Assembly: GCF_004792295.1 (NCBI RefSeq)
Contig: NZ_SRRY01000001.1
Span: forward strand, 3,293,501 to 3,357,500
DNA from: Pseudoalteromonas sp. MEBiC 03607
GTDB taxonomy: Bacteria > Pseudomonadota > Gammaproteobacteria > Enterobacterales > Alteromonadaceae
Direction of reading: 5' to 3'
DNA length: 64,000 nucleotides
Below the pieces are notes generated by a model. The model was not told the origin of the DNA. It saw only the letters and a list, made by a program, of their open reading frames with translations, and did not search any database. Shown here one piece after another: positions 1 to 64,000 of the stretch. Positions within the stretch are counted from its first letter, which is position 1, and each line of letters begins with the position of its first letter. Made by a program: the position numbers and the translations under genes.

Positions 1-145
1 CGGGGTCAAATCAGACGGCTGACGACTCCCCCGCTCCTTACCTCGATTTTCCTGCCAATAATCGCACATTACTCTAATGTTAATAACAATTTAATGCTGA
101 ACCAGCTAGGCTAATAAAATCGTGTTTAAATATTATGGAGTTACC

Positions 146-1282
146 ATGAAAAGGTCTTTGTTTAACAATTTAATCATTGCCTCAATTAGCTTATGTAGCT
201 TGCAAGGTTGTGCTCAGCCGGAGCAAAAGATTCCTCTGGATGCCAGCGCGAATAACTACAAACTAGAATTAGTAAGCGAAGGGATTCAAATTCCTTGGGG
301 TATGGCTTGGCTTAACGAGCGTGACTTACTCGTTACCGACAGACGTGGTGAGCTTAGGTTAATTCGTGATGGCAAACTCGTTGAGCAAGCAATTAAAGGC
401 ACACCTAAAGTACATGATGAAGGTCAAGGGGGCTTATTAGATATAGAACTTGATCCGAACTTTGCCGACAATGGCTGGATTTACTTTTCGTACTCGGGCT
501 ATGAAGGTGATGGTGAGGGTTACAATACCTCAATTATGCGCGCTCGCTTTAAAGATATGACTCTTGTCGATCAGCAATTATTATTTGATGGCGAGCCAAA
601 TATTAAAACAACGAAACACTATGGTTCGCGTATTGAGTTCGACAAAGAAGGTTACTTGTATTTCTCTATTGGCGACCGTGGCAAAAGAGACGTTCACCCA
701 CAAAGTCTAGACTACGATGCAGGCAAAATTCACCGTATCAATAGCGATGGTTCTATCCCTAAATCAAACCCGTTTTATAACCATAAAACAACTCACAAAA
801 GCATCTATTCGTATGGACACCGTAACCCACAAGGTATGGCGATGCATCCTGAAACGGGAGTTATATGGAGCCATGAACACGGCCCTCGTGGCGGTGATGA
901 AATCAACATAGTTAAAGCAGGCGCGAATTATGGTTGGCCTGAGATCACCCATGGGATCAACTACATTGGTACAAAAATTACCGACGAAACCAGCCGCGAA
1001 GGAATGGAACAACCTGATTGGTATTGGGTGCCATCAATCGCCCCTTCTGGAATGGAGTTTATCACCAGCGATAAATACCCACAGTGGCAAGGTCAAATTG
1101 CCGTAGGCTCGATGAAGTTTGGCCACCTTGTGTTAGTGAAGCTAGATGGTGACAAAGTAACAGGCCACAGCAAAGTATTTGAAGGTGTAGGTCGTGTACG
1201 TAGCCTCGCCACCCACCCTAATGGTGATCTATACCTTGGTGTTGATGGTGTCGGTGTTTATAAAGTTGTACCTAAATCGTAG
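146..1282 (+). CDS. PQQ-dependent sugar dehydrogenase family lipoprotein
   Basis: Resembles soluble aldose sugar dehydrogenases (YliI/Asd family), six-bladed propellers that oxidise sugars outside the cytoplasm with PQQ. Visible family features are the IPWGMAWL start of the propeller, an EGQGGLLDIELDP segment, the GDRGKRD segment and the SYGHRNPQGMAMHP and EHGPRGGDEIN motifs, which in the family line the cofactor and calcium site. Residues 1-22 form a lipoprotein signal ending in LQGC, so the enzyme is probably membrane-anchored in the periplasm. I chose ATG 146 because GGAG lies five bases upstream; an in-frame GTG at 122 is the alternative. The stop codon lies inside a dispersed repeat (1279-1312). 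It looks unrelated to the wall-salvage genes that follow. The substrate cannot be read from sequence. Confidence 0.85.
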   Translation: MKRSLFNNLIIASISLCSLQGCAQPEQKIPLDASANNYKLELVSEGIQIPWGMAWLNERDLLVTDRRGELRLIRDGKLVEQAIKGTPKVHDEGQGGLLDIELDPNFADNGWIYFSYSGYEGDGEGYNTSIMRARFKDMTLVDQQLLFDGEPNIKTTKHYGSRIEFDKEGYLYFSIGDRGKRDVHPQSLDYDAGKIHRINSDGSIPKSNPFYNHKTTHKSIYSYGHRNPQGMAMHPETGVIWSHEHGPRGGDEINIVKAGANYGWPEITHGINYIGTKITDETSREGMEQPDWYWVPSIAPSGMEFITSDKYPQWQGQIAVGSMKFGHLVLVKLDGDKVTGHSKVFEGVGRVRSLATHPNGDLYLGVDGVGVYKVVPKS

Positions 1283-1312
1283 GTTGGGTAGAGCGAAACG
1301 AAACCCAACAAC
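1279..1312. repeat. Dispersed inverted-repeat element, copy 1
   Basis: CGTAGGTTGGGTAGAGC begins this 34-base unit, which has an internal inverted repeat (GTTGGGT near 1283, ACCCAAC near 1303). A close copy in the opposite orientation lies at 40757-40790. The element supplies the last base of the TCG codon and the TAG stop of the upstream dehydrogenase gene. Confidence 0.7.
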
Positions 1313-1400
1313 TTAGCGAGTTACAAGGAAAAAGAGTAAAGGAATACCGTAGGCGTGAAATTTATTTCGCGCGATGGTTTCTGTCCACACTCTTGTAGGT

Positions 1401-1414
1401 CGGACTTTGGTCCG
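1401..1414. repeat. Short intergenic hairpin
   Basis: CGGAC-TTTG-GTCCG forms a small perfect hairpin in the gap between the dehydrogenase and the transporter gene. It is probably part of another small intergenic repeat; no function is visible. Confidence 0.35.
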
Positions 1415-1470
1415 TAACTGTTTAAGAATTAAATGTGTCGCCATAAATAACGACCTATGTTTCAAGCAAT

Positions 1471-1500
1471 AAAAAACCACAGAATTCTCTGTGGTTTTTT
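1471..1500. terminator. Bidirectional Rho-independent terminator
   Basis: A perfect 13-base stem (AAAAAACCACAGA with its complement) encloses an ATTC loop, with A and T tracts on either side. It lies between convergent genes and can end the leftward transporter transcript and the rightward dehydrogenase transcript. Confidence 0.9.
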
Positions 1501-1529
1501 GCTTATAACTTAAAGCTTACAGCTATTAC

Positions 1530-2906
1530 TTATAAAACAATTATACTCGTTACAAGGTAAGCAATGAAGGTTAATGCGCCGCCGAATAAGGCGTATGGCA
1601 TTTGAGTTTTTACGTGAGTTAATAAGTCACACCCTGATGCAATGGCCGATACCGCGCTGGTATCTGAGATTGGCGAGCAGTGATCGCCAAACACGCCACC
1701 GCCTAAAATAGCGGCAATGACCAATGAAGGTGGTAAACCTAAAGCTTGAATGAGCGGTACACCAATTGGAATAAGAATCGCGAATGTGCCCCATGAGGTA
1801 CCAGTGGTAAATGAAATTACCGCACCGGTTAAGAATAGCACTGGCACAACCAAGTAAATAGGTAAGAAATCACCCACAAGACCAGCTACAAACACACCCG
1901 TACCTAGGTCTTTTAAGCTTGCCCCTAAGGTAAGTGACAACAATACAATTGCTACCAGTGGTAGCAACTCACCCATACCTTTAAAGCCAATATCAACAAG
2001 CTTATGATGAGTAAAGTCACGAGAGCTAATCATTAAAAAGTAAGCCACAACACAAGCTAAAATAGTTGCATACAGCACTGATTTAGAACCACTGCCACTG
2101 GCAATATCGCCATCGCCAGTCCAGAACATAAAGCCAACCATGCTAGCTATTAAGGTGATAAGTGGCACAAGCATATAACGCGCTTTAGAGCCTTTTACTT
2201 CTTCAGACAGCTCGGTTTCTTGTTGTTCAAAATTATCTTCAGCTTGCTTTAATGGCCCATGTACCTTATCAAAAGTAATGGTATAGAACACGATAAGTAA
2301 AGTGATAATGGCGTAAAAGTTATAACCTATACTGCCCCAAAGTACTGATACCGCAGACTCTTCCATTTCGTAGTTGCCAAGTAGACCAAGCACGTATGCG
2401 CCCCAGCCATTTAACAAGATTAAGATACACACAGGTGCGCTGGTACTATCGATAATGTAAGCAAGGCGTGCTCGGCTCATTTTAAATTTATCGAATAAAC
2501 CACGCGATAAAATACCCGAGGTTAATACACTTAAGTTAGATTCAATAAATACTGCAATACCTGAGAACATGGTTAAATAACCAACTTGGCGCTTACTTTT
2601 GGCAACCCCTTTGTTCATTAGTAAATTAACGGTAGCAGCGACACCGCCAGATTCACGAATGTAGGCAAGTAATGCACCTATTAAGATACTAAAAATAAGG
2701 ATACGGCTATTACCAGGGGAACTGGCGACTTCAACAACACGCTCAATGGTATTAATGAAGGTGTAAAATAAGCTATTACCTTCACCATTGATAGCAAGTA
2801 AAAACTCAGACGACGCAACCGCGACCAATAACGCCATGATCACTTCTTTGCGCCAAAACACAATTAAGATAGCAATCAAGGGTGGTAAAATTGAATACCA
2901 AGACAT
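1530..2906 (-). CDS. NhaC-family Na+/H+ antiporter-like transporter
   Basis: A 458-residue inner-membrane protein with about eleven hydrophobic segments. It resembles NhaC/ion-transporter superfamily members: there is a conserved central IDSTSAPVCILILLNGWGAY segment, and near the C-terminus the FTTGTSWGTFAILIPIGVPL and GGGVFGDHCSPISDTSAVSA segments typical of the family. It lies 94 bases downstream of the amidase/beta-lactamase-fold fusion in the same direction and may be cotranscribed, ending at the terminator at 1471-1500. Family members exchange cations or, in some branches, carry amino acids or organic anions. In this setting it could export protons or import a wall-derived nutrient, but that is inference. 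The family call is firm; the substrate is open. Confidence 0.8.
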   Translation of the reverse strand: MSWYSILPPLIAILIVFWRKEVIMALLVAVASSEFLLAINGEGNSLFYTFINTIERVVEVASSPGNSRILIFSILIGALLAYIRESGGVAATVNLLMNKGVAKSKRQVGYLTMFSGIAVFIESNLSVLTSGILSRGLFDKFKMSRARLAYIIDSTSAPVCILILLNGWGAYVLGLLGNYEMEESAVSVLWGSIGYNFYAIITLLIVFYTITFDKVHGPLKQAEDNFEQQETELSEEVKGSKARYMLVPLITLIASMVGFMFWTGDGDIASGSGSKSVLYATILACVVAYFLMISSRDFTHHKLVDIGFKGMGELLPLVAIVLLSLTLGASLKDLGTGVFVAGLVGDFLPIYLVVPVLFLTGAVISFTTGTSWGTFAILIPIGVPLIQALGLPPSLVIAAILGGGVFGDHCSPISDTSAVSAIASGCDLLTHVKTQMPYALFGGALTFIAYLVTSIIVL

Positions 2907-3000
2907 AAAAACCCTTTTAAATTAAGAACAGCATTTTATTTTTATTATGCGAAAACTCGCTAAGCTTAATGGCTTTACCATTAAACTCAACTTAATTCGA

Positions 3001-5448
3001 CTAGTGATTTAATATACTCTCATAAATCAGTGAGATAATAGAGCCATACTTACCCGTTTCGAAACGTTTTCCGACAAACTCGTAATTTTCTTGCGAACCT
3101 TCAATAGGTGTATGACGCGCATTAGTTAATAGCACAATAGCAAGGTCGTACTCGGGGTCAATGACGGTCACAGTGCCAGTCCAACCAGTATGACCAAAAG
3201 CACGCGGGCTGGCGTAAGGGCCAAAATGCCAAGTTCGCGCTTGATGCCCCGCTCGTCGCCACCCTAACCCATAGGTTTCATCACTTGCTTGAGAGTTTGT
3301 GAATTGCTCAAGTACTTGTGGCGTAAAAATTTGCTTATTGTCATAACCACCGCCATTGAGTAATACCTGCATAAGCACTGACAAATCACCAGCAGTACTA
3401 AAAAGCCCTGCATGCCCCGCTACGCCACCTAAGGCATAAAAGGCTTTTTCATCATGTACTTCACCTTGCAGAACATCGGTTCGAACATTTTCAAATTCAA
3501 TGCGTCCACCTCGGGTGTTACCATTAATCTCTGTGGCCGCAATTTGTGAGGTTAAAAAGCCTTTTTGCAATGGATTATAAACCGTATGTGTTAAACCAAG
3601 CGGTTGATAAATTTGGCTCTCAACATAAATATCAAGCGCCATACCACTGATGCGTTCAACCAGTACACCTAACAACATATAATCGATATCAGAATATAAG
3701 TGTTTTACGTTGCGCCCAGCCACGAAGGGAACGCCAGTTAATAACAGGTTCTTAGTACGCAGACTGTTTTGTGAAAAAAAGCGCTCACCAAATTTATTGT
3801 CTTTACGATGAAAATCAACCACAGCAGGATAACCAGCACTATGGGTAAGTAAGTCTTTTACTAAACGCTGCTCACGGCCGCTGCCTCTAAATTCTGGCAG
3901 GTAATAAAACAGCGGTTTTTCTACGTCGAGCTTTCCTTCGCTGGCAAGCTTCATCAGCGCAAAGTTAGTGGCAAACATTTTTGAGTTTGAGGCTATATCA
4001 AACAAGGTATCGTTTTGCATAGCTTGTGGGCTTTTGAGCTCACTGCCATCAGCGTGGTACTTTTTAGCTGCGCCGTAATGGCTTAATTTAATCAGTTTGC
4101 CATCTTTAACAACGGCAAGTACCGCGCCCGGAAAGCCCTCTTTAATTTCTTGAGTAATTAATTCATCAACGGCACTAAAGCGCTTTTGACTGCTGTTTTT
4201 ATCAAGCGTTGGATAAGGAAAGCGTAAGGTTAAGCTTGCCCCTTCAGGCAATACATTCTCAACTTTATAGGTGTTGATGCCATTGTGAGTACGTTTAGCC
4301 AAACTGTATTGATATATTTTTTCGGCAGTTAAAGGCGAAGCTATATTGATTTTTTCACCATTAATATAAATGTCGGCGCTGGTTGCGTCTTGGTTTTCAA
4401 TGATGATCTCACCGCGACCTTTATAGGCGACAAAGGTGCCTCTGTCGTTAACAAGCGCGCGACTGCTTGGTTCAAGAGCAGGAATACGCGCTATCACTTG
4501 TGCATTAGCCAGTGTTTTTGGCTCTGGCTCAACCGCTTGCTGTTGCTGCTGATATTCTTTAAATAACCGCTCAAGCTTTTTAGGGAAGTATTTATCTAGT
4601 AATGCAAATAGCACCGCGGCACTTCTTGCATCACTATTGCCACTGACATGCCAAGGCAAAAAGTGCATTTGAAAAGCACTTAAGGCATCTAAAGTTTGCG
4701 AATCAAGCTGACCCGTAGCAATCACCTCATAGCCGTAGCTACGCAGTGCTTTTTGCATTAACTCAACAGAGGGTTTTGATGCACTAAATAATTGCCAATA
4801 TTTATCAACAGTGTCGCTGTCGTACCACGCACCGATACCCGCTTTATAAAGTTGGTACCAAGGAAAACGCGGGCCTGGGTCGTTCTTACGGCTTGGCGCA
4901 ATATCTGAATGGCCGATAACTTGAGTTGGGCCAATATCTGGGTTTCGCGCCAAGATACCTTTGCTAAGCTCAATCAACAACTCAATTTGTTTAGCATCAT
5001 AGTCTGGAAAAATACACAATTTGCTGGCATCGTTTTCCATCGCAAGGTTTGCTTGCTCAGGTATATGACAGGTTGGTACATTCACGATTTCAATACCAAT
5101 TGAATGATCATTTAAATCTTCTCGGCCTTGCCAAAAGCTGCGTCCGGCATGCCATGCTCTGTCTTTTTCATCAACCAGCTGAATAATTTCTAAATCGTCT
5201 TTTGGATAACTTGGATCGCCTGATTCTGGTAATAAATAATGTGAACTTAAGCCCCCTTCATCCACTAACGCACGCATCGACTTTTCGTAATCAATGGCGG
5301 TGTAATGCATTACTAAAAACTTTACACGGTGACTGTAATTAGCTGATTGTGTGAAGGTATATTGATGACTGGCACAGCTTACTAAAAAAGCAGCACTACT
5401 GAGATAACACAGCTGTTTAAGAAATTTTTTTAAAGGGGTAAAACTCAT
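3001..5448 (-). CDS. AmiD-like amidase fused to a YfeW/AmpC-like beta-lactamase-fold domain
   Basis: An 815-residue lipoprotein (lipobox LVSC, Cys25). Residues 41-200 are an Amidase_2 domain like AmpD/AmiD, cutting MurNAc-L-Ala bonds; probable zinc ligands are His48, His180 and Asp190 (NDPGPRFPW), with Glu120 near the active site. Residues 220-290 look like a PG_binding_1 domain. After a Gln-rich linker and a beta-rich segment, residues 425-790 are a class-C beta-lactamase/penicillin-binding fold with SNSK (Ser487, Lys490), YSD (Tyr585) and HTG (His753). In E. coli the mur operon has a separate beta-lactamase-like gene (yfeW), and Bacillus pairs amiE with murQ, so joining both activities here fits muropeptide breakdown at the envelope. 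The gene is divergent from the RpiR regulator. Confidence 0.88.
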   Translation of the reverse strand: MSFTPLKKFLKQLCYLSSAAFLVSCASHQYTFTQSANYSHRVKFLVMHYTAIDYEKSMRALVDEGGLSSHYLLPESGDPSYPKDDLEIIQLVDEKDRAWHAGRSFWQGREDLNDHSIGIEIVNVPTCHIPEQANLAMENDASKLCIFPDYDAKQIELLIELSKGILARNPDIGPTQVIGHSDIAPSRKNDPGPRFPWYQLYKAGIGAWYDSDTVDKYWQLFSASKPSVELMQKALRSYGYEVIATGQLDSQTLDALSAFQMHFLPWHVSGNSDARSAAVLFALLDKYFPKKLERLFKEYQQQQQAVEPEPKTLANAQVIARIPALEPSSRALVNDRGTFVAYKGRGEIIIENQDATSADIYINGEKINIASPLTAEKIYQYSLAKRTHNGINTYKVENVLPEGASLTLRFPYPTLDKNSSQKRFSAVDELITQEIKEGFPGAVLAVVKDGKLIKLSHYGAAKKYHADGSELKSPQAMQNDTLFDIASNSKMFATNFALMKLASEGKLDVEKPLFYYLPEFRGSGREQRLVKDLLTHSAGYPAVVDFHRKDNKFGERFFSQNSLRTKNLLLTGVPFVAGRNVKHLYSDIDYMLLGVLVERISGMALDIYVESQIYQPLGLTHTVYNPLQKGFLTSQIAATEINGNTRGGRIEFENVRTDVLQGEVHDEKAFYALGGVAGHAGLFSTAGDLSVLMQVLLNGGGYDNKQIFTPQVLEQFTNSQASDETYGLGWRRAGHQARTWHFGPYASPRAFGHTGWTGTVTVIDPEYDLAIVLLTNARHTPIEGSQENYEFVGKRFETGKYGSIISLIYESILNH

Positions 5449-5616
5449 AACAGATTCATACCTGATGATTTAAGCGTTGACGATTCTCAGCAATACAGTA
5501 GCAACACCCACTTAACATGTAAAATATTTTATTTGCTAAATGAAGAATAAACAGCATACATTATCGCTAAGTCTCTAAAAATGCAGCTATCTCAACAAAT
5601 AATCTTGTATCTATTA

Positions 5617-5662
5617 TGGAATAAAACTATATTATTCCATCTAATTAAAGAAAAATATTCCA
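5617..5662. promoter_or_regulatory. Probable RpiR/MurR-like operator region
   Basis: TGGAATA at 5617-5623 and TATTCCA at 5633-5639 are the same half-sites as at 15232-15248, but separated by nine bases rather than three; another TATTCCA half lies at 5656-5662. They sit in the 335-base gap between the divergent fusion gene and the regulator. A second imperfect inverted repeat (AACTTAAG at 5720, CTTAAGTT at 5756) is nearer the regulator start. Binding is inferred from repetition and context. Confidence 0.6.
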
Positions 5663-5783
5663 AACTTAGGTCAAGTAAAACTAAAAATAAGTCGTGGTAT
5701 CAAAGCAATTACGTATCGCAACTTAAGGTGTGTAGTACATTACTATGCAATGTGACTTAAGTTAATTAAACAAAGTGAGCCCT

Positions 5784-6629
5784 ATGTCTACTTTTGTAAA
5801 AATTAAAGCTTTACGCCAGTCTTTATCGAGCAGCGAAGCAAAGCTTGCTGATTTCACACTAAATTCGGCGAATGCTATTCGTAACTTATCATCCGTTGAG
5901 CTTGCGAAAGTGGTTGGAGTGAGCCAGTCAAGTGTGGTGAAGTTTTCACAAAAATTAGGTTACAAAGGCTTTCCTGCTTTTAAACTTGCGGTGATTGATG
6001 CGCTCAATGACGAAACAAGTGAACCAAAACTACATGGTAAAATCACCCTTAATGACTCACTTGAACAAATCGCAGAAAAATTATTAAGTAGTAAACTGGC
6101 TGTACTCACTGAAACAAAGAACCTCAACGAGGCCGTGGCAGTCGAAAAAGCAGTAGAGCTTTTAAAATCAGCAAAGCGCATACTGATCTGTGGTTTAGGT
6201 GGCTCAGCATTAGTTGCAAAAGACTTCTCTTATAAATTACAAAAACTCGGCATGCCTGCAATAGCGGAGCCAGATGGCCACGCGCAGCTTGCATACGTTG
6301 CTACCTTTTCAAAAGGTGACTTGGTGATTGCGATAAGTGAGTCAGGTATGACCCGCGAAATTGCTGAAGTAGTTAAACAAGCGAAAAAGAATGACAGCTC
6401 AGTGATCTCAGTCACAAAGTTTGGCAGTAGCCCTGTTGCTGACTCTGCCGATGTAAAACTTTACTCAGTGGCTGAAGGTGAGTCTGTGCGTTTATCGTCA
6501 ATTCTTGCACGAACGGCACAAGACTTTGTTATAGATATTCTGTTTATCGCTCTCACCCAGTCAAGTCGCCAAGGCCGTAAACTACTGGAACATTCTAATG
6601 AAGTTGTCGGTGAATTTAAGAATAACTAA
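5784..6629 (+). CDS. RpiR-family transcriptional regulator, MurR-like
   Basis: A 281-residue regulator with the RpiR layout: an N-terminal helix-turn-helix (residues 1-75; VELAKVVGVSQSSVVKFSQKLGYKGFPAFK) and a C-terminal SIS domain (about 110-260; ICGLGGSALVAKDF, then VIAISESGMTREIAEVVKQAKK). SIS domains of MurR-type regulators bind phosphosugars such as MurNAc-6-phosphate. Its position among MurQ, NamZ, kinase and amidase genes makes it the likely repressor of the salvage locus, acting through TGGAATA/TATTCCA sites. ATG 5784 is preferred; an in-frame GTG at 5775 is possible. A strong terminator follows. The effector is inferred from neighbours. Confidence 0.87.
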   Translation: MSTFVKIKALRQSLSSSEAKLADFTLNSANAIRNLSSVELAKVVGVSQSSVVKFSQKLGYKGFPAFKLAVIDALNDETSEPKLHGKITLNDSLEQIAEKLLSSKLAVLTETKNLNEAVAVEKAVELLKSAKRILICGLGGSALVAKDFSYKLQKLGMPAIAEPDGHAQLAYVATFSKGDLVIAISESGMTREIAEVVKQAKKNDSSVISVTKFGSSPVADSADVKLYSVAEGESVRLSSILARTAQDFVIDILFIALTQSSRQGRKLLEHSNEVVGEFKNN

Positions 6630-6655
6630 TTTCTTAATAAATAACATTTAAGAAC

Positions 6656-6682
6656 AAAAAAGCAGCCTAGGCTGCTTTTTTT
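6656..6682 (+). terminator. Rho-independent terminator after the RpiR regulator
   Basis: The perfect palindrome AGCAGCCTAGGCTGCT (6661-6676) is flanked by an A tract and a run of T. Confidence 0.9.
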
Positions 6683-7004
6683 ATGATTGAAGCAGACTTT
6701 TCCTCTTACCATAAATCACATCTTTTACTCTTTATCTTTGGGATTAACTCACTGATTATACAGTCATAATTTCTTACAAAAATAACTTTATGATAATTGA
6801 GCCACCGCTAAAGCGAGCGATTGCTGAACTTTACCTAAAACAGGTTATATATTTTATTCCTAAAAAAAGGTACGTTAATAAAAAAATATTCTTGACCATA
6901 GTAAATAACACCTGTTTAATATGTGGGCAACATAATATTAAAGTTCATAAGTCTCAACTGGGTAAGCAGTCCAACAAAGCATATAAATATAAGGACGGGA
7001 AACA
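6683..7004 (+). other. Leader region of the TonB-dependent receptor
   Basis: An AT-rich gap with no TGGAATA/TATTCCA pair. GGACGGG lies five bases before the receptor ATG. A 72-codon open frame (6790-7008) crosses it but shows no family resemblance and overlaps the receptor start, so I treat it as untranslated leader. Promoter elements are not clear. Confidence 0.4.
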
Positions 7005-10000
7005 ATGAAACAACATGCATCCACACTCGCAATTAGCTATATAGCCAAAGCGACAAGCAATGCACTTCGTGCAAAGAAAACAGCCTTTACCGGCGTTGTT
7101 ATGGCCGCGGCTCTAGCCAGCGCACCAGCCTTTGCAAATCTAACCGGTGGTATTAAAGGTAAAGTATCATCACCAGCGACACAGCAGTCACTGGCAGGGA
7201 TCACAGTAACAGCAAAGAGTAACGTGATGCCAAAACCTCGTACCGTTGTTACGCGTGAAGATGGTAGTTATGACTTACCGCAGTTAAAGCCCGGTACTTA
7301 TGAACTGACTTTCACCGATAAAAACGGTGTAACGCAAACCATGACTGTCGACGTTTTACTTGAGCAAACATCAAGCTTAAACGTCACTATGGGTGGTGCT
7401 AACGAAAACGTTGAGGTTATCACGGTTACCGGCAGTAAGTTATTCCGCGAAGGTAAATCTGCACTCACTAACTCATTAGGTGAAGAAGCAATCAATAGCG
7501 TGCCAGTTGGTCAAGATTACCGTGACCTATTAAAACTTGTTCCGGGTGTTGAGCTATCTGAAAACGCAACCCTTGGTCCATCAGCAGGTGGTTCGGGTGT
7601 TGATAACTCTTACGGCTTTGACGGTGTTGATGTTTCACTCCCTATGTTTGGTAACTTAGCATCAGAGCCATCAACCCATGACGTTGCCTACGTTACTATG
7701 GATCGCGGTGGTGCAAAAGCCGTTGGCTTTAACCGTTCAGGTGGCTTCTCAATCAATACCGTATCAAAATCAGGTACTGACGAATTCCACGGTAATGTTG
7801 AATACAAAGTTCAACCTAAGAGCTTAGTGGCGACTCCAACAGGTCAAGAAAGCTATGAGCTTGATAAAAGCTGGTTAACAGCAAGTTTAGGCGGCCCGCT
7901 TATTGAAGACACTTTATACTTCTACACTTCTTATTATCGCCCTGAAGAAACACGTACTAATAAAGATACAGCCTATGGTGAAGTAAAAGACTATAAAAAT
8001 GTCCGAGATGAATACTTTGGTAAGTTAACTTGGGCACCTACTGACGATATTTTAATTAATATTTCACAGCGTACCTCAGAAAAAACCATCGAAGGTCGCT
8101 CTGTTGGCGCTTACGAAACTGACAGTGTTTCTGCAGGTGATAAAGCCGATCAAGATATCTTTACCTTAGATGGTTCGTGGCTTTTAGGTGATGCAACAAC
8201 TCTTTCATTCCAATACAGTAAATTAGAGATAGAGTCTGGTACCACACCTGATACAAAACTATCTGTAGTACCATCGTTAACGGGTCAACTTGACTTAAGT
8301 AATCTAACTGAAATGGGTTACTTCAGTGTACCAAGCTTATTAGATGCTGATGATAACTACACAGCAGAGCAAATTGCTGCATACAATGCAGGCGCTGCAC
8401 CACTCATTGCACAATACGGTTATACCGAAGATGGGCAAATGCGAGGTGGCGGCGGTGTTGGTGCGTATTACCAATACGATAATATCGACTTTTACCGTGA
8501 TAGCTTTGAGTTAAATCTAGAACATGAATTTAGCTGGGGCGATAGTTACCATACATTACATTTAGGTGGTGAATGGAAAGAAAGTAAAGAAGTTCTGTCT
8601 CGCCTTTCAAATGGTTGGGGTAGAATTTCTTATGTTGGCGGCCTAGATGAAAGCTTAGAAGAAGGCAGCTCTGCGCCGGTTATTTACCGTGCTCGCGTGC
8701 AACAAATGAGCTTAGTAGCAGGTGGAGATGCGGTTTCTGCTATTAACTCAGAAATGGAAACGCTGAACTTCGAAATCAACGACACCATTGAAGTAGGTGA
8801 TTGGACTTACAATGTGGGTGTGCTTGTGAGCCGCGATACTTGGTATGGTCAAGGTCTTAAATCAGCATCTGGTACTCTCTCTGGTTATGAGTTAGCACCA
8901 GGCGAAAAATACGAAATGTATCAAACAGATTGGACAGATATGATCCAGCCTCGTTTAGGTGTGAATTGGAATTATGCAGATCAAGACTCTGTATTTGCTA
9001 ACTTCTCAATGTATAACCCTGAAGCAAGCTCATTAGCGCGTGCAGCCTCTTGGGACCGTAATACCCGTGCCGAAATCGAAGTTGAATTTGATGAAGCGGG
9101 TAAAGTAATTTACGCAGAGCCGCGTCAAGGTTCATCTGGTAAAGTATTTGCTGATGATTTAACGCCTCGTCAAATCAAAGAGTTTACTCTTGGTACCACT
9201 AAATATGTGGGTTCTGATTTAGTATTACGTGCTCATGTTCGTCACCGTAAAGCATCGCATTTCTGGGAAGATATGCCAAATAACGCGCGCTTAACTGACT
9301 ACTCTGGCGTTGATGCTGAAGGTGTGCCACAACATATCGCTGATAAAGGCTTATACGTAGATAACCTTGACGCGATCCGTGATGAGATCGGCGGTTCATC
9401 ATATGTTATTGCCGAAGTAGATGGTGGCGAAACGAAATATTGGGAAGCGAGCATCGAAGCTGAATACTTAGGTGAAAACAGCTATATCAATGCTTCTTAT
9501 GTTTGGAGTCACTACTACGGTAACTTCGACCAAGATAACACCACAGCAACAACAGATGCGAATACCTTCATTGGTTCTTCGAACTATGGTGATGGCCGTG
9601 GCCGCTACCCTTGGGATTACAAATACGGCACATTATCAGGTGATAAACCGCATAAAGTAAAAGTTTATGGTTACTATACTGTGCCATGGGATGCGAACAT
9701 CGGTGCATACTTTGTATTCCAGTCGGGTAAACCTTGGGAAGCATGGGATGGTTCAATCTATGGCTACTCAAGTGGTACAGCACGTTATGGAGAACCTGCA
9801 GGTAGCCGTCGTAGCCCTAGCCATTGGCAGCTTGATTTAAACTACACCCAAGACTTTAAGTTCTCAGGTGACATGGAACTACAATTCCGTGCTGATATCT
9901 TCAACGTATTTGACCGTCAAACAGGTTATAACAATAACCCATATGTATCGTCAGAAACCTTTGGTGAGTATCGTAATTACTACAGCCCACGTCGTGTGCA

Positions 10001-10025
10001 GCTGTCTTTTAACTTCAAGTTCTAA
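7005..10025 (+). CDS. TonB-dependent outer-membrane receptor with carboxypeptidase-like regulatory domain
   Basis: A 1006-residue receptor. A long signal peptide ends near residue 45 (APAFA). Residues 46-130 form a carboxypeptidase-regulatory-like beta domain (REDGSYDLPQLKPGTYELTF), as in OmpA-like/Oar-type transporters. The plug starts around VEVITVTGSK, and a beta-barrel ends with Phe (RRVQLSFNFKF), the usual outer-membrane assembly signal. Such receptors take up large substrates using TonB-ExbBD. It lies between the wall-salvage regulator and the NamZ-MurQ operon, so peptidoglycan fragments are the best guess for substrate, although no shared operator is visible in its leader. A TonB C-terminal-domain lipoprotein follows on the opposite strand. 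The family is certain; the ligand is inferred. Confidence 0.9.
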   Translation: MKQHASTLAISYIAKATSNALRAKKTAFTGVVMAAALASAPAFANLTGGIKGKVSSPATQQSLAGITVTAKSNVMPKPRTVVTREDGSYDLPQLKPGTYELTFTDKNGVTQTMTVDVLLEQTSSLNVTMGGANENVEVITVTGSKLFREGKSALTNSLGEEAINSVPVGQDYRDLLKLVPGVELSENATLGPSAGGSGVDNSYGFDGVDVSLPMFGNLASEPSTHDVAYVTMDRGGAKAVGFNRSGGFSINTVSKSGTDEFHGNVEYKVQPKSLVATPTGQESYELDKSWLTASLGGPLIEDTLYFYTSYYRPEETRTNKDTAYGEVKDYKNVRDEYFGKLTWAPTDDILINISQRTSEKTIEGRSVGAYETDSVSAGDKADQDIFTLDGSWLLGDATTLSFQYSKLEIESGTTPDTKLSVVPSLTGQLDLSNLTEMGYFSVPSLLDADDNYTAEQIAAYNAGAAPLIAQYGYTEDGQMRGGGGVGAYYQYDNIDFYRDSFELNLEHEFSWGDSYHTLHLGGEWKESKEVLSRLSNGWGRISYVGGLDESLEEGSSAPVIYRARVQQMSLVAGGDAVSAINSEMETLNFEINDTIEVGDWTYNVGVLVSRDTWYGQGLKSASGTLSGYELAPGEKYEMYQTDWTDMIQPRLGVNWNYADQDSVFANFSMYNPEASSLARAASWDRNTRAEIEVEFDEAGKVIYAEPRQGSSGKVFADDLTPRQIKEFTLGTTKYVGSDLVLRAHVRHRKASHFWEDMPNNARLTDYSGVDAEGVPQHIADKGLYVDNLDAIRDEIGGSSYVIAEVDGGETKYWEASIEAEYLGENSYINASYVWSHYYGNFDQDNTTATTDANTFIGSSNYGDGRGRYPWDYKYGTLSGDKPHKVKVYGYYTVPWDANIGAYFVFQSGKPWEAWDGSIYGYSSGTARYGEPAGSRRSPSHWQLDLNYTQDFKFSGDMELQFRADIFNVFDRQTGYNNNPYVSSETFGEYRNYYSPRRVQLSFNFKF

Positions 10026-10042
10026 GTTAATCAATCCTGTTG

Positions 10043-10066
10043 GGGCCGCTATTGCGGCCCTTTTTT
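10043..10066 (+). terminator. Rho-independent terminator after the receptor gene
   Basis: GGGCCGC-TATT-GCGGCCC is followed by six T. Confidence 0.92.
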
Positions 10067-10083
10067 ATGTCTCAAGAACAGAC

Positions 10084-10521
10084 TTAAATTGTACAAAATG
10101 CTTTTGCTGCATCTATATTAACCGCTTCTTTCATAAAGTAGTCGAGCTGCACAGTGCGAATAATCGCTTGCGACTCGCTATTACTTGTACTTGCCTGCCA
10201 CTGCCAACTTTTAAGCGACTCTCGCGATACATCGACAAACAGCCCTTCAGGGAAGCTCTCGACAAAACGGATATCAATCGTATTGCCCTGATTATCAATA
10301 GTTATAACAAAGCGCGCACAGCCCGTCTGTTTGGCAATTAAAGCAGCTTTAGGATAGATAGGCTTTGTTGCATGTTTTAGTGTCCACAGCTGCTCTGCTG
10401 CGTTTTTATTATCACGTAGATCAAGCGCATCGGTTGAGTTACTTGTTGAGGTGTTGGGGAGTTGTGAGCAGCCAGCTAGTAAAGCGAAAGCAGCAATGCT
10501 TAAACTGAAATAAGTCTTCAT
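10084..10521 (-). CDS. Small lipoprotein with TonB C-terminal-like domain
   Basis: A 145-residue protein with a lipoprotein signal ending in LLAGC (Cys17). Residues 50-120 resemble the TonB C-terminal fold: KPIYPKAALIAKQTGCARFVI (PxYP entry, then a beta strand), an IDNQGNTIDIRFVES strand pair and an SLKSWQWQ segment. It lacks the N-terminal transmembrane anchor and Pro-rich spacer of true TonB, so it probably does not energise the receptor and may bind peptides or wall-associated proteins in the periplasm. It is convergent with the receptor gene and separated from the NamZ operon by a terminator. Confidence 0.7.
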   Translation of the reverse strand: MKTYFSLSIAAFALLAGCSQLPNTSTSNSTDALDLRDNKNAAEQLWTLKHATKPIYPKAALIAKQTGCARFVITIDNQGNTIDIRFVESFPEGLFVDVSRESLKSWQWQASTSNSESQAIIRTVQLDYFMKEAVNIDAAKAFCTI

Positions 10522-10574
10522 GGTATATCCTTATAAATCAAGCCCCTGAATATAACACAGCTTTTTATGGATAT

Positions 10575-10598
10575 AAAAAAACGAGGCAAGCGCCTCGT
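10575..10598 (-). terminator. Terminator of the NamZ-MurQ operon
   Basis: ACGAGGC-AAGC-GCCTCGT, with seven A on the plus strand before it, gives a T tract after the hairpin for leftward transcripts. Confidence 0.85.
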
Positions 10599-10623
10599 TC
10601 TTATTTATCTAGTTACCTAGCTA

Positions 10624-11802
10624 TTATTGATAAAGCAAATACGGAGCTCGCTTTCGTTTAAAAGTACTTAAGTCAGCTTGCCAGCTTTGCTTAATTTGCT
10701 GCTCAGTTTGACCTGCTTCAATGGCTAAACGCAATTTATCAGTACCCGCAAGCTTATCCATGAAGCCAGCACGTTCAAAAAACTCTTGATTATTCGCAGT
10801 TAGCTTTTGATAGGCTGAAATAAATAAACTTAAATCTAGACCATGAATATCAGCATCTCGTAAATCTTGACCAAACACTTCAATCTCTTTGAATTTAGGG
10901 TTCATTGATGCGCCTTCAATTGCACGAGGGGTAAAACTAAACTCCCCTAGTTTTATTGGCGAATAGCCCATAACTTGAAACGGAAAATCCGTACCACGGC
11001 CAATGGTAATAGGCGTTGCCTCAAAGAAACAAAGTGATGGGTACAACTGAATCGATTGAGCATTAGGTAAGTTAGGGCTTGGTTTTACCGGTAACTCATA
11101 GCTCATTGTGCGCTCATAATTAGCAACGGGAACCACTGTTAAATTAAGTTTATCTGCATTGTTTATCCATCCCTCACCTTTAATCATTTGAGCCAGTTCA
11201 GCCACTGTCATACCATGTAAAACAGGAATTTCATGCATGCCAACAAACGAACGAAATTGTGGATCAAGGATAGGCCCATCAACATAAGCAATATTCGGGT
11301 TAGGTCTGTCTAATACGATAAATGACTTATCATTCTCAGCTGCCGCTTCCATCATGTAGTGCATTGAGCTGATGTACGTGTAAAAGCGCACACCAACATC
11401 TTGAATATCAAATATAATGACATCGAGATCAGCAAGTACTTCAGGAGTTGGCTTTTTATTGCTGCCATAAATAGAAACAACATCAATACCTGTTTTTGCA
11501 TCAACAGTACTTTTTACATGTGCGCCTGCATCATGATCGCCGCGAAAGCCATGCTCAGGTGCAAATATTTTACTTACCTTAACTCCTCTATCGAGCAATA
11601 AATCAACTAAATGCTGACCATTAATCTCTGAGGTTTGATTAACCACTAAACCAACGCGTTTACCTTTAAGGGCTGGTATATAAGCGTCGTAATTTGCAGC
11701 ACCAACTTGCAATGGCAAGGTGTTTTCAGAGACTTGTTGTGGAGTCTCTTTACAGCCTAACAGTGATAAACAACTGATAATCATAACAACTAAAAAGCGC
11801 AT
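10624..11802 (-). CDS. namZ: NamZ-like exo-beta-N-acetylmuramidase (DUF1343)
   Basis: A 392-residue lipoprotein (lipobox SLLGC, Cys17) of the DUF1343 family, whose Bacillus member NamZ removes terminal MurNAc from glycan strands. Family landmarks include KRVGLVVNQTSE, FAPEHGFRGDHDAGAHV, FDIQDVGVRFYTYISSMHY, VLDRPNPN, GMTVAELA, the SLCFFEATPITIGRGTDFPFQVMG segment and a PFQVxG-type closing motif. The length matches the family. It is the last gene of the symporter-kinase-MurQ-NamZ operon and its stop/start touches murQ. Its product, free MurNAc, would feed the symporter, kinase and etherase encoded just upstream. The function is by family; this protein's specificity is not proven. Confidence 0.88.
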   Translation of the reverse strand: MRFLVVMIISCLSLLGCKETPQQVSENTLPLQVGAANYDAYIPALKGKRVGLVVNQTSEINGQHLVDLLLDRGVKVSKIFAPEHGFRGDHDAGAHVKSTVDAKTGIDVVSIYGSNKKPTPEVLADLDVIIFDIQDVGVRFYTYISSMHYMMEAAAENDKSFIVLDRPNPNIAYVDGPILDPQFRSFVGMHEIPVLHGMTVAELAQMIKGEGWINNADKLNLTVVPVANYERTMSYELPVKPSPNLPNAQSIQLYPSLCFFEATPITIGRGTDFPFQVMGYSPIKLGEFSFTPRAIEGASMNPKFKEIEVFGQDLRDADIHGLDLSLFISAYQKLTANNQEFFERAGFMDKLAGTDKLRLAIEAGQTEQQIKQSWQADLSTFKRKRAPYLLYQ

Positions 11803-12737
11803 TATTCCTCCACCGCTTTACGTAAAAAACCATCAGCTTTGGATAGAAGCTCTTTAGCATCAACTGCCGATTTTCCTGTTAGTACAATTAAAATAGCTAG
11901 TTTGGCACTTTGCTCTGCTTGCTTTAACGCATCAACTGCTTGCTGCTGCGTACAATCAGTCGCTTGCATCACGATACGTATAGCGCGGGCATGCAACTTT
12001 TCATTGCTGGCATTCACATCGACCATTAAATTTTTATACACTTTGCCTGTGCGTATCATGCTGGCGGTACTTAACATGTTTAATACAAGCTTTTGTGCTG
12101 TGCCCGATTTCATTCGGGTTGAGCCTGTTACAGCTTCAGCTCCGACCACCGGACAAATGCCAATTTGTGGTAAACACATGACCGCTGAATTAGGATTACA
12201 AGTCACACCTACAGTTACACAACCTATTGATTTTGCATATTCAATTGCAGAGCACACATAAGGTGTGCGCCCACTGGCAGCTATGCCGACAACAACGTCG
12301 CGGCTCGTTAAGTTGGCATTTTTTAAATCTTCAATAGCTAAGGTCGTGCTATCTTCAGCGCCTTCAACAGCCTTTTTAAAGGCCGTATCACCTCCTGCGA
12401 TAATTCCTTGCACTTGCTGATCATTCACACTGTAAGTAGGAGCACATTCAACCGCATCCAAAATACCTAAGCGACCGCTGGTGCCAGCACCAATGTAAAT
12501 CAACCTACCGCCTTGCTGAAACGCTTCTACAATGTGATCAACCGCAGCACTTATTTGCGGAATAACAAGTTTTACTGCCGCAGCCACTTTATGATCTTCA
12601 TTATTGATTTTAGTGAGGATCTCAGTAGTGCTGAGCAAGTCAATATCCAAAGTGTCAGGGTTTTGTCCTTCTGAGACAATGCCATTTAACTCTTCGAGTA
12701 ATTCACGTTGTTGCTTAAATACGTGCTCAGGGCTCAT
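11802..12737 (-). CDS. murQ: N-acetylmuramic acid 6-phosphate etherase
   Basis: MurQ cleaves the lactyl ether of MurNAc-6-phosphate to GlcNAc-6-phosphate and D-lactate in the cytoplasm. The protein has the SIS domain and MurQ signatures [63 protein letters not shown] and [12 protein letters not shown], all close to E. coli MurQ. I chose ATG 12737 (AAGGA seven bases upstream), which overlaps the end of the kinase gene by 11 bases; ATG 12764 would add nine residues. It shares one base with the downstream NamZ-like gene. Overlaps indicate translational coupling across the operon. Confidence 0.96.
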
Positions 12738-13638
12738 TGGGTTGTCCTTCTTCAATAATGTCATAATAATGCTTTGCCGCTAAAATTGAGGCGCCAGTTA
12801 AAGAATCTCCCTTACAAGGAGATAGTTCATTTTGTAAGGTTTGTGGTAATAATGGTTTGCTCACCTTCGCAAGACCACCTATTAAAATTACCGGTAAAGG
12901 TGAGTTGCCTCTGCTTTTGCTAATTAACTCAACCACTGACTGTGTATGTTCTGCCAAAACACTTTTTGCCACCTTACATTCATCTTGTAAGCTAAACACC
13001 AACGGACTAAATGCTGCGTAATCTGCGGGTTTAGCAAGTTTAAGCCAATCACTAATTGCTTGACGAGTACATCCTAGCTGCTCACTCAAGCGAATTGTTA
13101 AAGGGCTTTTTGGTAAATCAAAACTATCTATATCGTTTAATAAATGCTGTACAGCCATAAGGCCAATGCGGGCACCACCACCAAAGTCATCAACAGTGAA
13201 CCCCCAACCCCCAACCAATTTAATTTGATTTTGAGCCGTTAATCGTGCCCCGACAGCTCCCGTGCCAAGAGCTACGACAACGCAAGGAGCACCTAAATTT
13301 GCCCCATACAGTGAAGTAGTCGCATCACTTGTAATCTCTAAGTAAGCAAATTCGATTTCATAAATAAGCTTGAGCATTACTTTGACTTGCTCAGCAAGGC
13401 TTACTGACGAACCACCAGCAAGCCCCATAACGGTAACCATATCGCTAGGCTTAGCATTGCTTTGTTCGCACACCTCGCGCGTCACTTTAACAATGTTTTC
13501 AACTGCTAAATCAAGATCATTCGACAGTGATGCAGAGCCAGCCTGAGCACGAAATTGCTTACCCGTTGCCAGCTCTTTAAGCTCAGCTACCACCTTAGTG
13601 CCACCGCCATCGATGGCTAAAATATATGATGGCGCCAT
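12727..13638 (-). CDS. BadF/BadG-type amino-sugar kinase (MurK/NagK-like)
   Basis: A 303-residue ASKHA-fold kinase: the phosphate-1 loop [13 protein letters not shown] at the N-terminus, [15 protein letters not shown], the ALGTGAVG phosphate-2 loop and [17 protein letters not shown]. The family includes GlcNAc kinases and the Clostridium MurK, which phosphorylates MurNAc and GlcNAc at C6. No MurP phosphotransferase gene is present here, so a kinase must supply MurNAc-6-phosphate to MurQ, the next gene; MurNAc is therefore the likely substrate. Its ATG directly follows the TAA of the symporter gene. Confidence 0.88.
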
Positions 13639-15207
13639 TTATGCCGTTGCCTCATTGCTTGCTTTTCCTATACAGCACACTAATGTGGCAAGCAAGGTGC
13701 CAATACATAATTGCCACGTAAACCCTAAGTAAAAGCGCATAGATTCAGGCAGTAACCAATCAATCATGTAAGGTTGCATGAATAGGGTCACCATAAATCC
13801 TGTAATTAAGGCAGCTAATACTGACCCTTCACTGCCACGCTTGGTAAATAAAGTTGTAAAGTACACCCCTAATAAACCACTGTAGGAAAAGACCATTACG
13901 CTTAGAGCAAATTTTAATAATGGCATATCGCTATACTGCTGCCAGAAATAACAAAGGATAGCCATTAGCGCTAAAGCAAGACTTACCAGCGCCATACCCA
14001 CACGACCTGCTTTAACAAAGTGCTGATCGCTCACTTGCTTATTGGCTTTCTCTAAATATGGGCGATATAAATCTTGCACGATGACTGAAGACATCGAACT
14101 AAGCCCAGAGTTCAAAGTAGAAATAGCGGCAGCAATAATACCGACACTCACTAAGCCTTTCACTCCGGCTGGTACTTCGTTTAATACGTAGTACATAAAG
14201 ATAGTGATTTTTTCACCGTTAAACTCTTGAACAACCGTTTGCCCAGCTTCGCTATTCATTAATGCTGGTTGCTGATAAACAATGTAAAGCAGTAAACCAA
14301 TAAAGATAAAAATAGCCATAACCGGGATCACCATGACCACTGAAAGTAGTAAAGCTTTACTGCCCTCTTTCGGGCTTTTACAGGTTAACAAGCGTTGTGT
14401 CATATCTTGGTCAAGACCAAATGCGGCAATATTTAATAACACAAAACCAGTTAGAACAGAGGCCATGTTGAACACCCCTGACGGGCCAAAGTCTAAATCA
14501 AACTTAAACAGTGCCAACTTTGAGTCTGCCCCTGGGCTTGGTTCATTTAAGGTTGCAATAATGGTTGAAAAATCGGCTGGAATAACGTTCAGCAAGCTCC
14601 AAATAACCGCAATAGCCGCACTCACATAGACAATGCTTTGCAATACATCAGAATAAATAACGCTGCGGATCCCGCCCAAAAAGGTATACAACAAACCTGC
14701 TAGTGCCAGCACTAGAGTGGCTACAACCACACTGTCTGCATCGATATTTCCGTATAAAATCATCGCAACAGCAATCGCTGCCATATATAAACGAGCACCA
14801 CTTGCAAACACTCGGCCAAATAAGTACATCAAGCCGCTGCGTCGCTTTGCTTTAGGACCAATGCGTTTTTCTAATAACTCATAGACCGTATAAACTTTTT
14901 GCTGATAAAACTTTGGAATTAAGAATGCAGAAACAATAAACGCCGCAATAAAGGCACCAATATTGGTAGCAATATAAGAAAAGTCACCTTGGTAGCCTTG
15001 ATCTGGCCCACCAATAAAAGTGGCAGCTGACTGCGAAGTAGCCAGTACAGATATCGCAACCATCCACGTTGGCATGCTATTTCCGCCTAGAAAAAAATCT
15101 TGGCTTGAGTTAGCACGTTTGCGATTAAACCACCAACCACTTAACAACAAAATTGCCGCGTAGCCTGCGAATACTAGCCAATCGAGTAAAGCGTAATTTG
15201 CACTCAT
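13639..15207 (-). CDS. Sodium:solute symporter (SSS family)
   Basis: A 522-residue inner-membrane protein with about thirteen to fourteen hydrophobic segments and SSS-family features: FLGGNSMPTWMVAISVLATSQSAATFIGGP near the start, the GRVFASGARLYMAAIAVAMILYG segment, and TLNSGLSSMSSVIVQDLYRPY in the middle, typical of SLC5-like carriers. It is the first gene of the four-gene operon with the kinase, MurQ and NamZ, so it probably imports MurNAc or a related amino sugar with sodium. A well-formed inverted repeat at 15232-15248 sits just upstream of its start. Confidence 0.88.
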   Translation of the reverse strand: MSANYALLDWLVFAGYAAILLLSGWWFNRKRANSSQDFFLGGNSMPTWMVAISVLATSQSAATFIGGPDQGYQGDFSYIATNIGAFIAAFIVSAFLIPKFYQQKVYTVYELLEKRIGPKAKRRSGLMYLFGRVFASGARLYMAAIAVAMILYGNIDADSVVVATLVLALAGLLYTFLGGIRSVIYSDVLQSIVYVSAAIAVIWSLLNVIPADFSTIIATLNEPSPGADSKLALFKFDLDFGPSGVFNMASVLTGFVLLNIAAFGLDQDMTQRLLTCKSPKEGSKALLLSVVMVIPVMAIFIFIGLLLYIVYQQPALMNSEAGQTVVQEFNGEKITIFMYYVLNEVPAGVKGLVSVGIIAAAISTLNSGLSSMSSVIVQDLYRPYLEKANKQVSDQHFVKAGRVGMALVSLALALMAILCYFWQQYSDMPLLKFALSVMVFSYSGLLGVYFTTLFTKRGSEGSVLAALITGFMVTLFMQPYMIDWLLPESMRFYLGFTWQLCIGTLLATLVCCIGKASNEATA

Positions 15208-15231
15208 TTATTATCCTAACCCAAACCTTGA

Positions 15232-15248
15232 TGGAATATATTATTCCA
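15232..15248. promoter_or_regulatory. Putative MurR-like operator upstream of the symporter operon
   Basis: TGGAATATATTATTCCA: seven-base perfect inverted arms with a three-base spacer, 25 bases before the symporter ATG. The same arms recur at 5617-5639 and 19888-19904, each at the head of a wall-salvage transcript. Binding by the RpiR-family regulator at 5784 is inferred. Confidence 0.72.
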
Positions 15249-15287
15249 TCATTATGACAAAATTAAAATACTTTTATTTTATTATTT

Positions 15288-16037
15288 TTAGTTACCTAGG
15301 CTAGGTAATTGCCACTGACTTTGTTTTTGCTGATATTGCGCTTTGGTCAGGCTTACCAGTAATGGCTTTTTACGCTCATCAAGCCAGGCTAGTAATGTGT
15401 CCATATCGCTTTCAGTCATCGCTGTACAACCCGCAGTTGGTTTACTAGGTGCTCGCCACAAATGCATAAAGATACAGCTGCCCGCGCCATTAATATTGCT
15501 TGGGTTATGCTTAACAACAATGCCTTTTTTATAGAGATTATCTTGGCTATAAATATCTCGGCGCATCCACTCCGAAGAGTCCTTAACCGCCTCTTCACCA
15601 ACAACCGCCTTATCAACTAGTTGGTTATAAAAAGGTGAGCCTTTCACATCGATACAATAGTCGTTAGCGGTCATTGCTTGATAGTTAAGGTTTGTTTGCA
15701 GTGAATCTAAATAACCGAATGCTGTACCTAACTCAAAAATGCCCGCAGGCGCTTTACCATCACCCTCTTGTTTTTGCTGTCCAGGTTGTGGCGGATGTAG
15801 CCCTACCCCCCAAGCAAGACCAGTGCGGCCAAGCACCACAGCATGCTGCTGGCCTTGTTGTTGCCAGCTACCAGCATTTTTTTCAAAGCGATACAACGTG
15901 GCATCAATAGCATCACTGTCATTAGCGACCACCACCACGAGCTGCTGATGACTGTTATCAATGACTGGTTTAGGTGATTCTACGCTTGCACAAGCGGTTA
16001 AACTCATAGCTGCAATAAGACTGACTAGTTTTTTCAT
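15288..16037 (-). CDS. L,D-transpeptidase (YkuD)-fold lipoprotein
   Basis: A 249-residue protein with lipobox SLTAC. The catalytic region carries VVKHNPSNINGAGSCIFMHLW followed by KPTAGCTAM, a variant of the His...Ser-x-Gly-Cys motif of L,D-transpeptidase-fold enzymes; Cys in TAGC is the likely nucleophile. A YPFR-like MRRDIYSQDNLYKKG segment precedes it. Related proteins crosslink or trim wall peptides or carry out amide hydrolysis. I chose ATG 16037 because it forms an ATGA overlap with the epimerase stop, with GGAG ten bases upstream; ATG 16046 is too close to that GGAG. Given its neighbours, trimming of imported or periplasmic muropeptides is likely. Confidence 0.8.
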   Translation of the reverse strand: MKKLVSLIAAMSLTACASVESPKPVIDNSHQQLVVVVANDSDAIDATLYRFEKNAGSWQQQGQQHAVVLGRTGLAWGVGLHPPQPGQQKQEGDGKAPAGIFELGTAFGYLDSLQTNLNYQAMTANDYCIDVKGSPFYNQLVDKAVVGEEAVKDSSEWMRRDIYSQDNLYKKGIVVKHNPSNINGAGSCIFMHLWRAPSKPTAGCTAMTESDMDTLLAWLDERKKPLLVSLTKAQYQQKQSQWQLPSLGN

Positions 16038-17146
16038 GCTGGCCATACTCCGTTTGTTATTAGTTCTAGACCGTTTATTGATTCAATACCAAGGCCGGGG
16101 GCATCCGATAAGTTAATTTGTGGACCGTTAAATACAACCCCACCTTGAACCGGGTCGTATTGACCAAGCGCTGGACCGTCGAGGTCTATTTTGCTTATTT
16201 GTTGCGCTTTGGCTGAAGCTAAATGCGCTGCACCTGCCACAGCAATACTGCCCTCTAACATACAGCCAATCATACACTCTGCTTGGTATTGGGCAGTGAT
16301 ATTAGCAATCTCAATTGCTCGACTTAAACCGCCCGTTTTCATTAATTTAATATTGATAATATCAACTGCGCCAAGCTCTAAAAGTTGTATTACTTGCTTA
16401 GGTGAAAAGGCGCTTTCATCGGCCATGATCGGAGTGTTCACTCGCTCAGTAATATATTTGAGCCCTTGAATATCACTGCTTTTTACTGGCTGCTCAACCA
16501 ACTCTAACACCACACCTGCTTGCTCAAGTTGTTGCAGTGCAAACACTGTTTGTTTGGCATTCCACCCTTGGTTTACATCTAAACGTAACTGCGCCTTAGC
16601 GGCAAACCCTGCGTGAATTGCTTTTACACGTTCAATATCTTGATTAAGGTTATTGCCGATTTTTATTTTTAATACATCAAAACCTTGCTCAACCGCTCGC
16701 TGACAGTCACTAAGCATTTTATCTATGTTATCTACGCTGATGGTAATATCAGTCTTTAACTCTGACTTACCACCACCGAGCAATTTGTATAAAGGCGCTC
16801 TGTAGAGCTTGCCCCATAAGTCGTAAACCGCTAATTCTAAAGCCGCTTTTGCGCTGCTATTACCAATCACCGTTGATTGAATAATGTGAGTAAGCTGGTT
16901 GATGTTTTCGATTTCATGCCCTATCAGTTTAGGAGCAATAAACTGCTGAATCACCGCTATCATGCCTTGATGTGTATCACCTGTGATAACGGGAGTTGCA
17001 GCAGCCGAGCCATAACCGACTTGACCACATTCGGTGTCTATTAAAACCACTAGGTCTTCAATAAAACTCACTTCTCTAAGCGCTGTTTTAAATGGCGTGA
17101 CCAAAGGCACTTTAAGTTTCGCAAAACGAACTGCTTTAATTTTCAT
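16034..17146 (-). CDS. L-Ala-D/L-Glu epimerase (enolase superfamily)
   Basis: A 370-residue enolase-superfamily enzyme of the muconate-lactonising subgroup. Catalytic positions are clear: the K-x-K pair Lys160/Lys162, metal ligands Asp190, Glu218 and Asp243, and Lys267 opposite. E. coli YcjG/AEE converts L-Ala-D-Glu, released from wall peptides, to L-Ala-L-Glu for ordinary peptidases. The gene follows a gamma-D-glutamyl endopeptidase gene in the same operon, which would make exactly that dipeptide, so the assignment is stronger than from the family alone. It overlaps the next gene by four bases. Confidence 0.9.
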   Translation of the reverse strand: MKIKAVRFAKLKVPLVTPFKTALREVSFIEDLVVLIDTECGQVGYGSAAATPVITGDTHQGMIAVIQQFIAPKLIGHEIENINQLTHIIQSTVIGNSSAKAALELAVYDLWGKLYRAPLYKLLGGGKSELKTDITISVDNIDKMLSDCQRAVEQGFDVLKIKIGNNLNQDIERVKAIHAGFAAKAQLRLDVNQGWNAKQTVFALQQLEQAGVVLELVEQPVKSSDIQGLKYITERVNTPIMADESAFSPKQVIQLLELGAVDIINIKLMKTGGLSRAIEIANITAQYQAECMIGCMLEGSIAVAGAAHLASAKAQQISKIDLDGPALGQYDPVQGGVVFNGPQINLSDAPGLGIESINGLELITNGVWPA

Positions 17147-17154
17147 ACAGGCCT

Positions 17155-18531
17155 CTATCGAATACGCTTAATGTTATAAACACGGTCTAGGTAACTTGTT
17201 TCTTGAGATAATCGCAGGGGTAACAAGGGGGTAACCGATACGCCATTAAGCGCACTACTATAAAAGCTGCCATCGCCTTTGTTATAGCCTAAGCCTTTCA
17301 CATCATGAATAACATACGGCTCGCCTTGGTGCTCTCCTAAATACATCATCACGTGACCTGGAATATAAATAAGATCGCCAATCGCCATATTTTTAACCAC
17401 CGGTAATTTTGCGTCTGCGGTCGTATTTTTATCAAAGCGATTATTTTGTCCGTACTCACTACTGCCTTGCTGGCCTGAATTACGTGGCATTAATAAGCCA
17501 AAACTTTTATAAATTTCGCCTACAAAGCCTGTACAGTCACGGCCATTGTAATCATGTCCCCAGCCATAACGTTCACCTAAAAACTTAAAACCTTGTTTTA
17601 TTAGGTTTTGCTCGTTGTATTCTAAGTAACCTAAATTTACGTCGGCGGTTTTACTGATCATCGCCGGTTTTATAACAAGCTGGCCTTGCTCATTGCGGGT
17701 GGGCAGCTGAACAACATGGCTTGCATACGTGTTTTGACCATTGAGCAAATTAGGTACTTGTTCGTTATCAAGCAAAGGTAAACGCACACCCATATCTAGT
17801 TGGACTTCTGAGCTTGCAGTGTCGTTAGGCACATAGGCGGTATTTACTTTTGCGCCGGTTACAACCAAAAAGTTATCTTGCTCTCGATAAGCTTTAATTT
17901 CATCAGCGTCAGCAAAAGCTATATCTTCACTAGGTGCCCATGCTAAATAGTTGTAAGCACGAACTAAGAGCCATTTTTTATCTGCACTTTGATGCAATAC
18001 AGCAACCGCTTCACCCGGGAACATGCCGCTTTCTTGAAAGCGATCTAAGTCTTGATCAAGACCACTATTTAATACTCGGTCCCAGGTTGGAAAAGTGCGC
18101 AGAGCAGTTCGCTTAACAACCATACCAAAACGGACCTTGTTACTACTGGCCACTTTATTAAGGTTTAGGTTAGCTTGATATTTGGCGAAGTCTTTGGCGG
18201 TTAACTGTCTACCATCAGTAAAAAAACGCGGGCTTTTAGGGATAGAGCTTGCAGAGTGAATCGCGCTTGTTAATTCCTCTTTACTCAATGTTGTTTGAAA
18301 TGACAGTGGATCAACAATATATTTATTTTCTTTAATCAGTTTTTCGTTAAAGGCTGTAATTTGCGCCTCTGTCATGATCATTTTTGCCGATGCACCTTTC
18401 GCTAACCAGTAATTGGGCGAAAGTTGCGTCTGAGTAACCGCAATAACATCTGATTGCCAGCCCTCAGCATGAATAGGTGCACAAAAGGCTACACCTAAGC
18501 TAATTGATAACGCGATAATTGAACGACGCAT
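17155..18531 (-). CDS. SH3/NlpC-P60 gamma-D-glutamyl-diamino acid endopeptidase
   Basis: A 458-residue secreted protein with a signal peptide (residues 1-22, IHA) and no lipobox. The N-terminal half has SH3-like segments (around 135-240), and the C-terminal half is an NlpC/P60 cysteine peptidase with catalytic Cys333 (GRDCTGFVGE), His393 (PGHVMMYLG) and a third polar His409. The layout matches YkfC-type dipeptidyl-peptidase VI, which cuts between D-Glu and diaminopimelate to free L-Ala-D-Glu. It lies directly before the epimerase gene (eight-base gap), giving a two-step peptide recycling route. Confidence 0.9.
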   Translation of the reverse strand: MRRSIIALSISLGVAFCAPIHAEGWQSDVIAVTQTQLSPNYWLAKGASAKMIMTEAQITAFNEKLIKENKYIVDPLSFQTTLSKEELTSAIHSASSIPKSPRFFTDGRQLTAKDFAKYQANLNLNKVASSNKVRFGMVVKRTALRTFPTWDRVLNSGLDQDLDRFQESGMFPGEAVAVLHQSADKKWLLVRAYNYLAWAPSEDIAFADADEIKAYREQDNFLVVTGAKVNTAYVPNDTASSEVQLDMGVRLPLLDNEQVPNLLNGQNTYASHVVQLPTRNEQGQLVIKPAMISKTADVNLGYLEYNEQNLIKQGFKFLGERYGWGHDYNGRDCTGFVGEIYKSFGLLMPRNSGQQGSSEYGQNNRFDKNTTADAKLPVVKNMAIGDLIYIPGHVMMYLGEHQGEPYVIHDVKGLGYNKGDGSFYSSALNGVSVTPLLPLRLSQETSYLDRVYNIKRIR

Positions 18532-18547
18532 AGCTGTTCCTTAATTC

Positions 18548-19858
18548 TTATTGAATGCGTGAATCTAATAATTTTGTAAACGCATGCTGCAACTTTTGCT
18601 GCATTTGCTTACCGACTTTTGGCAAATTGGCTTCGTCAGCTCCGCCTATTGACTGCTGCACGCTGAAAGTAAATTCACGACCACCTTGATAATTTCCTAA
18701 ACACACATGTGCAAGCATCACTGTTTCTGTGGTTGAGCGCGTTTCACTTGGACCCCAGCCTATTTTTTGCCAAACACGCCATTGTCCATTAGTTGCAGTG
18801 TCGAGCACCTCTTTTGCAGAGCGACTATCATTAGGGGCTATAACATTTGCCAATGCATTTGTAACAATGTGGCTTATACCCACCATCATACCGCCAACCT
18901 TAGCTTGTTGATCGGTATGTCCTGTGCCGTTAAGTAGCACATCTACATCACTACTTTGTAAATTAGGCATTTGCGTAATTGGCTCACGTTGATGACTTAC
19001 TAGGCGCTTTAACCATTCAGCTTGAGCAAGTGTGGTCATTGCTTTATTACCCGTTAAACCACAACTATCACAACGATACCGTAAATAACCGGGATCATCA
19101 CTGCTTGCAGTGTAACGGTCTATCTTTGCAGCAAACTCTTTATTTATCGGGTTATGCCAATAGTCGTCTGATGGGGCAAACTGCTCTGAGCCATATGCAC
19201 CGTTAAACAACAAACGTTGATCCTGCAGTTTCAGCCAGCCCTCATTAAAAAGCCCACGTAAGTATTCTCGCCCTGCCACATTAACAAAATAACTGGCAAT
19301 AGCATTTGAATTACCATCAGCTTTACCAAATGCTTCGTAGCTATTAATACTGCTGATCAAATCAGCCAGTGCTGTATCTCCTGCAAACGCAGTTGCACCT
19401 AGCTCAGGGTGAGCTTGCCTCACTCTTGATAACGCGCCAGTAAATGCTTGAATTTTTGATGAGCTCCAAGGTTCATATAGCTCATTGTGACTACCATCAC
19501 TTAAATAACGGTAAGCAAGTTGCCCACCCTTAACCTGATAATCTATCAATAACAACTTGCCTGGTTGCAGAGGATCTGCAAAGTACAGCCAGTCAGCAGC
19601 CACGCGAGATTGCCAATTTGCTTGTTGATAATTCACCTGCGATGCTGTTTTATAGTCTTTTGCATCATCATCATTATTTAAACTTAAACAACCAGTATTT
19701 GTTAAATCAGCAGGAAGAATTGCAGGGGCTAGCATGACCCTATCAAAGTACTCTTCATCAGACAAAACAACCTTACTTGCACTCGTTTGGCAACCCGCTA
19801 GCAATAAAAAACCACATGATAAAGCTAGCCGCTTTTGAAATGCAGCTTTAGTATTCAT
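18548..19858 (-). CDS. Serine beta-lactamase-like lipoprotein of unknown role
   Basis: A 436-residue lipoprotein (LLAGC, Cys23). It has the spaced motifs of penicillin-recognising enzymes: SSSK at 132-135 (nucleophile Ser132, Lys135), SIN at 170-172 (SxN), and KVG at 320-322 in place of KTG. A CDSCG Cys pair (263, 266) may bind metal or form a disulfide. Overall similarity to known beta-lactamases or carboxypeptidases is low. It is the first gene of the operon that continues to the endopeptidase, epimerase and YkuD-fold genes, with an operator-like repeat upstream at 19888. A D,D-carboxypeptidase or amide hydrolase for wall fragments is the likely class. Confidence 0.65.
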   Translation of the reverse strand: MNTKAAFQKRLALSCGFLLLAGCQTSASKVVLSDEEYFDRVMLAPAILPADLTNTGCLSLNNDDDAKDYKTASQVNYQQANWQSRVAADWLYFADPLQPGKLLLIDYQVKGGQLAYRYLSDGSHNELYEPWSSSKIQAFTGALSRVRQAHPELGATAFAGDTALADLISSINSYEAFGKADGNSNAIASYFVNVAGREYLRGLFNEGWLKLQDQRLLFNGAYGSEQFAPSDDYWHNPINKEFAAKIDRYTASSDDPGYLRYRCDSCGLTGNKAMTTLAQAEWLKRLVSHQREPITQMPNLQSSDVDVLLNGTGHTDQQAKVGGMMVGISHIVTNALANVIAPNDSRSAKEVLDTATNGQWRVWQKIGWGPSETRSTTETVMLAHVCLGNYQGGREFTFSVQQSIGGADEANLPKVGKQMQQKLQHAFTKLLDSRIQ

Positions 19859-19887
19859 AAACTAAAATTCCCATTAGTTATTATTTT

Positions 19888-19904
19888 TGGAATATTTTAT
19901 TAAA
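19888..19904. promoter_or_regulatory. Degenerate MurR-like operator
   Basis: TGGAATA, a three-base spacer and TATTAAA: the left arm matches the 15232 site exactly and the right arm differs at two positions. It lies 30 bases upstream of the 18548-19858 gene start, at the head of the second salvage operon. Confidence 0.5.
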
Positions 19905-20108
19905 TCTAACACAATTTGACCGTGAAGCAAGTTAACTGGGATTTATTGCTAAATATCAAGAAAATATGAAAGTAAAAAGGTACAAAGTGAAACGAGCAAA
20001 CTTACCATGCACTTTTTGCTAGTCATTTGAAGCTACTTATACCGATACGCTTAATTAACTGGTCTATTGTTGTGAATTGCTATTAAACGCGGGATATAAA
20101 AAATAATA

Positions 20109-20184
20109 TGGCAGACGTGGGACGTATTTTGAAACAGTGAACCGTAGGCTGCGTGGTTCAAAGTTGCTCTAAGAGAAATGAACA
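20109..20184 (-). pseudogene. Decayed tRNA-Arg remnant A
   Basis: The plus-strand TGGCAGACGTGGGACG start corresponds to the 3' end of the intact tRNA-Arg(ACG) genes at 20491-21095, but the anticodon arm and the D arm are no longer recognisable. It is nearly identical in length and sequence to the second remnant at 20301, including a shared AAGAGAAATGAAC tail. The 3' acceptor end is partly kept; it cannot fold as a tRNA. Confidence 0.65.
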
Positions 20185-20248
20185 CGATATAAAATTATTG
20201 CATCAAGTTTATATTGAGCATTCAAACTTCTACGCGAATTTCAGGCAC

Positions 20249-20272
20249 AAAAAAACCGACTTTCGTCGGTTT
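20249..20272 (-). terminator. tRNA-array terminator 1
   Basis: AAACCGAC-TTTC-GTCGGTTT with an A run on the plus strand, which becomes a T tract after the hairpin for leftward transcripts. The same hairpin recurs at 20445. Confidence 0.85.
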
Positions 20273-20300
20273 GATTCACTTAGCTCTACTTGAGAGAAAG

Positions 20301-20376
20301 TGGCGGACGCGGGACGTATTTTGAAACAGTGAACCTCCGGCTGCGTGGTTCAAAGTCGTTCTAAGAGAAATGAACG
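20301..20376 (-). pseudogene. Decayed tRNA-Arg remnant B
   Basis: Starts TGGCGGACGCGGGACG, identical to the intact tRNA-Arg 3' end for 14 bases, then diverges; a GAACCTCCGGCTGCGTGGTTC stretch still recalls the T arm and variable region. No anticodon stem forms. It shares most of its length with remnant A, so the two arose from duplication of an already altered copy. Confidence 0.7.
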
Positions 20377-20444
20377 CAATAAAACGTTGTGTTTATTCGC
20401 AACTGAAGTCTCTCCTAAAACCAATCCTATGCGGATTGCAGGCA

Positions 20445-20469
20445 CAAAAAAACCGACTTTCGTCGGTTT
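20445..20469 (-). terminator. tRNA-array terminator 2
   Basis: The same AAACCGAC-TTTC-GTCGGTTT hairpin as at 20249, with an A tract on the plus strand, directly after the tRNA-Arg at 20491 in the direction of transcription. Confidence 0.85.
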
Positions 20470-20490
20470 ATGTCACTTTCAAGAAGAAAG

Positions 20491-20567
20491 TGGCGGACGC
20501 GGGAGGATTCGAACCTCCGACCGCCTGGTTCGTAGCCAGGTACTCTATCCAGCTGAGCTACGCGTCC
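20491..20567 (-). tRNA. tRNA-Arg(ACG), copy 1
   Basis: 77 nt with encoded CCA. The acceptor stem GGACGCG pairs with CGCGTCC; the anticodon loop is CTACGAA (ACG) in a CCTGG/CCAGG stem; the T loop is TTCGAAT. It is close to E. coli argV-type tRNA-Arg. ACG is read as ICG after A34 deamination by TadA. Confidence 0.97.
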
Positions 20568-20617
20568 GCATTATGTTTTTGCATGTTTAAGTCGTGCATT
20601 GACTGTGTCTTAAAGAC

Positions 20618-20640
20618 AAAAAAACCGACAGCTTGTCGGC
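20618..20640 (-). terminator. tRNA-array terminator 3
   Basis: CCGACA-GCT-TGTCGG with an A run on the plus strand; it lies after tRNA-Arg copy 2 in the leftward direction. It is a variant of the two other array terminators. Confidence 0.75.
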
Positions 20641-20663
20641 TTATGTCACTTCCTAGAAGGAAG

Positions 20664-20740
20664 TGGCGGACGCGGGAGGATTCGAACCTCCGACCGCCTG
20701 GTTCGTAGCCAGGTACTCTATCCAGCTGAGCTACGCGTCC
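20664..20740 (-). tRNA. tRNA-Arg(ACG), copy 2
   Basis: Identical in sequence to the copy at 20491, 77 nt with CCA. Confidence 0.97.
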
Positions 20741-20781
20741 GCAAAGTTGCATTTTATAATCTTGCAATGATTTTTCAAATA

Positions 20782-20823
20782 TGGCGGTTGCGGTACGTCT
20801 CTTGAAAGAGAGAACCTCCGACC
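20782..20823 (-). pseudogene. Decayed tRNA-Arg remnant C
   Basis: A short stretch (TGGCGGTTGCGGTACGT, then GAACCTCCGACC) matches the acceptor and T-arm part of tRNA-Arg with changes; the rest is lost. It lies between intact copies 2 and 3. Confidence 0.55.
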
Positions 20824-20860
20824 AAATTTGTATCTTTATACTCGATGTGAGTTTCAAATA

Positions 20861-20937
20861 TGGCGGACGCGGGAGGATTCGAACCTCCGACCGCCTGGTT
20901 CGTAGCCAGGTACTCTATCCAGCTGAGCTACGCGTCC
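20861..20937 (-). tRNA. tRNA-Arg(ACG), copy 3
   Basis: Identical in sequence to the other copies, 77 nt with CCA. Confidence 0.97.
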
Positions 20938-21018
20938 ACACGCACATTTGAACATTGCTAATTTATTCTCTTAGCAAGAGACTCAAGTTTATACTCGATG
21001 CAGAGTTAAAGTAAAAAG

Positions 21019-21095
21019 TGGCGGACGCGGGAGGATTCGAACCTCCGACCGCCTGGTTCGTAGCCAGGTACTCTATCCAGCTGAGCTACGCGTCC
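21019..21095 (-). tRNA. tRNA-Arg(ACG), copy 4
   Basis: Identical to the other copies; 38 bases downstream of tRNA-Ser in the same transcript direction. Confidence 0.97.
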
Positions 21096-21133
21096 ACACA
21101 TATTACTTTCAAGACATGCCATTTTAGGAAAAA

Positions 21134-21226
21134 TGGTGGAGAAGGAGGGATTCGAACCCTCGATAGAGCTACAAACCCTATACTCCCTTAGCAGGGGAGC
21201 GCCTTCGGCCACTCGGCCACCTCTCC
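21134..21226 (-). tRNA. tRNA-Ser(GCT)
   Basis: 93 nt with CCA. Anticodon loop CTGCTAA (GCT), a long variable arm typical of serine tRNAs, T loop TTCGAAT. It is first in the array, as in the E. coli serV-argVYZQ operon. Confidence 0.96.
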
Positions 21227-21338
21227 GTCTTGTGGGGCGTATAATAAAGATTTCAGAAAATAAGTCAAACACTTTTCAAGGAATTTCGAGTAGATGGTTA
21301 GAGATTGTGCACAACTGACTCAAACTCCCTAAAATCGC

Positions 21339-21536
21339 TTAAGCTTTAGGCGTTTTTTCTTTATCAGCCAATAAATCGAGACCAGTTAAAGGAATATGCT
21401 CATCAGTTAATTCTGCTAGGTATTGGTCTTGATATCCTAACTTTTGAAATTCAAAGATACATGCTCGGTAAAAGCTTTCACGTTGTTCATCACTTTTTGC
21501 TACATCTGTTGGTAACTGCGCTGGTTTTGTTGTCAT
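21339..21536 (-). CDS. Small hypothetical protein
   Basis: A 65-residue acidic protein (begins MTTKPAQLPTD, contains ESFYRACIFEFQKLGYQDQYLAELTDEH). I do not recognise a family. An in-frame ATG at 21551 would add five residues; neither start has a strong ribosome site. The balanced composition without low complexity and its placement between the tRNA array and lysS make it plausible as a real gene, but it could be spurious. Confidence 0.5.
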   Translation of the reverse strand: MTTKPAQLPTDVAKSDEQRESFYRACIFEFQKLGYQDQYLAELTDEHIPLTGLDLLADKEKTPKA

Positions 21537-21745
21537 TTTAATTAATTCCATTTAAGCAGTGAACGGATTTTATTTAGTACATTAACATTCTGACTAGAAA
21601 AATGACTTTATCAACCTTAGTTTGTATTAAAAACGAACAAAGCAATAATTACGTAGCAAACAAAAACAACAAATACACTATATATCAATAATTTAAATTA
21701 AAAATAAAAACACTAGCGAAGAAAAAATCAGAAATTTCCTATAAC

Positions 21746-21774
21746 AAAAACGCCGCTAAAAAAGCGGCGTTTTC
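21746..21774 (-). terminator. Terminator of the prfB-lysS operon
   Basis: CGCCGC-TAAAAAA-GCGGCG flanked by A and T runs, just after the lysS stop. Confidence 0.9.
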
Positions 21775-21790
21775 TAATCCTAAAAACTGA

Positions 21791-23326
21791 TTAATCAGCT
21801 TGAGGACGCATATGCGGGAATAAAATCACGTCTTTAATTGTTGGTGAGTCAGTGAATAACATAACAAGACGGTCGATACCAATACCCTCACCTGCTGTTG
21901 GTGGTAAGCCGTACTCTAACGCGCGAATATAATCTTCATCGTAGTGCATTGCTTCATCATCACCTGCGTCTTTTTCTTCAACTTGACGAGAAAAACGCTC
22001 TGCTTGGTCTTGCGCATCATTAAGCTCAGAGAAACCATTTGCTAATTCACGGCCGCCTACGAAGAACTCGAAACGGTCAGTCACAAATGGGTTTTCGTCG
22101 TTACGACGTGCAAGTGGTGACACTTCCCATGGGTAAGCTGTGATGAAAGTAGGTTGAATTAACTTATGCTCTGCAGTCTCTTCGAAGATTTCACATAAGA
22201 ACTTACCTGGGCCCCATACACAGTTTTCTGGGATCTTAACGTGTACTTGCTTAGCGTACGCTTTAAGCTCTTCAAAATGATTTTCAGGGTCATTAAATAC
22301 CGCAGCATCAAAGTCTGGGTTGTACTTAAGGATAGCCTCGCTCATTGTTAAACGAGCAAAAGGTTGACCAAAATCGTACTCTACTGAATCTACCACTTCA
22401 CCGTTTTCATTTTTAGTTGTGTTTACAACAATTGGTGAACCTAGTACATCTGTAGCAACAGTACGTAACATGTCTTCAGTGATGTTCATCAGGTCAATGT
22501 AATCAGCGTATGCTTGGTAGAATTCGATCATTGTGAATTCTGGGTTATGACGTGTTGATAAACCTTCGTTACGGAAGTTACGGTTGATTTCGAATACACG
22601 CTCAAAACCACCTACCACTAAACGTTTTAGGTAAAGCTCAGGTGCAATACGTAAGTACATATCGATATCAAGTGCATTGTGATGTGTTACGAATGGACGA
22701 GCAGACGCACCACCAGGGATCACTTGTAGCATCGGTGTTTCAACTTCCATGAAGTCACGATCAGCTAAGAAACGACGGATACCTTCAACAACTTTTGAGC
22801 GAATACGGAAGGTTTCACGCGTCGCTTCATTGGTAATTAAATCAACATAACGTTGACGGTATTTAGTTTCTTGGTCAGATAAACCGTGGAATTTTTCTGG
22901 TAGCGGACGTAATGACTTAGTTAGTAACTCGTACTCTGTCATTTCTACGTATAGGTCACCTTTACCTGATTTATTTAGTGCACCTTTAACACCGATGATG
23001 TCACCGATATCAAGTTGACCGTATTTTGCTTTTAATTCTTTTTGTACGTCTTTTGACGCGTACGCTTGAATTTGGCCTTTCATATCTTGTAACGCAAGGA
23101 AAGGACCACGTTTTGCAAGAATACGACCCGCTACTGATACAACGTGCTGCTCAGCAACTAATTCGTCTTTCGATTTATCACCAAACTCAGCTTGCAAATC
23201 AGCCGTGTAATGTTCACGACGGAATTGGTTTGGATGACCGTTGGCTGGGCAATTTTCGCGGATTGCGTCTAATTTGCCACGACGCTCAGCGATTAACTTA
23301 TTTTCGTCTTGGATTTGATCAGTCAT
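21791..23326 (-). CDS. lysS: Lysyl-tRNA synthetase, class II
   Basis: 511 residues, the usual length. The N-terminal OB-fold anticodon-binding domain ([25 protein letters not shown]) is followed by the class II core with motif 1 ([21 protein letters not shown]), motif 2 ([23 protein letters not shown]) and motif 3 ([11 protein letters not shown]). It charges tRNA-Lys in the cytoplasm. It lies 26 bases after prfB on the same strand, the prfB-lysS order of E. coli, and ends at a strong terminator. Confidence 0.98.
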
Positions 23327-23352
23327 TTTTTAGCTCTTTTTTAGCTCGGTGG

Positions 23353-24451
23353 TTATAGGCCAGATTTAAGGCTGGCTTCAATAAATTTATCTAAGTCGCC
23401 GTCAAGAACCGCTTGAGTATTACGGTTTTCAACGCCAGTACGTAAATCTTTAATGCGCGAGTCATCAAGTACGTATGAACGAATTTGACTACCCCAGCCA
23501 ATATCAGATTTAGCATCTTCTTGGCTTTGCTTCTCGGCATTTTGCTTTTGAATTTCAAGTTCAAACAACTTCGCTTTTAACTGCTTCATTGCTTGGTCTT
23601 TATTCTTATGCTGTGAACGCTCATTTTGGCACTGTACAACAGTGTTGGTTGGTATATGCGTAATACGAACCGCCGACTCTGTTGTATTTACGTGCTGACC
23701 ACCCGCACCAGATGCGCGGTAAACGTCAATACGTAAGTCAGCCGGATTAATATCAATTTCGATATTATCGTCGATTTCTGGGTAAACGAATGCCGATGCA
23801 AACGAGGTATGACGACGACCACTTGAGTCGAACGGGCTCTTACGTACTAAACGGTGAACACCGGTTTCTGTACGTAACCAACCGTATGCATATTCGCCAA
23901 CAAAACGCACTGTTGCGCCTTTGATACCAGCCACATCACCATCAGTTGCTTCAACAAGTTCAACTTTAAAGCCTTTCGCTTCACCCCAACGTAAGTACAT
24001 GCGCAACAACATGTTACACCAGTCTTGCGCTTCAGTACCGCCAGAACCTGATTGTAAATCAAGGTACGCATCGTTTTGGTCATGGTCACCCGAGAACATA
24101 CGACGGAATTCTAGCTTTTCAAGCTGTGCGTTTAAATCGGCTAATTCAGTTTCTGCTTCGGCAAAGGTTTCTTCGTCTTCTGCTTCAACAGCAAGCTCAA
24201 CTAAGCCTTCAACATCTTCGGTACCGGCCACTAAATTATCAATGGTCTCAACGATAGCTTCGAGTGCCGACTTTTCACGGCCTAGGGCTTGAGCTCGCTC
24301 TGGCTCATTCCACACTGCTGAATCTTCAAGTTCTGCGTTAACTTCTTCTAACCGCTCTTTCTTAAGAGGGTAGTCAAAGATACCCCCGAAGCAGTTCAGT
24401 ACGTTCGCGAATTTCCTTGATTTGATTAATCACAGGATTCACTTCAAACAT
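23353..24451 (-). CDS. prfB: Peptide chain release factor 2 with programmed +1 frameshift
   Basis: RF2 recognises UAA/UGA stops. The ATG at 24451 opens 25 codons ending CTT, then an in-frame TGA at 24374-24376; a +1 shift continues as GAC TAC CCT and gives a 365-residue protein, the usual RF2 length. The later frame carries the SPF anticodon-like loop ([13 protein letters not shown]) and the catalytic GGQ ([21 protein letters not shown]). A start at 24315 would lose the N-terminal domain and is not real. Low RF2 levels favour frameshifting, which gives autoregulation. lysS follows at 26 bases. Confidence 0.97.
24373..24387 (-). promoter_or_regulatory. prfB: prfB programmed frameshift site
   Basis: On the minus strand GGGGG-TAT-CTT-TGA-C: the G run acts as an internal anti-Shine-Dalgarno pairing site, with slippery CTT before TGA and a C after it. 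The layout matches the E. coli prfB site. Confidence 0.95.
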
Positions 24452-24526
24452 GTACATTACTCCAAAATGGCTGATTTACCGCGCACCGCTTTCGACAATA
24501 ATTACGGTAAATTATCTACAAATATT

Positions 24527-24563
24527 AAAAACGCCCGATTTTAACAAAAAACCGAGCGTTTTA
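24527..24563 (-). terminator. Likely terminator downstream of recJ
   Basis: AAAACGCCCGATT pairs, with wobbles, with AACCGAGCGTTTT across an AT-rich loop. It lies between the recJ stop and the prfB start. Confidence 0.6.
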
Positions 24564-24594
24564 TTAGCCTTTTATGTCGATTATAACGATATTT

Positions 24595-26316
24595 TTATGT
24601 GGTTTTTTGTAGCTCTCGGATAATTAGTTGTAACGAGAATTTGCCACGAAATTCATTTATATCGAGTTGGTATGCCGCTTTTACATAGCGTACTTCGGTG
24701 TCGGGCCAGGTACGCACGTCAACAGCAAATGCTATTGCGTCAACTAACCTTCCAGATTGATGTTTTAAAACCAGTTTTAAGTGTTTTTCACCAACAATAC
24801 GCTGCTGTACCACTTCGAACACATGTTCAAACACTGGCTCTGGAAATTGTTGTCCCCAAGGCCCTGCATTTTTTAACAGGTTGGCAAACTCCATCGAGAA
24901 GCAATCATTTGGCAGTTCACCATCGGTGAGTAAAATACTTTGCTTATGCTCTTCACTGAGTGTTTGTGCCACCATGTGTTCAAACACTGTTTTAAATTCA
25001 TTAAAACATTGCTCGTTAATACTTAAACCTGCCGCCATAGCATGACCACCAAACTTGCTGATCAGATGAGGGTATAAGGTATTTATGCGCTCAAGTAAAT
25101 CACGCATATGCAGCCCTTCAATGGAGCGGCAAGAGCCTTTAATTTCACCGTTATCGCCGGCTGCAAAAATAATCGTAGGACGGTGATACTTTTCTTTTAA
25201 GCGACCAGCCAAAATGCCAATAACACCTTGGTGCCAATCAGCTTGATACAAACAAATGGCATCAGGCACTGAATCTGTTTTAAAGGCTAAACGGTCAAGC
25301 ACAGCTTGCGCTTCAGTTTGCATGCCCTGCTCTATTTCACGGCGCTCATGATTGAGGCTGTCGAGCTCGCTGGCAATGCGGCGGGCTTGATTAATATCGC
25401 TCGATAATAAACAGGCTATACCTAAACTCATATCATCTAAGCGCCCTGCTGCATTTAAGCGTGGTGCCAATGAAAAGCCAAAGTCACTGGCACTTAAGCG
25501 CGCTGCATTACGATTTGCCACTTCAATGAGAGCACTAATACCTGGACGTGTTTTACCGCTACGAATACGAGCTAAACCTTGATGTACTAAGGTACGGTTA
25601 TTGGCATCAAGGGCGACCACATCGGCAACGGTACCAAGGGCAACAATATCAAGTAATTCGGCCAAATTCGGCATTGGCTGATGTTGAAAATACCCTTGAT
25701 CACGTAAGTGACTACGTAAAGCGATAAGCAGATAAAAAGCCACCCCAACGCCTGCTATTGATTTCGATGGAAAATGGCAGTCATGACGATTCGGGTTCAC
25801 AATGGCATCGGCATTAGGTAATGCCTCGCCCTGCAAGTGGTGATCAGTCACCAGCACCTTAATACCCGCATGCTTTACAATTGCAATGCCATCTATGCAT
25901 GAAATACCGTTATCAACGGTAATCACAAGCTCAGGCTGCATAGCCACAATTTGCTCTGCAAGCGCAGGACTTAGGCCATACCCTAAACTGAATCTATCTG
26001 GCACTAAGTAATCAAGGTTTTTCAAACCAAACATGGCAAGACCTTGCATCAAGGTTGCTGTACTGGTTGCACCGTCAGCATCAAAATCTCCCACGATTAA
26101 CACGCGGCTTTGTGCTTTTAATGCGTCTTGCAACAACAACACGGCTTTGTCTATGTCCTTAAACAACCGAAAGTCATGTAACGTAGCCGCACTGTTATCT
26201 AACTCTATTGCGTCTTGCACCTGTCTTGATGCGTAAATTTGTTTAATGACTGGATGTAAATGATTTGGCAGGTGTGAGTCATCAACGCGAGGACGAACTT
26301 GAATTATTTTTTCCAT
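24595..26316 (-). CDS. recJ: Single-stranded-DNA-specific exonuclease RecJ
   Basis: 573 residues, the usual length. DHH/DHHA1 phosphoesterase motifs: VGDFDADGATSTA, VTVDNGIS, VTDHH (DHH), IVNPNRHD, AGVGVAFYL, a C-terminal SKFGGHAMAAGLSI (DHHA1 GGH) and an OB fold. It degrades 5' single strands in recombination and mismatch repair. In the xerD-dsbC-recJ-prfB-lysS order seen in enterobacteria. Confidence 0.98.
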   Translation of the reverse strand: MEKIIQVRPRVDDSHLPNHLHPVIKQIYASRQVQDAIELDNSAATLHDFRLFKDIDKAVLLLQDALKAQSRVLIVGDFDADGATSTATLMQGLAMFGLKNLDYLVPDRFSLGYGLSPALAEQIVAMQPELVITVDNGISCIDGIAIVKHAGIKVLVTDHHLQGEALPNADAIVNPNRHDCHFPSKSIAGVGVAFYLLIALRSHLRDQGYFQHQPMPNLAELLDIVALGTVADVVALDANNRTLVHQGLARIRSGKTRPGISALIEVANRNAARLSASDFGFSLAPRLNAAGRLDDMSLGIACLLSSDINQARRIASELDSLNHERREIEQGMQTEAQAVLDRLAFKTDSVPDAICLYQADWHQGVIGILAGRLKEKYHRPTIIFAAGDNGEIKGSCRSIEGLHMRDLLERINTLYPHLISKFGGHAMAAGLSINEQCFNEFKTVFEHMVAQTLSEEHKQSILLTDGELPNDCFSMEFANLLKNAGPWGQQFPEPVFEHVFEVVQQRIVGEKHLKLVLKHQSGRLVDAIAFAVDVRTWPDTEVRYVKAAYQLDINEFRGKFSLQLIIRELQKTT

Positions 26317-26349
26317 GTTGGAAAGTGTACTTCTTAACTTAAGGCGAAT

Positions 26350-26378
26350 AAAAAAGGCCTACGACAAATAGGCCTTTT
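26350..26378 (-). terminator. Terminator between dsbC and recJ
   Basis: AAAAAGGCCTA-CGACAAA-TAGGCCTTTT, oriented to end leftward dsbC transcripts and leaving recJ to its own promoter or read-through. Confidence 0.8.
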
Positions 26379-26391
26379 CGTTTAAAAATAG

Positions 26392-27126
26392 TTATGACGA
26401 TGTTTTTGGTAAAGCATCAAGTGCTTGGCTGATTTGCGCAGCAGATTGATAACCTGGGATCATCGTTCCATCTTCTAAAATAATTGCCGGTGTACCTGAC
26501 ATACCAAAGCTTTGACCAAGTTGGTAATGCTCTGCAATCGGGGCGTTACAACCTGGGACTGTAGCTACTTCTGCGCCCGCTTTAGCTTCTGTTAACGCTT
26601 CTGCTGGGTCTTTAGCACACCACACATTCATTAAGTCTTGATAACCTTTGCCCGCTAAACCGCCTCTTGGAAAAGCTAAATACTTAACAGTAATACCCGC
26701 CTCTAAAAAGTCGTCTAATTCGCGGTGTAATTTACGACAATACCCGCAAGTGATATCTGTAAATACTGTGATTGAATGCTTTTCGTTTTTTGCTTTGTAA
26801 ACAATCATCGAGTCTTCGTACTCTGCAACGCCTTGTTTACGCACATCACTTAACGCATGCTCGGTTAGATTTACACGGTTGTTTAGGTCAATCAACGTAC
26901 CTTGCATTAAGAATTGGCCATCAGGGCTTGCGTATAACACGCCTTTATCGGTAATTAGCTCTTTAAGACCAGCCACAGGGCTTGGGTTAACTTGCTTAAC
27001 CTTTACACCTAACTCGGCAAATTTTGAAACAATTGGTGCGTCAACGGCTTCTGTCGTCGATACGCCATTTGCAAAAACATTTAAGCTTGTGCCAAATAGT
27101 GCCGTGGCTAAAACTAACTTTTTCAT
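26392..27126 (-). CDS. dsbC: Periplasmic disulfide isomerase DsbC
   Basis: 244 residues from ATG 27126, which has AGGA five bases upstream; the longer frame to 27186 has no signal-peptide logic. Signal peptide MKKLVLATALF...VFA (1-20). The N-terminal dimerisation domain is followed by a thioredoxin fold with the CGYC active site (TDITCGYCRKLH) and the cis-Pro loop (GMSGTPAIILEDG). It reshuffles wrong disulfides in periplasmic proteins, kept reduced by DsbD. It lies 59 bases downstream of xerD. Confidence 0.96.
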   Translation of the reverse strand: MKKLVLATALFGTSLNVFANGVSTTEAVDAPIVSKFAELGVKVKQVNPSPVAGLKELITDKGVLYASPDGQFLMQGTLIDLNNRVNLTEHALSDVRKQGVAEYEDSMIVYKAKNEKHSITVFTDITCGYCRKLHRELDDFLEAGITVKYLAFPRGGLAGKGYQDLMNVWCAKDPAEALTEAKAGAEVATVPGCNAPIAEHYQLGQSFGMSGTPAIILEDGTMIPGYQSAAQISQALDALPKTSS

Positions 27127-27185
27127 AACTATCCTATATCCTGAACATTTTTTACATAGACCGGTACATCTTAAAAAAAGTTGCA

Positions 27186-28073
27186 CTATGCACGAGGGTG
27201 ATGCTGCTCGTGTACCGACTTTAATCTTTCATTCGCTACATGCGTATAAATTTGTGTTGTTGATAAGTCACTATGACCTAACATCATTTGCACAACACGA
27301 AGGTCTGCCCCATGATTCAAAAGGTGCGTCGCAAAAGCATGTCTGAGCGTATGCGGTGATAATGGTGACTCTATTGCTGCCAAAATAGCATAGTGTTTGA
27401 TGCGATGCCAAAAAGTTTGTCGGGTCATGCCAATGCCCCGCTTAGACGGAAACACAAAGTCGGTAGCGTGTTTAATCATCTGCGAGCGCCCTACTTTTAA
27501 AAACTGTTCAAGCCAGTACATTGCTTCTTCACCCAAAGGGACTAATCGTTCTTTATTACCTTTACCTTTTACAAATACGACTGCTTGGCGCAGGTTTATT
27601 TGCTCCATTCTTAGCCCTACCAGCTCAGTAACACGCAGCCCGGTGGCATACAACAGTTCAAGCATGGCTTTATCGCGAAGCCCCATTGGATCTTCAATAT
27701 TAGGAGCTGCAAGCAATGCTTCTACTTCGGCTTCAGAGAGAGTTTTTGGTAACGATTGCCCCGCCTTGGGTTGTGCAATATTAACCATTGGTGAGTCGGG
27801 GATTGCTTTTTCACGCACAAAATACTGATAAAAACGCTTGAGCGCACTGATACTTCGAGCCGTGCTGCGCGACTTTAGTCCTAAATCGACACGGTATGCT
27901 AAATAAGCTTCTATATCTTCTGCTGTTACTGCAAGTAAGTCTGTGTCTTTAATAAATTGGCAAAACTTATCGAGGTCACTTCGATAAGCGGCAAGAGTAT
28001 TCTCACTGACTCCTTGTTCTAAATACAAGGTATCTAAAAAAACCTCTAAATGCTCTGCATTTTGTTCCGTCAT
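27186..28073 (-). CDS. xerD: Tyrosine recombinase XerD
   Basis: 295 residues from ATG 28073; E. coli XerD has 298. The alternative ATGs at 28121 and 28193 add an unconserved leader, and AGG four bases upstream of ATG 28073 supports it. An N-terminal core-binding domain is followed by a catalytic domain with Arg in YATGLRVTELVG, Lys in GKGNKERLVPLGEEA, HxxR in SPHTLRHAFATHLLNHGADLR, His in LGHSDLSTTQIYTHV and nucleophile Tyr in QIYTH. With XerC it resolves chromosome dimers at dif. It is divergent from fldB, as in E. coli. Confidence 0.97.
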   Translation of the reverse strand: MTEQNAEHLEVFLDTLYLEQGVSENTLAAYRSDLDKFCQFIKDTDLLAVTAEDIEAYLAYRVDLGLKSRSTARSISALKRFYQYFVREKAIPDSPMVNIAQPKAGQSLPKTLSEAEVEALLAAPNIEDPMGLRDKAMLELLYATGLRVTELVGLRMEQINLRQAVVFVKGKGNKERLVPLGEEAMYWLEQFLKVGRSQMIKHATDFVFPSKRGIGMTRQTFWHRIKHYAILAAIESPLSPHTLRHAFATHLLNHGADLRVVQMMLGHSDLSTTQIYTHVANERLKSVHEQHHPRA

Positions 28074-28241
28074 GACACCTGCTTGTGCTTGTGAAGTATT
28101 ATCCGCCACGGTTACTCTCATCCTTATCAAGGTATCAATTAAATAGGCCTTACGGTAAAATATTACCAAACTACATGAAGGTAGATACTTCAAGCGGCTT
28201 GAGTAGCTATCATATCAGGCAAACACACGGTGATAAATACG

Positions 28242-28763
28242 ATGCAGATTGGTTTATTTTATGGTTCGACTACCTGCTATACAGAAATAGCGGCAGAGAA
28301 AATTCGCGATATTATTGGGCAAGACGTTGTGAGCTTGCATAACATCAAAGATGAACCATTAAAAAATGCAGAACAATTCGATTTCGTTATCTTCGGCATT
28401 TCTACATGGGATTTTGGTGAGCTTCAAGAAGACTGGGAGTCTATCTGGGATGATATCAAAGATGTTAATCTAAATGGTAAAACAGTGGCTCTGTTTGGCA
28501 TGGGTGATCAACAAGGTTATGGTCAATGGTTCCAAGATGCTCTTGGCATGCTGCACGATGAAATTTGTGATCAAAGCATCACCTTATTAGGAAAGTGGCC
28601 AAACGATGAAAGTTACGAGTTTGAAGCATCAAAAGCGCTGACTGAAGATGGCAAACAATTTGTTGGCTTAGCCCTTGATGAAGACAGTCAATACGAACTC
28701 AGCGATGAGCGTATTGCCAACTGGGTTGAGCAAATAATGACTGAATACAGCGAAAGTTTGTAA
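28242..28763 (+). CDS. fldB: Flavodoxin FldB
   Basis: 173 residues. The FMN phosphate loop is YGSTTCYTE near the N-terminus; aromatic stacking loops occur in [15 protein letters not shown] and [18 protein letters not shown], as in long-chain flavodoxins. It carries single electrons to redox enzymes. The start is ATG 28242 with GGTGA upstream. Divergent from xerD, matching the E. coli fldB-xerD arrangement. A bidirectional terminator follows. Confidence 0.95.
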
Positions 28764-28778
28764 AAGTCGCTTGTCAGG

Positions 28779-28806
28779 AAAAGCCAAGCAATGCTTGGCT
28801 TTTTTT
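28779..28806. terminator. Terminator between fldB and the DUF2147 gene
   Basis: GCCAAGC-AAT-GCTTGGC followed by seven T; the opposite side has AAAA, so it may serve both convergent genes. Confidence 0.9.
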
Positions 28807-29233
28807 ATTCAACGCGTTGCCAATATTGATTACGATAGAAAAAAGCAATATAACCACGCACTTCAAGCACCTTACCTTGTTGTTGTGGTGTCAATTTTAA
28901 GGTGTAGGTTTTGCCATTATTAGGGTCAAGAATTTCACCATCTTGCCAACTTCCATCTCCGGCATCCTTTGCGCCTTCAATAATCTGCAACCCCAAAATA
29001 GGCTGATTTTTCTTATCACCTTTACATTTTTCACAACGTGCATCTTGCTTAGCTGGATTCAATATTTTTTCAACATTGCCAACCAGCACGCCGTTTTGTT
29101 CACTAATACGCACGAGTGATTTCGCTTCATTCGTTTCTTCATCAATTGTTTTCCAAAGCCCTACCGGGCTGATTGCTGCAGCGCATAGTTGAGAAAATAA
29201 CATCGCAGCGAGTACAAACGCTAAACGGAACAT
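28805..29233 (-). CDS. DUF2147 family secreted protein
   Basis: 142 residues with a signal peptide (1-19, CAAA). It matches DUF2147 proteins: ISPVGLWKTIDEETNEAKSLVRI at the mature N-terminus, CEKCKGDKKNQPILGLQII, the DGSWQDGEILDPNNGKTY core and the LEVRGYIAFFYRNQYWQR end. The family is a small periplasmic beta-barrel with unknown ligand. Its two Cys (CEKC) are typical of the family. The stop overlaps the fldB terminator. Confidence 0.85.
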   Translation of the reverse strand: MFRLAFVLAAMLFSQLCAAAISPVGLWKTIDEETNEAKSLVRISEQNGVLVGNVEKILNPAKQDARCEKCKGDKKNQPILGLQIIEGAKDAGDGSWQDGEILDPNNGKTYTLKLTPQQQGKVLEVRGYIAFFYRNQYWQRVE

Positions 29234-29336
29234 AGATCACCTACTTTATTAAGAATTTATTACTACAATTAATTTTTTTAGACGCATCATTTTGTTATGC
29301 TTGAGGTGGATGGATAACCAATTGAAAGGATACACA

Positions 29337-29768
29337 ATGAAACAATTCACTTTAGTGACTGGTGATGTTATTCAATATGACAATCATCAAATTAACCCAC
29401 TTCACGCCAAAGGCGAAATTACAGTAAATAGCCTTAACGAACAAGTATTTATACCACAAAGCGTGAAAACAGCGAATGAACTAGGCAAACTTAAAGATAA
29501 CCTATTTAACATCGAAAAATTATTACACTCTGGTTATGCCGATCCCTATCCCAGCATTCGTGTATTAATTGAAACCACGCAACCACTGCCTGACATAACG
29601 GGACTGAACATCAAACGACAATTTAATATCATCAACTTTTGTAGTGCTGATATTGATAAACAACATTGTAAAAGAGTACTAGATGCTTTACTTAAACTTG
29701 AATATGTTCAGCAAATTCAACTTGATGAGGTGATACAATTACGTCCACCTGCGATTCCCGAACAGTAA
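29337..29768 (+). CDS. Hypothetical protein
   Basis: 143 residues from ATG 29337 (AAAGGA six bases upstream). No signal peptide or membrane segment. It begins MKQFTLVTGDVIQYDN and has a VFIPQSVKTANELGKLKDNLF helix. I do not recognise the family. Good ribosome site and ordinary composition argue it is real. It lies convergent with trmN6. Confidence 0.6.
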   Translation: MKQFTLVTGDVIQYDNHQINPLHAKGEITVNSLNEQVFIPQSVKTANELGKLKDNLFNIEKLLHSGYADPYPSIRVLIETTQPLPDITGLNIKRQFNIINFCSADIDKQHCKRVLDALLKLEYVQQIQLDEVIQLRPPAIPEQ

Positions 29769-29797
29769 TTAGAATCGCCAAAAATCTTATATTAGCG

Positions 29798-30496
29798 TTA
29801 CATTTTCAAATAAAAGGCTTTGCAAAGCCTTTGATAATCGGCGCTGTAACTACCATCCTGAGCATGAATAACCAACTGCGATTTTTTGCACTCTATAGCC
29901 TGTTGGCTAAATAACATTAAGCAGCGGCTCGGCGCTTTTTTGGGCGTTGTTTGAATCAAACATTGTTGATTTAAATGCCAACCTAATTGCTTTGCAATAG
30001 CAATAAATTGCTCAGCTTCCGGACAAGGTAAAATAACATTCAACAACGTTTTGTCATGACTAAGCCTGCTACATGCAGCTATTAATTCGTTAAAACTAAG
30101 GCCATCAGAATGACGTGCAGCATTACGCGGCGCATTCTCTCCTTTGAGGCTGGCGTTAAAATATGGCGGGTTAGTGATGATAACATCAACGGGCTCTGGT
30201 GAATCAAATGACTGCACGGCACCTTGATAAAGACGGATATCTGACCACGGGCTATTGGTAAAATTAGCGCGGGCGTCGATACAGGCATCATGATCAATCT
30301 CGATCGCCATCACTGTTGCTTGTGGCGCTCGCTGTTTTGCCATTAAGGCCAGCAGCCCTGTTCCAGTCCCTATGTCTAATATACGTGTGGCGTTAGTAAG
30401 AGTGGCCCATGCGCCTAACAAAATGCCATCCGTTGACACCTTCATTGCAGCACGAGTTTGCTCCACCGAAAATTGTTTAAACACAAAGCCTGACAT
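29798..30496 (-). CDS. trmN6: tRNA1(Val) (adenine(37)-N6)-methyltransferase
   Basis: 232 residues with a Rossmann methyltransferase fold: SAM motif ILDIGTGTGLLALMAKQRAP, acidic MAIEIDHDAC, and the N6-adenine NPPY motif (VDVIITNPPYFNASLKG). It begins FVFKQFSVEQTRAAMKVSTDGILLGAWA, diagnostic of YfiC/TrmN6, which methylates A37 of tRNA1-Val. Divergent from srmB, as in E. coli. Confidence 0.93.
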   Translation of the reverse strand: MSGFVFKQFSVEQTRAAMKVSTDGILLGAWATLTNATRILDIGTGTGLLALMAKQRAPQATVMAIEIDHDACIDARANFTNSPWSDIRLYQGAVQSFDSPEPVDVIITNPPYFNASLKGENAPRNAARHSDGLSFNELIAACSRLSHDKTLLNVILPCPEAEQFIAIAKQLGWHLNQQCLIQTTPKKAPSRCLMLFSQQAIECKKSQLVIHAQDGSYSADYQRLCKAFYLKM

Positions 30497-30511
30497 TTTT
30501 TCACCTTTTCA

Positions 30512-30540
30512 TTCACCACAGCCGCGTTAACGCGTATAAT
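30512..30540 (+). promoter_or_regulatory. Probable srmB promoter
   Basis: TTCACC (-35-like) and perfect TATAAT (-10) with a 17-base spacer, 33 bases before the srmB ATG. Confidence 0.55.
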
Positions 30541-30572
30541 TAGGCCTAATTGTCCTCTATTTACGTCACTCT

Positions 30573-31805
30573 ATGCAATTTTCTGAATTTGATATCGATA
30601 ACAAGCTGTTAAATGCCATTAATAAAATGGGTTTTGATACACCAACCAGTATTCAACAACAAGCGATCCCTGAAGCGCTAAGAGGCCGCGATATTTTAGC
30701 ATCTGCGCCAACTGGTACTGGTAAAACAGCCGCTTTTTTGATCCCTGCAATTCAATACTTGCTTGATTTCCCTCGTCGCGATCCTGGCTTTGCTCGCGTG
30801 CTGATCATGACACCGACTCGTGAATTGGCTTATCAAATTCATGAACAATGTGAATTACTTGCTGCGCAAACACACCTCAAAATTGGTGTAGTAACCGGCG
30901 GTATTAACTACGGGACACATAAAGAAATTTTCGAGAGTAATAACGACATTTTAATTGCCACGCCAGGGCGCTTAATGGAATACCTCGAAACTGAGAATTT
31001 CCATGCTGAGAATGTTGAACTGCTTATTCTTGATGAAGCTGATCGCATGCTAGACATGGGTTTTCGTAAAGAAATGCTGCGAATTTGTGACGAAGCACGT
31101 AATCGTCGCCAATGTTTCTTATTCTCAGCAACACTTGAAGGCGACAGCGTTGAGTTATTTGCAGAACGAATTTTAAATGACCCTGCATTACTTGAAGCAG
31201 AGTCAACCCGAAAAGAGAAAGCTAAAATTCATCAGTGGGTTCATCTAGCTGATGACTATAACCATAAACTAAAAATGTTGGTTGAGATCCTAAACGGTGA
31301 AGACATACATAAAGCAATCGTGTTTGTTAAAACCCGTGAACGCTTAGAAACCTTGATTGGTGAGCTTAACAACGAAGGGTTACGCGTTGCATGGCTACGT
31401 GGTGAAATGCCACAAGACAAACGCATGAAAGCGATGGAGAACTTTCACTCTGGTCGCAATAATATCTTAGTGGCAACCGATGTTGCTGCACGTGGCATTG
31501 ATGTCGCCGATATTAGTCATGTTATTAACTTTGATATGCCGCGTACTGCAGATATCTATGTACACCGCATTGGCCGTACTGGCCGCGCTGGCAAAAAAGG
31601 GATTGCGATTTCATTTATTGAAGCTCACGATGTGGCTATTCTGGGCAAGGTTGAACGCTACATTGAGCAAAAGCTTAAACGTCGCGTAATTAAAGGTATT
31701 GAGCCTCAACACAAAGAAGCAAAGATCCCATCTAAAAAGAAAAAAGATCCTGCAAAGATCAAGGCTAAGAAAAAAGCCAAAGCAAAAGTAAAAAAGAAAA
31801 AATAG
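30573..31805 (+). CDS. srmB: DEAD-box RNA helicase SrmB
   Basis: 410 residues. Helicase motifs are all present: Q motif, APTGTGKTAAF (I), PTREL (Ia), TPGR (Ib), DEAD (LILDEADRMLDMGF), SAT, then the second RecA domain with VATDVAARGID and HRIGRTGRAGKKG. A Lys-rich tail (KKKKDPAKIKAKKKAKAKVKKKK) replaces the longer E. coli tail. SrmB helps assemble the 50S subunit. The pairing with divergent trmN6 supports SrmB over other DEAD proteins. Confidence 0.93.
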   Translation: MQFSEFDIDNKLLNAINKMGFDTPTSIQQQAIPEALRGRDILASAPTGTGKTAAFLIPAIQYLLDFPRRDPGFARVLIMTPTRELAYQIHEQCELLAAQTHLKIGVVTGGINYGTHKEIFESNNDILIATPGRLMEYLETENFHAENVELLILDEADRMLDMGFRKEMLRICDEARNRRQCFLFSATLEGDSVELFAERILNDPALLEAESTRKEKAKIHQWVHLADDYNHKLKMLVEILNGEDIHKAIVFVKTRERLETLIGELNNEGLRVAWLRGEMPQDKRMKAMENFHSGRNNILVATDVAARGIDVADISHVINFDMPRTADIYVHRIGRTGRAGKKGIAISFIEAHDVAILGKVERYIEQKLKRRVIKGIEPQHKEAKIPSKKKKDPAKIKAKKKAKAKVKKKK

Positions 31806-31822
31806 CTTAATATCTTTACTTG

Positions 31823-31849
31823 AAAATGCCGAGCTCGTCTCGGCATTTT
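31823..31849 (+). terminator. Terminator after srmB
   Basis: AAAATGCCGAG-CTCGT-CTCGGCATTTT: an 11-base stem. Confidence 0.8.
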
Positions 31850-32001
31850 GCTCTCAGCTGCATGTACTTTTTTACTAATTACTGTGTAATTAGTTCATAC
31901 CTTTTAACCTATCAAGCATAAAATCACTTTATAATCATAAACTTAAAATTGGAATGATAATTGTAACTGGTTCTGCAACAGAGTCTTCGCGAGGGAATCG
32001 T

Positions 32002-32340
32002 ATGAACCGCTTTAAATTAACCGTAGTACTGATCTCATTAAGTTGTTTATTTTTACTAGCTTGTGCGACAAAGGTGAGTGCAAATACCAGTGTTTTAACA
32101 TCAAGCACATCAGCACAACCTAGATTGCAACAATATGCTTTGCAGAAACTTACCAGCAACCCTAACTTTACTATTTCTAATCTACAGGTGATTGTAGAGG
32201 GTGATACGGTTGAGCTTATCGGCTCTACCAAGACAGGATTTCAACGTGCTTTAGCACAAAAGTTTTTGGAGCATAACCGAGGCATCCGAAAAGTTAAAAA
32301 CAACCTTAAAGTAAGCTCACAAGACGGAACAACACTTTAA
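32002..32340 (+). CDS. BON-domain lipoprotein
   Basis: 112 residues from ATG 32002 (GAGG ribosome site). Lipobox FLLAC. The mature part is a single BON-like domain: LQQYALQKLTSNPNF...ISNLQVIVEGDTVELIGSTKTGFQRALAQKFLEHNRGIRKVKNNLKV, with the G of the SVEGxVxLxG pattern. BON domains of the OsmY kind are thought to bind membrane lipids in the periplasm. An earlier in-frame ATG at 31954 would break the signal peptide. Confidence 0.75.
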   Translation: MNRFKLTVVLISLSCLFLLACATKVSANTSVLTSSTSAQPRLQQYALQKLTSNPNFTISNLQVIVEGDTVELIGSTKTGFQRALAQKFLEHNRGIRKVKNNLKVSSQDGTTL

Positions 32341-32359
32341 GGTTGTCTGCACCTTAGCC

Positions 32360-33292
32360 TTATTTACCGCTTGCTTGAAGGTTAATAAATTTGGCAAGTT
32401 CTTCAGGTTGTCCCATTAGCGCCATAATTTGCTGATTGATTTGCATCATAGACTGACCTTCTGGCAAGTTTGCCGAAACCGAGAATGATGATAAGCCTTG
32501 AGCAAAATTAGTAATAGCAGTCTCTAAGTCAGTGCTAACCGGCGCTTGTTGTAACTGCATAGCAACAACCTGCTGGAACTGTTCATGAGTCATACCTTGC
32601 GCTTGCAAGAAGCTCTCTACAACCGCTTTTAACTCACCTTCATCTGCAACTGACAGTGAAATACTTCGTGGCTCTAACTGGCTCATGGCCGCCATCATTT
32701 TTGATTGCTGCTGCAGTTGCTGCTCTAATGTGAGCTGGCCATTTTGTGTTGAGTTTTGCATCTTGCTGATAGCCAATGACGCTTCCATTAAAGGAGTTGA
32801 TTTCGCCAACCCTAAATTAAAGTGAACATCGGCCACTTCATTTGCAGTCACGTTAACTGCAAACGCACTATCACCAGAGTCTTTATTGTAATCTAGCGAA
32901 GACTTAACGTTATAGCTTGTAGACGCTAATTTGTTGTTGGCGTTTTGCGGTAACTGAGCGAGGAAATCATCACTGAATCGAAAGTTTGTCATCACAAACC
33001 CAGTATGAGGTGGAATGCTGTCTTGCTCATAACCTGATACTTCAATCGTATCTATGGTTGCAATAGCTTCATTGCTATCAAGGCTTTGTACTTTGATACC
33101 CGAAAGCTCCATGCTGCTATCAAAAACACTCGCTGAAATATCGCTATAAGTAATATCTACACCACTTTGTGTTGATAAAGCACTCAGCTGCTGATCAACC
33201 ACTGTTTTCACTTCCTGTGTCACAGCATAGTTTGCGTAAGCTACGCCACCGACTGCCGCAGCAACAACCGCCGCAATAATTAACTTCTTCAT
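32360..33292 (-). CDS. Hypothetical secreted or membrane-tethered protein, DUF945-like
   Basis: 310 residues with an N-terminal signal or anchor (KLIIAAVVAAAVGGVAYANYAV), then a long soluble periplasmic part rich in Gln, Ser and Ala. The layout recalls DUF945 (YdgA-like) or AsmA-like proteins: an early QSGVDITYSDISASVFDSSMELSGIKV segment where such proteins have repeated beta strands. I am not sure of the family. Role unknown, possibly envelope maintenance. Upstream of it lies radA on the same strand, with a 50-base gap. Confidence 0.55.
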   Translation of the reverse strand: MKKLIIAAVVAAAVGGVAYANYAVTQEVKTVVDQQLSALSTQSGVDITYSDISASVFDSSMELSGIKVQSLDSNEAIATIDTIEVSGYEQDSIPPHTGFVMTNFRFSDDFLAQLPQNANNKLASTSYNVKSSLDYNKDSGDSAFAVNVTANEVADVHFNLGLAKSTPLMEASLAISKMQNSTQNGQLTLEQQLQQQSKMMAAMSQLEPRSISLSVADEGELKAVVESFLQAQGMTHEQFQQVVAMQLQQAPVSTDLETAITNFAQGLSSFSVSANLPEGQSMMQINQQIMALMGQPEELAKFINLQASGK

Positions 33293-33342
33293 TTTATTTC
33301 CTTTAATTGGTGTAAATTTTTTATCAGTGTATCAAATTGTGT

Positions 33343-34728
33343 TTAGTTAATTAACGACAGTAATTCATGCACAGTTTTCACTGGGGTAATTTTTGCGCCT
33401 AAGCCTTCCATTGATTTATGGTAATTACGATAAGGAATAAAGATTTCAGTAAAGCCATGTTGCGCCGCTTCTTTAACTCGAGGTACGCCACTGTCTATTG
33501 GTCTTACATCACCATTTAAACTCAACTCGCCCATAATACAAGTAGTCCGTGGCACCACAAACTCATTCAAACTACTTAAAAGTGCTGTAACTAACGCTAA
33601 ATCAATGCAGGTTTCTGACTCATCAATTTTTAAACCACCAACTATATTAAAAAACGTATCATGGAAGATTTTTGTTTTAGTGTGTTTTCGTAAAATCCCC
33701 GTGAGCATCTTGATACGATTCATGTTTAAACCAACACACACTCGTTGAGGGAATTCAGCTTCGGTTTCTGTGGTTAGACATTGAATTTCGAGTAGTAAGT
33801 TACGATTGCCTTTACGAATACAAGTAATCGCAGAGCCCGGCGACTCAGTCGTTGAGCCTGATAGGAAGATTTCGCTCGGATTATCAACGCTCAGCATACC
33901 TCGCTCACACATTCTAAAAATGCCCACAGTGTCGATATCGCCAAAACGGTTTTTATTGGCACGTAATGTCCTTACTTGCCCATCATTGGTGTCAATGTGT
34001 AATAACGCATCAACAATGTGTACTAAGGTTTGTGGCCCAGCAATTTCGTTATTTTTGTTTACGTGAGCGATAATAAACATGGTCACATCATTTTGCTTAC
34101 AATATTGCGTGAGCGCCTGAGCCGCACTTTTCACTTGTGAAGGTGACCCTGGAGTACCATTTGCCGTTTCTGTTACAACAGCCTGAATTGAGTCGATAAC
34201 AGCAAACTTTATTTTATTTTTATCAAGTTCTTCAATGATTGCTTCAACGCTGGTTTCAGATAGTAAGTACAGCTCATCTTCGTTGTAATCTAGGCGTAAG
34301 CGGTTAACCCGATTTTTAAACTGTGATAATGACTCTTCTGCTGTACAGTATAAAGACGGCATTACTTTTGACATACGTGCAACTAAATCTGACAACAAGG
34401 TGGTTTTACCTGCTCCTGGATCCCCAGAAATTATATTCACTGAGCCTGTGGTCACGCCGCCACTTAATACCCTGTCTAATTCACCAATTTCTGTGAGGCG
34501 CTTTTCAGCTTCAGTGGTTGCAACTTCATTTATTTTTTTTGAACCGCCGCCCACATTACCGGCATAGCCTGCAATTGCAGCTCGACTAGCAGCTTGCTTT
34601 GACTGCCCTGCTGACGGTTTAAACTCTGCAAGGGTATTCCATGCACCACATTTACACTGCCCTTGCCAGCGCTGATAATTCATGCCGCACTCAGTGCAGA
34701 CAAATTCGATTTTTGCTGATTTTGCCAT
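33343..34728 (-). CDS. radA: DNA repair protein RadA
   Basis: 461 residues. N-terminal zinc finger CTECGMNYQRWQGQCKCGAW, RecA-like ATPase with Walker A GDPGAGKTT, the RadA signature KNRFG (RTLRANKNRFGDIDTVGIF) and a C-terminal Lon-like domain (IMGELSLNGDVRP). It drives branch migration in recombination. In E. coli radA follows serB; here the PilZ gene separates them. Confidence 0.97.
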   Translation of the reverse strand: MAKSAKIEFVCTECGMNYQRWQGQCKCGAWNTLAEFKPSAGQSKQAASRAAIAGYAGNVGGGSKKINEVATTEAEKRLTEIGELDRVLSGGVTTGSVNIISGDPGAGKTTLLSDLVARMSKVMPSLYCTAEESLSQFKNRVNRLRLDYNEDELYLLSETSVEAIIEELDKNKIKFAVIDSIQAVVTETANGTPGSPSQVKSAAQALTQYCKQNDVTMFIIAHVNKNNEIAGPQTLVHIVDALLHIDTNDGQVRTLRANKNRFGDIDTVGIFRMCERGMLSVDNPSEIFLSGSTTESPGSAITCIRKGNRNLLLEIQCLTTETEAEFPQRVCVGLNMNRIKMLTGILRKHTKTKIFHDTFFNIVGGLKIDESETCIDLALVTALLSSLNEFVVPRTTCIMGELSLNGDVRPIDSGVPRVKEAAQHGFTEIFIPYRNYHKSMEGLGAKITPVKTVHELLSLIN

Positions 34729-35082
34729 TCGGCCTTACCTGTTTGGATAGCTGGTATTTACTGAACCACTATTTTCAAGCATCTGGTAGACAAAGTAAAA
34801 CTGACTACTAAGGTAATTGATGTATAGTAGATTTAAAAACATCGAAGATAATACATGGTAACTTGCTCCCTATCGAGCTTCTTATATGTTAACTGTTGAC
34901 TAAAGAACAAGTTAAGGGCACAGTTTTTGCTTAATAATAAATACCAGAGAACTTGCCATTTTATTGGCTAGTACTTATAACAATAACTAATAAAACAACA
35001 AAGTAATTACTACTCGCGTAGTGAGCTGCAAAACACCGCCGAGTAATACTACGTTATTTGATAGACAGTGATGGTTTTATAA
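34729..35082. other. Intergenic region between radA and the PilZ gene
   Basis: AT-rich DNA carrying both divergent promoters. I see no hairpin, no long inverted repeat and no operator-like repeat; the PilZ-protein ATG lacks a strong ribosome site. Confidence 0.3.
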
Positions 35083-37563
35083 ATGCCTGAAGATATCTTG
35101 CTTAAATACGAAAGTCTAGTTGAAGAACTAAAGGCGAATTTAGGCACACCTCAATTCGACAAGCTATTTAAAGCAAAAACAGCCAGCTTAACTAAGCCAG
35201 AGCAGTTTTTGATCAAAATGGAGATGTCGCGTTTATCTCAGCCTGTAGCACGCTTTATCGATTTGCGTGGTCAAGTCACTGGACAAGTAAAACCTTACGA
35301 GTATGAGGGCAAACAGCACTTTATGGATGACACCGCCATTGAAGTGTTTGAAGATGCGATTAAACGCCACGGTGGCTATACCCTTGCAGTCTATGAAGCG
35401 GTAATGAATACCGAAAACAATCACCGAGTGATGCAAAAAAAAGCCGCCGAGCAAGACCTCATTAGCGATGACAGTAGTAATCAGTTAACCGCAAAAGTTA
35501 TCAAATTTGCTTCTTATGAAAGCCGCTCTGAAGAGCGCATGAATTACTCCATAAAGATCTCGGTTGAAATTGATAAAGAAACGAAAGTCTCAGCATCAAC
35601 TTCTGATATCTCGTTAAGCGGTGCAAAAATCAAACTTGCCCCCCGATATAAATTAAAAAAAGGCCAATTAATTGGCTTACGCTTGGTTGGTCTCGAGCAA
35701 GACTTTGAGCTGGGTCTGAAAAATGGTATTCAATATGAAGTCATTGCCGTCGAAAAGGTATCGCGTGAATATAATCATGTGCGCTTAAAACGTACCTTTA
35801 TAGAAAATAACAAGCAGTTTGACGACTTTTTAAATAGCTTTATCCACGGCAATAAACGACGCTATAAAGTTAATTTAGACAATACCTTAGATGCTGTTGT
35901 CTCTAAAGGATATGAGCAATACTATATTCCTCGAGTGACTTCGCTCTATACGTTTTTAAGTTTGCAGGGTGACAAGCTTTACCCAAGTCTCGCCTTAACA
36001 ACAGAAAACAATATATTTATTCAGCGTTACTTTTGTGATGAGCGAAAAGTGTCATGTTTATACAGTATTGTTAATCAGCAGCGCATTGCTCACTTACTCA
36101 GTAGCCCTGATGCCGTAAAAGAAGACTATATTTACACTTTTACTCATACAGTATCTGGCAGAATATATTACTATTCAGCAACTCGCTCTGAGTTAAATAA
36201 TCAGCCTCATTTAAAAGATTTGTTTTTAGGGTTTGGTAGTCAAAAAGATAGCTGGCAGTGTTTTAAACTTCAGCTAATGCCAAGCCATCCAGAAGATTCA
36301 TACATTCCATTGACGTTACCAAGTAGCGCAGGTAAAAACATCGAAAAGCTCAATAAGCCACCGACCCCGCGTGTGCAAGGCATGCTAAAAGACGTTAAAT
36401 ACTTGTTGATTTTGACTTCAGTGGGTAGTGAGTATGAGCAGAAAAAATACCAACAACGTGTATTTGATAAAACTGCGGTTAATCAATTAAAACAATTTGG
36501 CCACAGTAAACACAAGTCACCGCCTCATCTAGAGCCTGTTGCCTTAGAGTATGTGAATTTAAGAGCGCATAAGCGATTCTTATATAAAACATCTGTCACG
36601 GTTAAGCATAAAGAGCAACTTGTGCAGGGCTACACACGTGATCTTTCAGTTATGGGGTTACAAATTGAATGTGAGAAACCTGTAGACTTTAAAAAGGGCG
36701 ATATCATTAAGTTAAGCTTGCCTGAGCTACAGAAAATCACCAAAAAACACGACCTAAGTGATCTTAGCTATGAAGTTATGGCAATAAGTAAGTCGCTTAC
36801 AACTGTGAATTTAAAAGTACATCGAGTAACCGATTTGCCTCATATGGCAATAACCTTTTTCACGGTGTTGATTGATAATAATAAAGATAAGCTAAAAGTG
36901 TGTGAAGAAACCCCTAAGATTCCTGGGCTCTCTACTGCACTTAGAAACATGGTAACAAAAAGTGTTTGCCAATTTCCGCTTTATCTCCATAAAGAATCAG
37001 CGCATTTTAAAATAGGTGCTATTGGGCAAGGCTTATACCCAAGTCCATTACATGTGCTTTTACAAAATTTTGCACTACTTAATGAAAACACCAGCATTGA
37101 TGGCTTGTTGTCGACAGACCAAATAACCGAAGTGATCACCCCACTTATCAAAGATCGCAGTCGTCAAGATGCTCCTTTGCCATTTACACTTTTTGTTTGT
37201 TTTAACCCACGTTTAGGCACAATTGCTGACTCAATTACCAGCCGCTGCATTAGCGATGAGGATTACACATCACAAACACTATTTGTAAAAAAAGCACTGA
37301 AAAACGACTTAGTGTTTGTATTTCGTTTATATGTATCACGTACAGGCCGGCCTGATATTGATTACTTATCGAATGAGCTTAAGTACATCAGCCAATATGC
37401 TTTACACAAAGCAAAAGATTTAGAGGAAGCATTATGGGCTGTTGCTGGTGTGGGAGATTTAATTGATATAACCGAAGAAGCGCTTACCCATTTTGATATT
37501 GACCAAAGGCTGATCGACGAAATGAGTAAACGCAAAGCAATCTGGTTAAAGCGAGTAATCTAG
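35083..37563 (+). CDS. Two-PilZ-domain protein, probable c-di-GMP effector
   Basis: 826 residues, no signal peptide or membrane segment. Two PilZ-like domains can be seen. The first (about 145-235) has the SRSEERMNYS Arg-rich start and TSDISLSGAKIKL for the D/NxSxxGxxL turn; the second (about 495-580) has RAHKRFLYK and TRDLSVMGLQIEC. PilZ proteins bind cyclic di-GMP and control motility or attachment. Between and after the domains are long segments I cannot assign. Its gene overlaps serB's 3' end by 18 bases on the opposite strand. Confidence 0.8.
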   Translation: MPEDILLKYESLVEELKANLGTPQFDKLFKAKTASLTKPEQFLIKMEMSRLSQPVARFIDLRGQVTGQVKPYEYEGKQHFMDDTAIEVFEDAIKRHGGYTLAVYEAVMNTENNHRVMQKKAAEQDLISDDSSNQLTAKVIKFASYESRSEERMNYSIKISVEIDKETKVSASTSDISLSGAKIKLAPRYKLKKGQLIGLRLVGLEQDFELGLKNGIQYEVIAVEKVSREYNHVRLKRTFIENNKQFDDFLNSFIHGNKRRYKVNLDNTLDAVVSKGYEQYYIPRVTSLYTFLSLQGDKLYPSLALTTENNIFIQRYFCDERKVSCLYSIVNQQRIAHLLSSPDAVKEDYIYTFTHTVSGRIYYYSATRSELNNQPHLKDLFLGFGSQKDSWQCFKLQLMPSHPEDSYIPLTLPSSAGKNIEKLNKPPTPRVQGMLKDVKYLLILTSVGSEYEQKKYQQRVFDKTAVNQLKQFGHSKHKSPPHLEPVALEYVNLRAHKRFLYKTSVTVKHKEQLVQGYTRDLSVMGLQIECEKPVDFKKGDIIKLSLPELQKITKKHDLSDLSYEVMAISKSLTTVNLKVHRVTDLPHMAITFFTVLIDNNKDKLKVCEETPKIPGLSTALRNMVTKSVCQFPLYLHKESAHFKIGAIGQGLYPSPLHVLLQNFALLNENTSIDGLLSTDQITEVITPLIKDRSRQDAPLPFTLFVCFNPRLGTIADSITSRCISDEDYTSQTLFVKKALKNDLVFVFRLYVSRTGRPDIDYLSNELKYISQYALHKAKDLEEALWAVAGVGDLIDITEEALTHFDIDQRLIDEMSKRKAIWLKRVI

Positions 37564-38565
37564 CGGTAGGCCTAACAGGTAAGCAACTTGCAGCAACGAA
37601 CCTTCGTTAATAGCCGTTTGTGCTTGCTCAACCACTTTAGGTTTACCGTGAACAGCCACACCAAGCCCTGCCGCAGCCATCATTTTTAAATCGTTAGCTC
37701 CATCACCCATGGCAACAGTTTGACGATTATTTAAGGCAAGCTTTGCTTCGATTCGTTTAAGTACACGGGCTTTTTCTTCAGCATCAACAATAGTGCCAAT
37801 CACTTTACCTGTTAAACGATTATCTTTGAACTCAAGGGTATTAGCGTGCACTTCATCTAAACCTATTAGTGTTTGCACTTGCTCAGCAAATGGTACAAAA
37901 CCACCTGATGCAATGGCTAAATGCCAATTATGTTGTTTTAAGTATTGGCATAATTCACTAACACCCGGCATAAGTGGTAAACGTGCTTTTAAGCCATCGA
38001 TTAGATCAACATCAATACCTTCAAGCTTAGCAACACGCTGTTTTAAGCTTTGTGCAAAATCTAATTGCCCAGCCATTGCTTGGGCGGTCACAGCAGCCAC
38101 TTCATCATATACATCAGCAAGTCGTGCTATTTCATCTATACACTCGATAGTAATCGCGGTAGAGTCCATGTCCATTAATAATAGACCAGGCTCATCAACC
38201 GTAGGTGGATTAGTCAACTGCACCAGTTGAATACCAATTTGCTTGGCAAACTCAACTAATACCAGTGGGCTGAGTGTTGTTGTTGCATCGCTATGAAAGC
38301 TCCATGCCACTGGCATGTCTGCAATTGGCTGATAACAACATAGCGATAAATTGCTAAACCCTTGTGCCGCTAAAAACTCACTAATAGCCAGTATTTGCTC
38401 AGCATCAAGTACTTTACCGAATGCTACGCTAAATACGCCCTGACTTGCTTTTGGCGTAAAGTCTGTTGTAATAAGGTGTTTGTTTTCAATTTTATACCAG
38501 CAATTTAGGCTGATTTGTTCAGCTAAATTTGCTGAAGGTGTAGCAGCTAGGCTAAGCTGTGACAT
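37546..38565 (-). CDS. serB: Phosphoserine phosphatase
   Basis: 339 residues. HAD-superfamily motifs: DMDSTAITIECIDEIA (DxDxT/S), SGGFVPFAEQ, a conserved Lys near GKVIGTIVDAEEKARVL and GDGANDLKMMAAAGLGVA (GDGxND). The N-terminal 120 residues are the regulatory extension of the SerB class. It catalyses the last step of serine biosynthesis. Its 3' end overlaps the PilZ gene convergently. Confidence 0.95.
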   Translation of the reverse strand: MSQLSLAATPSANLAEQISLNCWYKIENKHLITTDFTPKASQGVFSVAFGKVLDAEQILAISEFLAAQGFSNLSLCCYQPIADMPVAWSFHSDATTTLSPLVLVEFAKQIGIQLVQLTNPPTVDEPGLLLMDMDSTAITIECIDEIARLADVYDEVAAVTAQAMAGQLDFAQSLKQRVAKLEGIDVDLIDGLKARLPLMPGVSELCQYLKQHNWHLAIASGGFVPFAEQVQTLIGLDEVHANTLEFKDNRLTGKVIGTIVDAEEKARVLKRIEAKLALNNRQTVAMGDGANDLKMMAAAGLGVAVHGKPKVVEQAQTAINEGSLLQVAYLLGLPLDYSL

Positions 38566-38699
38566 AGTGGCTCCACATTAGACTTATGTCTGTCCTTGCG
38601 CGCGCATGAGCTACTCGCAATCAATGAACTAATAAGGTTATTATACTGGTTTAGTTGTACCATCAAATTGAAAAGCTGTCAGCAGCGTATACGGTGACT

Positions 38700-39320
38700 A
38701 TGAAAAATAACCAACTAAAAACTCCATTTTCGGCTACATACCGCCAACGTTTGGTGCGTTTAAGTCTAGCTGCAGCCTGTTTTGTGCTGCTGAGCTGGGT
38801 TGCCGTTAATAGTAGTTTTCAAAGTCATCAGTTACTTTATGATAGTGCAGACAGCACAGCGATAAGCTTAACCAAGTTTATGGCCCTAAACGCTAAAACC
38901 CCACTACTAGAAAAAAACAAACCAGAATTAAAAGCGCTATGTAACCACATAGCTGCAGATGAGTATGTGTTAGCTGCAATAATTTACGACCAACAAGGTA
39001 TTCAAGTAGCTGCCAGTGATAACTGGCAAAGTCACCATACCTTTGGTTTGTTACCGGATTCAACGCCGGGCATTAGTAAATTAAAAACACCATTTGTTGA
39101 GCCCGTTATAAGTGATAACGAGAGACCACTGGGGTTTGTGGCAATAACGTATCTTACGCAAGCATCGATAGCCACCAGCCACAGTAGCTTTCATGACTTA
39201 GGCAGACAAGTATTACTTATGCTCGTAATTACTTGTATTTTTACGTGGCAACTTGGCCGTGGCCTAAAACGCTGGCAATTTAATCGCTATATCAAAAAAA
39301 GCGCAGAGCAAGAATCGTAA
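38700..39320 (+). CDS. AhpA/YtjB-family membrane protein
   Basis: 206 residues from ATG 38700 (GGTGA close by). A transmembrane helix follows LRLSLAAACFVLLSWVAV, and a second occurs near the C-terminus (QVLLMLVITCIFTWQLGRGLKRWQ). Between them is a periplasmic loop. E. coli ytjB (smp), the same kind of two-helix protein, also sits divergent from serB, and the SDNWQSHHTFGLLPDSTPG and LGFVAITYL segments fit that family. Function unknown in any host. Confidence 0.7.
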   Translation: MKNNQLKTPFSATYRQRLVRLSLAAACFVLLSWVAVNSSFQSHQLLYDSADSTAISLTKFMALNAKTPLLEKNKPELKALCNHIAADEYVLAAIIYDQQGIQVAASDNWQSHHTFGLLPDSTPGISKLKTPFVEPVISDNERPLGFVAITYLTQASIATSHSSFHDLGRQVLLMLVITCIFTWQLGRGLKRWQFNRYIKKSAEQES

Positions 39321-40060
39321 AGTTCGGCAGCAAGTTGCTGCTTTGCATCACCTATCACGCCTTTAAGCTCACATAAATGTGCAAATACATCACGCACCTT
39401 AAGCGGCGTATTTACCTGCCCTTGAAAGCCAGCAAGTGGCATTGACGGCGAGTCGGTTTCAAGCACTAAATGCTGTGGCTCTATAGCGCTTAAGACTTTA
39501 CGAGTTTTCGCCGCGCGTGGATAACTTATCACGCCACCAACTCCAAGCTTAAAACCTTGTTTTATATAACTTGAGGCTTGTTGTTCTGAGCCTGAAAAAG
39601 CATGAATAACCCCTCCATATTTGGGTTTGCAGCGCTTAAATGAGCGGGCAATTAAATCATGGCTTTGTCTGTGATGCACAATCAGTGGCAAAGCAAGTTG
39701 ATTGGCAAGCTCTATCTGCCCTTCAAAAAGCAGCGTTTGTTTATCGAGGTTGTCGATACTGCGATCAAGACCGCACTCACCAATGGCAATAAACTGCCCT
39801 AAATTGGCTTTTGCTAACTGCTCTAATTCTGCGAGGTGATGAGCTTGGTGGTCAGATAAAAAATAAGGATGTAAGCCTAAAGCAACTGAAATACTTGGCT
39901 CTGATTTGGCAAAAGAAAGAAGTGCTGTAGATTGTGCCAAGCTCACACCTGGCACAATAAAATGCTCAATTCCTACTTGCTTGCATGCTTTGATGAGCTC
40001 TGTGCGAGTTTCATCAAATTCGCTAAAATCAAGATGGCAGTGGGAATCGATAAAACGCAT
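39287..40060 (-). CDS. TatD-family metal-dependent DNase
   Basis: 257 residues. TIM-barrel hydrolase motifs: IDSHCHLDF, GLHPYFLS, IGECGLDRS, PLIVHHRQSHD, GVIHAFSGSEQQA and LETDSPSMP. It resembles YjjV more than TatD or YcfH. These enzymes cut DNA 3' to 5' or act on D-Tyr-tRNA-like bonds. It has a 34-base overlap with the 3' end of the upstream ytjB-like gene (opposite strand) and touches pdxH. Confidence 0.9.
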   Translation of the reverse strand: MRFIDSHCHLDFSEFDETRTELIKACKQVGIEHFIVPGVSLAQSTALLSFAKSEPSISVALGLHPYFLSDHQAHHLAELEQLAKANLGQFIAIGECGLDRSIDNLDKQTLLFEGQIELANQLALPLIVHHRQSHDLIARSFKRCKPKYGGVIHAFSGSEQQASSYIKQGFKLGVGGVISYPRAAKTRKVLSAIEPQHLVLETDSPSMPLAGFQGQVNTPLKVRDVFAHLCELKGVIGDAKQQLAAELYDSCSALFLI

Positions 40061-40699
40061 TTACGGATTTAAACGACCAAACTGCCAACTACCGTCGGCT
40101 TGGCGTTGATACATAAAGCGGTCGTGCAGGCGGTGCGCACCACCTTGCCAAAACTCAATTTTAGTAGGCTCAACACAATAGCCACCCCAAAAATCAGGCA
40201 ATGGGATTTCACCATCAGAAAACTTTTGCTTCATTTTCGCAAATGTTTCCATTAACACCTTACGTGATGACACAGGACGACTTTGTTGAGATGCCCATGC
40301 AGCTAATTGGCTTTCTTTAGGACGCGACAAAAAGTACTTAGCCACAGCAGTTGTTGGTAGAGGTTTAGCTTCTCCGTAAACAATGACTTGTCGCTCCATA
40401 TGGTGCCATGGGAAATGCAGAGAGATTTTGTTATTACCTTTAAGCTCCTGCGCCTTGCGCGAGCCGGTATTGGTAAAAAACACAAAGCCATTTTCATCAA
40501 GATGCTTTAACAGCACGATACGTTGCGAAGGCTGGCCATGTTCATCAACCGTTGCGACTACCATCGCCGTAGGATCAGGCAAATTAGTGGCAACAGCTTG
40601 CTCAAGCCATTTTTCAAACTGCTTGATCGGAGACGCATCAAGCATGTCTTCAGATAAACCATCCTGTAAATATTCACGGCGAATATCTTCAAGTTTCAT
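40061..40699 (-). CDS. pdxH: Pyridoxamine 5'-phosphate oxidase
   Basis: 212 residues. FMN-dependent split-barrel: [23 protein letters not shown] near the start, [30 protein letters not shown], the [19 protein letters not shown] core and [16 protein letters not shown] with WQFGRLNP at the end, the PdxH signature. It makes PLP from PMP or PNP. The TatD gene begins at its stop. Confidence 0.96.
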
Positions 40700-41035
40700 A
40701 AAATTCCCTCTATCGCTATCAGCTAAAGATTAATCAAGGTTGTTGAGCTGTCAATTTGTTGGGCTTCGCTTTGCTCTACCCAACCTACGAAGCGCATCAT
40801 CTGCAAGTGTAAGAGTGCTTTCAAAGCGAACTACACGAAGCAGAATTCACCTAAGTAGTTTAGCCTAAGACAAGGCGGAAAACCGACTTATCCCTTTGAG
40901 TTCTTAAACTTTCTGCAAGTGTAGGAGTGCTAGCAAGGCAATGAGTTTATTTATGCCAAGGAGCATACGTGTTTTGTATGTGACTTAGGCTAAATAAACT
41001 CATTAACGCAGCTAAAGCGAACTACACGAAGCAGA
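40700..41035. other. Repeat-rich intergenic region
   Basis: No gene. It holds the dispersed repeat copy at 40757-40790. CTGCAAGTGTARGAGTGCT occurs twice (40801 and 40913) and AAAGCGAACTACACGAAGCAG occurs twice (40824-40844 and 41014-41034), so a composite repeat was duplicated or extended here. A TGACTTAGGCTAAATAAACTCA stretch also mirrors the preceding TAGTTTAGCCTAAG, giving potential hairpins. Confidence 0.6.
40757..40790. repeat. Dispersed inverted-repeat element, copy 2
   Basis: Reverse complement of the unit at 1279-1312 with three visible mismatches; it ends CTACCCAACCTACG and begins TTTGTTGGGCTTCGC. GTTGGG and CCCAAC can pair. Confidence 0.7.
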
Positions 41036-42778
41036 TTACATTTGCTCCATTACTTCGATACCTAAAAGATCCAATCCTGACTTCAGCGTCTTCGCTACCA
41101 AATTACACAGTACTAAACGGCTGTCACGAACACTTGGCTCTACGCCTTCTTTAAGAACTGGGCATGCTTCGTAGAACGTCATGTATAGGCTTGCTAGTTC
41201 GTATAGGTATCCACATAATACGTGCGGTGTCGCTTCGCTGATCATTAGATCAAGTACTTCTTCTAACTGTAGAAGTTTAAGTGCCAGTGCTTTTTCTTGT
41301 GGCTCGTTGATTGCAACGTCTGCTGTTAATGAGGCAGCATCGATACCTGATTTACGGAAAATACTGCGAACACGCGTGTATGCATATTGTAAATAAGGGG
41401 CTGTAGCACCTTCAAAACTCAGCATAGTGTCCCAGTTGAAGATATAGTCGCTAGTACGGTGCTTAGACAGATCCGCATATTTCACTGCACCAATACCCAC
41501 TTTACGGGCAATTTCGCTACGCTCTTCGTCGCTTAAATCTGACTCACGCTCAGCAAGTTTAGCTGCTGCACGAGTGATTGACTCTTCCAGTAAGTCTGCA
41601 AGTTTAACTGTGCCGCCTGTACGTGTTTTGAATGGCTTGCCGTCTTCACCCATCATGGTGCCGAATGGGCAGAATTCATAACTTGTTTCATCACGTAATA
41701 AACCCGCTTTACGTGCTGTTAGCTCAACTTGATTGAAGTGTAAGCTTTGACGTGCATCTACAAAGATTAAGATACGATCAGCACCGAGTTTATTTGAGCG
41801 GTAATCACATGCAGCTAAGTCGGTTGTTGCATATAAGAAACCACCACCTGATTTCTGTACGATAAATACTGAAGGCTCACCGTCTTTGTTAGCAAGCTCA
41901 TCTAAGAACACCACTTGTGCGCCATCAGATTCAACAGCAATGTTTTTGTCTTTTAATAGCGCGATGATGTTTGCAAGTTCGCTGTTGTAAGCACTTTCTG
42001 CCATGATGTCATCTTGCGTAAGCGTTACGTTTAGGCGTTTGTAAACTTCTTCAGAGTGCTTTACAGAAGTGGCAATGAATAGCTTCCAAAGTTTTTCACA
42101 GTGCGCGTCGCCGCTTTGCAATTTAACCACGTAGTTACGCGCTTTATCGGCAAAGCCTTCTTCATCATCAAAGCGTTTTTTCGCATCACGATAGAAGGTT
42201 TCTAAATCCGCAAGTGCAACAGATTCTAAATCAACACCTTGGTTGATTTGATCTTCTAAGTGCGCGATTAACATACCAAACTGAGTACCCCAGTCACCCA
42301 TGTGGTTTTGACGAACAACTTCATCACCACGGAACTCAAGGGCACGAACAACCGCATCACCAATGATAGTTGAACGTAAGTGACCTACGTGCATTTCTTT
42401 GGCAAGGTTAGGTGATGAATAATCAACAACCACTTTCTGCGCTTTTGCATGTGGCGCAACAGCCAGCTTTTCGTCTTCGTTTGCTGCTTTTAAGCTAGCT
42501 GATAAAAATTCAGGCTTTAAGTGAATGTTGATAAAACCAGGGCCTGCAATTTCTGTTTTTTCTGCGATATCAGCAAGGTCTAGGTTATCGATAATTTTTT
42601 GTGCTAGTTCACGCGGGTTTGATTTTAATTTTTTAGCCGCGCCCATTGCGCCATTGATTTGGTAATCACCAAACTGCGGGCGTGTACTTTGTGTAACCGC
42701 TGGATTTGTGTCTTCTGGTAATCCAGCTGCAACCATAGCTGCAATTGCTTTTTCGATTAAAAGAGTACGAATATTCAT
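41036..42778 (-). CDS. argS: Arginyl-tRNA synthetase
   Basis: 580 residues from ATG 42778, where the protein begins [15 protein letters not shown] like E. coli ArgS; a longer frame to 42814 is not supported. Class I motifs: [21 protein letters not shown] (HVGH for HIGH) and a [19 protein letters not shown] segment where the KMSK-like loop sits. The DALR anticodon-binding domain is C-terminal. It is 61 bases downstream of prfC on the same strand. It charges the Arg tRNAs encoded in the nearby array. Confidence 0.97.
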
Positions 42779-42839
42779 TGTAATTTTTACCTTTATGGCC
42801 CGCAGTACGGGCACTTAAATTTGATGCAAGCTTAGTGTA

Positions 42840-44429
42840 TTAGTTTTCGCGTGTATGATTAAACTTGATGTCTGGATAGCGTTCCATCGATAAGTTCAAG
42901 TTAACACGGCTTGGTGCGATATAAGTAAGATTATCGCCGCCATCTAATGCTAAGTTGCTCTCGCACTTACGCTTAAATTCTTCAAACTTTTTAACATCGT
43001 CAGAGCTTACCCAACGAGCAGTGTTTACGCTGACACCTTCGTAAATGGCGTCAACGTTGTACTCTGCTTTTAAGCGCGCAACAACCACATCAAACTGTAG
43101 TACACCGACCGCACCAACAATAAGGTCGTTGTTAATAAGTGGTCTAAATACTTGCACAGCACCTTCTTCAGATAGCTGAACTAAGCCTTTTAATAATTGC
43201 TTTTGCTTAAGTGGATCTTTTAAGCGAATACGACGGAATAATTCTGGTGCGAAGTTAGGGATACCACCAAACTTCATTTTTTCACCTTGTGTGAAAGTGT
43301 CACCAATTTGAATCGTGCCGTGGTTGTGTAAACCTATGATGTCACCCGCGTAAGCATCTTGCGCTCGCTCACGGTCACCGGCCATAAAGGTTACCGCATC
43401 AGAGATACTCACTTGTTTACCAATACGTACGTGGCTCATCTTCATACCTTGGCTATATTTGCCTGATACAATTCGCATAAAGGCAATACGGTCACGGTGT
43501 TTAGGATCCATGTTCGCTTGGATTTTAAATACGAAGCCAGAGAAGTTCTCTTCGGTTGCAACAACTTGGCGGTCTTCTGTTTCGCGTGGTAGTGGTGCAG
43601 GCGCCCACTCTGTTAAGCCATCAAGTACATGGTCAACACCAAAGTTACCTAATGCCGTACCAAAATACACAGGTGATAGCTCGCCCGCTAAAAACAGATC
43701 TAAGTCAAATTCGTGTGATGCACCGACAACTAGCTCAAGCTCTTCACGAAGCTGCTCTGCCAGTTCGCTACCAATAGCTTGATCAAGCTCTGGGTTATCG
43801 AGTCCTTTGATTGTTCGAACTTCTTGAATAGTGTGGCCTTGGCCTGTGCTATACAAAATCGTTTCTTCACGGTGAATGTGATACACACCTTTAAACTCTT
43901 TACCGCAACCAATCGGCCATGTGATAGGTGCACAGGCGATGTTAAGCTCGGTTTCAACTTCGTCTAATAACTCCATTGGGTCACGAATATCACGGTCACA
44001 CTTATTCATAAAGGTGACGATAGGTGTAGTACGTAAGCGTGTTACTTCCATTAATTTACGAGTACGATCCTCAACACCTTTCGCAGCGTCGATCACCATT
44101 AGACAAGAGTCAACCGCTGTCAATGTACGGTAGGTATCTTCAGAGAAGTCTTCGTGTCCAGGAGTATCAAGTAAGTTAACCAGACGCTCATTGTAAGGAA
44201 ATTGCATAACTGACGTAGTAACCGAGATACCACGTTCTTTTTCCATTTCCATCCAGTCTGATTTTGCGTGCTGGTTTGAGCCACGACCTTTTACGGTACC
44301 CGCTTTTTGAATCGCTTGTCCGAATAACAGAACTTTTTCTGTAATGGTGGTTTTACCCGCATCCGGGTGCGAGATGATAGCAAAGGTCCTTCGCTTATTG
44401 ATTTCATTGAGAAAATCTTGGTTTGCCAT
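42840..44429 (-). CDS. prfC: Peptide chain release factor 3; ICE attachment gene
   Basis: 529 residues, the same length as E. coli RF3. GTPase motifs: SHPDAGKTT (G1), DTPGHEDF (G3), NKCDRD (G4) and the domain II/III sequence [20 protein letters not shown]3 recycles RF1 and RF2. SXT/R391 elements integrate into the 5' end of prfC and supply a new start and promoter. Here setR and the rest of the element begin only about 250 bases upstream of its ATG, and the first dozen residues differ from E. coli, so this copy probably has an element-supplied 5' end. Confidence 0.97.
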
Positions 44430-44685
44430 GTATAAATTCTTTTAGTTTGTACACGGATTTGTACACACTTTTGGAAGTACTCTCTTTTCAGTTCTTCGCT
44501 TGTCAAATCCGTCGTGTTAATCGTAATTGGCTGCTATTTTCGCTGATCTTGACTTTATAAACAATCAATGGTTATCTAATCAGTTACCGTTTACTCTCAG
44601 CGTGCGCCAATGCTCTGTTGTAGCTGTTTGCAATCGTTGCTTCTTCAGCTCATGAACAACAGTGGTTAAACCACAAATTCCTTCG
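44430..44685. other. ICE-chromosome junction region
   Basis: Non-coding stretch between the prfC start and setR. It must hold the junction (or lie next to it, if the core is inside prfC's first codons), the new prfC promoter and probably integrase arm sites. A TTGACA on the minus strand (44494-44499) could be a -35 element for prfC, but no good -10 follows at normal spacing. Confidence 0.5.
44446..44466. repeat. Paired TTTGTACAC direct repeats near the ICE end
   Basis: TTTGTACAC at 44446-44454 and again at 44458-44466, start-to-start 12 bases, close to the ICE end. Short direct repeats of this sort often serve as integrase or excisionase arm sites; here that is inferred from position. Confidence 0.5.
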
Positions 44686-45333
44686 CTACCAAAAATCGAT
44701 GATAGCTTGTTTAACAACGCCAATAATTGAGCAGTTGCCGTTGATCGGTATTGCTGGATATTGTGGATTGAGAGGCTTCAAATATTTTTGCTCACCATCC
44801 AAGACTAATTGTTTAAAGGTTGCTTCTCTTGAATCATCAAGCCGCGCTACAACCAATGAACCAGATGAGTAAGGAGCATCAGGATCTACAACTATAACTG
44901 CACCTTCTGGTATTGATTTTTTGCCGCTTGGATTTTCCATACTGTCGCCTTTTACGCGAAGCGCGAAACAACCTTCATGTGCTTTCCCTGTGACTTCACG
45001 CCACTCCTCTGCATCTTCAAAGGCAAATCCCTCCGCTATTTCAGTCCAATCCCCAGCCTGAACCCAATTAATAAGAGGAATACACCCTTTAATGTCAGGC
45101 CCTACTTCTACATTACCGACCCCCAAGCCAATCTCGCCATCACCTGTAGCGAGCCAATGAGCATTTACGCGAAGCGCCTCCGCGATCTGCATCGTGTAAC
45201 GAGACCTAGCCGATTTACCAGAACAAATCTGGCTGATCGACTGCTGTTTGATACCAATGCGACGAGCTAACTCAGACTGAGTCACCCCAGTAAGCTGCAA
45301 GGCATGGTTTAATCGTTCGGATAAAGTTTTCAT
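44686..45333 (-). CDS. setR: SetR, CI/LexA-like repressor
   Basis: 215 residues. N-terminal XRE helix-turn-helix (residues 8-60; TQSELARRIGIKQQSISQICSGKSARS) and C-terminal S24 peptidase domain with autocleavage Ala93-Gly94, Ser131 and Lys174. RecA filaments trigger its self-cleavage, which frees setCD and transfer genes. It is divergent from croS across four operator-like sites. It keeps the element quiet in undamaged cells. Confidence 0.95.
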   Translation of the reverse strand: MKTLSERLNHALQLTGVTQSELARRIGIKQQSISQICSGKSARSRYTMQIAEALRVNAHWLATGDGEIGLGVGNVEVGPDIKGCIPLINWVQAGDWTEIAEGFAFEDAEEWREVTGKAHEGCFALRVKGDSMENPSGKKSIPEGAVIVVDPDAPYSSGSLVVARLDDSREATFKQLVLDGEQKYLKPLNPQYPAIPINGNCSIIGVVKQAIIDFW

Positions 45334-45346
45334 AAGCCTGTATTCT

Positions 45347-45437
45347 ACAAATAAAACTGTAGCCTTTCAACAATTTTAACTGTTGACTTACCTACAGTTT
45401 AAACTGTAACATTCAATCTTGTAACAGTTATTATTGT
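45347..45437. promoter_or_regulatory. Four SetR/CroS operator-like sites
   Basis: 14-base sites of the form ACARTTWWAACTGT: ACAAATAAAACTGT (45347), ACAATTTTAACTGT (45370), the perfect palindrome ACAGTTTAAACTGT (45394) and ACAGTTATTATTGT (45424). Spacings are 23, 24 and 30 bases start to start. SXT has four SetR operators in this same setR-croS gap, so number and place agree. Confidence 0.9.
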
Positions 45438-45450
45438 AAGAGGAGACGGT

Positions 45451-45702
45451 ATGGAAGTGTTCAACACGACACAAAAACATCTCCGCCGTGCCATTGACTT
45501 GGTCGGCGGGCAATCAGCATTAGCACGAGCCATCAACTCAAAACAGCAAAACGTCTGGTTTTGGTTGAATAAATCAGGGCGTGTTCCCGCTGAATTCGTT
45601 TTACCCATCGAACAAGCTACGCAAGGACAGGTAACCCGTTCCCAGTTAAGACCGGACATCTATCCCGAATACCCAAGCGAGCAAAAAGCCAGTAACCAGT
45701 AG
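45451..45702 (+). CDS. croS: CroS, Cro-like regulator
   Basis: 83 residues with one helix-turn-helix: RRAIDLVGGQSALARAINSKQQNVWFWLNKSGRVPAEFVLPIEQATQG, a YdaS/Cro-like domain. GGAG is well placed before the ATG. It lies divergent from setR beyond the four operators. In SXT, CroS counteracts SetR and allows induced transfer; the pair acts like lambda Cro and CI. Confidence 0.9.
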   Translation: MEVFNTTQKHLRRAIDLVGGQSALARAINSKQQNVWFWLNKSGRVPAEFVLPIEQATQGQVTRSQLRPDIYPEYPSEQKASNQ

Positions 45703-45757
45703 GATTAAGGGCAAGTAATGGTCAGCATTTTACGTAAACACAAAAGCGAGTTCCTCC

Positions 45758-46627
45758 ATGCGTGATTATGGCAAGGTCTATACCCGCTTTTGGCTAAAGC
45801 AAAACGTTTTGTCCTGGAGTGACTCAGCGAAGTTGCTAGGACTGTATTTGCTTACATGCCCACATTGTAATTTGCTTGGATGCTTTCGATTGCCGATTGG
45901 TTACGTTGCTTCTGACTTGAACTGGGATGAGCAACAGGTTGCCAAGACTCTAAATGAGTTAGAACAAGATCAGTTTCTCATTCGTTGCGAGGAATCCGGT
46001 TGGACTTTGATTCGGAGCTTTCTGAAGCACAACCCAATCGAAAACCCAAACCAAGGTAAAGCAGCCTTTCGGTTGCTTAAAGATGTACCTGCCGACTTCA
46101 TTGGTATGGCATCGCTTTTGAAATCTCTTGCCGCTTTTCAAGCTCGGCTACCAGAAGAATTTTCATCATTGTTTATGCCTGATGGCAACCCGGTAAGGGA
46201 CTCTCAACGGTCGGATGACTCTGAGAGAAGTAATAAATCAACAGTTAGAACTGTTGACCACATACAGTTTGAAGACTTCTGGGATGTACAAATACGCAAA
46301 GAAAAAAAAGCGAAAGCCAAAGAAGAATGGCTACGCATGGGCCTCAATGAAGACCATGAACTCGCCTTGGAAGTGCTAACACGCTGGAAAGAGCAACGAG
46401 ACAACCGATTACAGTATCAAGATCGGACTAAGACCCCTATGCCACATAATTGGCTTTTAAACCGGCAATGGGAAGACGAGTACGTTCGCATTGATGAAGT
46501 ACAGCAATCATCGACGAGCCTAAAGGGCAGCAATCACCAATTGAATATTGAAGAAAGCAATCGCCGCATTGCTGAAAGCTGGGCCAGACTAGGAGTTCGG
46601 GAGGTTCGTTCAAGTGCTGGAGGTTGA
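45758..46627 (+). CDS. ICE backbone winged-helix protein, phage replication protein-like
   Basis: 289 residues. It begins MRDYGKVYTRFWLKQNVLSWSDSAKLLGLYLLT and has DEQQVAKTLNELEQDQFLIRCEESGWTLIRSF, like winged-helix domains of phage replication-initiation proteins of the lambda O kind. Residues 160-260 have an FWDVQIRKEKKAKAKEEWLRMGL segment, common in primosomal loaders. It corresponds to a conserved gene of SXT backbones of unclear role. A 15-codon frame (45718-45765) overlaps its start and could couple translation. The end overlaps the next gene. Confidence 0.65.
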   Translation: MRDYGKVYTRFWLKQNVLSWSDSAKLLGLYLLTCPHCNLLGCFRLPIGYVASDLNWDEQQVAKTLNELEQDQFLIRCEESGWTLIRSFLKHNPIENPNQGKAAFRLLKDVPADFIGMASLLKSLAAFQARLPEEFSSLFMPDGNPVRDSQRSDDSERSNKSTVRTVDHIQFEDFWDVQIRKEKKAKAKEEWLRMGLNEDHELALEVLTRWKEQRDNRLQYQDRTKTPMPHNWLLNRQWEDEYVRIDEVQQSSTSLKGSNHQLNIEESNRRIAESWARLGVREVRSSAGG

Positions 46628-47276
46628 TAAACGCGAGTTTGCTGAAGTTTGGGGAGCTGCTTGGGCCATGTATGGCAAAAGCGTATCACCACAATTGCTA
46701 TCCATCGCATTTGAAGCCCTTCGTGCTTACAGCATTGAAGAAGTGCGAATCGGTCTGACTCGGCATATTCAATCACCGGATACTGGGCAATTTTTTCCAA
46801 AGCCCGCTGACGTCATCAAGCATATCGATGGCAACTCGGGTTCAAGAGCCATGGTTGCTTGGAACAAAGTTGACAAGGCTGTTCGTCAGGTTGGCGCTTG
46901 GACATCCGTGATGTTTGACGATGCGCTTATTCACCGCGTTATTTCAGACATGGGGGGATGGGTTGAACTCTGCAAGGTAGATGACAGGGAATACCCCTTT
47001 AAACAAAAAGAGTTTTTAACACGCTACCAGGCTTACTTGTTGCGGGACGAAGTGGGTGAATACCCAAGGCTATTACAGGGTATTGCAGACCATCTGAACC
47101 AGCAAAAAGGATTTGATATGCAAGCGCCGGTTGCCGTGGGCGACTGGTCAAAAGCAGCACAAGTTTATACAAGAGGTATCGCTGACTTTAGCGCAGTGCC
47201 TTTGAAAAGAATAAGCCCGAAAGCCATTCAGGCGCTTCTCGGAAATCAATTAGAGGACAAAAATGAAAACGATTAA
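46614..47276 (+). CDS. Helicase-loader-like ICE protein
   Basis: 220 residues starting at GTG 46614. It resembles replicative-helicase loader/inhibitor proteins of phages: FAEVWGAAWAMYGKSVSPQLLSIAFEALRAYSIEEVRIGLTRHIQSPDTGQFFPKPADVIKHI, the typical N-terminal helical domain. The C-terminal half is less clear. It overlaps the preceding gene by 14 bases and the next by 14, so the four genes are coupled. It probably forms a replication module with its neighbour. Confidence 0.65.
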   Translation: MLEVDKREFAEVWGAAWAMYGKSVSPQLLSIAFEALRAYSIEEVRIGLTRHIQSPDTGQFFPKPADVIKHIDGNSGSRAMVAWNKVDKAVRQVGAWTSVMFDDALIHRVISDMGGWVELCKVDDREYPFKQKEFLTRYQAYLLRDEVGEYPRLLQGIADHLNQQKGFDMQAPVAVGDWSKAAQVYTRGIADFSAVPLKRISPKAIQALLGNQLEDKNEND

Positions 47277-47811
47277 AGCAAAAACCATTGCCCTAGTGAT
47301 AGCCATGTCTGCAAGCACTTCAGTCTATGCGTTTCCGGGCTATCAGTGGGAAAAAGCAGCACAAAGCGTTGGTATTGATCCAGTCATGCTCTACGCCGTT
47401 GCCTTGGCTGAGTCGGCCTCACATCGTGGTCTCAACATGACCAGTCCATGGCCATACGCAATTCGCAATGGTTCAAACGCAACCTACGCGAAATCTAAGA
47501 CAGAAGCTGAGCAACTGTTAAACCAGGCACTGCAAGAGACTGAAAAATATCAGCTCGATATTGGCCTTATGCAAATCAATTTGCATTGGCATGGGCATCG
47601 GGTGAGCTCAGCAGCGGAACTGCTAGACCCCATCACCAACCTTACGGTCGGCTCAAGTATTTTGGCCGAAGCAATCAAGTCTTCACCAAATGATTTAGAG
47701 CTTGGCATAGGCCGCTATCACAGTTGGAACGAAGAGCGTGCACGCTGGTATGGGCAAAGAGTGCTTTCTATCTATCGCAATATTTTACATGAACTGGAGG
47801 TCCGTCAATGA
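47263..47811 (+). CDS. Lytic transglycosylase-like protein
   Basis: 182 residues with a signal peptide (1-23, VYA). Goose-lysozyme-type transglycosylase domain: AQSVGIDPVMLYAVALAESA (catalytic Glu in AESA), IGLMQINLHWHGHRV and a closing RYHSWNEERARWYGQRVLSIY. Such enzymes open the wall for mating-pair machinery. It lies between helicase-loader-like and setD genes and its 3' end overlaps setD by four bases. Confidence 0.9.
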   Translation: MKTIKAKTIALVIAMSASTSVYAFPGYQWEKAAQSVGIDPVMLYAVALAESASHRGLNMTSPWPYAIRNGSNATYAKSKTEAEQLLNQALQETEKYQLDIGLMQINLHWHGHRVSSAAELLDPITNLTVGSSILAEAIKSSPNDLELGIGRYHSWNEERARWYGQRVLSIYRNILHELEVRQ

Positions 47812-48107
47812 CAACCAATCAACAAGACTTCTATCAATTAAATTTGGCGTACCTACACGCAGCACGAGAATTAGCGCGAATTGATCCGCAAGAGGCGGTC
47901 TTGCGCTTTGGACTTACACGCGACGTGGTGGATGCACTGATTAATGCCGGTGTTGACGACCTGCAACGAGTGGCGACCTCATCATTCATGCTGTTTCAAC
48001 CAAGGGGTAACCAAAGCCAACTGATTGAGATGGTTAAGAGCAAAGGCACAGGTATCCCAAGAATCGCTTATTTATTATCAACCCTAAACAACAAGGGGGA
48101 TGTATGA
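47808..48107 (+). CDS. setD: SetD, FlhD-like transfer activator
   Basis: 99 residues. FlhD-like helical protein: FYQLNLAYLHAARELARIDPQEAVLRFGLTRDVVDALINAGVDDLQRVATSSFMLFQPRG. With SetC it forms a hetero-oligomeric activator of ICE transfer and excision genes. It overlaps the transglycosylase gene by four bases and setC by four bases (ATGA). Confidence 0.92.
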   Translation: MTTNQQDFYQLNLAYLHAARELARIDPQEAVLRFGLTRDVVDALINAGVDDLQRVATSSFMLFQPRGNQSQLIEMVKSKGTGIPRIAYLLSTLNNKGDV

Positions 48108-48637
48108 TTGATAACCTGTCCAAAAGTGAGCTGTTTACCCGAGCCTCGCTGCTTATTAAATACGGATTTCGAACAACCATTATCGCGCTCGATACAGGTT
48201 TGCCAATACACATTATCAGAAGGCTCCACAAAGAAGTGACTGGCAAGTCACCTTGTCCTGGTCAACTGCCAGAATCTGATGCCATCGTCAAAAGCAGAAG
48301 AGCATTAGTTGAAGGCTCCCTGCTTATGGCGCTTTATGTCAATATTGGTGGTGATAATGTCTACAAGCAATTAAATATCGATGCTTTGATGAAGGCTTAC
48401 GATGCGTATTTGGTTGCAAGAGAAGAAGCAGATCTTCCAGCTGAGATCCCCTGGAAAAAACTGACCATCAATGAAGGTTGGGTTCTAGCTCGTGATTTAA
48501 GATCACAGCTTGCATCCTTACACCGGTGTCGATGCGGCAGTCTGTATTTGACGGTATCACAACAGCGCATTCAGCTTAAATGCCCTGTGTGTGAGATTAT
48601 GGCCGAGCAAACCACTAGAGCACTTTTTGAGAACTAA
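48104..48637 (+). CDS. setC: SetC, FlhC-like transfer activator
   Basis: 177 residues. FlhC-like: KYGFRTTIIALDTGLPIHIIRRLHKEVTGKSPCPGQLP, and a C-terminal zinc site from two CxC/CxxC pairs (HRCRCGSL, then CPVCEIM). SetC is the partner of SetD; the complex activates ICE transfer promoters once SetR is lost. Translationally coupled to setD. Confidence 0.93.
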   Translation: MIDNLSKSELFTRASLLIKYGFRTTIIALDTGLPIHIIRRLHKEVTGKSPCPGQLPESDAIVKSRRALVEGSLLMALYVNIGGDNVYKQLNIDALMKAYDAYLVAREEADLPAEIPWKKLTINEGWVLARDLRSQLASLHRCRCGSLYLTVSQQRIQLKCPVCEIMAEQTTRALFEN

Positions 48638-48691
48638 CATGCTGATGCATGATTTTATTGTGAACCGTCTGTGCACTTTGAGAGTACTAAG

Positions 48692-49123
48692 ATGACAAAC
48701 TTACTTAAATCTTTACCAGCACGCTGCTGGTTTATATCACTGGGGCTTTTTCTGGCGACTTTGGCTGCGGCTCATTTCTTTCCATCAGAAATATTAACGA
48801 CATCTGCCAAGTTAGCGGCTTTGCCATTTCTGTTCTGCACCGTTGTTTTTTTCAGCTACTTGGGATTCAAAGCGACCTGTAATCCCATCGGACTTATAGC
48901 CATAATCACTATGCTTGTAGCAATCGCATATTGGCAAGCGAGTTGGACAATTGTTGGCTTGGGACTCTTTTTCTTAGCTATTTGCACTGGAATTAGATTC
49001 TTGAGTAGCCAAGTTAAAGATTCGGGTAGAACTTTGAGCATTGAAGAAAAATGGTATTGGTATAAGCTCCATTCGTTTTTTGATGGCTTTTATCCAAGGT
49101 ATCCCAAAAAGCCAAAAAAATAG
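48692..49123 (+). CDS. eex: Eex, entry exclusion inner-membrane protein
   Basis: 143 residues from ATG 48692, the length reported for SXT/R391 Eex. Three to four hydrophobic segments in the first 105 residues (FISLGLFLATLAAAHFF, LAALPFLFCTVVFFSYLGF, LIAIITMLVAIAYW, WTIVGLGLFFLAICTGI), then a charged tail (RTLSIEEKWYWYKLHSFFDGFY). Eex in a recipient blocks transfer of elements of the same group by recognising donor TraG. It sits convergent with traG, its usual place. The stop falls in a terminator. Confidence 0.88.
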   Translation: MTNLLKSLPARCWFISLGLFLATLAAAHFFPSEILTTSAKLAALPFLFCTVVFFSYLGFKATCNPIGLIAIITMLVAIAYWQASWTIVGLGLFFLAICTGIRFLSSQVKDSGRTLSIEEKWYWYKLHSFFDGFYPRYPKKPKK

Positions 49124-49145
49124 CCAGCCAACCACAAGCTGGCTA
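49121..49145. terminator. Hairpin between eex and traG
   Basis: TAGCCAGC-CAACCACAA-GCTGGCTA; A7 on the left gives a T tract for leftward traG transcripts, and a weaker T-rich run follows on the right. It includes the eex stop codon. Confidence 0.75.
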
Positions 49146-49155
49146 CCTTCTATTT

Positions 49156-52100
49156 TCAGTTCCTTCCTGATGCCTGGTTATAAGCCCTAATATCGATCAA
49201 GTTGTTCTGAGCATAATCTCCCGCAAGCGATGCATTTGAGATCACCGCTATCTGCTTATCCACAAATGCTTTATCTTCTTCGGACACACTGTCAGGAATG
49301 TAAGCGCCACTCTCATCCTTTTGACGATACTCATTTAGCATTTGCTCCCTTAGACCTAGCATTTCAGGCGACCAACTCGATGAGTCTTCAGAGTTGAATA
49401 CGCGCCCCGCCAAACCTTCATTGAAAGCTTGAGCGAACACTTGGCTTTGAATCGGGGTCAATCCCATTCTCTGCCCTTCGCTGTATGCTTCCTGTTTAAA
49501 ATCATCGGCGTACTGTTCTAAGAACTCACCGTATCGATTGTTAACTGCCGCACCGAATGCCCCAGCCAACATGGCTTCAGACTTAGTGCCCCAGTTAACT
49601 TCGGAGGCATACTGCGAACTCGATCCACTGTATGCATCATTAAACGCCGTCAAAGGATTTTCCAAAGAGGTTCCGGCATCAACGGCTGCTTTTAACCCAT
49701 CCCAGGTTGATTTGCTGGCCACCGTTGCATTGTGCAAGAAACCTCGTGAGCCAGGATCTTCAAGCGCTTGTTCTTTGTAACTCTCATAGTCTTCGCCAAA
49801 GTGATTCAAGGTATGCAGTGCTGCATCAGTATGCTTGCCACTGAAATCACCTATAGCACTGGCGCTGTTGAAGAACATTTCAGCACCAGAGACTCCGCTA
49901 TCATCAGCCATAATGCGAGATCGCCACTGAGAGCCAGCTTCACTGTTTAGACCAGATTGATAGGTACTTGTGTCAGAAGCTACGGCCTGCTGGGCTTGTT
50001 GCTGATGCGCATTCAGCTGTCCATCTACACCAGAAAGATTGGTTTGGTAAGCAGATTGAGCCGAATTGAACTGCGTTTGAACTGTTGCAGCATCCTCATA
50101 GCCTCCCAGAACACCGGATTCAACTTGGCTTTGAGTGCCACCAAAAGTAGGTGCCGTTGATGACAAGCCTTCATTAGAGCGTGGCTGAATAGATCGTAAA
50201 TCGGCTCCGGTAGCCATGGCCATAACAGTCATTGCTGCTTGATAGTCATTGTCTCGTTCAGCGGGCGTAGAGGAGTTGCTATAGGTTAAAGACTCCATAG
50301 CTGCGGCCACATACGCCTGATTATCATCAGGTAGCAAGCGCTGATACATTGGAAGGTTTTCACGTAATCGGTTACCTGCTTCAACATGCTGGTTCATATA
50401 GCGACCTAAATAATCCATGACTTCAGGATTATCCGCTGCTAATCGAGTTAACGTCGCACCATCCGTGTTCCTTTGTCCTGATAGACTGTAGCTGGCCTGA
50501 TCAAGCTCACTAAAGCGGTTTGATGCCGTGATAACGTCTTGTGCTGAACTCTGAAGTGACTGATAGTCTTGATTAGACAACGACATCTCAACGCCAGAGC
50601 GTCTTGAATCTGAAAGGTCCTTAACCATCGCATCGCGAAACTCAGCACGTCGTGAATCACTCGATGCCAAGCTTTGCATCTCCCCAGTGAGCGTATTTGC
50701 GGTCGTAGACCGAGAACTGCCTTCTGACGACTCAACTTGGCCACTAAAGTTACCACCTAGATCCAACCCAGCTCGTACCCTTGATAGTTTTGGTACACGA
50801 GATGAATCTGGCTTATCAACTCCAGGCAAATTACCTTGTGGAGAATCATTGCCTCCCGTTCCAAGAAGCCTCCCAAGAAAACCCTTATCGGCAACTTCTT
50901 TCTCACCGGGATTAGTAATGGTTCCATCGCCACCAACCCTTAGTCCGCCAGATAACACGCCCGATACCAAGCCACGTACAGCGTCTTTTTTATCGTCTCC
51001 GAAACCATACCGTGTTTGCAGGTCATCAGTGACCTGATTAACAACGGCGCTAGATGCGGAATTAGAAGAACCGATCTGACGTCCAACCGAAGAAAGGTTG
51101 TCGTAACTTAGCTTTTCACCAAAAGTTCGACTCATGGTATTGCCAACTTGACGGCTAAAGGCTTGAGTTGCCTGAGTCATGGATTCTTTTGCAGAACCGA
51201 CCATTGAACCCACCGCATTTCCGACAGAGAAACTGCTAAGTAGGTTTGACGCGCCGGTCATAGCAGAACCAGTGAGGGCTGAATTTTGGAACATTGACTG
51301 TGATTGCATCACCGGGGCATTTTTCGCGACATCTGGACTTGCCATCTTTTCATCAATTGCATCACCGTTTTGAAGACGTCCAGCCAAGTGGGTAGCGGTT
51401 ATTGCTGAGCCATACACGAGCATGAGCGAAATCGCCGGAACACTCGACGCCAACATGCCGCCAGTAGCTATCCAGGTTTGCAGCACTGAATCCATCTGCA
51501 TCATCCCAGCAAAAGATGGCACTTCTGTACCTGCAAAGGCATCAAGAGCCGACATTTTCCCAGCAACGGTTAAATGGATATATAGGTTAATGATGGCCAT
51601 GACAGGCATCCAAAGTTGAATCCAAAGCAGGATTAACAAGTACTTCCCGGCCATTCGCATCCCGATTTGGCCAAGGGCAATCACAAAGGCCATCAATGGG
51701 GTGATGGCGTAAATGAAACCCTCAAAAAACGTCATCATCGGACGAACGATACTTTGGAACAGGGTCTGCTCCGCCGCCCATTGCGTATTGCGCTGCTCAA
51801 TCGCTTGGTTAACCATCACGGCTGCGGTGAAAGCTTGATCATCCATATACTTGCCCGTCACGCTTTGCTCATAAATAGGCAAAAGCACCGACGCGGTCAT
51901 GTACTCTTGGGTGTTAACCGAGGCCAAACCAAGATTATTCAGTGCATTTCGGATCACGTCATCAGTATCCGTTGCTGACGAAGTCCCCAATGAGGCTGAC
52001 AAAACCTGTTTAAGCCTTGGAATGAAGGTTGATTCTGTCATGAGTTTCAGCTGGCTATAGGCATCGGTGCAGTCCAAATCGCTACTGCTACCACTGAGCA

Positions 52101-52725
52101 TGATGCGCGTGCCATAAATGCGCGAGTCAAACCTAATCGCAGTCATCGGGTTAGGATCACTCAGCACCTGATCGAGGTTCTTTTGGCCGATGTCGATACC
52201 AATCAAGGTGCACTCTTTGATGTAGTTAAACCACGATTGTTCGATATCTGAGCCACCGACACGATTTGCATCACCCAACCCAGAGCGATCCATCACCTGT
52301 TTTCTCACTTTAATCAGTGACTGTAAACTGGATGCAAAGCCGTATTCCGTCATGGCGGGAGTTGAGAACGCCGTTTCAAACAATCGCGTGATTTGAAAGC
52401 CAACAGTCGAAATCGTACTACCTGCGGCAGCAACACCGATGGGCACATTATCAACCACTCGAACTTGTCCCGTGTACGCATCCTCAATGCTCACGCGGGT
52501 ACTGGGTCCAAACATGGTTGCAAAGACTAGCCATGAGACTAAAACGTGTTGAAAGTTAATCCCACGACCACCTTGCATTAAGGCCTGAACAGAGACCATC
52601 AATACCCCAATGAGCAAGCCAATGCGAACCATTGAAGTAAAGTCGCCTGTACCAGTGATCATCGCGACAGCGTTCAAGACCTGCTCTAAAAAAGCCGAAT
52701 CCCCGATGGAATAGATTTCCCACAT
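49156..52725 (-). CDS. traG: TraG, mating-pair stabilisation and exclusion-target protein
   Basis: 1189 residues, the length of SXT TraG. N-terminal membrane segments (RIGLLIGVLMVSVQALM, VSWLVFATMFGP, later KYLLILLWIQLWMPVMAIINLYI) anchor it; the rest is a long helical periplasmic or cytoplasmic tail. Residues 606-608 are Pro-Gly-Glu, which I recall as the S-group exclusion specificity motif (the R group has Thr-Asp-Tyr there). It works with TraN and TraH in stabilising mating aggregates. The upstream traH ends three bases before it. Confidence 0.95.
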   Translation of the reverse strand: MWEIYSIGDSAFLEQVLNAVAMITGTGDFTSMVRIGLLIGVLMVSVQALMQGGRGINFQHVLVSWLVFATMFGPSTRVSIEDAYTGQVRVVDNVPIGVAAAGSTISTVGFQITRLFETAFSTPAMTEYGFASSLQSLIKVRKQVMDRSGLGDANRVGGSDIEQSWFNYIKECTLIGIDIGQKNLDQVLSDPNPMTAIRFDSRIYGTRIMLSGSSSDLDCTDAYSQLKLMTESTFIPRLKQVLSASLGTSSATDTDDVIRNALNNLGLASVNTQEYMTASVLLPIYEQSVTGKYMDDQAFTAAVMVNQAIEQRNTQWAAEQTLFQSIVRPMMTFFEGFIYAITPLMAFVIALGQIGMRMAGKYLLILLWIQLWMPVMAIINLYIHLTVAGKMSALDAFAGTEVPSFAGMMQMDSVLQTWIATGGMLASSVPAISLMLVYGSAITATHLAGRLQNGDAIDEKMASPDVAKNAPVMQSQSMFQNSALTGSAMTGASNLLSSFSVGNAVGSMVGSAKESMTQATQAFSRQVGNTMSRTFGEKLSYDNLSSVGRQIGSSNSASSAVVNQVTDDLQTRYGFGDDKKDAVRGLVSGVLSGGLRVGGDGTITNPGEKEVADKGFLGRLLGTGGNDSPQGNLPGVDKPDSSRVPKLSRVRAGLDLGGNFSGQVESSEGSSRSTTANTLTGEMQSLASSDSRRAEFRDAMVKDLSDSRRSGVEMSLSNQDYQSLQSSAQDVITASNRFSELDQASYSLSGQRNTDGATLTRLAADNPEVMDYLGRYMNQHVEAGNRLRENLPMYQRLLPDDNQAYVAAAMESLTYSNSSTPAERDNDYQAAMTVMAMATGADLRSIQPRSNEGLSSTAPTFGGTQSQVESGVLGGYEDAATVQTQFNSAQSAYQTNLSGVDGQLNAHQQQAQQAVASDTSTYQSGLNSEAGSQWRSRIMADDSGVSGAEMFFNSASAIGDFSGKHTDAALHTLNHFGEDYESYKEQALEDPGSRGFLHNATVASKSTWDGLKAAVDAGTSLENPLTAFNDAYSGSSSQYASEVNWGTKSEAMLAGAFGAAVNNRYGEFLEQYADDFKQEAYSEGQRMGLTPIQSQVFAQAFNEGLAGRVFNSEDSSSWSPEMLGLREQMLNEYRQKDESGAYIPDSVSEEDKAFVDKQIAVISNASLAGDYAQNNLIDIRAYNQASGRN

Positions 52726-52728
52726 TAT

Positions 52729-54117
52729 CTATTCCCCCAGTGCCGTAGATTTAACGGTGTAATAACGCTGCTTGCGAATGGTCTGAATCACCTGATTAAA
52801 ATGCGCCAGCAATTCTTGCTCTGAACCGTATCTTCGCTGTAACGCGGCGTATTCCTCGTTGATTTGGCGACGTGCACGTTCAAGGTCTTCAGTTAATAAC
52901 TTCGCATAGGCATGATCTTCTACACCAGAGGTGCTTCTAGCTGCATTGAGCATGTCTTCAACCAATGCTCGGGCCATCTCAACAGCAATAAATGGTGCTG
53001 CTCGTGAAGCAAACGACCTAGCGGCACCTTCATTTAATGCAGAAAGTGTTCGAATCATGCCGCCAATGCTCGCAGGAGCCGAGGTCATAAAAGCCTTTTC
53101 AGTGGTGTTAGCAGCCCCTGTATTTCGAGCAAACTTAAAAATAATGCCGTTACTGGAACCTGTACCAAGAAGTAAATTTTCTACCTGGGTTGATAACCCG
53201 GTAAGAGTCACGTTAGTGATTGTTGGGTTCAGACAACCGTCTTGCGTCACTGTGTCACATCGGTACATAGCGACGTTGCCGCCATGAATTAGATGCTCAA
53301 TAGTCACTTTATTGCCATTCAGTCTGGTCAGTTTTGGGGCTTTACCTTGGCCATCAGCGGCATTAGTAAGATCACCAACAATGATCGAACCCGTCACCGA
53401 CATAACCGCTTCAAGAAAACGGTCATCCCCCGATGCAAACCAGCTTGATGCCGAGTGACGTTTCAGTGCTCGCCAAACCAAATTACCTTTAATCGTTCTG
53501 TTCACATCAGTTGCCGCGACACTCGAAGCGTTCTCATATGGGTTCTTACCATTGGATTCACTCCAACTGGTAAAAACGTCTCCAGCCCCTTTAAGTGAGC
53601 TCAACATGCTGGCTTCTGTTTGCCCCTTTTTACCAAAAGCAGCCAGGGTATCGTTCACGACTCCCTGAGCCATTTGACAGGAATTGCCGAAATACTCGTT
53701 CAACTGCTGGATTTTCTTTTGCAGTGTCTCCATGTGCTGAGAGCATTTCTCACACATAGCACTGAGCGCCAATTGGAATGCGTACCCCTTGGCGTTTGCA
53801 GCAACAGAGCGAAGTAATTGAACAAACTGATCCGCGTTAACAAATGACAAACTTCCAGCGAACATATCAATGCCGCCACAACCAGCTTGGAATGACGGTG
53901 GCACCATAGAGACGAGGTTTTCGTTCATGATCCTGTTACGAACAACAACACTTCCACCAGATATAACGCCACGCCGCTGACTCTCGAATACACCAGGCGC
54001 AGTGGTGTTGGTCATTGAACCAAACAACTGATTCATCTCCTGTTGCAAGCTTGCTTGGCTCATAGATGAAAAACCAATCGCACAGGCGATTAGCGATACT
54101 CGGAATACTTTTTTCAT
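52729..54117 (-). CDS. traH: TraH, type IV secretion/pilus assembly protein
   Basis: 462 residues with a signal peptide (KKVFRVSLIACAIGFSSMSQA). F-type TraH features: the PGVFESQRRGVISGGSVVVRNRI start of the mature protein and ACGG-like GCGGIDMFAGSLSFVNADQFVQLLRSVAANAKGYAFQLALSAMCEKCSQ. TraH acts in pilus assembly with TraF at the outer periplasm. It has close spacing to traF upstream and traG downstream. Confidence 0.95.
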   Translation of the reverse strand: MKKVFRVSLIACAIGFSSMSQASLQQEMNQLFGSMTNTTAPGVFESQRRGVISGGSVVVRNRIMNENLVSMVPPSFQAGCGGIDMFAGSLSFVNADQFVQLLRSVAANAKGYAFQLALSAMCEKCSQHMETLQKKIQQLNEYFGNSCQMAQGVVNDTLAAFGKKGQTEASMLSSLKGAGDVFTSWSESNGKNPYENASSVAATDVNRTIKGNLVWRALKRHSASSWFASGDDRFLEAVMSVTGSIIVGDLTNAADGQGKAPKLTRLNGNKVTIEHLIHGGNVAMYRCDTVTQDGCLNPTITNVTLTGLSTQVENLLLGTGSSNGIIFKFARNTGAANTTEKAFMTSAPASIGGMIRTLSALNEGAARSFASRAAPFIAVEMARALVEDMLNAARSTSGVEDHAYAKLLTEDLERARRQINEEYAALQRRYGSEQELLAHFNQVIQTIRKQRYYTVKSTALGE

Positions 54118-54119
54118 CG

Positions 54120-55064
54120 TTATAACCCTCCTTGTGCACGCAGATAGCGAACAAGGAACTCAGGGTCCTGTAATATTTTTTCGTTAAGCTCTTGGGCTGA
54201 CATCGCGAGTGAAACGCCGGGCTGAACAGGTCTGGTGGCATAGTAAGTTTGATCGTCAATCCAACCGGCTTGATGGGCTGCAAGAATGATTCGATTATTG
54301 AGCTCATCAAGGCTCATTGCGCCCTGGCCAATCGGAGTGATGACATTAGGCGGATCAACTAAGAACACGGCAGGGACAGTCGTAACGGACAAGGATTGAG
54401 CTTGTCCTGAATCGACTTTGTAATTTGGAAATTCTCCACTTGGTAAAGGTAAGCCATCGACAGCAATAGCAAACACCTCGAAACCGTAGTTCAAAGCCAT
54501 GGATTCGATGATAGGCGCTTGAGCATGGCAATAAGGGCAATCCGAACGATAGAAGAAGAACAAGCCAGCCCGTTTTGCTACTTCACCTAAAGCTACATCA
54601 CGTTGAGCGCCAGCTTCTCGATCCATCCGATTGGCAGCATAGGTCGCCAAGGGTCTGCGACTGATTTCATCCAAAACAGGATCGCCCATGACCACCTGCT
54701 GACTAACATCAGCAAACTGTGAGCCCTTATCCATCATGACTCGCTGGAGATACAGATAGGCTCTGACATTCTCATTCGTCGGCTCATCAATTGCCTTGTC
54801 CATGAACGACTGCATGTGCTCTCGGAACCAGGCAGCACTGAAGGGTCTTAGCTCGTCCTTTGTGGGCTCCATGACTCCAGATTCCGGCTTTATTTGCTCT
54901 TCAGACTCCGCTGGCTCAGAAATAACCTGATACCAAAACCAGCCTTCCTGACCACGCAGATAGAATTGCCCATCACTAGCATAGGCGGGCAAGATGAATA
55001 GAAAGAAAATAATGATTGGGATGGTCACCCATAGGATGAACCAAGGTAACAAAGGCGTTCTCAT
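54120..55064 (-). CDS. traF: TraF, thioredoxin-fold pilus assembly protein
   Basis: 314 residues from ATG 55064 (GGAG upstream); an in-frame ATG at 55085 adds seven residues. One N-terminal hydrophobic segment (LPWFILWVTIPIIIFFLFILPAYA) then a thioredoxin-like domain with a CPYC redox site (FFFYRSDCPYCHAQAPIIES) and TTVPAVFLVDP for the cis-Pro loop. TraF assists disulfide formation or pilus assembly in F-type systems. traH begins two bases after it. It marks the edge of the cargo hotspot. Confidence 0.95.
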   Translation of the reverse strand: MRTPLLPWFILWVTIPIIIFFLFILPAYASDGQFYLRGQEGWFWYQVISEPAESEEQIKPESGVMEPTKDELRPFSAAWFREHMQSFMDKAIDEPTNENVRAYLYLQRVMMDKGSQFADVSQQVVMGDPVLDEISRRPLATYAANRMDREAGAQRDVALGEVAKRAGLFFFYRSDCPYCHAQAPIIESMALNYGFEVFAIAVDGLPLPSGEFPNYKVDSGQAQSLSVTTVPAVFLVDPPNVITPIGQGAMSLDELNNRIILAAHQAGWIDDQTYYATRPVQPGVSLAMSAQELNEKILQDPEFLVRYLRAQGGL

Positions 55065-55188
55065 TGTCAGCTCCAGAAATTTCACAGAGCTAACATGCTA
55101 AAGATCCCCGTAAGAGCGATTGGCCAGATAGATGAAGGAATCGTGTATGTTGCTGACTATATGTTGTGACCAGTAACAGTAACAACAG

Positions 55189-55785
55189 CTATGCTTTATC
55201 TAGGGCTTTTTCTGCGATTAAATTATCAACTTTATTCTTCGCACTGCCTAGGCAGGCTTCTAGCGTTGTAGAGTTATCAACGATTGTATAATGAGACGAC
55301 AAGCGCTCGAATTGACTTTTGAAGCGTATCCTAAAATCCGTGTCATCGAGAGTTTTATCCAATATTGACTTTCCTCGCTCTGTAATACGTTGCTGGCGCA
55401 CTCCTTCATTAATGTCTATAAAGAGTGTTAGATCCGGTTTGACTATGCTGGTAAAACCCAGTTCGTAGTCAAGGTCAACATCCAGACCCATAGTACGATG
55501 TGAAACTATAGTGTCGATAAGATAGCGCACACAGTAGACGTTGTGGGTTTTGAGTTTTTTCTTGATGTCATTCGATGCTTTCACTACTGATGTTAGATAA
55601 TACAGATAGTGTGCATCAGGGTAGCTTTCTCTTAGCTCTTGAGTGAATTGCTCACGGTGCTCAGAGAACACACCTTCTGGTGTTTGGAGGTAATAGCCTT
55701 CTTGATCCATCTCTGCGAGTGTTTTGCCAATGCTCGTTGTGCCAGAGCCATCCAGTCCAGTGATCACAATAAATTTACCAGCCAC
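55189..55785 (-). CDS. Thymidylate-kinase-like P-loop nucleotide kinase (cargo)
   Basis: 198 residues, starting at GTG 55785 with a strong GGAGG five bases upstream. The P-loop GLDGSGTTS (residues 10-18) and a late LID-like RQQRITERGK fit the thymidylate kinase (dTMP/dUMP) family. The usual DRY/DRH after the base-binding strand is replaced by CVRYLIDTIVSHR, so substrate may differ from dTMP. It is third in the operon after the radical SAM and Gre-like genes, nine bases after the latter. Chromosomal tmk is not in this window, so it could act on a special nucleotide; that is inference. Spliced distance to traF is 124 bases. Confidence 0.82.
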   Translation of the reverse strand: MAGKFIVITGLDGSGTTSIGKTLAEMDQEGYYLQTPEGVFSEHREQFTQELRESYPDAHYLYYLTSVVKASNDIKKKLKTHNVYCVRYLIDTIVSHRTMGLDVDLDYELGFTSIVKPDLTLFIDINEGVRQQRITERGKSILDKTLDDTDFRIRFKSQFERLSSHYTIVDNSTTLEACLGSAKNKVDNLIAEKALDKA

Positions 55786-55794
55786 AGGTCCTCC

Positions 55795-56301
55795 TTATTT
55801 ATTTAATAATGGCGAAACAATGATTTCATCTATCTCATACAGGACATTGCCATGCGATGAGGGTAGACTCACTTCCTCTCCTACCTCATGTTCGAGTAGG
55901 ATCTGAGCTATGGGTGTGAGATAGCTAACAATATTTTCTTTTGGGTTGCTGTCGCCGTAACCAAGAATTGTCAGCATTCTAGTGTTATCATCTTCATCAA
56001 TGAGAGTCACCTGATGTCCCACTGTGACATAGCTGCAAAGGTTATTCCGAATATGGGGCATGTCTTCGATGACCTCTTTGTGTTCAAGTAGCTGAGCCAG
56101 CTCTTGAATCTTGCTTGGCAGTTCATATTCTGCTTTTGTTCTTAGTGCCATGAACTCCGGGTTTTCTCGTAAGTCGTTGTCAAGCTCCACTGTTTTCCCG
56201 ATCTTGACATTACACACCTTTATCTCCTTTTGAAGAGACGCAATTTCATTGTTAGCGCGTGCTAATCCTTCTCTGGTGAAATAGGTTTTTTGTTTATTCA
56301 T
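55795..56301 (-). CDS. GreA/GreB-like transcript-cleavage factor (cargo)
   Basis: 168 residues from ATG 56301, which overlaps the radical SAM stop by eight bases (ATGAATAA). N-terminal coiled coil (residues 10-75) with the tip sequence DNDLRENPEF: Asp43 and Glu46 correspond to GreA Asp41 and Glu44, which hold the metal for RNA cleavage. The C-terminal FKBP-like domain has VTVGHQVTLIDEDDNTRMLTILGYGDSNP and SYLTPIAQILLEHEVGEEVSLPSSHGNVLYEIDEI. Length is near 158-residue GreA. It should enter the RNA polymerase secondary channel. A chromosome-encoded GreA is not seen here, so this may be an accessory copy with a special target. Confidence 0.88.
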   Translation of the reverse strand: MNKQKTYFTREGLARANNEIASLQKEIKVCNVKIGKTVELDNDLRENPEFMALRTKAEYELPSKIQELAQLLEHKEVIEDMPHIRNNLCSYVTVGHQVTLIDEDDNTRMLTILGYGDSNPKENIVSYLTPIAQILLEHEVGEEVSLPSSHGNVLYEIDEIIVSPLLNK

Positions 56302-58054
56302 AAGTAACTCTCGTTGGAATTTGACCAACTATAATAGGCTCATCTAACTTCTTCATGCTTTTGACCACATTGCCCGGCAAGAAAAATTTGTAGTGTTGCT
56401 TGGACTGCCCATCTTCCGAAGACGTTGAGGTCAGATCTAGTTCCTCAATAATAAACTCGTCTTCTTTGGTGTAAGTGCGGCCCAACTTATTTGATATACG
56501 TTGTCTTCCACCCGGCGATAGACGGAACACTGTACCTTCATTGGCAAGGTCGCCTTTTTTACCAAACGCTCGCTCGTGATTCGGTGTCATTGGTAAATCT
56601 TGCCTTGAAGCTAGGAATTTGTACTCATTATAAGCGCGCCCCAGATTACAGATTTGCCCTGTATCCATAGTTAATTCCTTGTCCAAAAAGGAGCTAGCTG
56701 GCAATCTCGCCATCTTTAAGGTGCGAACATAACTCTCTATTAATGGAATAAGATCTTTCTCTATGTATTTCGATGATGCCTGAAATGCACAAGCTAATGT
56801 TCGAGCTTTGTTTTTGATGCTCTGGATAAGTGCGTCGATATCTTGCCAACTGGCATTATTCGTAGTCGCTTTCGTATCAATAATGGCATTGAGCAAGTAC
56901 CGTTCACCATCAATGTGGCCACTGTTTGGGCGTGCTATTGATTTTGGGTAGAAAAATTTTGCATAGCATTTCCTTGCTTGATTGCGCTCAACATTTACGC
57001 CAAAGTAGATGCCATCTTCGTTTTGCAGTTTATGTATTAAACATGGTGTGCCCGCTAATTTGCCGCGAAGGTATAGATCCGCTGATTTTCTCCAGTTTCC
57101 TTTCAGTTCTAGCTGGATCACCTTATGCCCCGGTGTGTCCATTTTCAGTGCGTGATCATGACTATCACTAATGCTTGCTGTCGTTAAGGTGTCAAGAGAT
57201 GTGTCTGATACATATAAATAATTTTTATAGGTAAGTATATGTATATCGAAGTATTTGGTTAGCTCCACCTCACCCACATCAATCATTGGTCGAAAACGTA
57301 ATTCTGCACTGAATAGTGCACCAGTATTTTTAAAGGTGTCAAGAAAGTGAGCCAAGTCTTTCTCAAATTCATCTCGATGGGTCGCCCCAGCTCTCATTCC
57401 AGCTTCTGTCCAACCATAGGTATAAGGAGATATTGAGAGTCTTACACCTGCTAAGCAGTAGCGTAGCGAGCTGCTTAGGTTTGTAAATGCTTGTCTGATT
57501 GGCTGATTATGTCGGCTGTAACCAACTGTAGCTATGCGGGTTTTCACCCCCAAGTTTTCGTAAACTAATCTAGCAAATGTATCAATATGTGGGTAAATCG
57601 CAGGGTCATTATCGAGATAGCAATAAATTACTCCGCGACGATCTTCTCGCCCATAGGCGATGAGTGGTGAATCGTGAATAGTTCTAGAATCGATGAAATG
57701 ACCAGTATCAAAATCAATAACATCCGTTATCTGATTGGGAGAGTAGTTTTGTTCTAAACTTACTGCTTTGATCACAGCGATGATGTTGCGCAGATTCTCT
57801 AAACTAAACTCTATGATACGCGAGCTTGCACCTTGGCTACAAAAGTTACACTTGTTGAAGCATCCACTTTGTGGTTGGAAATGACGCAGACGAGCAAAGA
57901 CCTCCTGAGGAAAGGCGCGAAACTCTTTGAAGAGCGAATAACGAGCATTAATCGAGTTAGTAGGTATTGTCGTTTCATCTTCTAGTAAGCAGTAAAAAGG
58001 CAATAGATTGGGTTGAGATGAAACGAGCGCATTACTAGTACTGTTACTATTCAT
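56294..58054 (-). CDS. Radical SAM enzyme of unknown type (cargo)
   Basis: 586 residues, larger than the usual 300-450 for the core. Cys65, Cys69 and Cys72 form the CxxxCxxC cluster motif (GCFNKCNFCSQ). The barrel continues with ISPYTYGWTEAGMRAGATH and a C-terminal half (about 300-586) with LSPGGRQRISNKLGRTYTKEDEFIIEELDL that I cannot match to a named family. The first gene of the operon, read from a promoter beside the WYL gene. The GGAG ribosome site is strong. Candidate activities include nucleotide or peptide modification; viperin-type enzymes share the motif spacing but little else visible. Confidence 0.8.
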   Translation of the reverse strand: MNSNSTSNALVSSQPNLLPFYCLLEDETTIPTNSINARYSLFKEFRAFPQEVFARLRHFQPQSGCFNKCNFCSQGASSRIIEFSLENLRNIIAVIKAVSLEQNYSPNQITDVIDFDTGHFIDSRTIHDSPLIAYGREDRRGVIYCYLDNDPAIYPHIDTFARLVYENLGVKTRIATVGYSRHNQPIRQAFTNLSSSLRYCLAGVRLSISPYTYGWTEAGMRAGATHRDEFEKDLAHFLDTFKNTGALFSAELRFRPMIDVGEVELTKYFDIHILTYKNYLYVSDTSLDTLTTASISDSHDHALKMDTPGHKVIQLELKGNWRKSADLYLRGKLAGTPCLIHKLQNEDGIYFGVNVERNQARKCYAKFFYPKSIARPNSGHIDGERYLLNAIIDTKATTNNASWQDIDALIQSIKNKARTLACAFQASSKYIEKDLIPLIESYVRTLKMARLPASSFLDKELTMDTGQICNLGRAYNEYKFLASRQDLPMTPNHERAFGKKGDLANEGTVFRLSPGGRQRISNKLGRTYTKEDEFIIEELDLTSTSSEDGQSKQHYKFFLPGNVVKSMKKLDEPIIVGQIPTRVTYE

Positions 58055-58116
58055 TTTTAACTCCTAAAATGCTATTATATCTATTCACTAGACACACTTT
58101 AGCAAACTGAGTATAC
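58055..58116. promoter_or_regulatory. Divergent promoter of the cargo cassette
   Basis: Only 62 bases separate the two ATGs. On the minus strand TATAAT (58074-58079) lies about ten bases upstream of the ribosome site of the radical SAM gene; a TTGCTA sits 20 bases further. The plus-strand gene lacks a clear ribosome site. A compact divergent promoter suits a self-acting WYL regulator, as with BrxR and CapW, but no operator is resolved. Confidence 0.5.
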
Positions 58117-59982
58117 ATGTCAATGAAACTATATGAACATCTAAATCAGAAACGGAATGGACAAGCTATCCTTAAGCGTTTGCAATGGATGGAGGGTCAA
58201 CTAAGTTGGATTGGCGAGTTTAATCGAAAAGACTTGGTAACTCGGTTTGCTATTTCTACTCAACAAGCATCCGCTGATATTGCTCTTTACAAAGAGTTTG
58301 CTCCAAATAATATAAAGTTTGACAACCGTTCGAAGGTGTTTTTTCTTAGCGAGTCATTCACTCCTTTGTTTGAGCATGAACCGATAGAATGGCTTCAACA
58401 GGAGCAACACAAGGAAGTGGGAAATTTACTCGGTCTGGTCGATATCACGGGCATTCCGCAAAAGATGGAGCCTAAGATCTTTCGCACCCTGAATCGCTGT
58501 CGGAAATATGAAACCCCAGTGCAGGTAGAGATTGGAGCTTTTTCATCTTCAGAAAAGAGGGAAGACCTAATCTGTCCCCACTCGATAGTAGTAACACCTG
58601 TTCGTTGGCATGTGCGAGCTTGGAGTGGACATCGTCAGAAGTTTATTGATCTGCCTATCAGTCGTATCTTAAGCGCAGTACCAAATGACAGTAGGGACTG
58701 GGTATCAAAAGAAGCAGATCGTGAGTGGCTTACTGAAATTCCTATTATTTTAGGACCTTCAGAACATCTAGAGCCAAGCCAGCAACAGATGGTTTCTAAT
58801 GCTTATGGCATGAGTGATGGAGTTGTTGCGATCCCTACCAAGGTTTGCTTGGTCTACTATACACTGGCTACAATGAAACTATTAAATGCTGTTCGTGAGT
58901 ATAAAGGGGAAGCTATTGACCCTAAGCTAAATATTCGGGTTGTCAACTACAAAGAATTGCTACCACTAGTAAAATATTCCCCCTCTTTTGAATGGAGCAA
59001 TCGGTTGGAACTCAGTGAAGAAATTCAAGAGTTATCAGATCAAGTTGAACAATCACAGTGTCATATTACTGCTCTACTATCGTCGAACTATCCGTTGTGG
59101 CTCGGCTCTGGCTTTGCAAAAATTGCAGCTAGTTATGGCGCAGAGCTTTGCGTTACTAATGGCATTATGAGTACTTTCATGTCGGCAGTGGATTATAAGT
59201 CCAGCCCATTGAAAACCTCTTTCTTCCCTATTCTCTTGAGTTTTGCGGGCAAAGGAGAAGATGCTATCGATACTGCTGAAAATATAGCTAATGCTTCAAA
59301 TGAAGCGGGCATTATTACATGTAACTCTGAGTCCGAAGCAGTTAAAAAACTTTCTACTATCCGCTGCAGTTATCTATTTGGTAAATTCCCTAAACGAGAT
59401 AAACGTTTTGTTAATATCAAATCAATACTGACTCTAACTGCCTTGGCTGAAGAGTATGCCCGGAAGCAATTTGATTTGCCATTACCTGAACTTGACTTGC
59501 AAAGCTGTGCTCAACAGGCGGAAGTAATTGGTATGCGTGCGGCAGAGCAGTTTATTGAAAACTTTAGCTGGCGCACTAAACAGCTTATTGTCGTTGGTAA
59601 AGGCTATAATAATCCGCTAGAGCATGTTTGGAAGAGTATACTCGCAGAAGCAGGCATAATGACTCCGACTTGGGTTGATATTAAAGACTTTACTCACGGT
59701 GATCATCGGCATGTTAGTCTATATCAAAACCATGCTTTTTTATTACTTGAACAACCAGAGATTAGAGAATATTGCGACATTTTTGAGCGTCGGTTTGGTC
59801 AAATTTATCCTATAGAACGCGTCAGTTTAGCTGGTATGTTTAGGGAGCAGTTTTGGTTAAACTTGCTTACAGCGATATTTTTTACTCATCGCTTAACTTA
59901 TGAGCAAGGTTATAATGGCAATCGTCCTCCCAAGAATGAACAAGTGCACTCTTGGCGTGGGTGGGGAAGATTGAACAATTGA
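58117..59982 (+). CDS. Winged-helix/WYL regulator fused to tandem SIS-like domain
   Basis: 621 residues. Residues 1-85 form a winged helix (ILKRLQWMEGQLSWIGEFNRKDLVTRFAISTQQASADIALYKEF). Residues 150-290 form a WYL-like domain: VTPVRWHVRAWSGHRQKFIDLPISRIL, then a WCX-like part. Residues 300-600 resemble paired SIS domains of GlmS-type enzymes: LLSSNYPLWLGSG, LSFAGKGEDAIDTAENIANASNEAGIITCN and a second LIVVGKGYNNPLEHVWKSILAEAGIMTPTWVDIKDFTHGDHRHV ending with the xxFxHG turn. WYL proteins sense nucleic-acid or nucleotide ligands in many defence loci; a SIS part would sense or convert a phosphosugar. The stop codon lies in an octamer array. Confidence 0.75.
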   Translation: MSMKLYEHLNQKRNGQAILKRLQWMEGQLSWIGEFNRKDLVTRFAISTQQASADIALYKEFAPNNIKFDNRSKVFFLSESFTPLFEHEPIEWLQQEQHKEVGNLLGLVDITGIPQKMEPKIFRTLNRCRKYETPVQVEIGAFSSSEKREDLICPHSIVVTPVRWHVRAWSGHRQKFIDLPISRILSAVPNDSRDWVSKEADREWLTEIPIILGPSEHLEPSQQQMVSNAYGMSDGVVAIPTKVCLVYYTLATMKLLNAVREYKGEAIDPKLNIRVVNYKELLPLVKYSPSFEWSNRLELSEEIQELSDQVEQSQCHITALLSSNYPLWLGSGFAKIAASYGAELCVTNGIMSTFMSAVDYKSSPLKTSFFPILLSFAGKGEDAIDTAENIANASNEAGIITCNSESEAVKKLSTIRCSYLFGKFPKRDKRFVNIKSILTLTALAEEYARKQFDLPLPELDLQSCAQQAEVIGMRAAEQFIENFSWRTKQLIVVGKGYNNPLEHVWKSILAEAGIMTPTWVDIKDFTHGDHRHVSLYQNHAFLLLEQPEIREYCDIFERRFGQIYPIERVSLAGMFREQFWLNLLTAIFFTHRLTYEQGYNGNRPPKNEQVHSWRGWGRLNN

Positions 59983-60066
59983 ACAATTGAACAATTGAAC
60001 AATTGAACAATTGAACAATTGAACAATTGAACAATTGAACAATTGAACAATTGAACAATTGAACAA
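59971..60066. repeat. Twelve perfect TTGAACAA octamer repeats
   Basis: TTGAACAA repeated 12 times without change, starting in the last codons of the WYL-SIS gene. The stop TGA falls in the second unit, so changes in copy number would not change the protein beyond its last residues. The unit is not a self-complementary stem. Slippage is likely. Confidence 0.97.
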
Positions 60067-60263
60067 AAGATCATAACTCGTAAGAACACAATTAAAGCAC
60101 ATATTTTTGTCATTTTATATTAGCATTCTTTAGGTTTACACCTGCCACTATCATGATTACCAAGTTATGCGGAAACTCATAATGGGGCAGCAGAAACGAG
60201 TTTCGCTGAAGGCCAGCTTTAGGCACATAATTATTACTCATAAAGTGCGAATACTACATTAGC

Positions 60264-60971
60264 TCACTTTACTGCAAAAACCGTAACCAATGTCTTCATT
60301 GAGTCACCCGTAATCATAACAAAGTACATCTTGCTCTCCACGTGCTGCCAGAACTCAGCCTCTTGAGCATATTTTTTTGCTTTTTGGATAGCGATGCTTT
60401 TTGGTAATTGGGCTTTAGTTAGCGCAGAACATAGCAGCTTTGAGCACAAAGCCTTCCAAGGATGCTTAGGTGCACCGTCTGAAAGCCGTTCCACAAACCG
60501 TTCCAGTGCATGACGAGTAACCACGACAGGTCCAATACTTGGCACATTGATTACCTCATCGATTTCTCTCACTGTAGCATTATCTACGATGTATTCTTCG
60601 AAGGAATGTGAGAGCCAATCGTCTCTCTTTTCTACCGAGATCTGTGCTTCTTCGTAACGGGTGAGCAAAAACCTAGTCAGGCTGTAAAGTGAATGCTGAG
60701 TTGAGCGTTGTTTCTGTAACTTTTTGATGGCTCCTTTACTGACCCGGATTTGAAGCCCATTACCGCTTCGGTTACTCCCCATCACCTCTTTCACTGACAG
60801 TAGGTGATGAATAGCATAAAGCTCAGCTGCAATTGGCTTTTGCTGCTCAGGTAGCTTGTCGTATTGCTCACCTAAATTGACCTTTAGCTCACCACCTCTT
60901 CGAAGGCCGGTCTTCCAGTAAACCATAAACTCACCATCAATCTGCTTTGTTAACAGGGTTAATACCATCAT
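60264..60971 (-). CDS. Conserved ICE hypothetical protein with toxin-like C-terminus
   Basis: 235 residues in the position of the SXT hotspot-flanking gene (s073-like). Residues 145-235 (VVVTRHALERFVERLSDG...SKMYFVMITGDSMKTLVTVFAV) recall small RNase-fold domains with an RHALxRxxER helix and a TVF end, as in DUF4258 or BrnT-like proteins. The N-terminal half (VKEVMGSNRSGNGLQIRVSKGAIKKLQKQRS) has no assignment. The start has AGGAG upstream and a second ATG in tandem. Confidence 0.65.
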   Translation of the reverse strand: MMVLTLLTKQIDGEFMVYWKTGLRRGGELKVNLGEQYDKLPEQQKPIAAELYAIHHLLSVKEVMGSNRSGNGLQIRVSKGAIKKLQKQRSTQHSLYSLTRFLLTRYEEAQISVEKRDDWLSHSFEEYIVDNATVREIDEVINVPSIGPVVVTRHALERFVERLSDGAPKHPWKALCSKLLCSALTKAQLPKSIAIQKAKKYAQEAEFWQHVESKMYFVMITGDSMKTLVTVFAVK

Positions 60972-61033
60972 GTTTGTTTCTCCTATTGGTTATCTATTTT
61001 TCATTCTCCATGTTTTTTCAAATATGCAAGGCG

Positions 61034-61057
61034 CAAAAAAAGGGGCCGAAGCCCCTT
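61034..61057 (-). terminator. Terminator after the Toprim gene
   Basis: AAGGGGC-CGAA-GCCCCTT with seven A on the plus strand (T tract leftward). It separates the Toprim operon from the gene at 60264. Confidence 0.9.
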
Positions 61058-61060
61058 GGA

Positions 61061-62134
61061 TCAGATATGAACTTTAGGAAAGCCCATGGCACCGTAAACA
61101 TTCAGTACATCATTCCAATCCCAACTTTTCACGCCGAGTGACGTTGGTATCGGAGGGATCAGGACTTGTGTCAGAATGCCTTTCTGCCAGGCTTTTTTCT
61201 TGAGTTCATTCGCTGCATTCAGGCCGGTCTCAGAGAGATCGTGGTCTGCCCAGATGTACAGCATTTTCACATTACTTGGTGGTTCAAACCTAGCCAGTAG
61301 CGTTGCATTCACAACCGACCAACATGTTTGCCCCGTTGCTCTGGTAACCGCTAAAGCTGTTTCGATGCCTTCAGAAACACCTAATACCTCACCAGGCTCA
61401 CCTATAGGAATGGCACCACCAGTGATTGTTCTGTCACTGGGTATCGGCATCATCTTTTTAGGCTTTTCAACCGGCGCTTTGAATCCATCTTCACTTAGGT
61501 AGATCCGATGAAACGTGGCCGAACGCCCTTGCTGAGTAACGATTTTACCTAGCAGCGCTGGGTAGCTATCGATAAACAGACCATCTTCATCATGGTAAGG
61601 CAAGTTTGGATGAAACCTCAGCACCGAATCCCATTCAGGACGAAGCCGCGTAACAATGCCACGACGATGCAAGTAGTTCCAAACCGGTTGCGCACGAGTA
61701 TCTGCAAGAGATAACGTTTCTCCCCACGTTTGATTCAAACGATGGATAATCGCTTTGTCCTCGTCCTGCTTTCTAGCCCTCCAATCAACTGCGTTACTCG
61801 GTATTGGCCGAATAGGCGCTTGTATTTGTCCGGGTTGAATACCAAGAACCTGGCCGATTGCTTCAATAGACTGAGCAAAGTTCCATCCATTAATCCAAGA
61901 CAACAGTTCAAAGCCATCATGAAAGATACCGCAGGTATTACAAACGCCACCACCGCTATATTCAGCATCTTTGAACAGCCTAAAGCCATCACGACCGCCA
62001 TGAACAGGACAAGCCACATGACGGCCTTTTCGAGCAATAGCGGCATCAAGTTCTGGCACCAATGCCGCCAAGACTTGAAGCCATTGGCCCTTGAGATATG
62101 GCCTTACTGTTTCAATTTGTAAAGGTAACGCCAT
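61061..62134 (-). CDS. Primase-like Toprim protein
   Basis: 357 residues, GGAGG before the ATG. N-terminal zinc motif CPVHGGRDGFRLFKDAEYSGGGVCNTCG (Cys/His set), then DUF7146-like segment and Toprim domain: VLGVSEGIETALAVTRATG (Glu) and MLYIWADHDLSETGLNAANELKK (DxD). Such proteins are phage- or plasmid-type DNA primases. It belongs to the SXT backbone between radC and the traF hotspot and might serve ICE plasmid-like replication. It ends at a strong terminator. Confidence 0.85.
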   Translation of the reverse strand: MALPLQIETVRPYLKGQWLQVLAALVPELDAAIARKGRHVACPVHGGRDGFRLFKDAEYSGGGVCNTCGIFHDGFELLSWINGWNFAQSIEAIGQVLGIQPGQIQAPIRPIPSNAVDWRARKQDEDKAIIHRLNQTWGETLSLADTRAQPVWNYLHRRGIVTRLRPEWDSVLRFHPNLPYHDEDGLFIDSYPALLGKIVTQQGRSATFHRIYLSEDGFKAPVEKPKKMMPIPSDRTITGGAIPIGEPGEVLGVSEGIETALAVTRATGQTCWSVVNATLLARFEPPSNVKMLYIWADHDLSETGLNAANELKKKAWQKGILTQVLIPPIPTSLGVKSWDWNDVLNVYGAMGFPKVHI

Positions 62135-62152
62135 ATAACCTCCTTAAGTAAA

Positions 62153-62222
62153 AAGCCGACTCCTACCACTGGTGGTAAAAGTCAGCTTAGGTCCTGCATT
62201 AAGCCGTTTGGTTAATGCAGGA
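62153..62222. other. Two adjacent intergenic hairpins
   Basis: AAGCCGACT (62153-62161) pairs with AGTCAGCTT around TACCAC-TG-GTGGTA, and TCCTGCATTAA (62192-62202) pairs perfectly with TTAATGCAGGA (62212-62222) across a nine-base loop. Both lie in the leader of the Toprim gene and can form in RNA. No T tract follows. Confidence 0.6.
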
Positions 62223-62225
62223 ACG

Positions 62226-62567
62226 TTAGTCAAGCTGGATATCATGTCGTCTTAATAGCCACATGATGGAATCACGAAGCACATCAGGATCGACAACCGC
62301 AGCCATCGCGCAAACACGAAAGCAAAATGGCGCTATTTCGTCATTTTGAATCCACGACAATACATCCTTGCGCAACCGAGTACTGACACGACCATCCAGC
62401 AATACACGCATCGCATCCAATAGAATGCCTTCGCGTAACTGCCAGATTTCCGTGTCAGACCAAGTGACTGGGGCATCATCAAACTCAAATAGAAATTCGA
62501 GCTGTGATGATGTGTGTTGATGGGACTGCTTTTGTGATGTAGGAGAATGGGCAATGCGCCCATTCAT
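62226..62567 (-). CDS. Small ICE backbone hypothetical protein
   Basis: 113 residues, ATG overlapping the radC stop by one base (TAATG). Helical, with MNGRIAHSPTSQ at the start and WSDTEIWQLREGILLDAMRVLLDGRVSTRLRKDVLSWI in the middle. I recognise no family. The tight link to radC and the conserved order in the SXT backbone support expression. Confidence 0.65.
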   Translation of the reverse strand: MNGRIAHSPTSQKQSHQHTSSQLEFLFEFDDAPVTWSDTEIWQLREGILLDAMRVLLDGRVSTRLRKDVLSWIQNDEIAPFCFRVCAMAAVVDPDVLRDSIMWLLRRHDIQLD

Positions 62568-63064
62568 TAAAGATAACCGCGTTCGGCAAGCGAAACGCAG
62601 CCCTCGGATGCGACTACGACATGGTCAAGCGTTCGAATATCAACAAGTGACAAGGAGTCACGAAGTCGATGAGTGATGCGTTTATCAGCTTCACTAGGCT
62701 CAGGATCACCCGATGGATGGTTATGAACCAGTATCACTGCTGCCGCATTAAGTTCCAAAGCCCGCTTTATTACTTCCCTTGGATATACGCTCGCCGCATC
62801 TAAAGTGCCTTTAAATAGCTCTTCAAATCGAATAACGCGATGCTTTGTATCAAGAAACAGCACGCCAAAGACTTCATGCTCATACTCGTGCATCAGTGTT
62901 TGCAGGTATGAGAACGCCGACGATGGCTGTTCAATTTTGCGACCTTTACTCAATCGACCACGGGCAAGTTTAAGCGCCATATCTATGATATCCGCTTCAG
63001 TCACTTGCTCAGGAACGATGTAAGTACCGACTTCTTCGCCAGCTAAGAACTTTTTGTTTTTCAT
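62567..63064 (-). CDS. RadC-family (JAB/MPN) protein
   Basis: 165 residues from ATG 63064 (GGAG site). The JAMM metal motif is complete: GTLDAASVYPREVIKRALELNAAAVILVHNHPSGDPEPSEADKRITHRL, with HNHPSGD. RadC-like proteins of mobile elements (YkfG/YeeS type) are metalloproteins with unsettled function. It is in an operon with the VWA gene upstream and the small hypothetical downstream. Confidence 0.9.
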   Translation of the reverse strand: MKNKKFLAGEEVGTYIVPEQVTEADIIDMALKLARGRLSKGRKIEQPSSAFSYLQTLMHEYEHEVFGVLFLDTKHRVIRFEELFKGTLDAASVYPREVIKRALELNAAAVILVHNHPSGDPEPSEADKRITHRLRDSLSLVDIRTLDHVVVASEGCVSLAERGYL

Positions 63065-63099
63065 AGGAGTCTCCAAAAAAAAGCGGAGACGAACCCATG

Positions 63100-63129
63100 C
63101 CCTGCGGGGACGGAATCGTCCCCGCAGGG
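63100..63129. other. Very strong GC-rich hairpin between the VWA and RadC genes
   Basis: CCCTGCGGGGACG pairs perfectly with CGTCCCCGCAGGG over a GAAT loop (13 base pairs). No T tract follows on either strand, so it is not a simple terminator; it may set relative expression or mark an RNA cleavage site. Confidence 0.8.
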
Positions 63130-63146
63130 TGGTAAAGTTGATGTGG

Positions 63147-64000
63147 TTACTGAATTAACAGTTGTTGTGTTACTTCGAATAACTCACGCTTTAGATCTTT
63201 GACGTCATTAATCACAATGCTTTGAGGAAAGAATTTCTCAACACTGCGTGTTTGAATCCCGATCCCCAGCAGCTCAAAGCCACTGCGTCTGCACCGGTCA
63301 ACAATGTCATGCGTTGCAGCCCAATCATCTGGGTCACCATCCGTTAGCACTATCATTAGCTTTCGCTTCTGTTTTTGCGCTAACAAACTATTTGCCGCAA
63401 ACCACATCGCTTGTGCCATAGGCGTACAACCTCGTGGTTTTTGGTCAAAACAGGCAGCCCGATGTCGAACCGATTGCTTGGGCAATAACGCGATAGAAAC
63501 TTCCTGATGAATACCAGGAAAATAACTGACCGCAGGTACAACACCCGGTATGCCTTCCAGTGCCATGGCTAAAGCCAAAGCGGCTTCATTGGCAACATGA
63601 AAGTACTTTCGATTACCCTCGCCAATGGGCTTACCCATTGAGCCCGATATATCGACAAGCAAGTGCACAGCAGCATTGGGCGCAATGCGAGGTTGCCTTT
63701 GAATAAACAATCTCGACTCACCTGCTTGTGAAGCGGCAAGACGATGGGTTGCAACTCGAAGACCGTGCCCTTTAGCATGATTCCGATTGTCCTGACTGGA
63801 CTGAACCATGCCCCTAAGTCGGGCTCGAATTTGAGCGGACTCAGACGCCGATAAGGTCAAGATGGCCTCGTCACCCAACATAGCTTGCTCTGTTTGGGGC
63901 AAACTGAGTGGAGTGACGCCCTGATGTCCTTCAGCTTGTTCCGACAACACTTCTGCCACTTGTGCAAAGGTATCGGGTTCAAACTGAGCGGCACTGGCCT
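63147..64000 (-). CDS. CobT-like VWA-domain protein (partial at window end)
   Basis: The reading frame stays open to 64000, so the start is outside the window; 284 residues are visible. A von Willebrand A domain near the C-terminus: MIDAS HLLVDISGSMGKPIG (DxSxS), a later VLTDGDPDDWAATHDIV, and an Arg-rich HAKGHGLRVATHRLAASQAGESRLF before it. In SXT the partner is an AAA protein of the CobS kind, expected just beyond this window. Its role in the ICE is unknown; CobS/CobT-like pairs act as metal-inserting or remodelling complexes. Confidence 0.85.
   Translation of the reverse strand, partial: ASAAQFEPDTFAQVAEVLSEQAEGHQGVTPLSLPQTEQAMLGDEAILTLSASESAQIRARLRGMVQSSQDNRNHAKGHGLRVATHRLAASQAGESRLFIQRQPRIAPNAAVHLLVDISGSMGKPIGEGNRKYFHVANEAALALAMALEGIPGVVPAVSYFPGIHQEVSIALLPKQSVRHRAACFDQKPRGCTPMAQAMWFAANSLLAQKQKRKLMIVLTDGDPDDWAATHDIVDRCRRSGFELLGIGIQTRSVEKFFPQSIVINDVKDLKRELFEVTQQLLIQ

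Follow-up and report, generated by a model that had tools for sequence, protein, structure and literature searches.

Between positions 55189 and 59982 of the window (the whole stretch of 64,000 nucleotides from Pseudoalteromonas sp. MEBiC 03607 that was analysed), genes were found for a radical SAM protein, a Gre-like factor, a thymidylate-kinase-like protein and, divergently oriented, a regulator (Table 1). All four lie where an earlier note, made from the letters of this DNA, had placed them, which confirms its observation; its interpretation as a whole was supported in part. The leftward genes follow closely on one another, with a 5-base overlap between the ATG of the Gre gene and the radical SAM stop codon and with 9 bases from the end of the Gre gene to the start of the kinase-like gene. 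The regulator gene starts 62 bases away from the radical SAM operon and runs in the opposite direction.

Table 1. Features of the cassette and its flanks (positions in the window).
Feature	Position	Strand	Remarks
Radical SAM protein, 586 aa	56294..58054	-	C64-x3-C68-x2-C71; unnamed family
Gre-like transcript cleavage factor, 167 aa	55795..56298	-	catalytic acids retained (DNDLRENPE)
Thymidylate-kinase-like protein, 198 aa, GTG start	55189..55785	-	GLDGSGT: Thr for P-loop Lys; VRY: Val for DR Asp
CapW/BrxR-like regulator (about residues 1-290) and SIS phosphosugar-isomerase-type domain (292-616), one fused protein	58117..59982	+	
Candidate operator TATCTA-N5-TAGACA	58078..58094	.	one mismatch off palindrome; also at L003 9854-9870
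Candidate sigma-70-like promoter of the radical SAM operon	58096..58123	-	10/12 matches; adjoins candidate operator
Flank: traF, thioredoxin-family conjugation gene, ICE backbone	54120..55085	-	named by gene order in the available part of PMC2791158
Flank: ICE backbone gene at the s073 position	60264..60971	-	named by gene order in the available part of PMC2791158

Both flanks of the cassette matched E. coli ICEs at 94.6-95.9%. The available part of PMC2791158 locates hotspot 3 of the SXT/R391 elements between s073 and traF and, judged from gene order, this is the insertion site, in an SXT/R391-type ICE; the ICE hotspot proposed in the earlier note was thereby borne out. The contents of hotspot 3 were compared in 3 of 35 E. 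coli records. The site is void (92 bases) in one ICE (L057) and filled with McrBC-type restriction genes in another strain (L058 3077-6151), the latter being a sign that it takes up defence genes. In a third strain it is occupied by the gene for a 354-aa protein of no recognised kind (L059 3040-4104).

The three cysteines of the cluster motif of the radical SAM protein (C64, C68 and C71; C-x3-C-x2-C) were invariant across 74 aligned sequences, and the modelled structure adopts the radical SAM core fold. It is this motif, together with the predicted fold, that carries the superfamily assignment; the score against Pfam PF04055 was 14.9 bits, under the cut-off of 29.5. No NCBIfam family was found for the protein at E<=1, the viperin model NF038283 included, and NF038283 matched nothing in the whole genome of origin at E<=0.001. 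As NF038283 did not match and the viperin profile reached an hhalign probability of only 5.2, viperin identity was rejected. Compared with viperin and the prokaryotic viperins (NF038283), the cassette protein is twice as long, has different conserved motifs (YLDND, DTGxICNLG), and is accompanied by a Gre partner and by a kinase-like partner in which the customary catalytic residues are missing.

The radical SAM gene is rare: in overlapping search sets (60 relatives; 369 genomes from the class; 246 from the family; 299 from the phylum), it was found in the genome of origin alone. Among the matches listed, the closest relatives of the cassette proteins came from Vibrio. A phage or viral origin was considered and rejected, there being no match in phages and none in viral contigs searched with the radical SAM or the regulator alignment. 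The plasmid search returned one weak match (19%), the search of E. coli DNA none.

When genome contigs were scanned with the single radical SAM protein as query, no match was obtained; with a 39-row alignment, 55 loci were found, of which 54 were mapped (L047 was left out). The kinase-like gene was present at 20 of these 54 other loci (not counting a distant match at L029), the Gre-like gene at 17 and both at 13, always on the same strand and in the same cluster as the radical SAM gene. The four loci with Gre and without the kinase-like gene (L012, L013, L015 and L019) start less than 4 kb from a contig end. Loci with these partner genes came from Gammaproteobacteria, from Firmicutes and from one candidate-phylum bin, the last represented by a single 8.6-kb metagenome bin contig (L002) that may be misbinned. 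In a midpoint-rooted tree of 52 proteins, the type with both Gre and kinase-like genes was distributed over three deep branches (the window and Atlantibacter; Firmicutes; the candidate-phylum bin).

Pairwise distances of the partner proteins were correlated in Mantel tests (p 0.0001 throughout; L029, L052 and L053 excluded), with r 0.92 for radical SAM and kinase-like (n 21), 0.94 for radical SAM and Gre (n 18), 0.94 for kinase-like and Gre (n 14) and 0.71 for radical SAM and NADAR (n 33), values that are inflated by near-identical loci (L016/L017/L023; L009/L012/L013/L054) and cannot tell operon co-transfer from shared ancestry. Of the 120 radical SAM relatives listed (from 142 matches), 29 lie on a contig equal in size to that of a listed kinase-like relative (120 of 348 matches), the null mean being 0.42 and its maximum 3. 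Likewise, 6 of 12 regulator rows lie on contigs equal in size to those of radical SAM rows. Relatives from Pseudomonas, Stenotrophomonas, Vibrio and Providencia fall outside the 54 mapped loci and are linked via equal-sized contigs only. Judged from this genomic distribution, the association of the genes is a recurring unit, not a chance neighbourhood, and the radical SAM protein belongs to an unannotated family with which NADAR, Gre and the kinase-like family are repeatedly associated. The earlier note would have given up its proposal had the four genes never co-occurred elsewhere; three of them do so widely, all four together in Gammaproteobacteria only.

Phosphoryl transfer by thymidylate kinase requires the P-loop Lys and the DR Asp. 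Alignment with the kinase-like protein located both residues in the thymidylate kinase of the host and neither in the cassette protein, which is thus without the residues expected of an active thymidylate kinase. The P-loop Lys is replaced by Thr in 120 of the 120 relatives listed (of 348 matches), and the DR Asp by Val (VRY) in 115 and by Asn (NRY) in 1, with 4 unmatched by the search pattern. Kinase activity is thus not to be assumed, and the protein is better read as having a nucleotide-binding fold. What it has in common with thymidylate kinase (PF02223) and with the PADLOC models PDC-M51B (8.8e-28) and VakA (5.4e-17) is the fold family and a LID-like RG..LD region; Thr and Val at the two catalytic positions set it apart from all three. 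No member of the family was found near four true viperins, a weak comparison that covered only about 1.5 kb on each side. Together with the two exchanged residues, this left unsupported the kinase half of the analogy with viperin that the earlier note had drawn.

The Gre-like protein scored above the cut-off of PF01272 and just under that of PF03449 (22.6 versus 24.5 bits), and it has an N-terminal coiled coil with the catalytic D and E as well as the C-terminal domain. It resembles GreA and GreB in possessing the two Gre domains along with the catalytic acids; the latter were retained in 18 of 18 cassette Gre proteins, which indicates that the cleavage function of Gre is under selection. Compared with 15 cassette Gre proteins, which came from Gammaproteobacteria, from Firmicutes and from the one candidate-phylum bin, the window protein reached 65-172 bits, but only 35.5 and 12.4 bits with the GreA- and GreB-like proteins of its own host, and therefore belongs with the cassette. 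It falls into a separate group, nearer to cassette Gre proteins from other phyla than to GreA and GreB of the host, although a tree with two host proteins cannot test whether the cassette Gre proteins are one clade. It is conceivable that such a protein is itself the effector of an RNA-polymerase-directed toxin with antidote, which would enter the secondary channel of RNA polymerase after having been modified or unleashed by the radical SAM enzyme. The translational coupling of the two genes (the 5-base overlap) and a dedicated Gre clade would agree with such a toxin, but selection on the catalytic acids and the many loci with a radical SAM gene and no Gre argue against it, and we consider it very unlikely.

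The regulator displays the wHTH-WYL-WCX order and matched CapW/BrxR (7tb6) with 1.6e-27 over residues 20-255 and, in Foldseek, with 1.1e-19. Its W-H motif (W164-H165) was present in 12 of 12 aligned regulator rows; according to the accessible part of PMC9122588, this motif typifies immune-type WYL proteins. By these marks the regulator is a member of the defence-linked CapW/BrxR group, beyond a generic WYL protein, in keeping with the link between WYL-type regulators and defence genes to which the earlier note had pointed. It shares with CapW/BrxR of CBASS and BREX its N-terminal 290 residues with the W-H motif, and the candidate operator of the cassette resembles their promoter inverted repeat with a 5-bp spacer; unlike them, the regulator carries a C-terminal SIS domain, and the unit has no CBASS or BREX genes. 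The repeat lies in both divergent promoters, that of the window and that of the Atlantibacter copy, its pattern having been derived from the same two sites where it is then found. Repeats with a 5-bp spacer are bound by BrxR, as stated in the accessible part of PMC9122601. The match to a sigma-70-like promoter is weak because 2 such sites were found and 1.2 were expected in shuffles.

In the vicinity of the radical SAM gene, genes labelled NADAR were found at 34 of the 54 other loci, LysR at 16, CYTH-like at 15 and NUDIX-like at 14; an aminotransferase gene was found at 3. The CYTH label had a Pfam match above the cut-off for L002 and a match below it for L009, a related protein of L005 having none; the other CYTH, NADAR, NUDIX and LysR labels derive from our own profiles, of which NUDIX especially may include false matches. 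A precomputed NADAR annotation was present on 9 of the 120 listed radical SAM relatives. In some clusters NADAR is joined in one protein with radical SAM or with Gre, a NADAR-Gre fusion being detected by Pfam in L021 and by our own profile only in L025. Literature on arsinothricin and natural products, tried as a link between NADAR and radical SAM, was discarded, as "NADAR" there is the surname of an author. The end of the Atlantibacter cassette adjoins umuC- and umuD-like genes (L003 12962-15725).

NADAR enzymes reverse the ADP-ribosylation of guanosine in RNA, according to the available part of PMC11833690, which would fit a repair kit as well as the anti-phage system considered below. Here damaged bases (e.g. 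ADP-ribosylated guanine) would be removed or rebuilt by the radical SAM enzyme together with NADAR, and where RNA polymerase has stalled, Gre would expose the damaged 3' end; the kit would guard against toxins or phage-induced damage and not make a poison. The frequent proximity of NADAR to radical SAM, its fusion to Gre or radical SAM in some clusters, and the umuDC-type genes beside the Atlantibacter copy are in favour of repair, for which Gre would be needed as much as for a poisoning system. On balance, we regard the repair kit as unlikely.

Clusters from Bacilli and actinobacteria have the radical SAM gene without Gre, which counts against any anti-phage role that includes rescue by Gre. 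Several of the Bacilli loci have ABC-transporter neighbours in common, as expected of an inherited locus. These common flanking genes, the LysR genes of 16 loci, the aminotransferase genes of 3 and the NUDIX-like genes of 14, as well as the SIS domain of the regulator, which suggests sugar-phosphate sensing, would be consistent with a small-molecule pathway, for a signal, a cofactor or an antibiotic, whose primary role would not be defence and in which Gre, NADAR and triphosphatase-like genes would serve self-resistance or clean-up. However, the gammaproteobacterial version resides in an ICE hotspot, under a CapW-type regulator and in a unit without transporter, and no known natural-product family was matched in Pfam or NCBIfam; we hold such a pathway to be rather doubtful. 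At L007 (3514-7320) and similar Bacilli loci, a LysR regulator, the radical SAM protein and a NADAR-DHH fusion recur as a unit without Gre or kinase-like gene. Some actinobacterial loci have, beside the radical SAM gene, a gene for a 500-aa protein (L036 8497-9996 and L051 8313-9818) that is ATP-grasp-like by eye and had no Pfam match.

Our tentative reading is that the recurring operon, here located on an ICE and under a divergent CapW-like regulator, may be an inducible anti-phage system, in which the radical SAM enzyme would make a transcription-blocking nucleotide and Gre would provide self-protection. Its main support is what the parts have in common, since RNA, RNA polymerase or nucleotides are the targets of both Gre and NADAR, and that the cassette has a dedicated Gre factor. 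A ligand derived from phage or stress, perhaps a sugar phosphate too, would free the CapW-SIS repressor from the repeat at 58078-58094. The radical SAM enzyme would then convert a nucleotide or nucleotide-linked substrate, and the kinase-like protein, being without P-loop lysine and DR aspartate, would bind or hand over the nucleotide and not act as an ordinary ATP-dependent kinase. Incorporation of the product would cause RNA polymerase to backtrack; the dedicated Gre-like factor would cut the transcript and restart the host enzyme, a help that a single-subunit phage polymerase would not receive. In many relatives, NADAR may clear the modified nucleotide or base.

That Gre would clear RNA polymerase stalled by a modified nucleotide, as the earlier note had supposed, is an idea that we infer by analogy: in the accessible part of PMC6821320, GreA relieves the arrest caused by a single incorporated oxazinomycin, but not at runs of them. 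The likeness consists in backtracking caused by an incorporated analogue that GreA can relieve; oxazinomycin is a Streptomyces product and a mechanistic precedent only. It would be bolder, and is somewhat unlikely, to see in the cassette a new, transcription-centred class of immunity, comprising a polymerase-jamming nucleotide, Gre as its antidote, a lysine-less kinase-like carrier and a CapW switch with a sugar-phosphate-sensing domain, in which the host survives because its multisubunit polymerase is the only one that can be rescued. If true, radical SAM enzymes would lead to antiviral nucleotides by a second route, in addition to that of viperin, and a nucleotide yet to be discovered is predicted. 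We know of no earlier immune use of a Gre factor. Even without a role in defence, the analysis defines a radical SAM family regularly found with NADAR, Gre and the kinase-like protein, and it provides substrates and residues to test.

No PADLOC system was matched by all components; matches were confined to the models for the kinase-like protein (PDC-M51B, VakA) and to generic WYL models. A named system with these parts, of which the earlier note had known none, was likewise found neither in NCBIfam and Pfam nor in the literature searched (a search with most subscription journals outside it). As neither the libraries nor the literature searched returned it, the gene system is called new, while its proposed logic resembles that of viperin. 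A PADLOC scan around 19 loci, which covered 66 of the 182 eligible neighbours, beginning with the nearest and without control loci, revealed a PtuA-like ATPase (1.2e-24) and a LeoBC-like GTPase (4.4e-10) adjoining the Lachnospiraceae cassette (L048 5913-9243), where the next gene past Gre gave a weak HEPN match.

In the chromosomal part of the window, an array of four tRNA-Arg(acg) genes and one tRNA-Ser(gct) gene is located at 20491-21226. A perfect 8-bp tandem repeat (ATTGAACA, 12.1 copies) extends over 59970-60066, starting within the final codons of the regulator gene. As the stop codon arises within the first repeat units, the copy number of the repeat should not alter the regulator protein.
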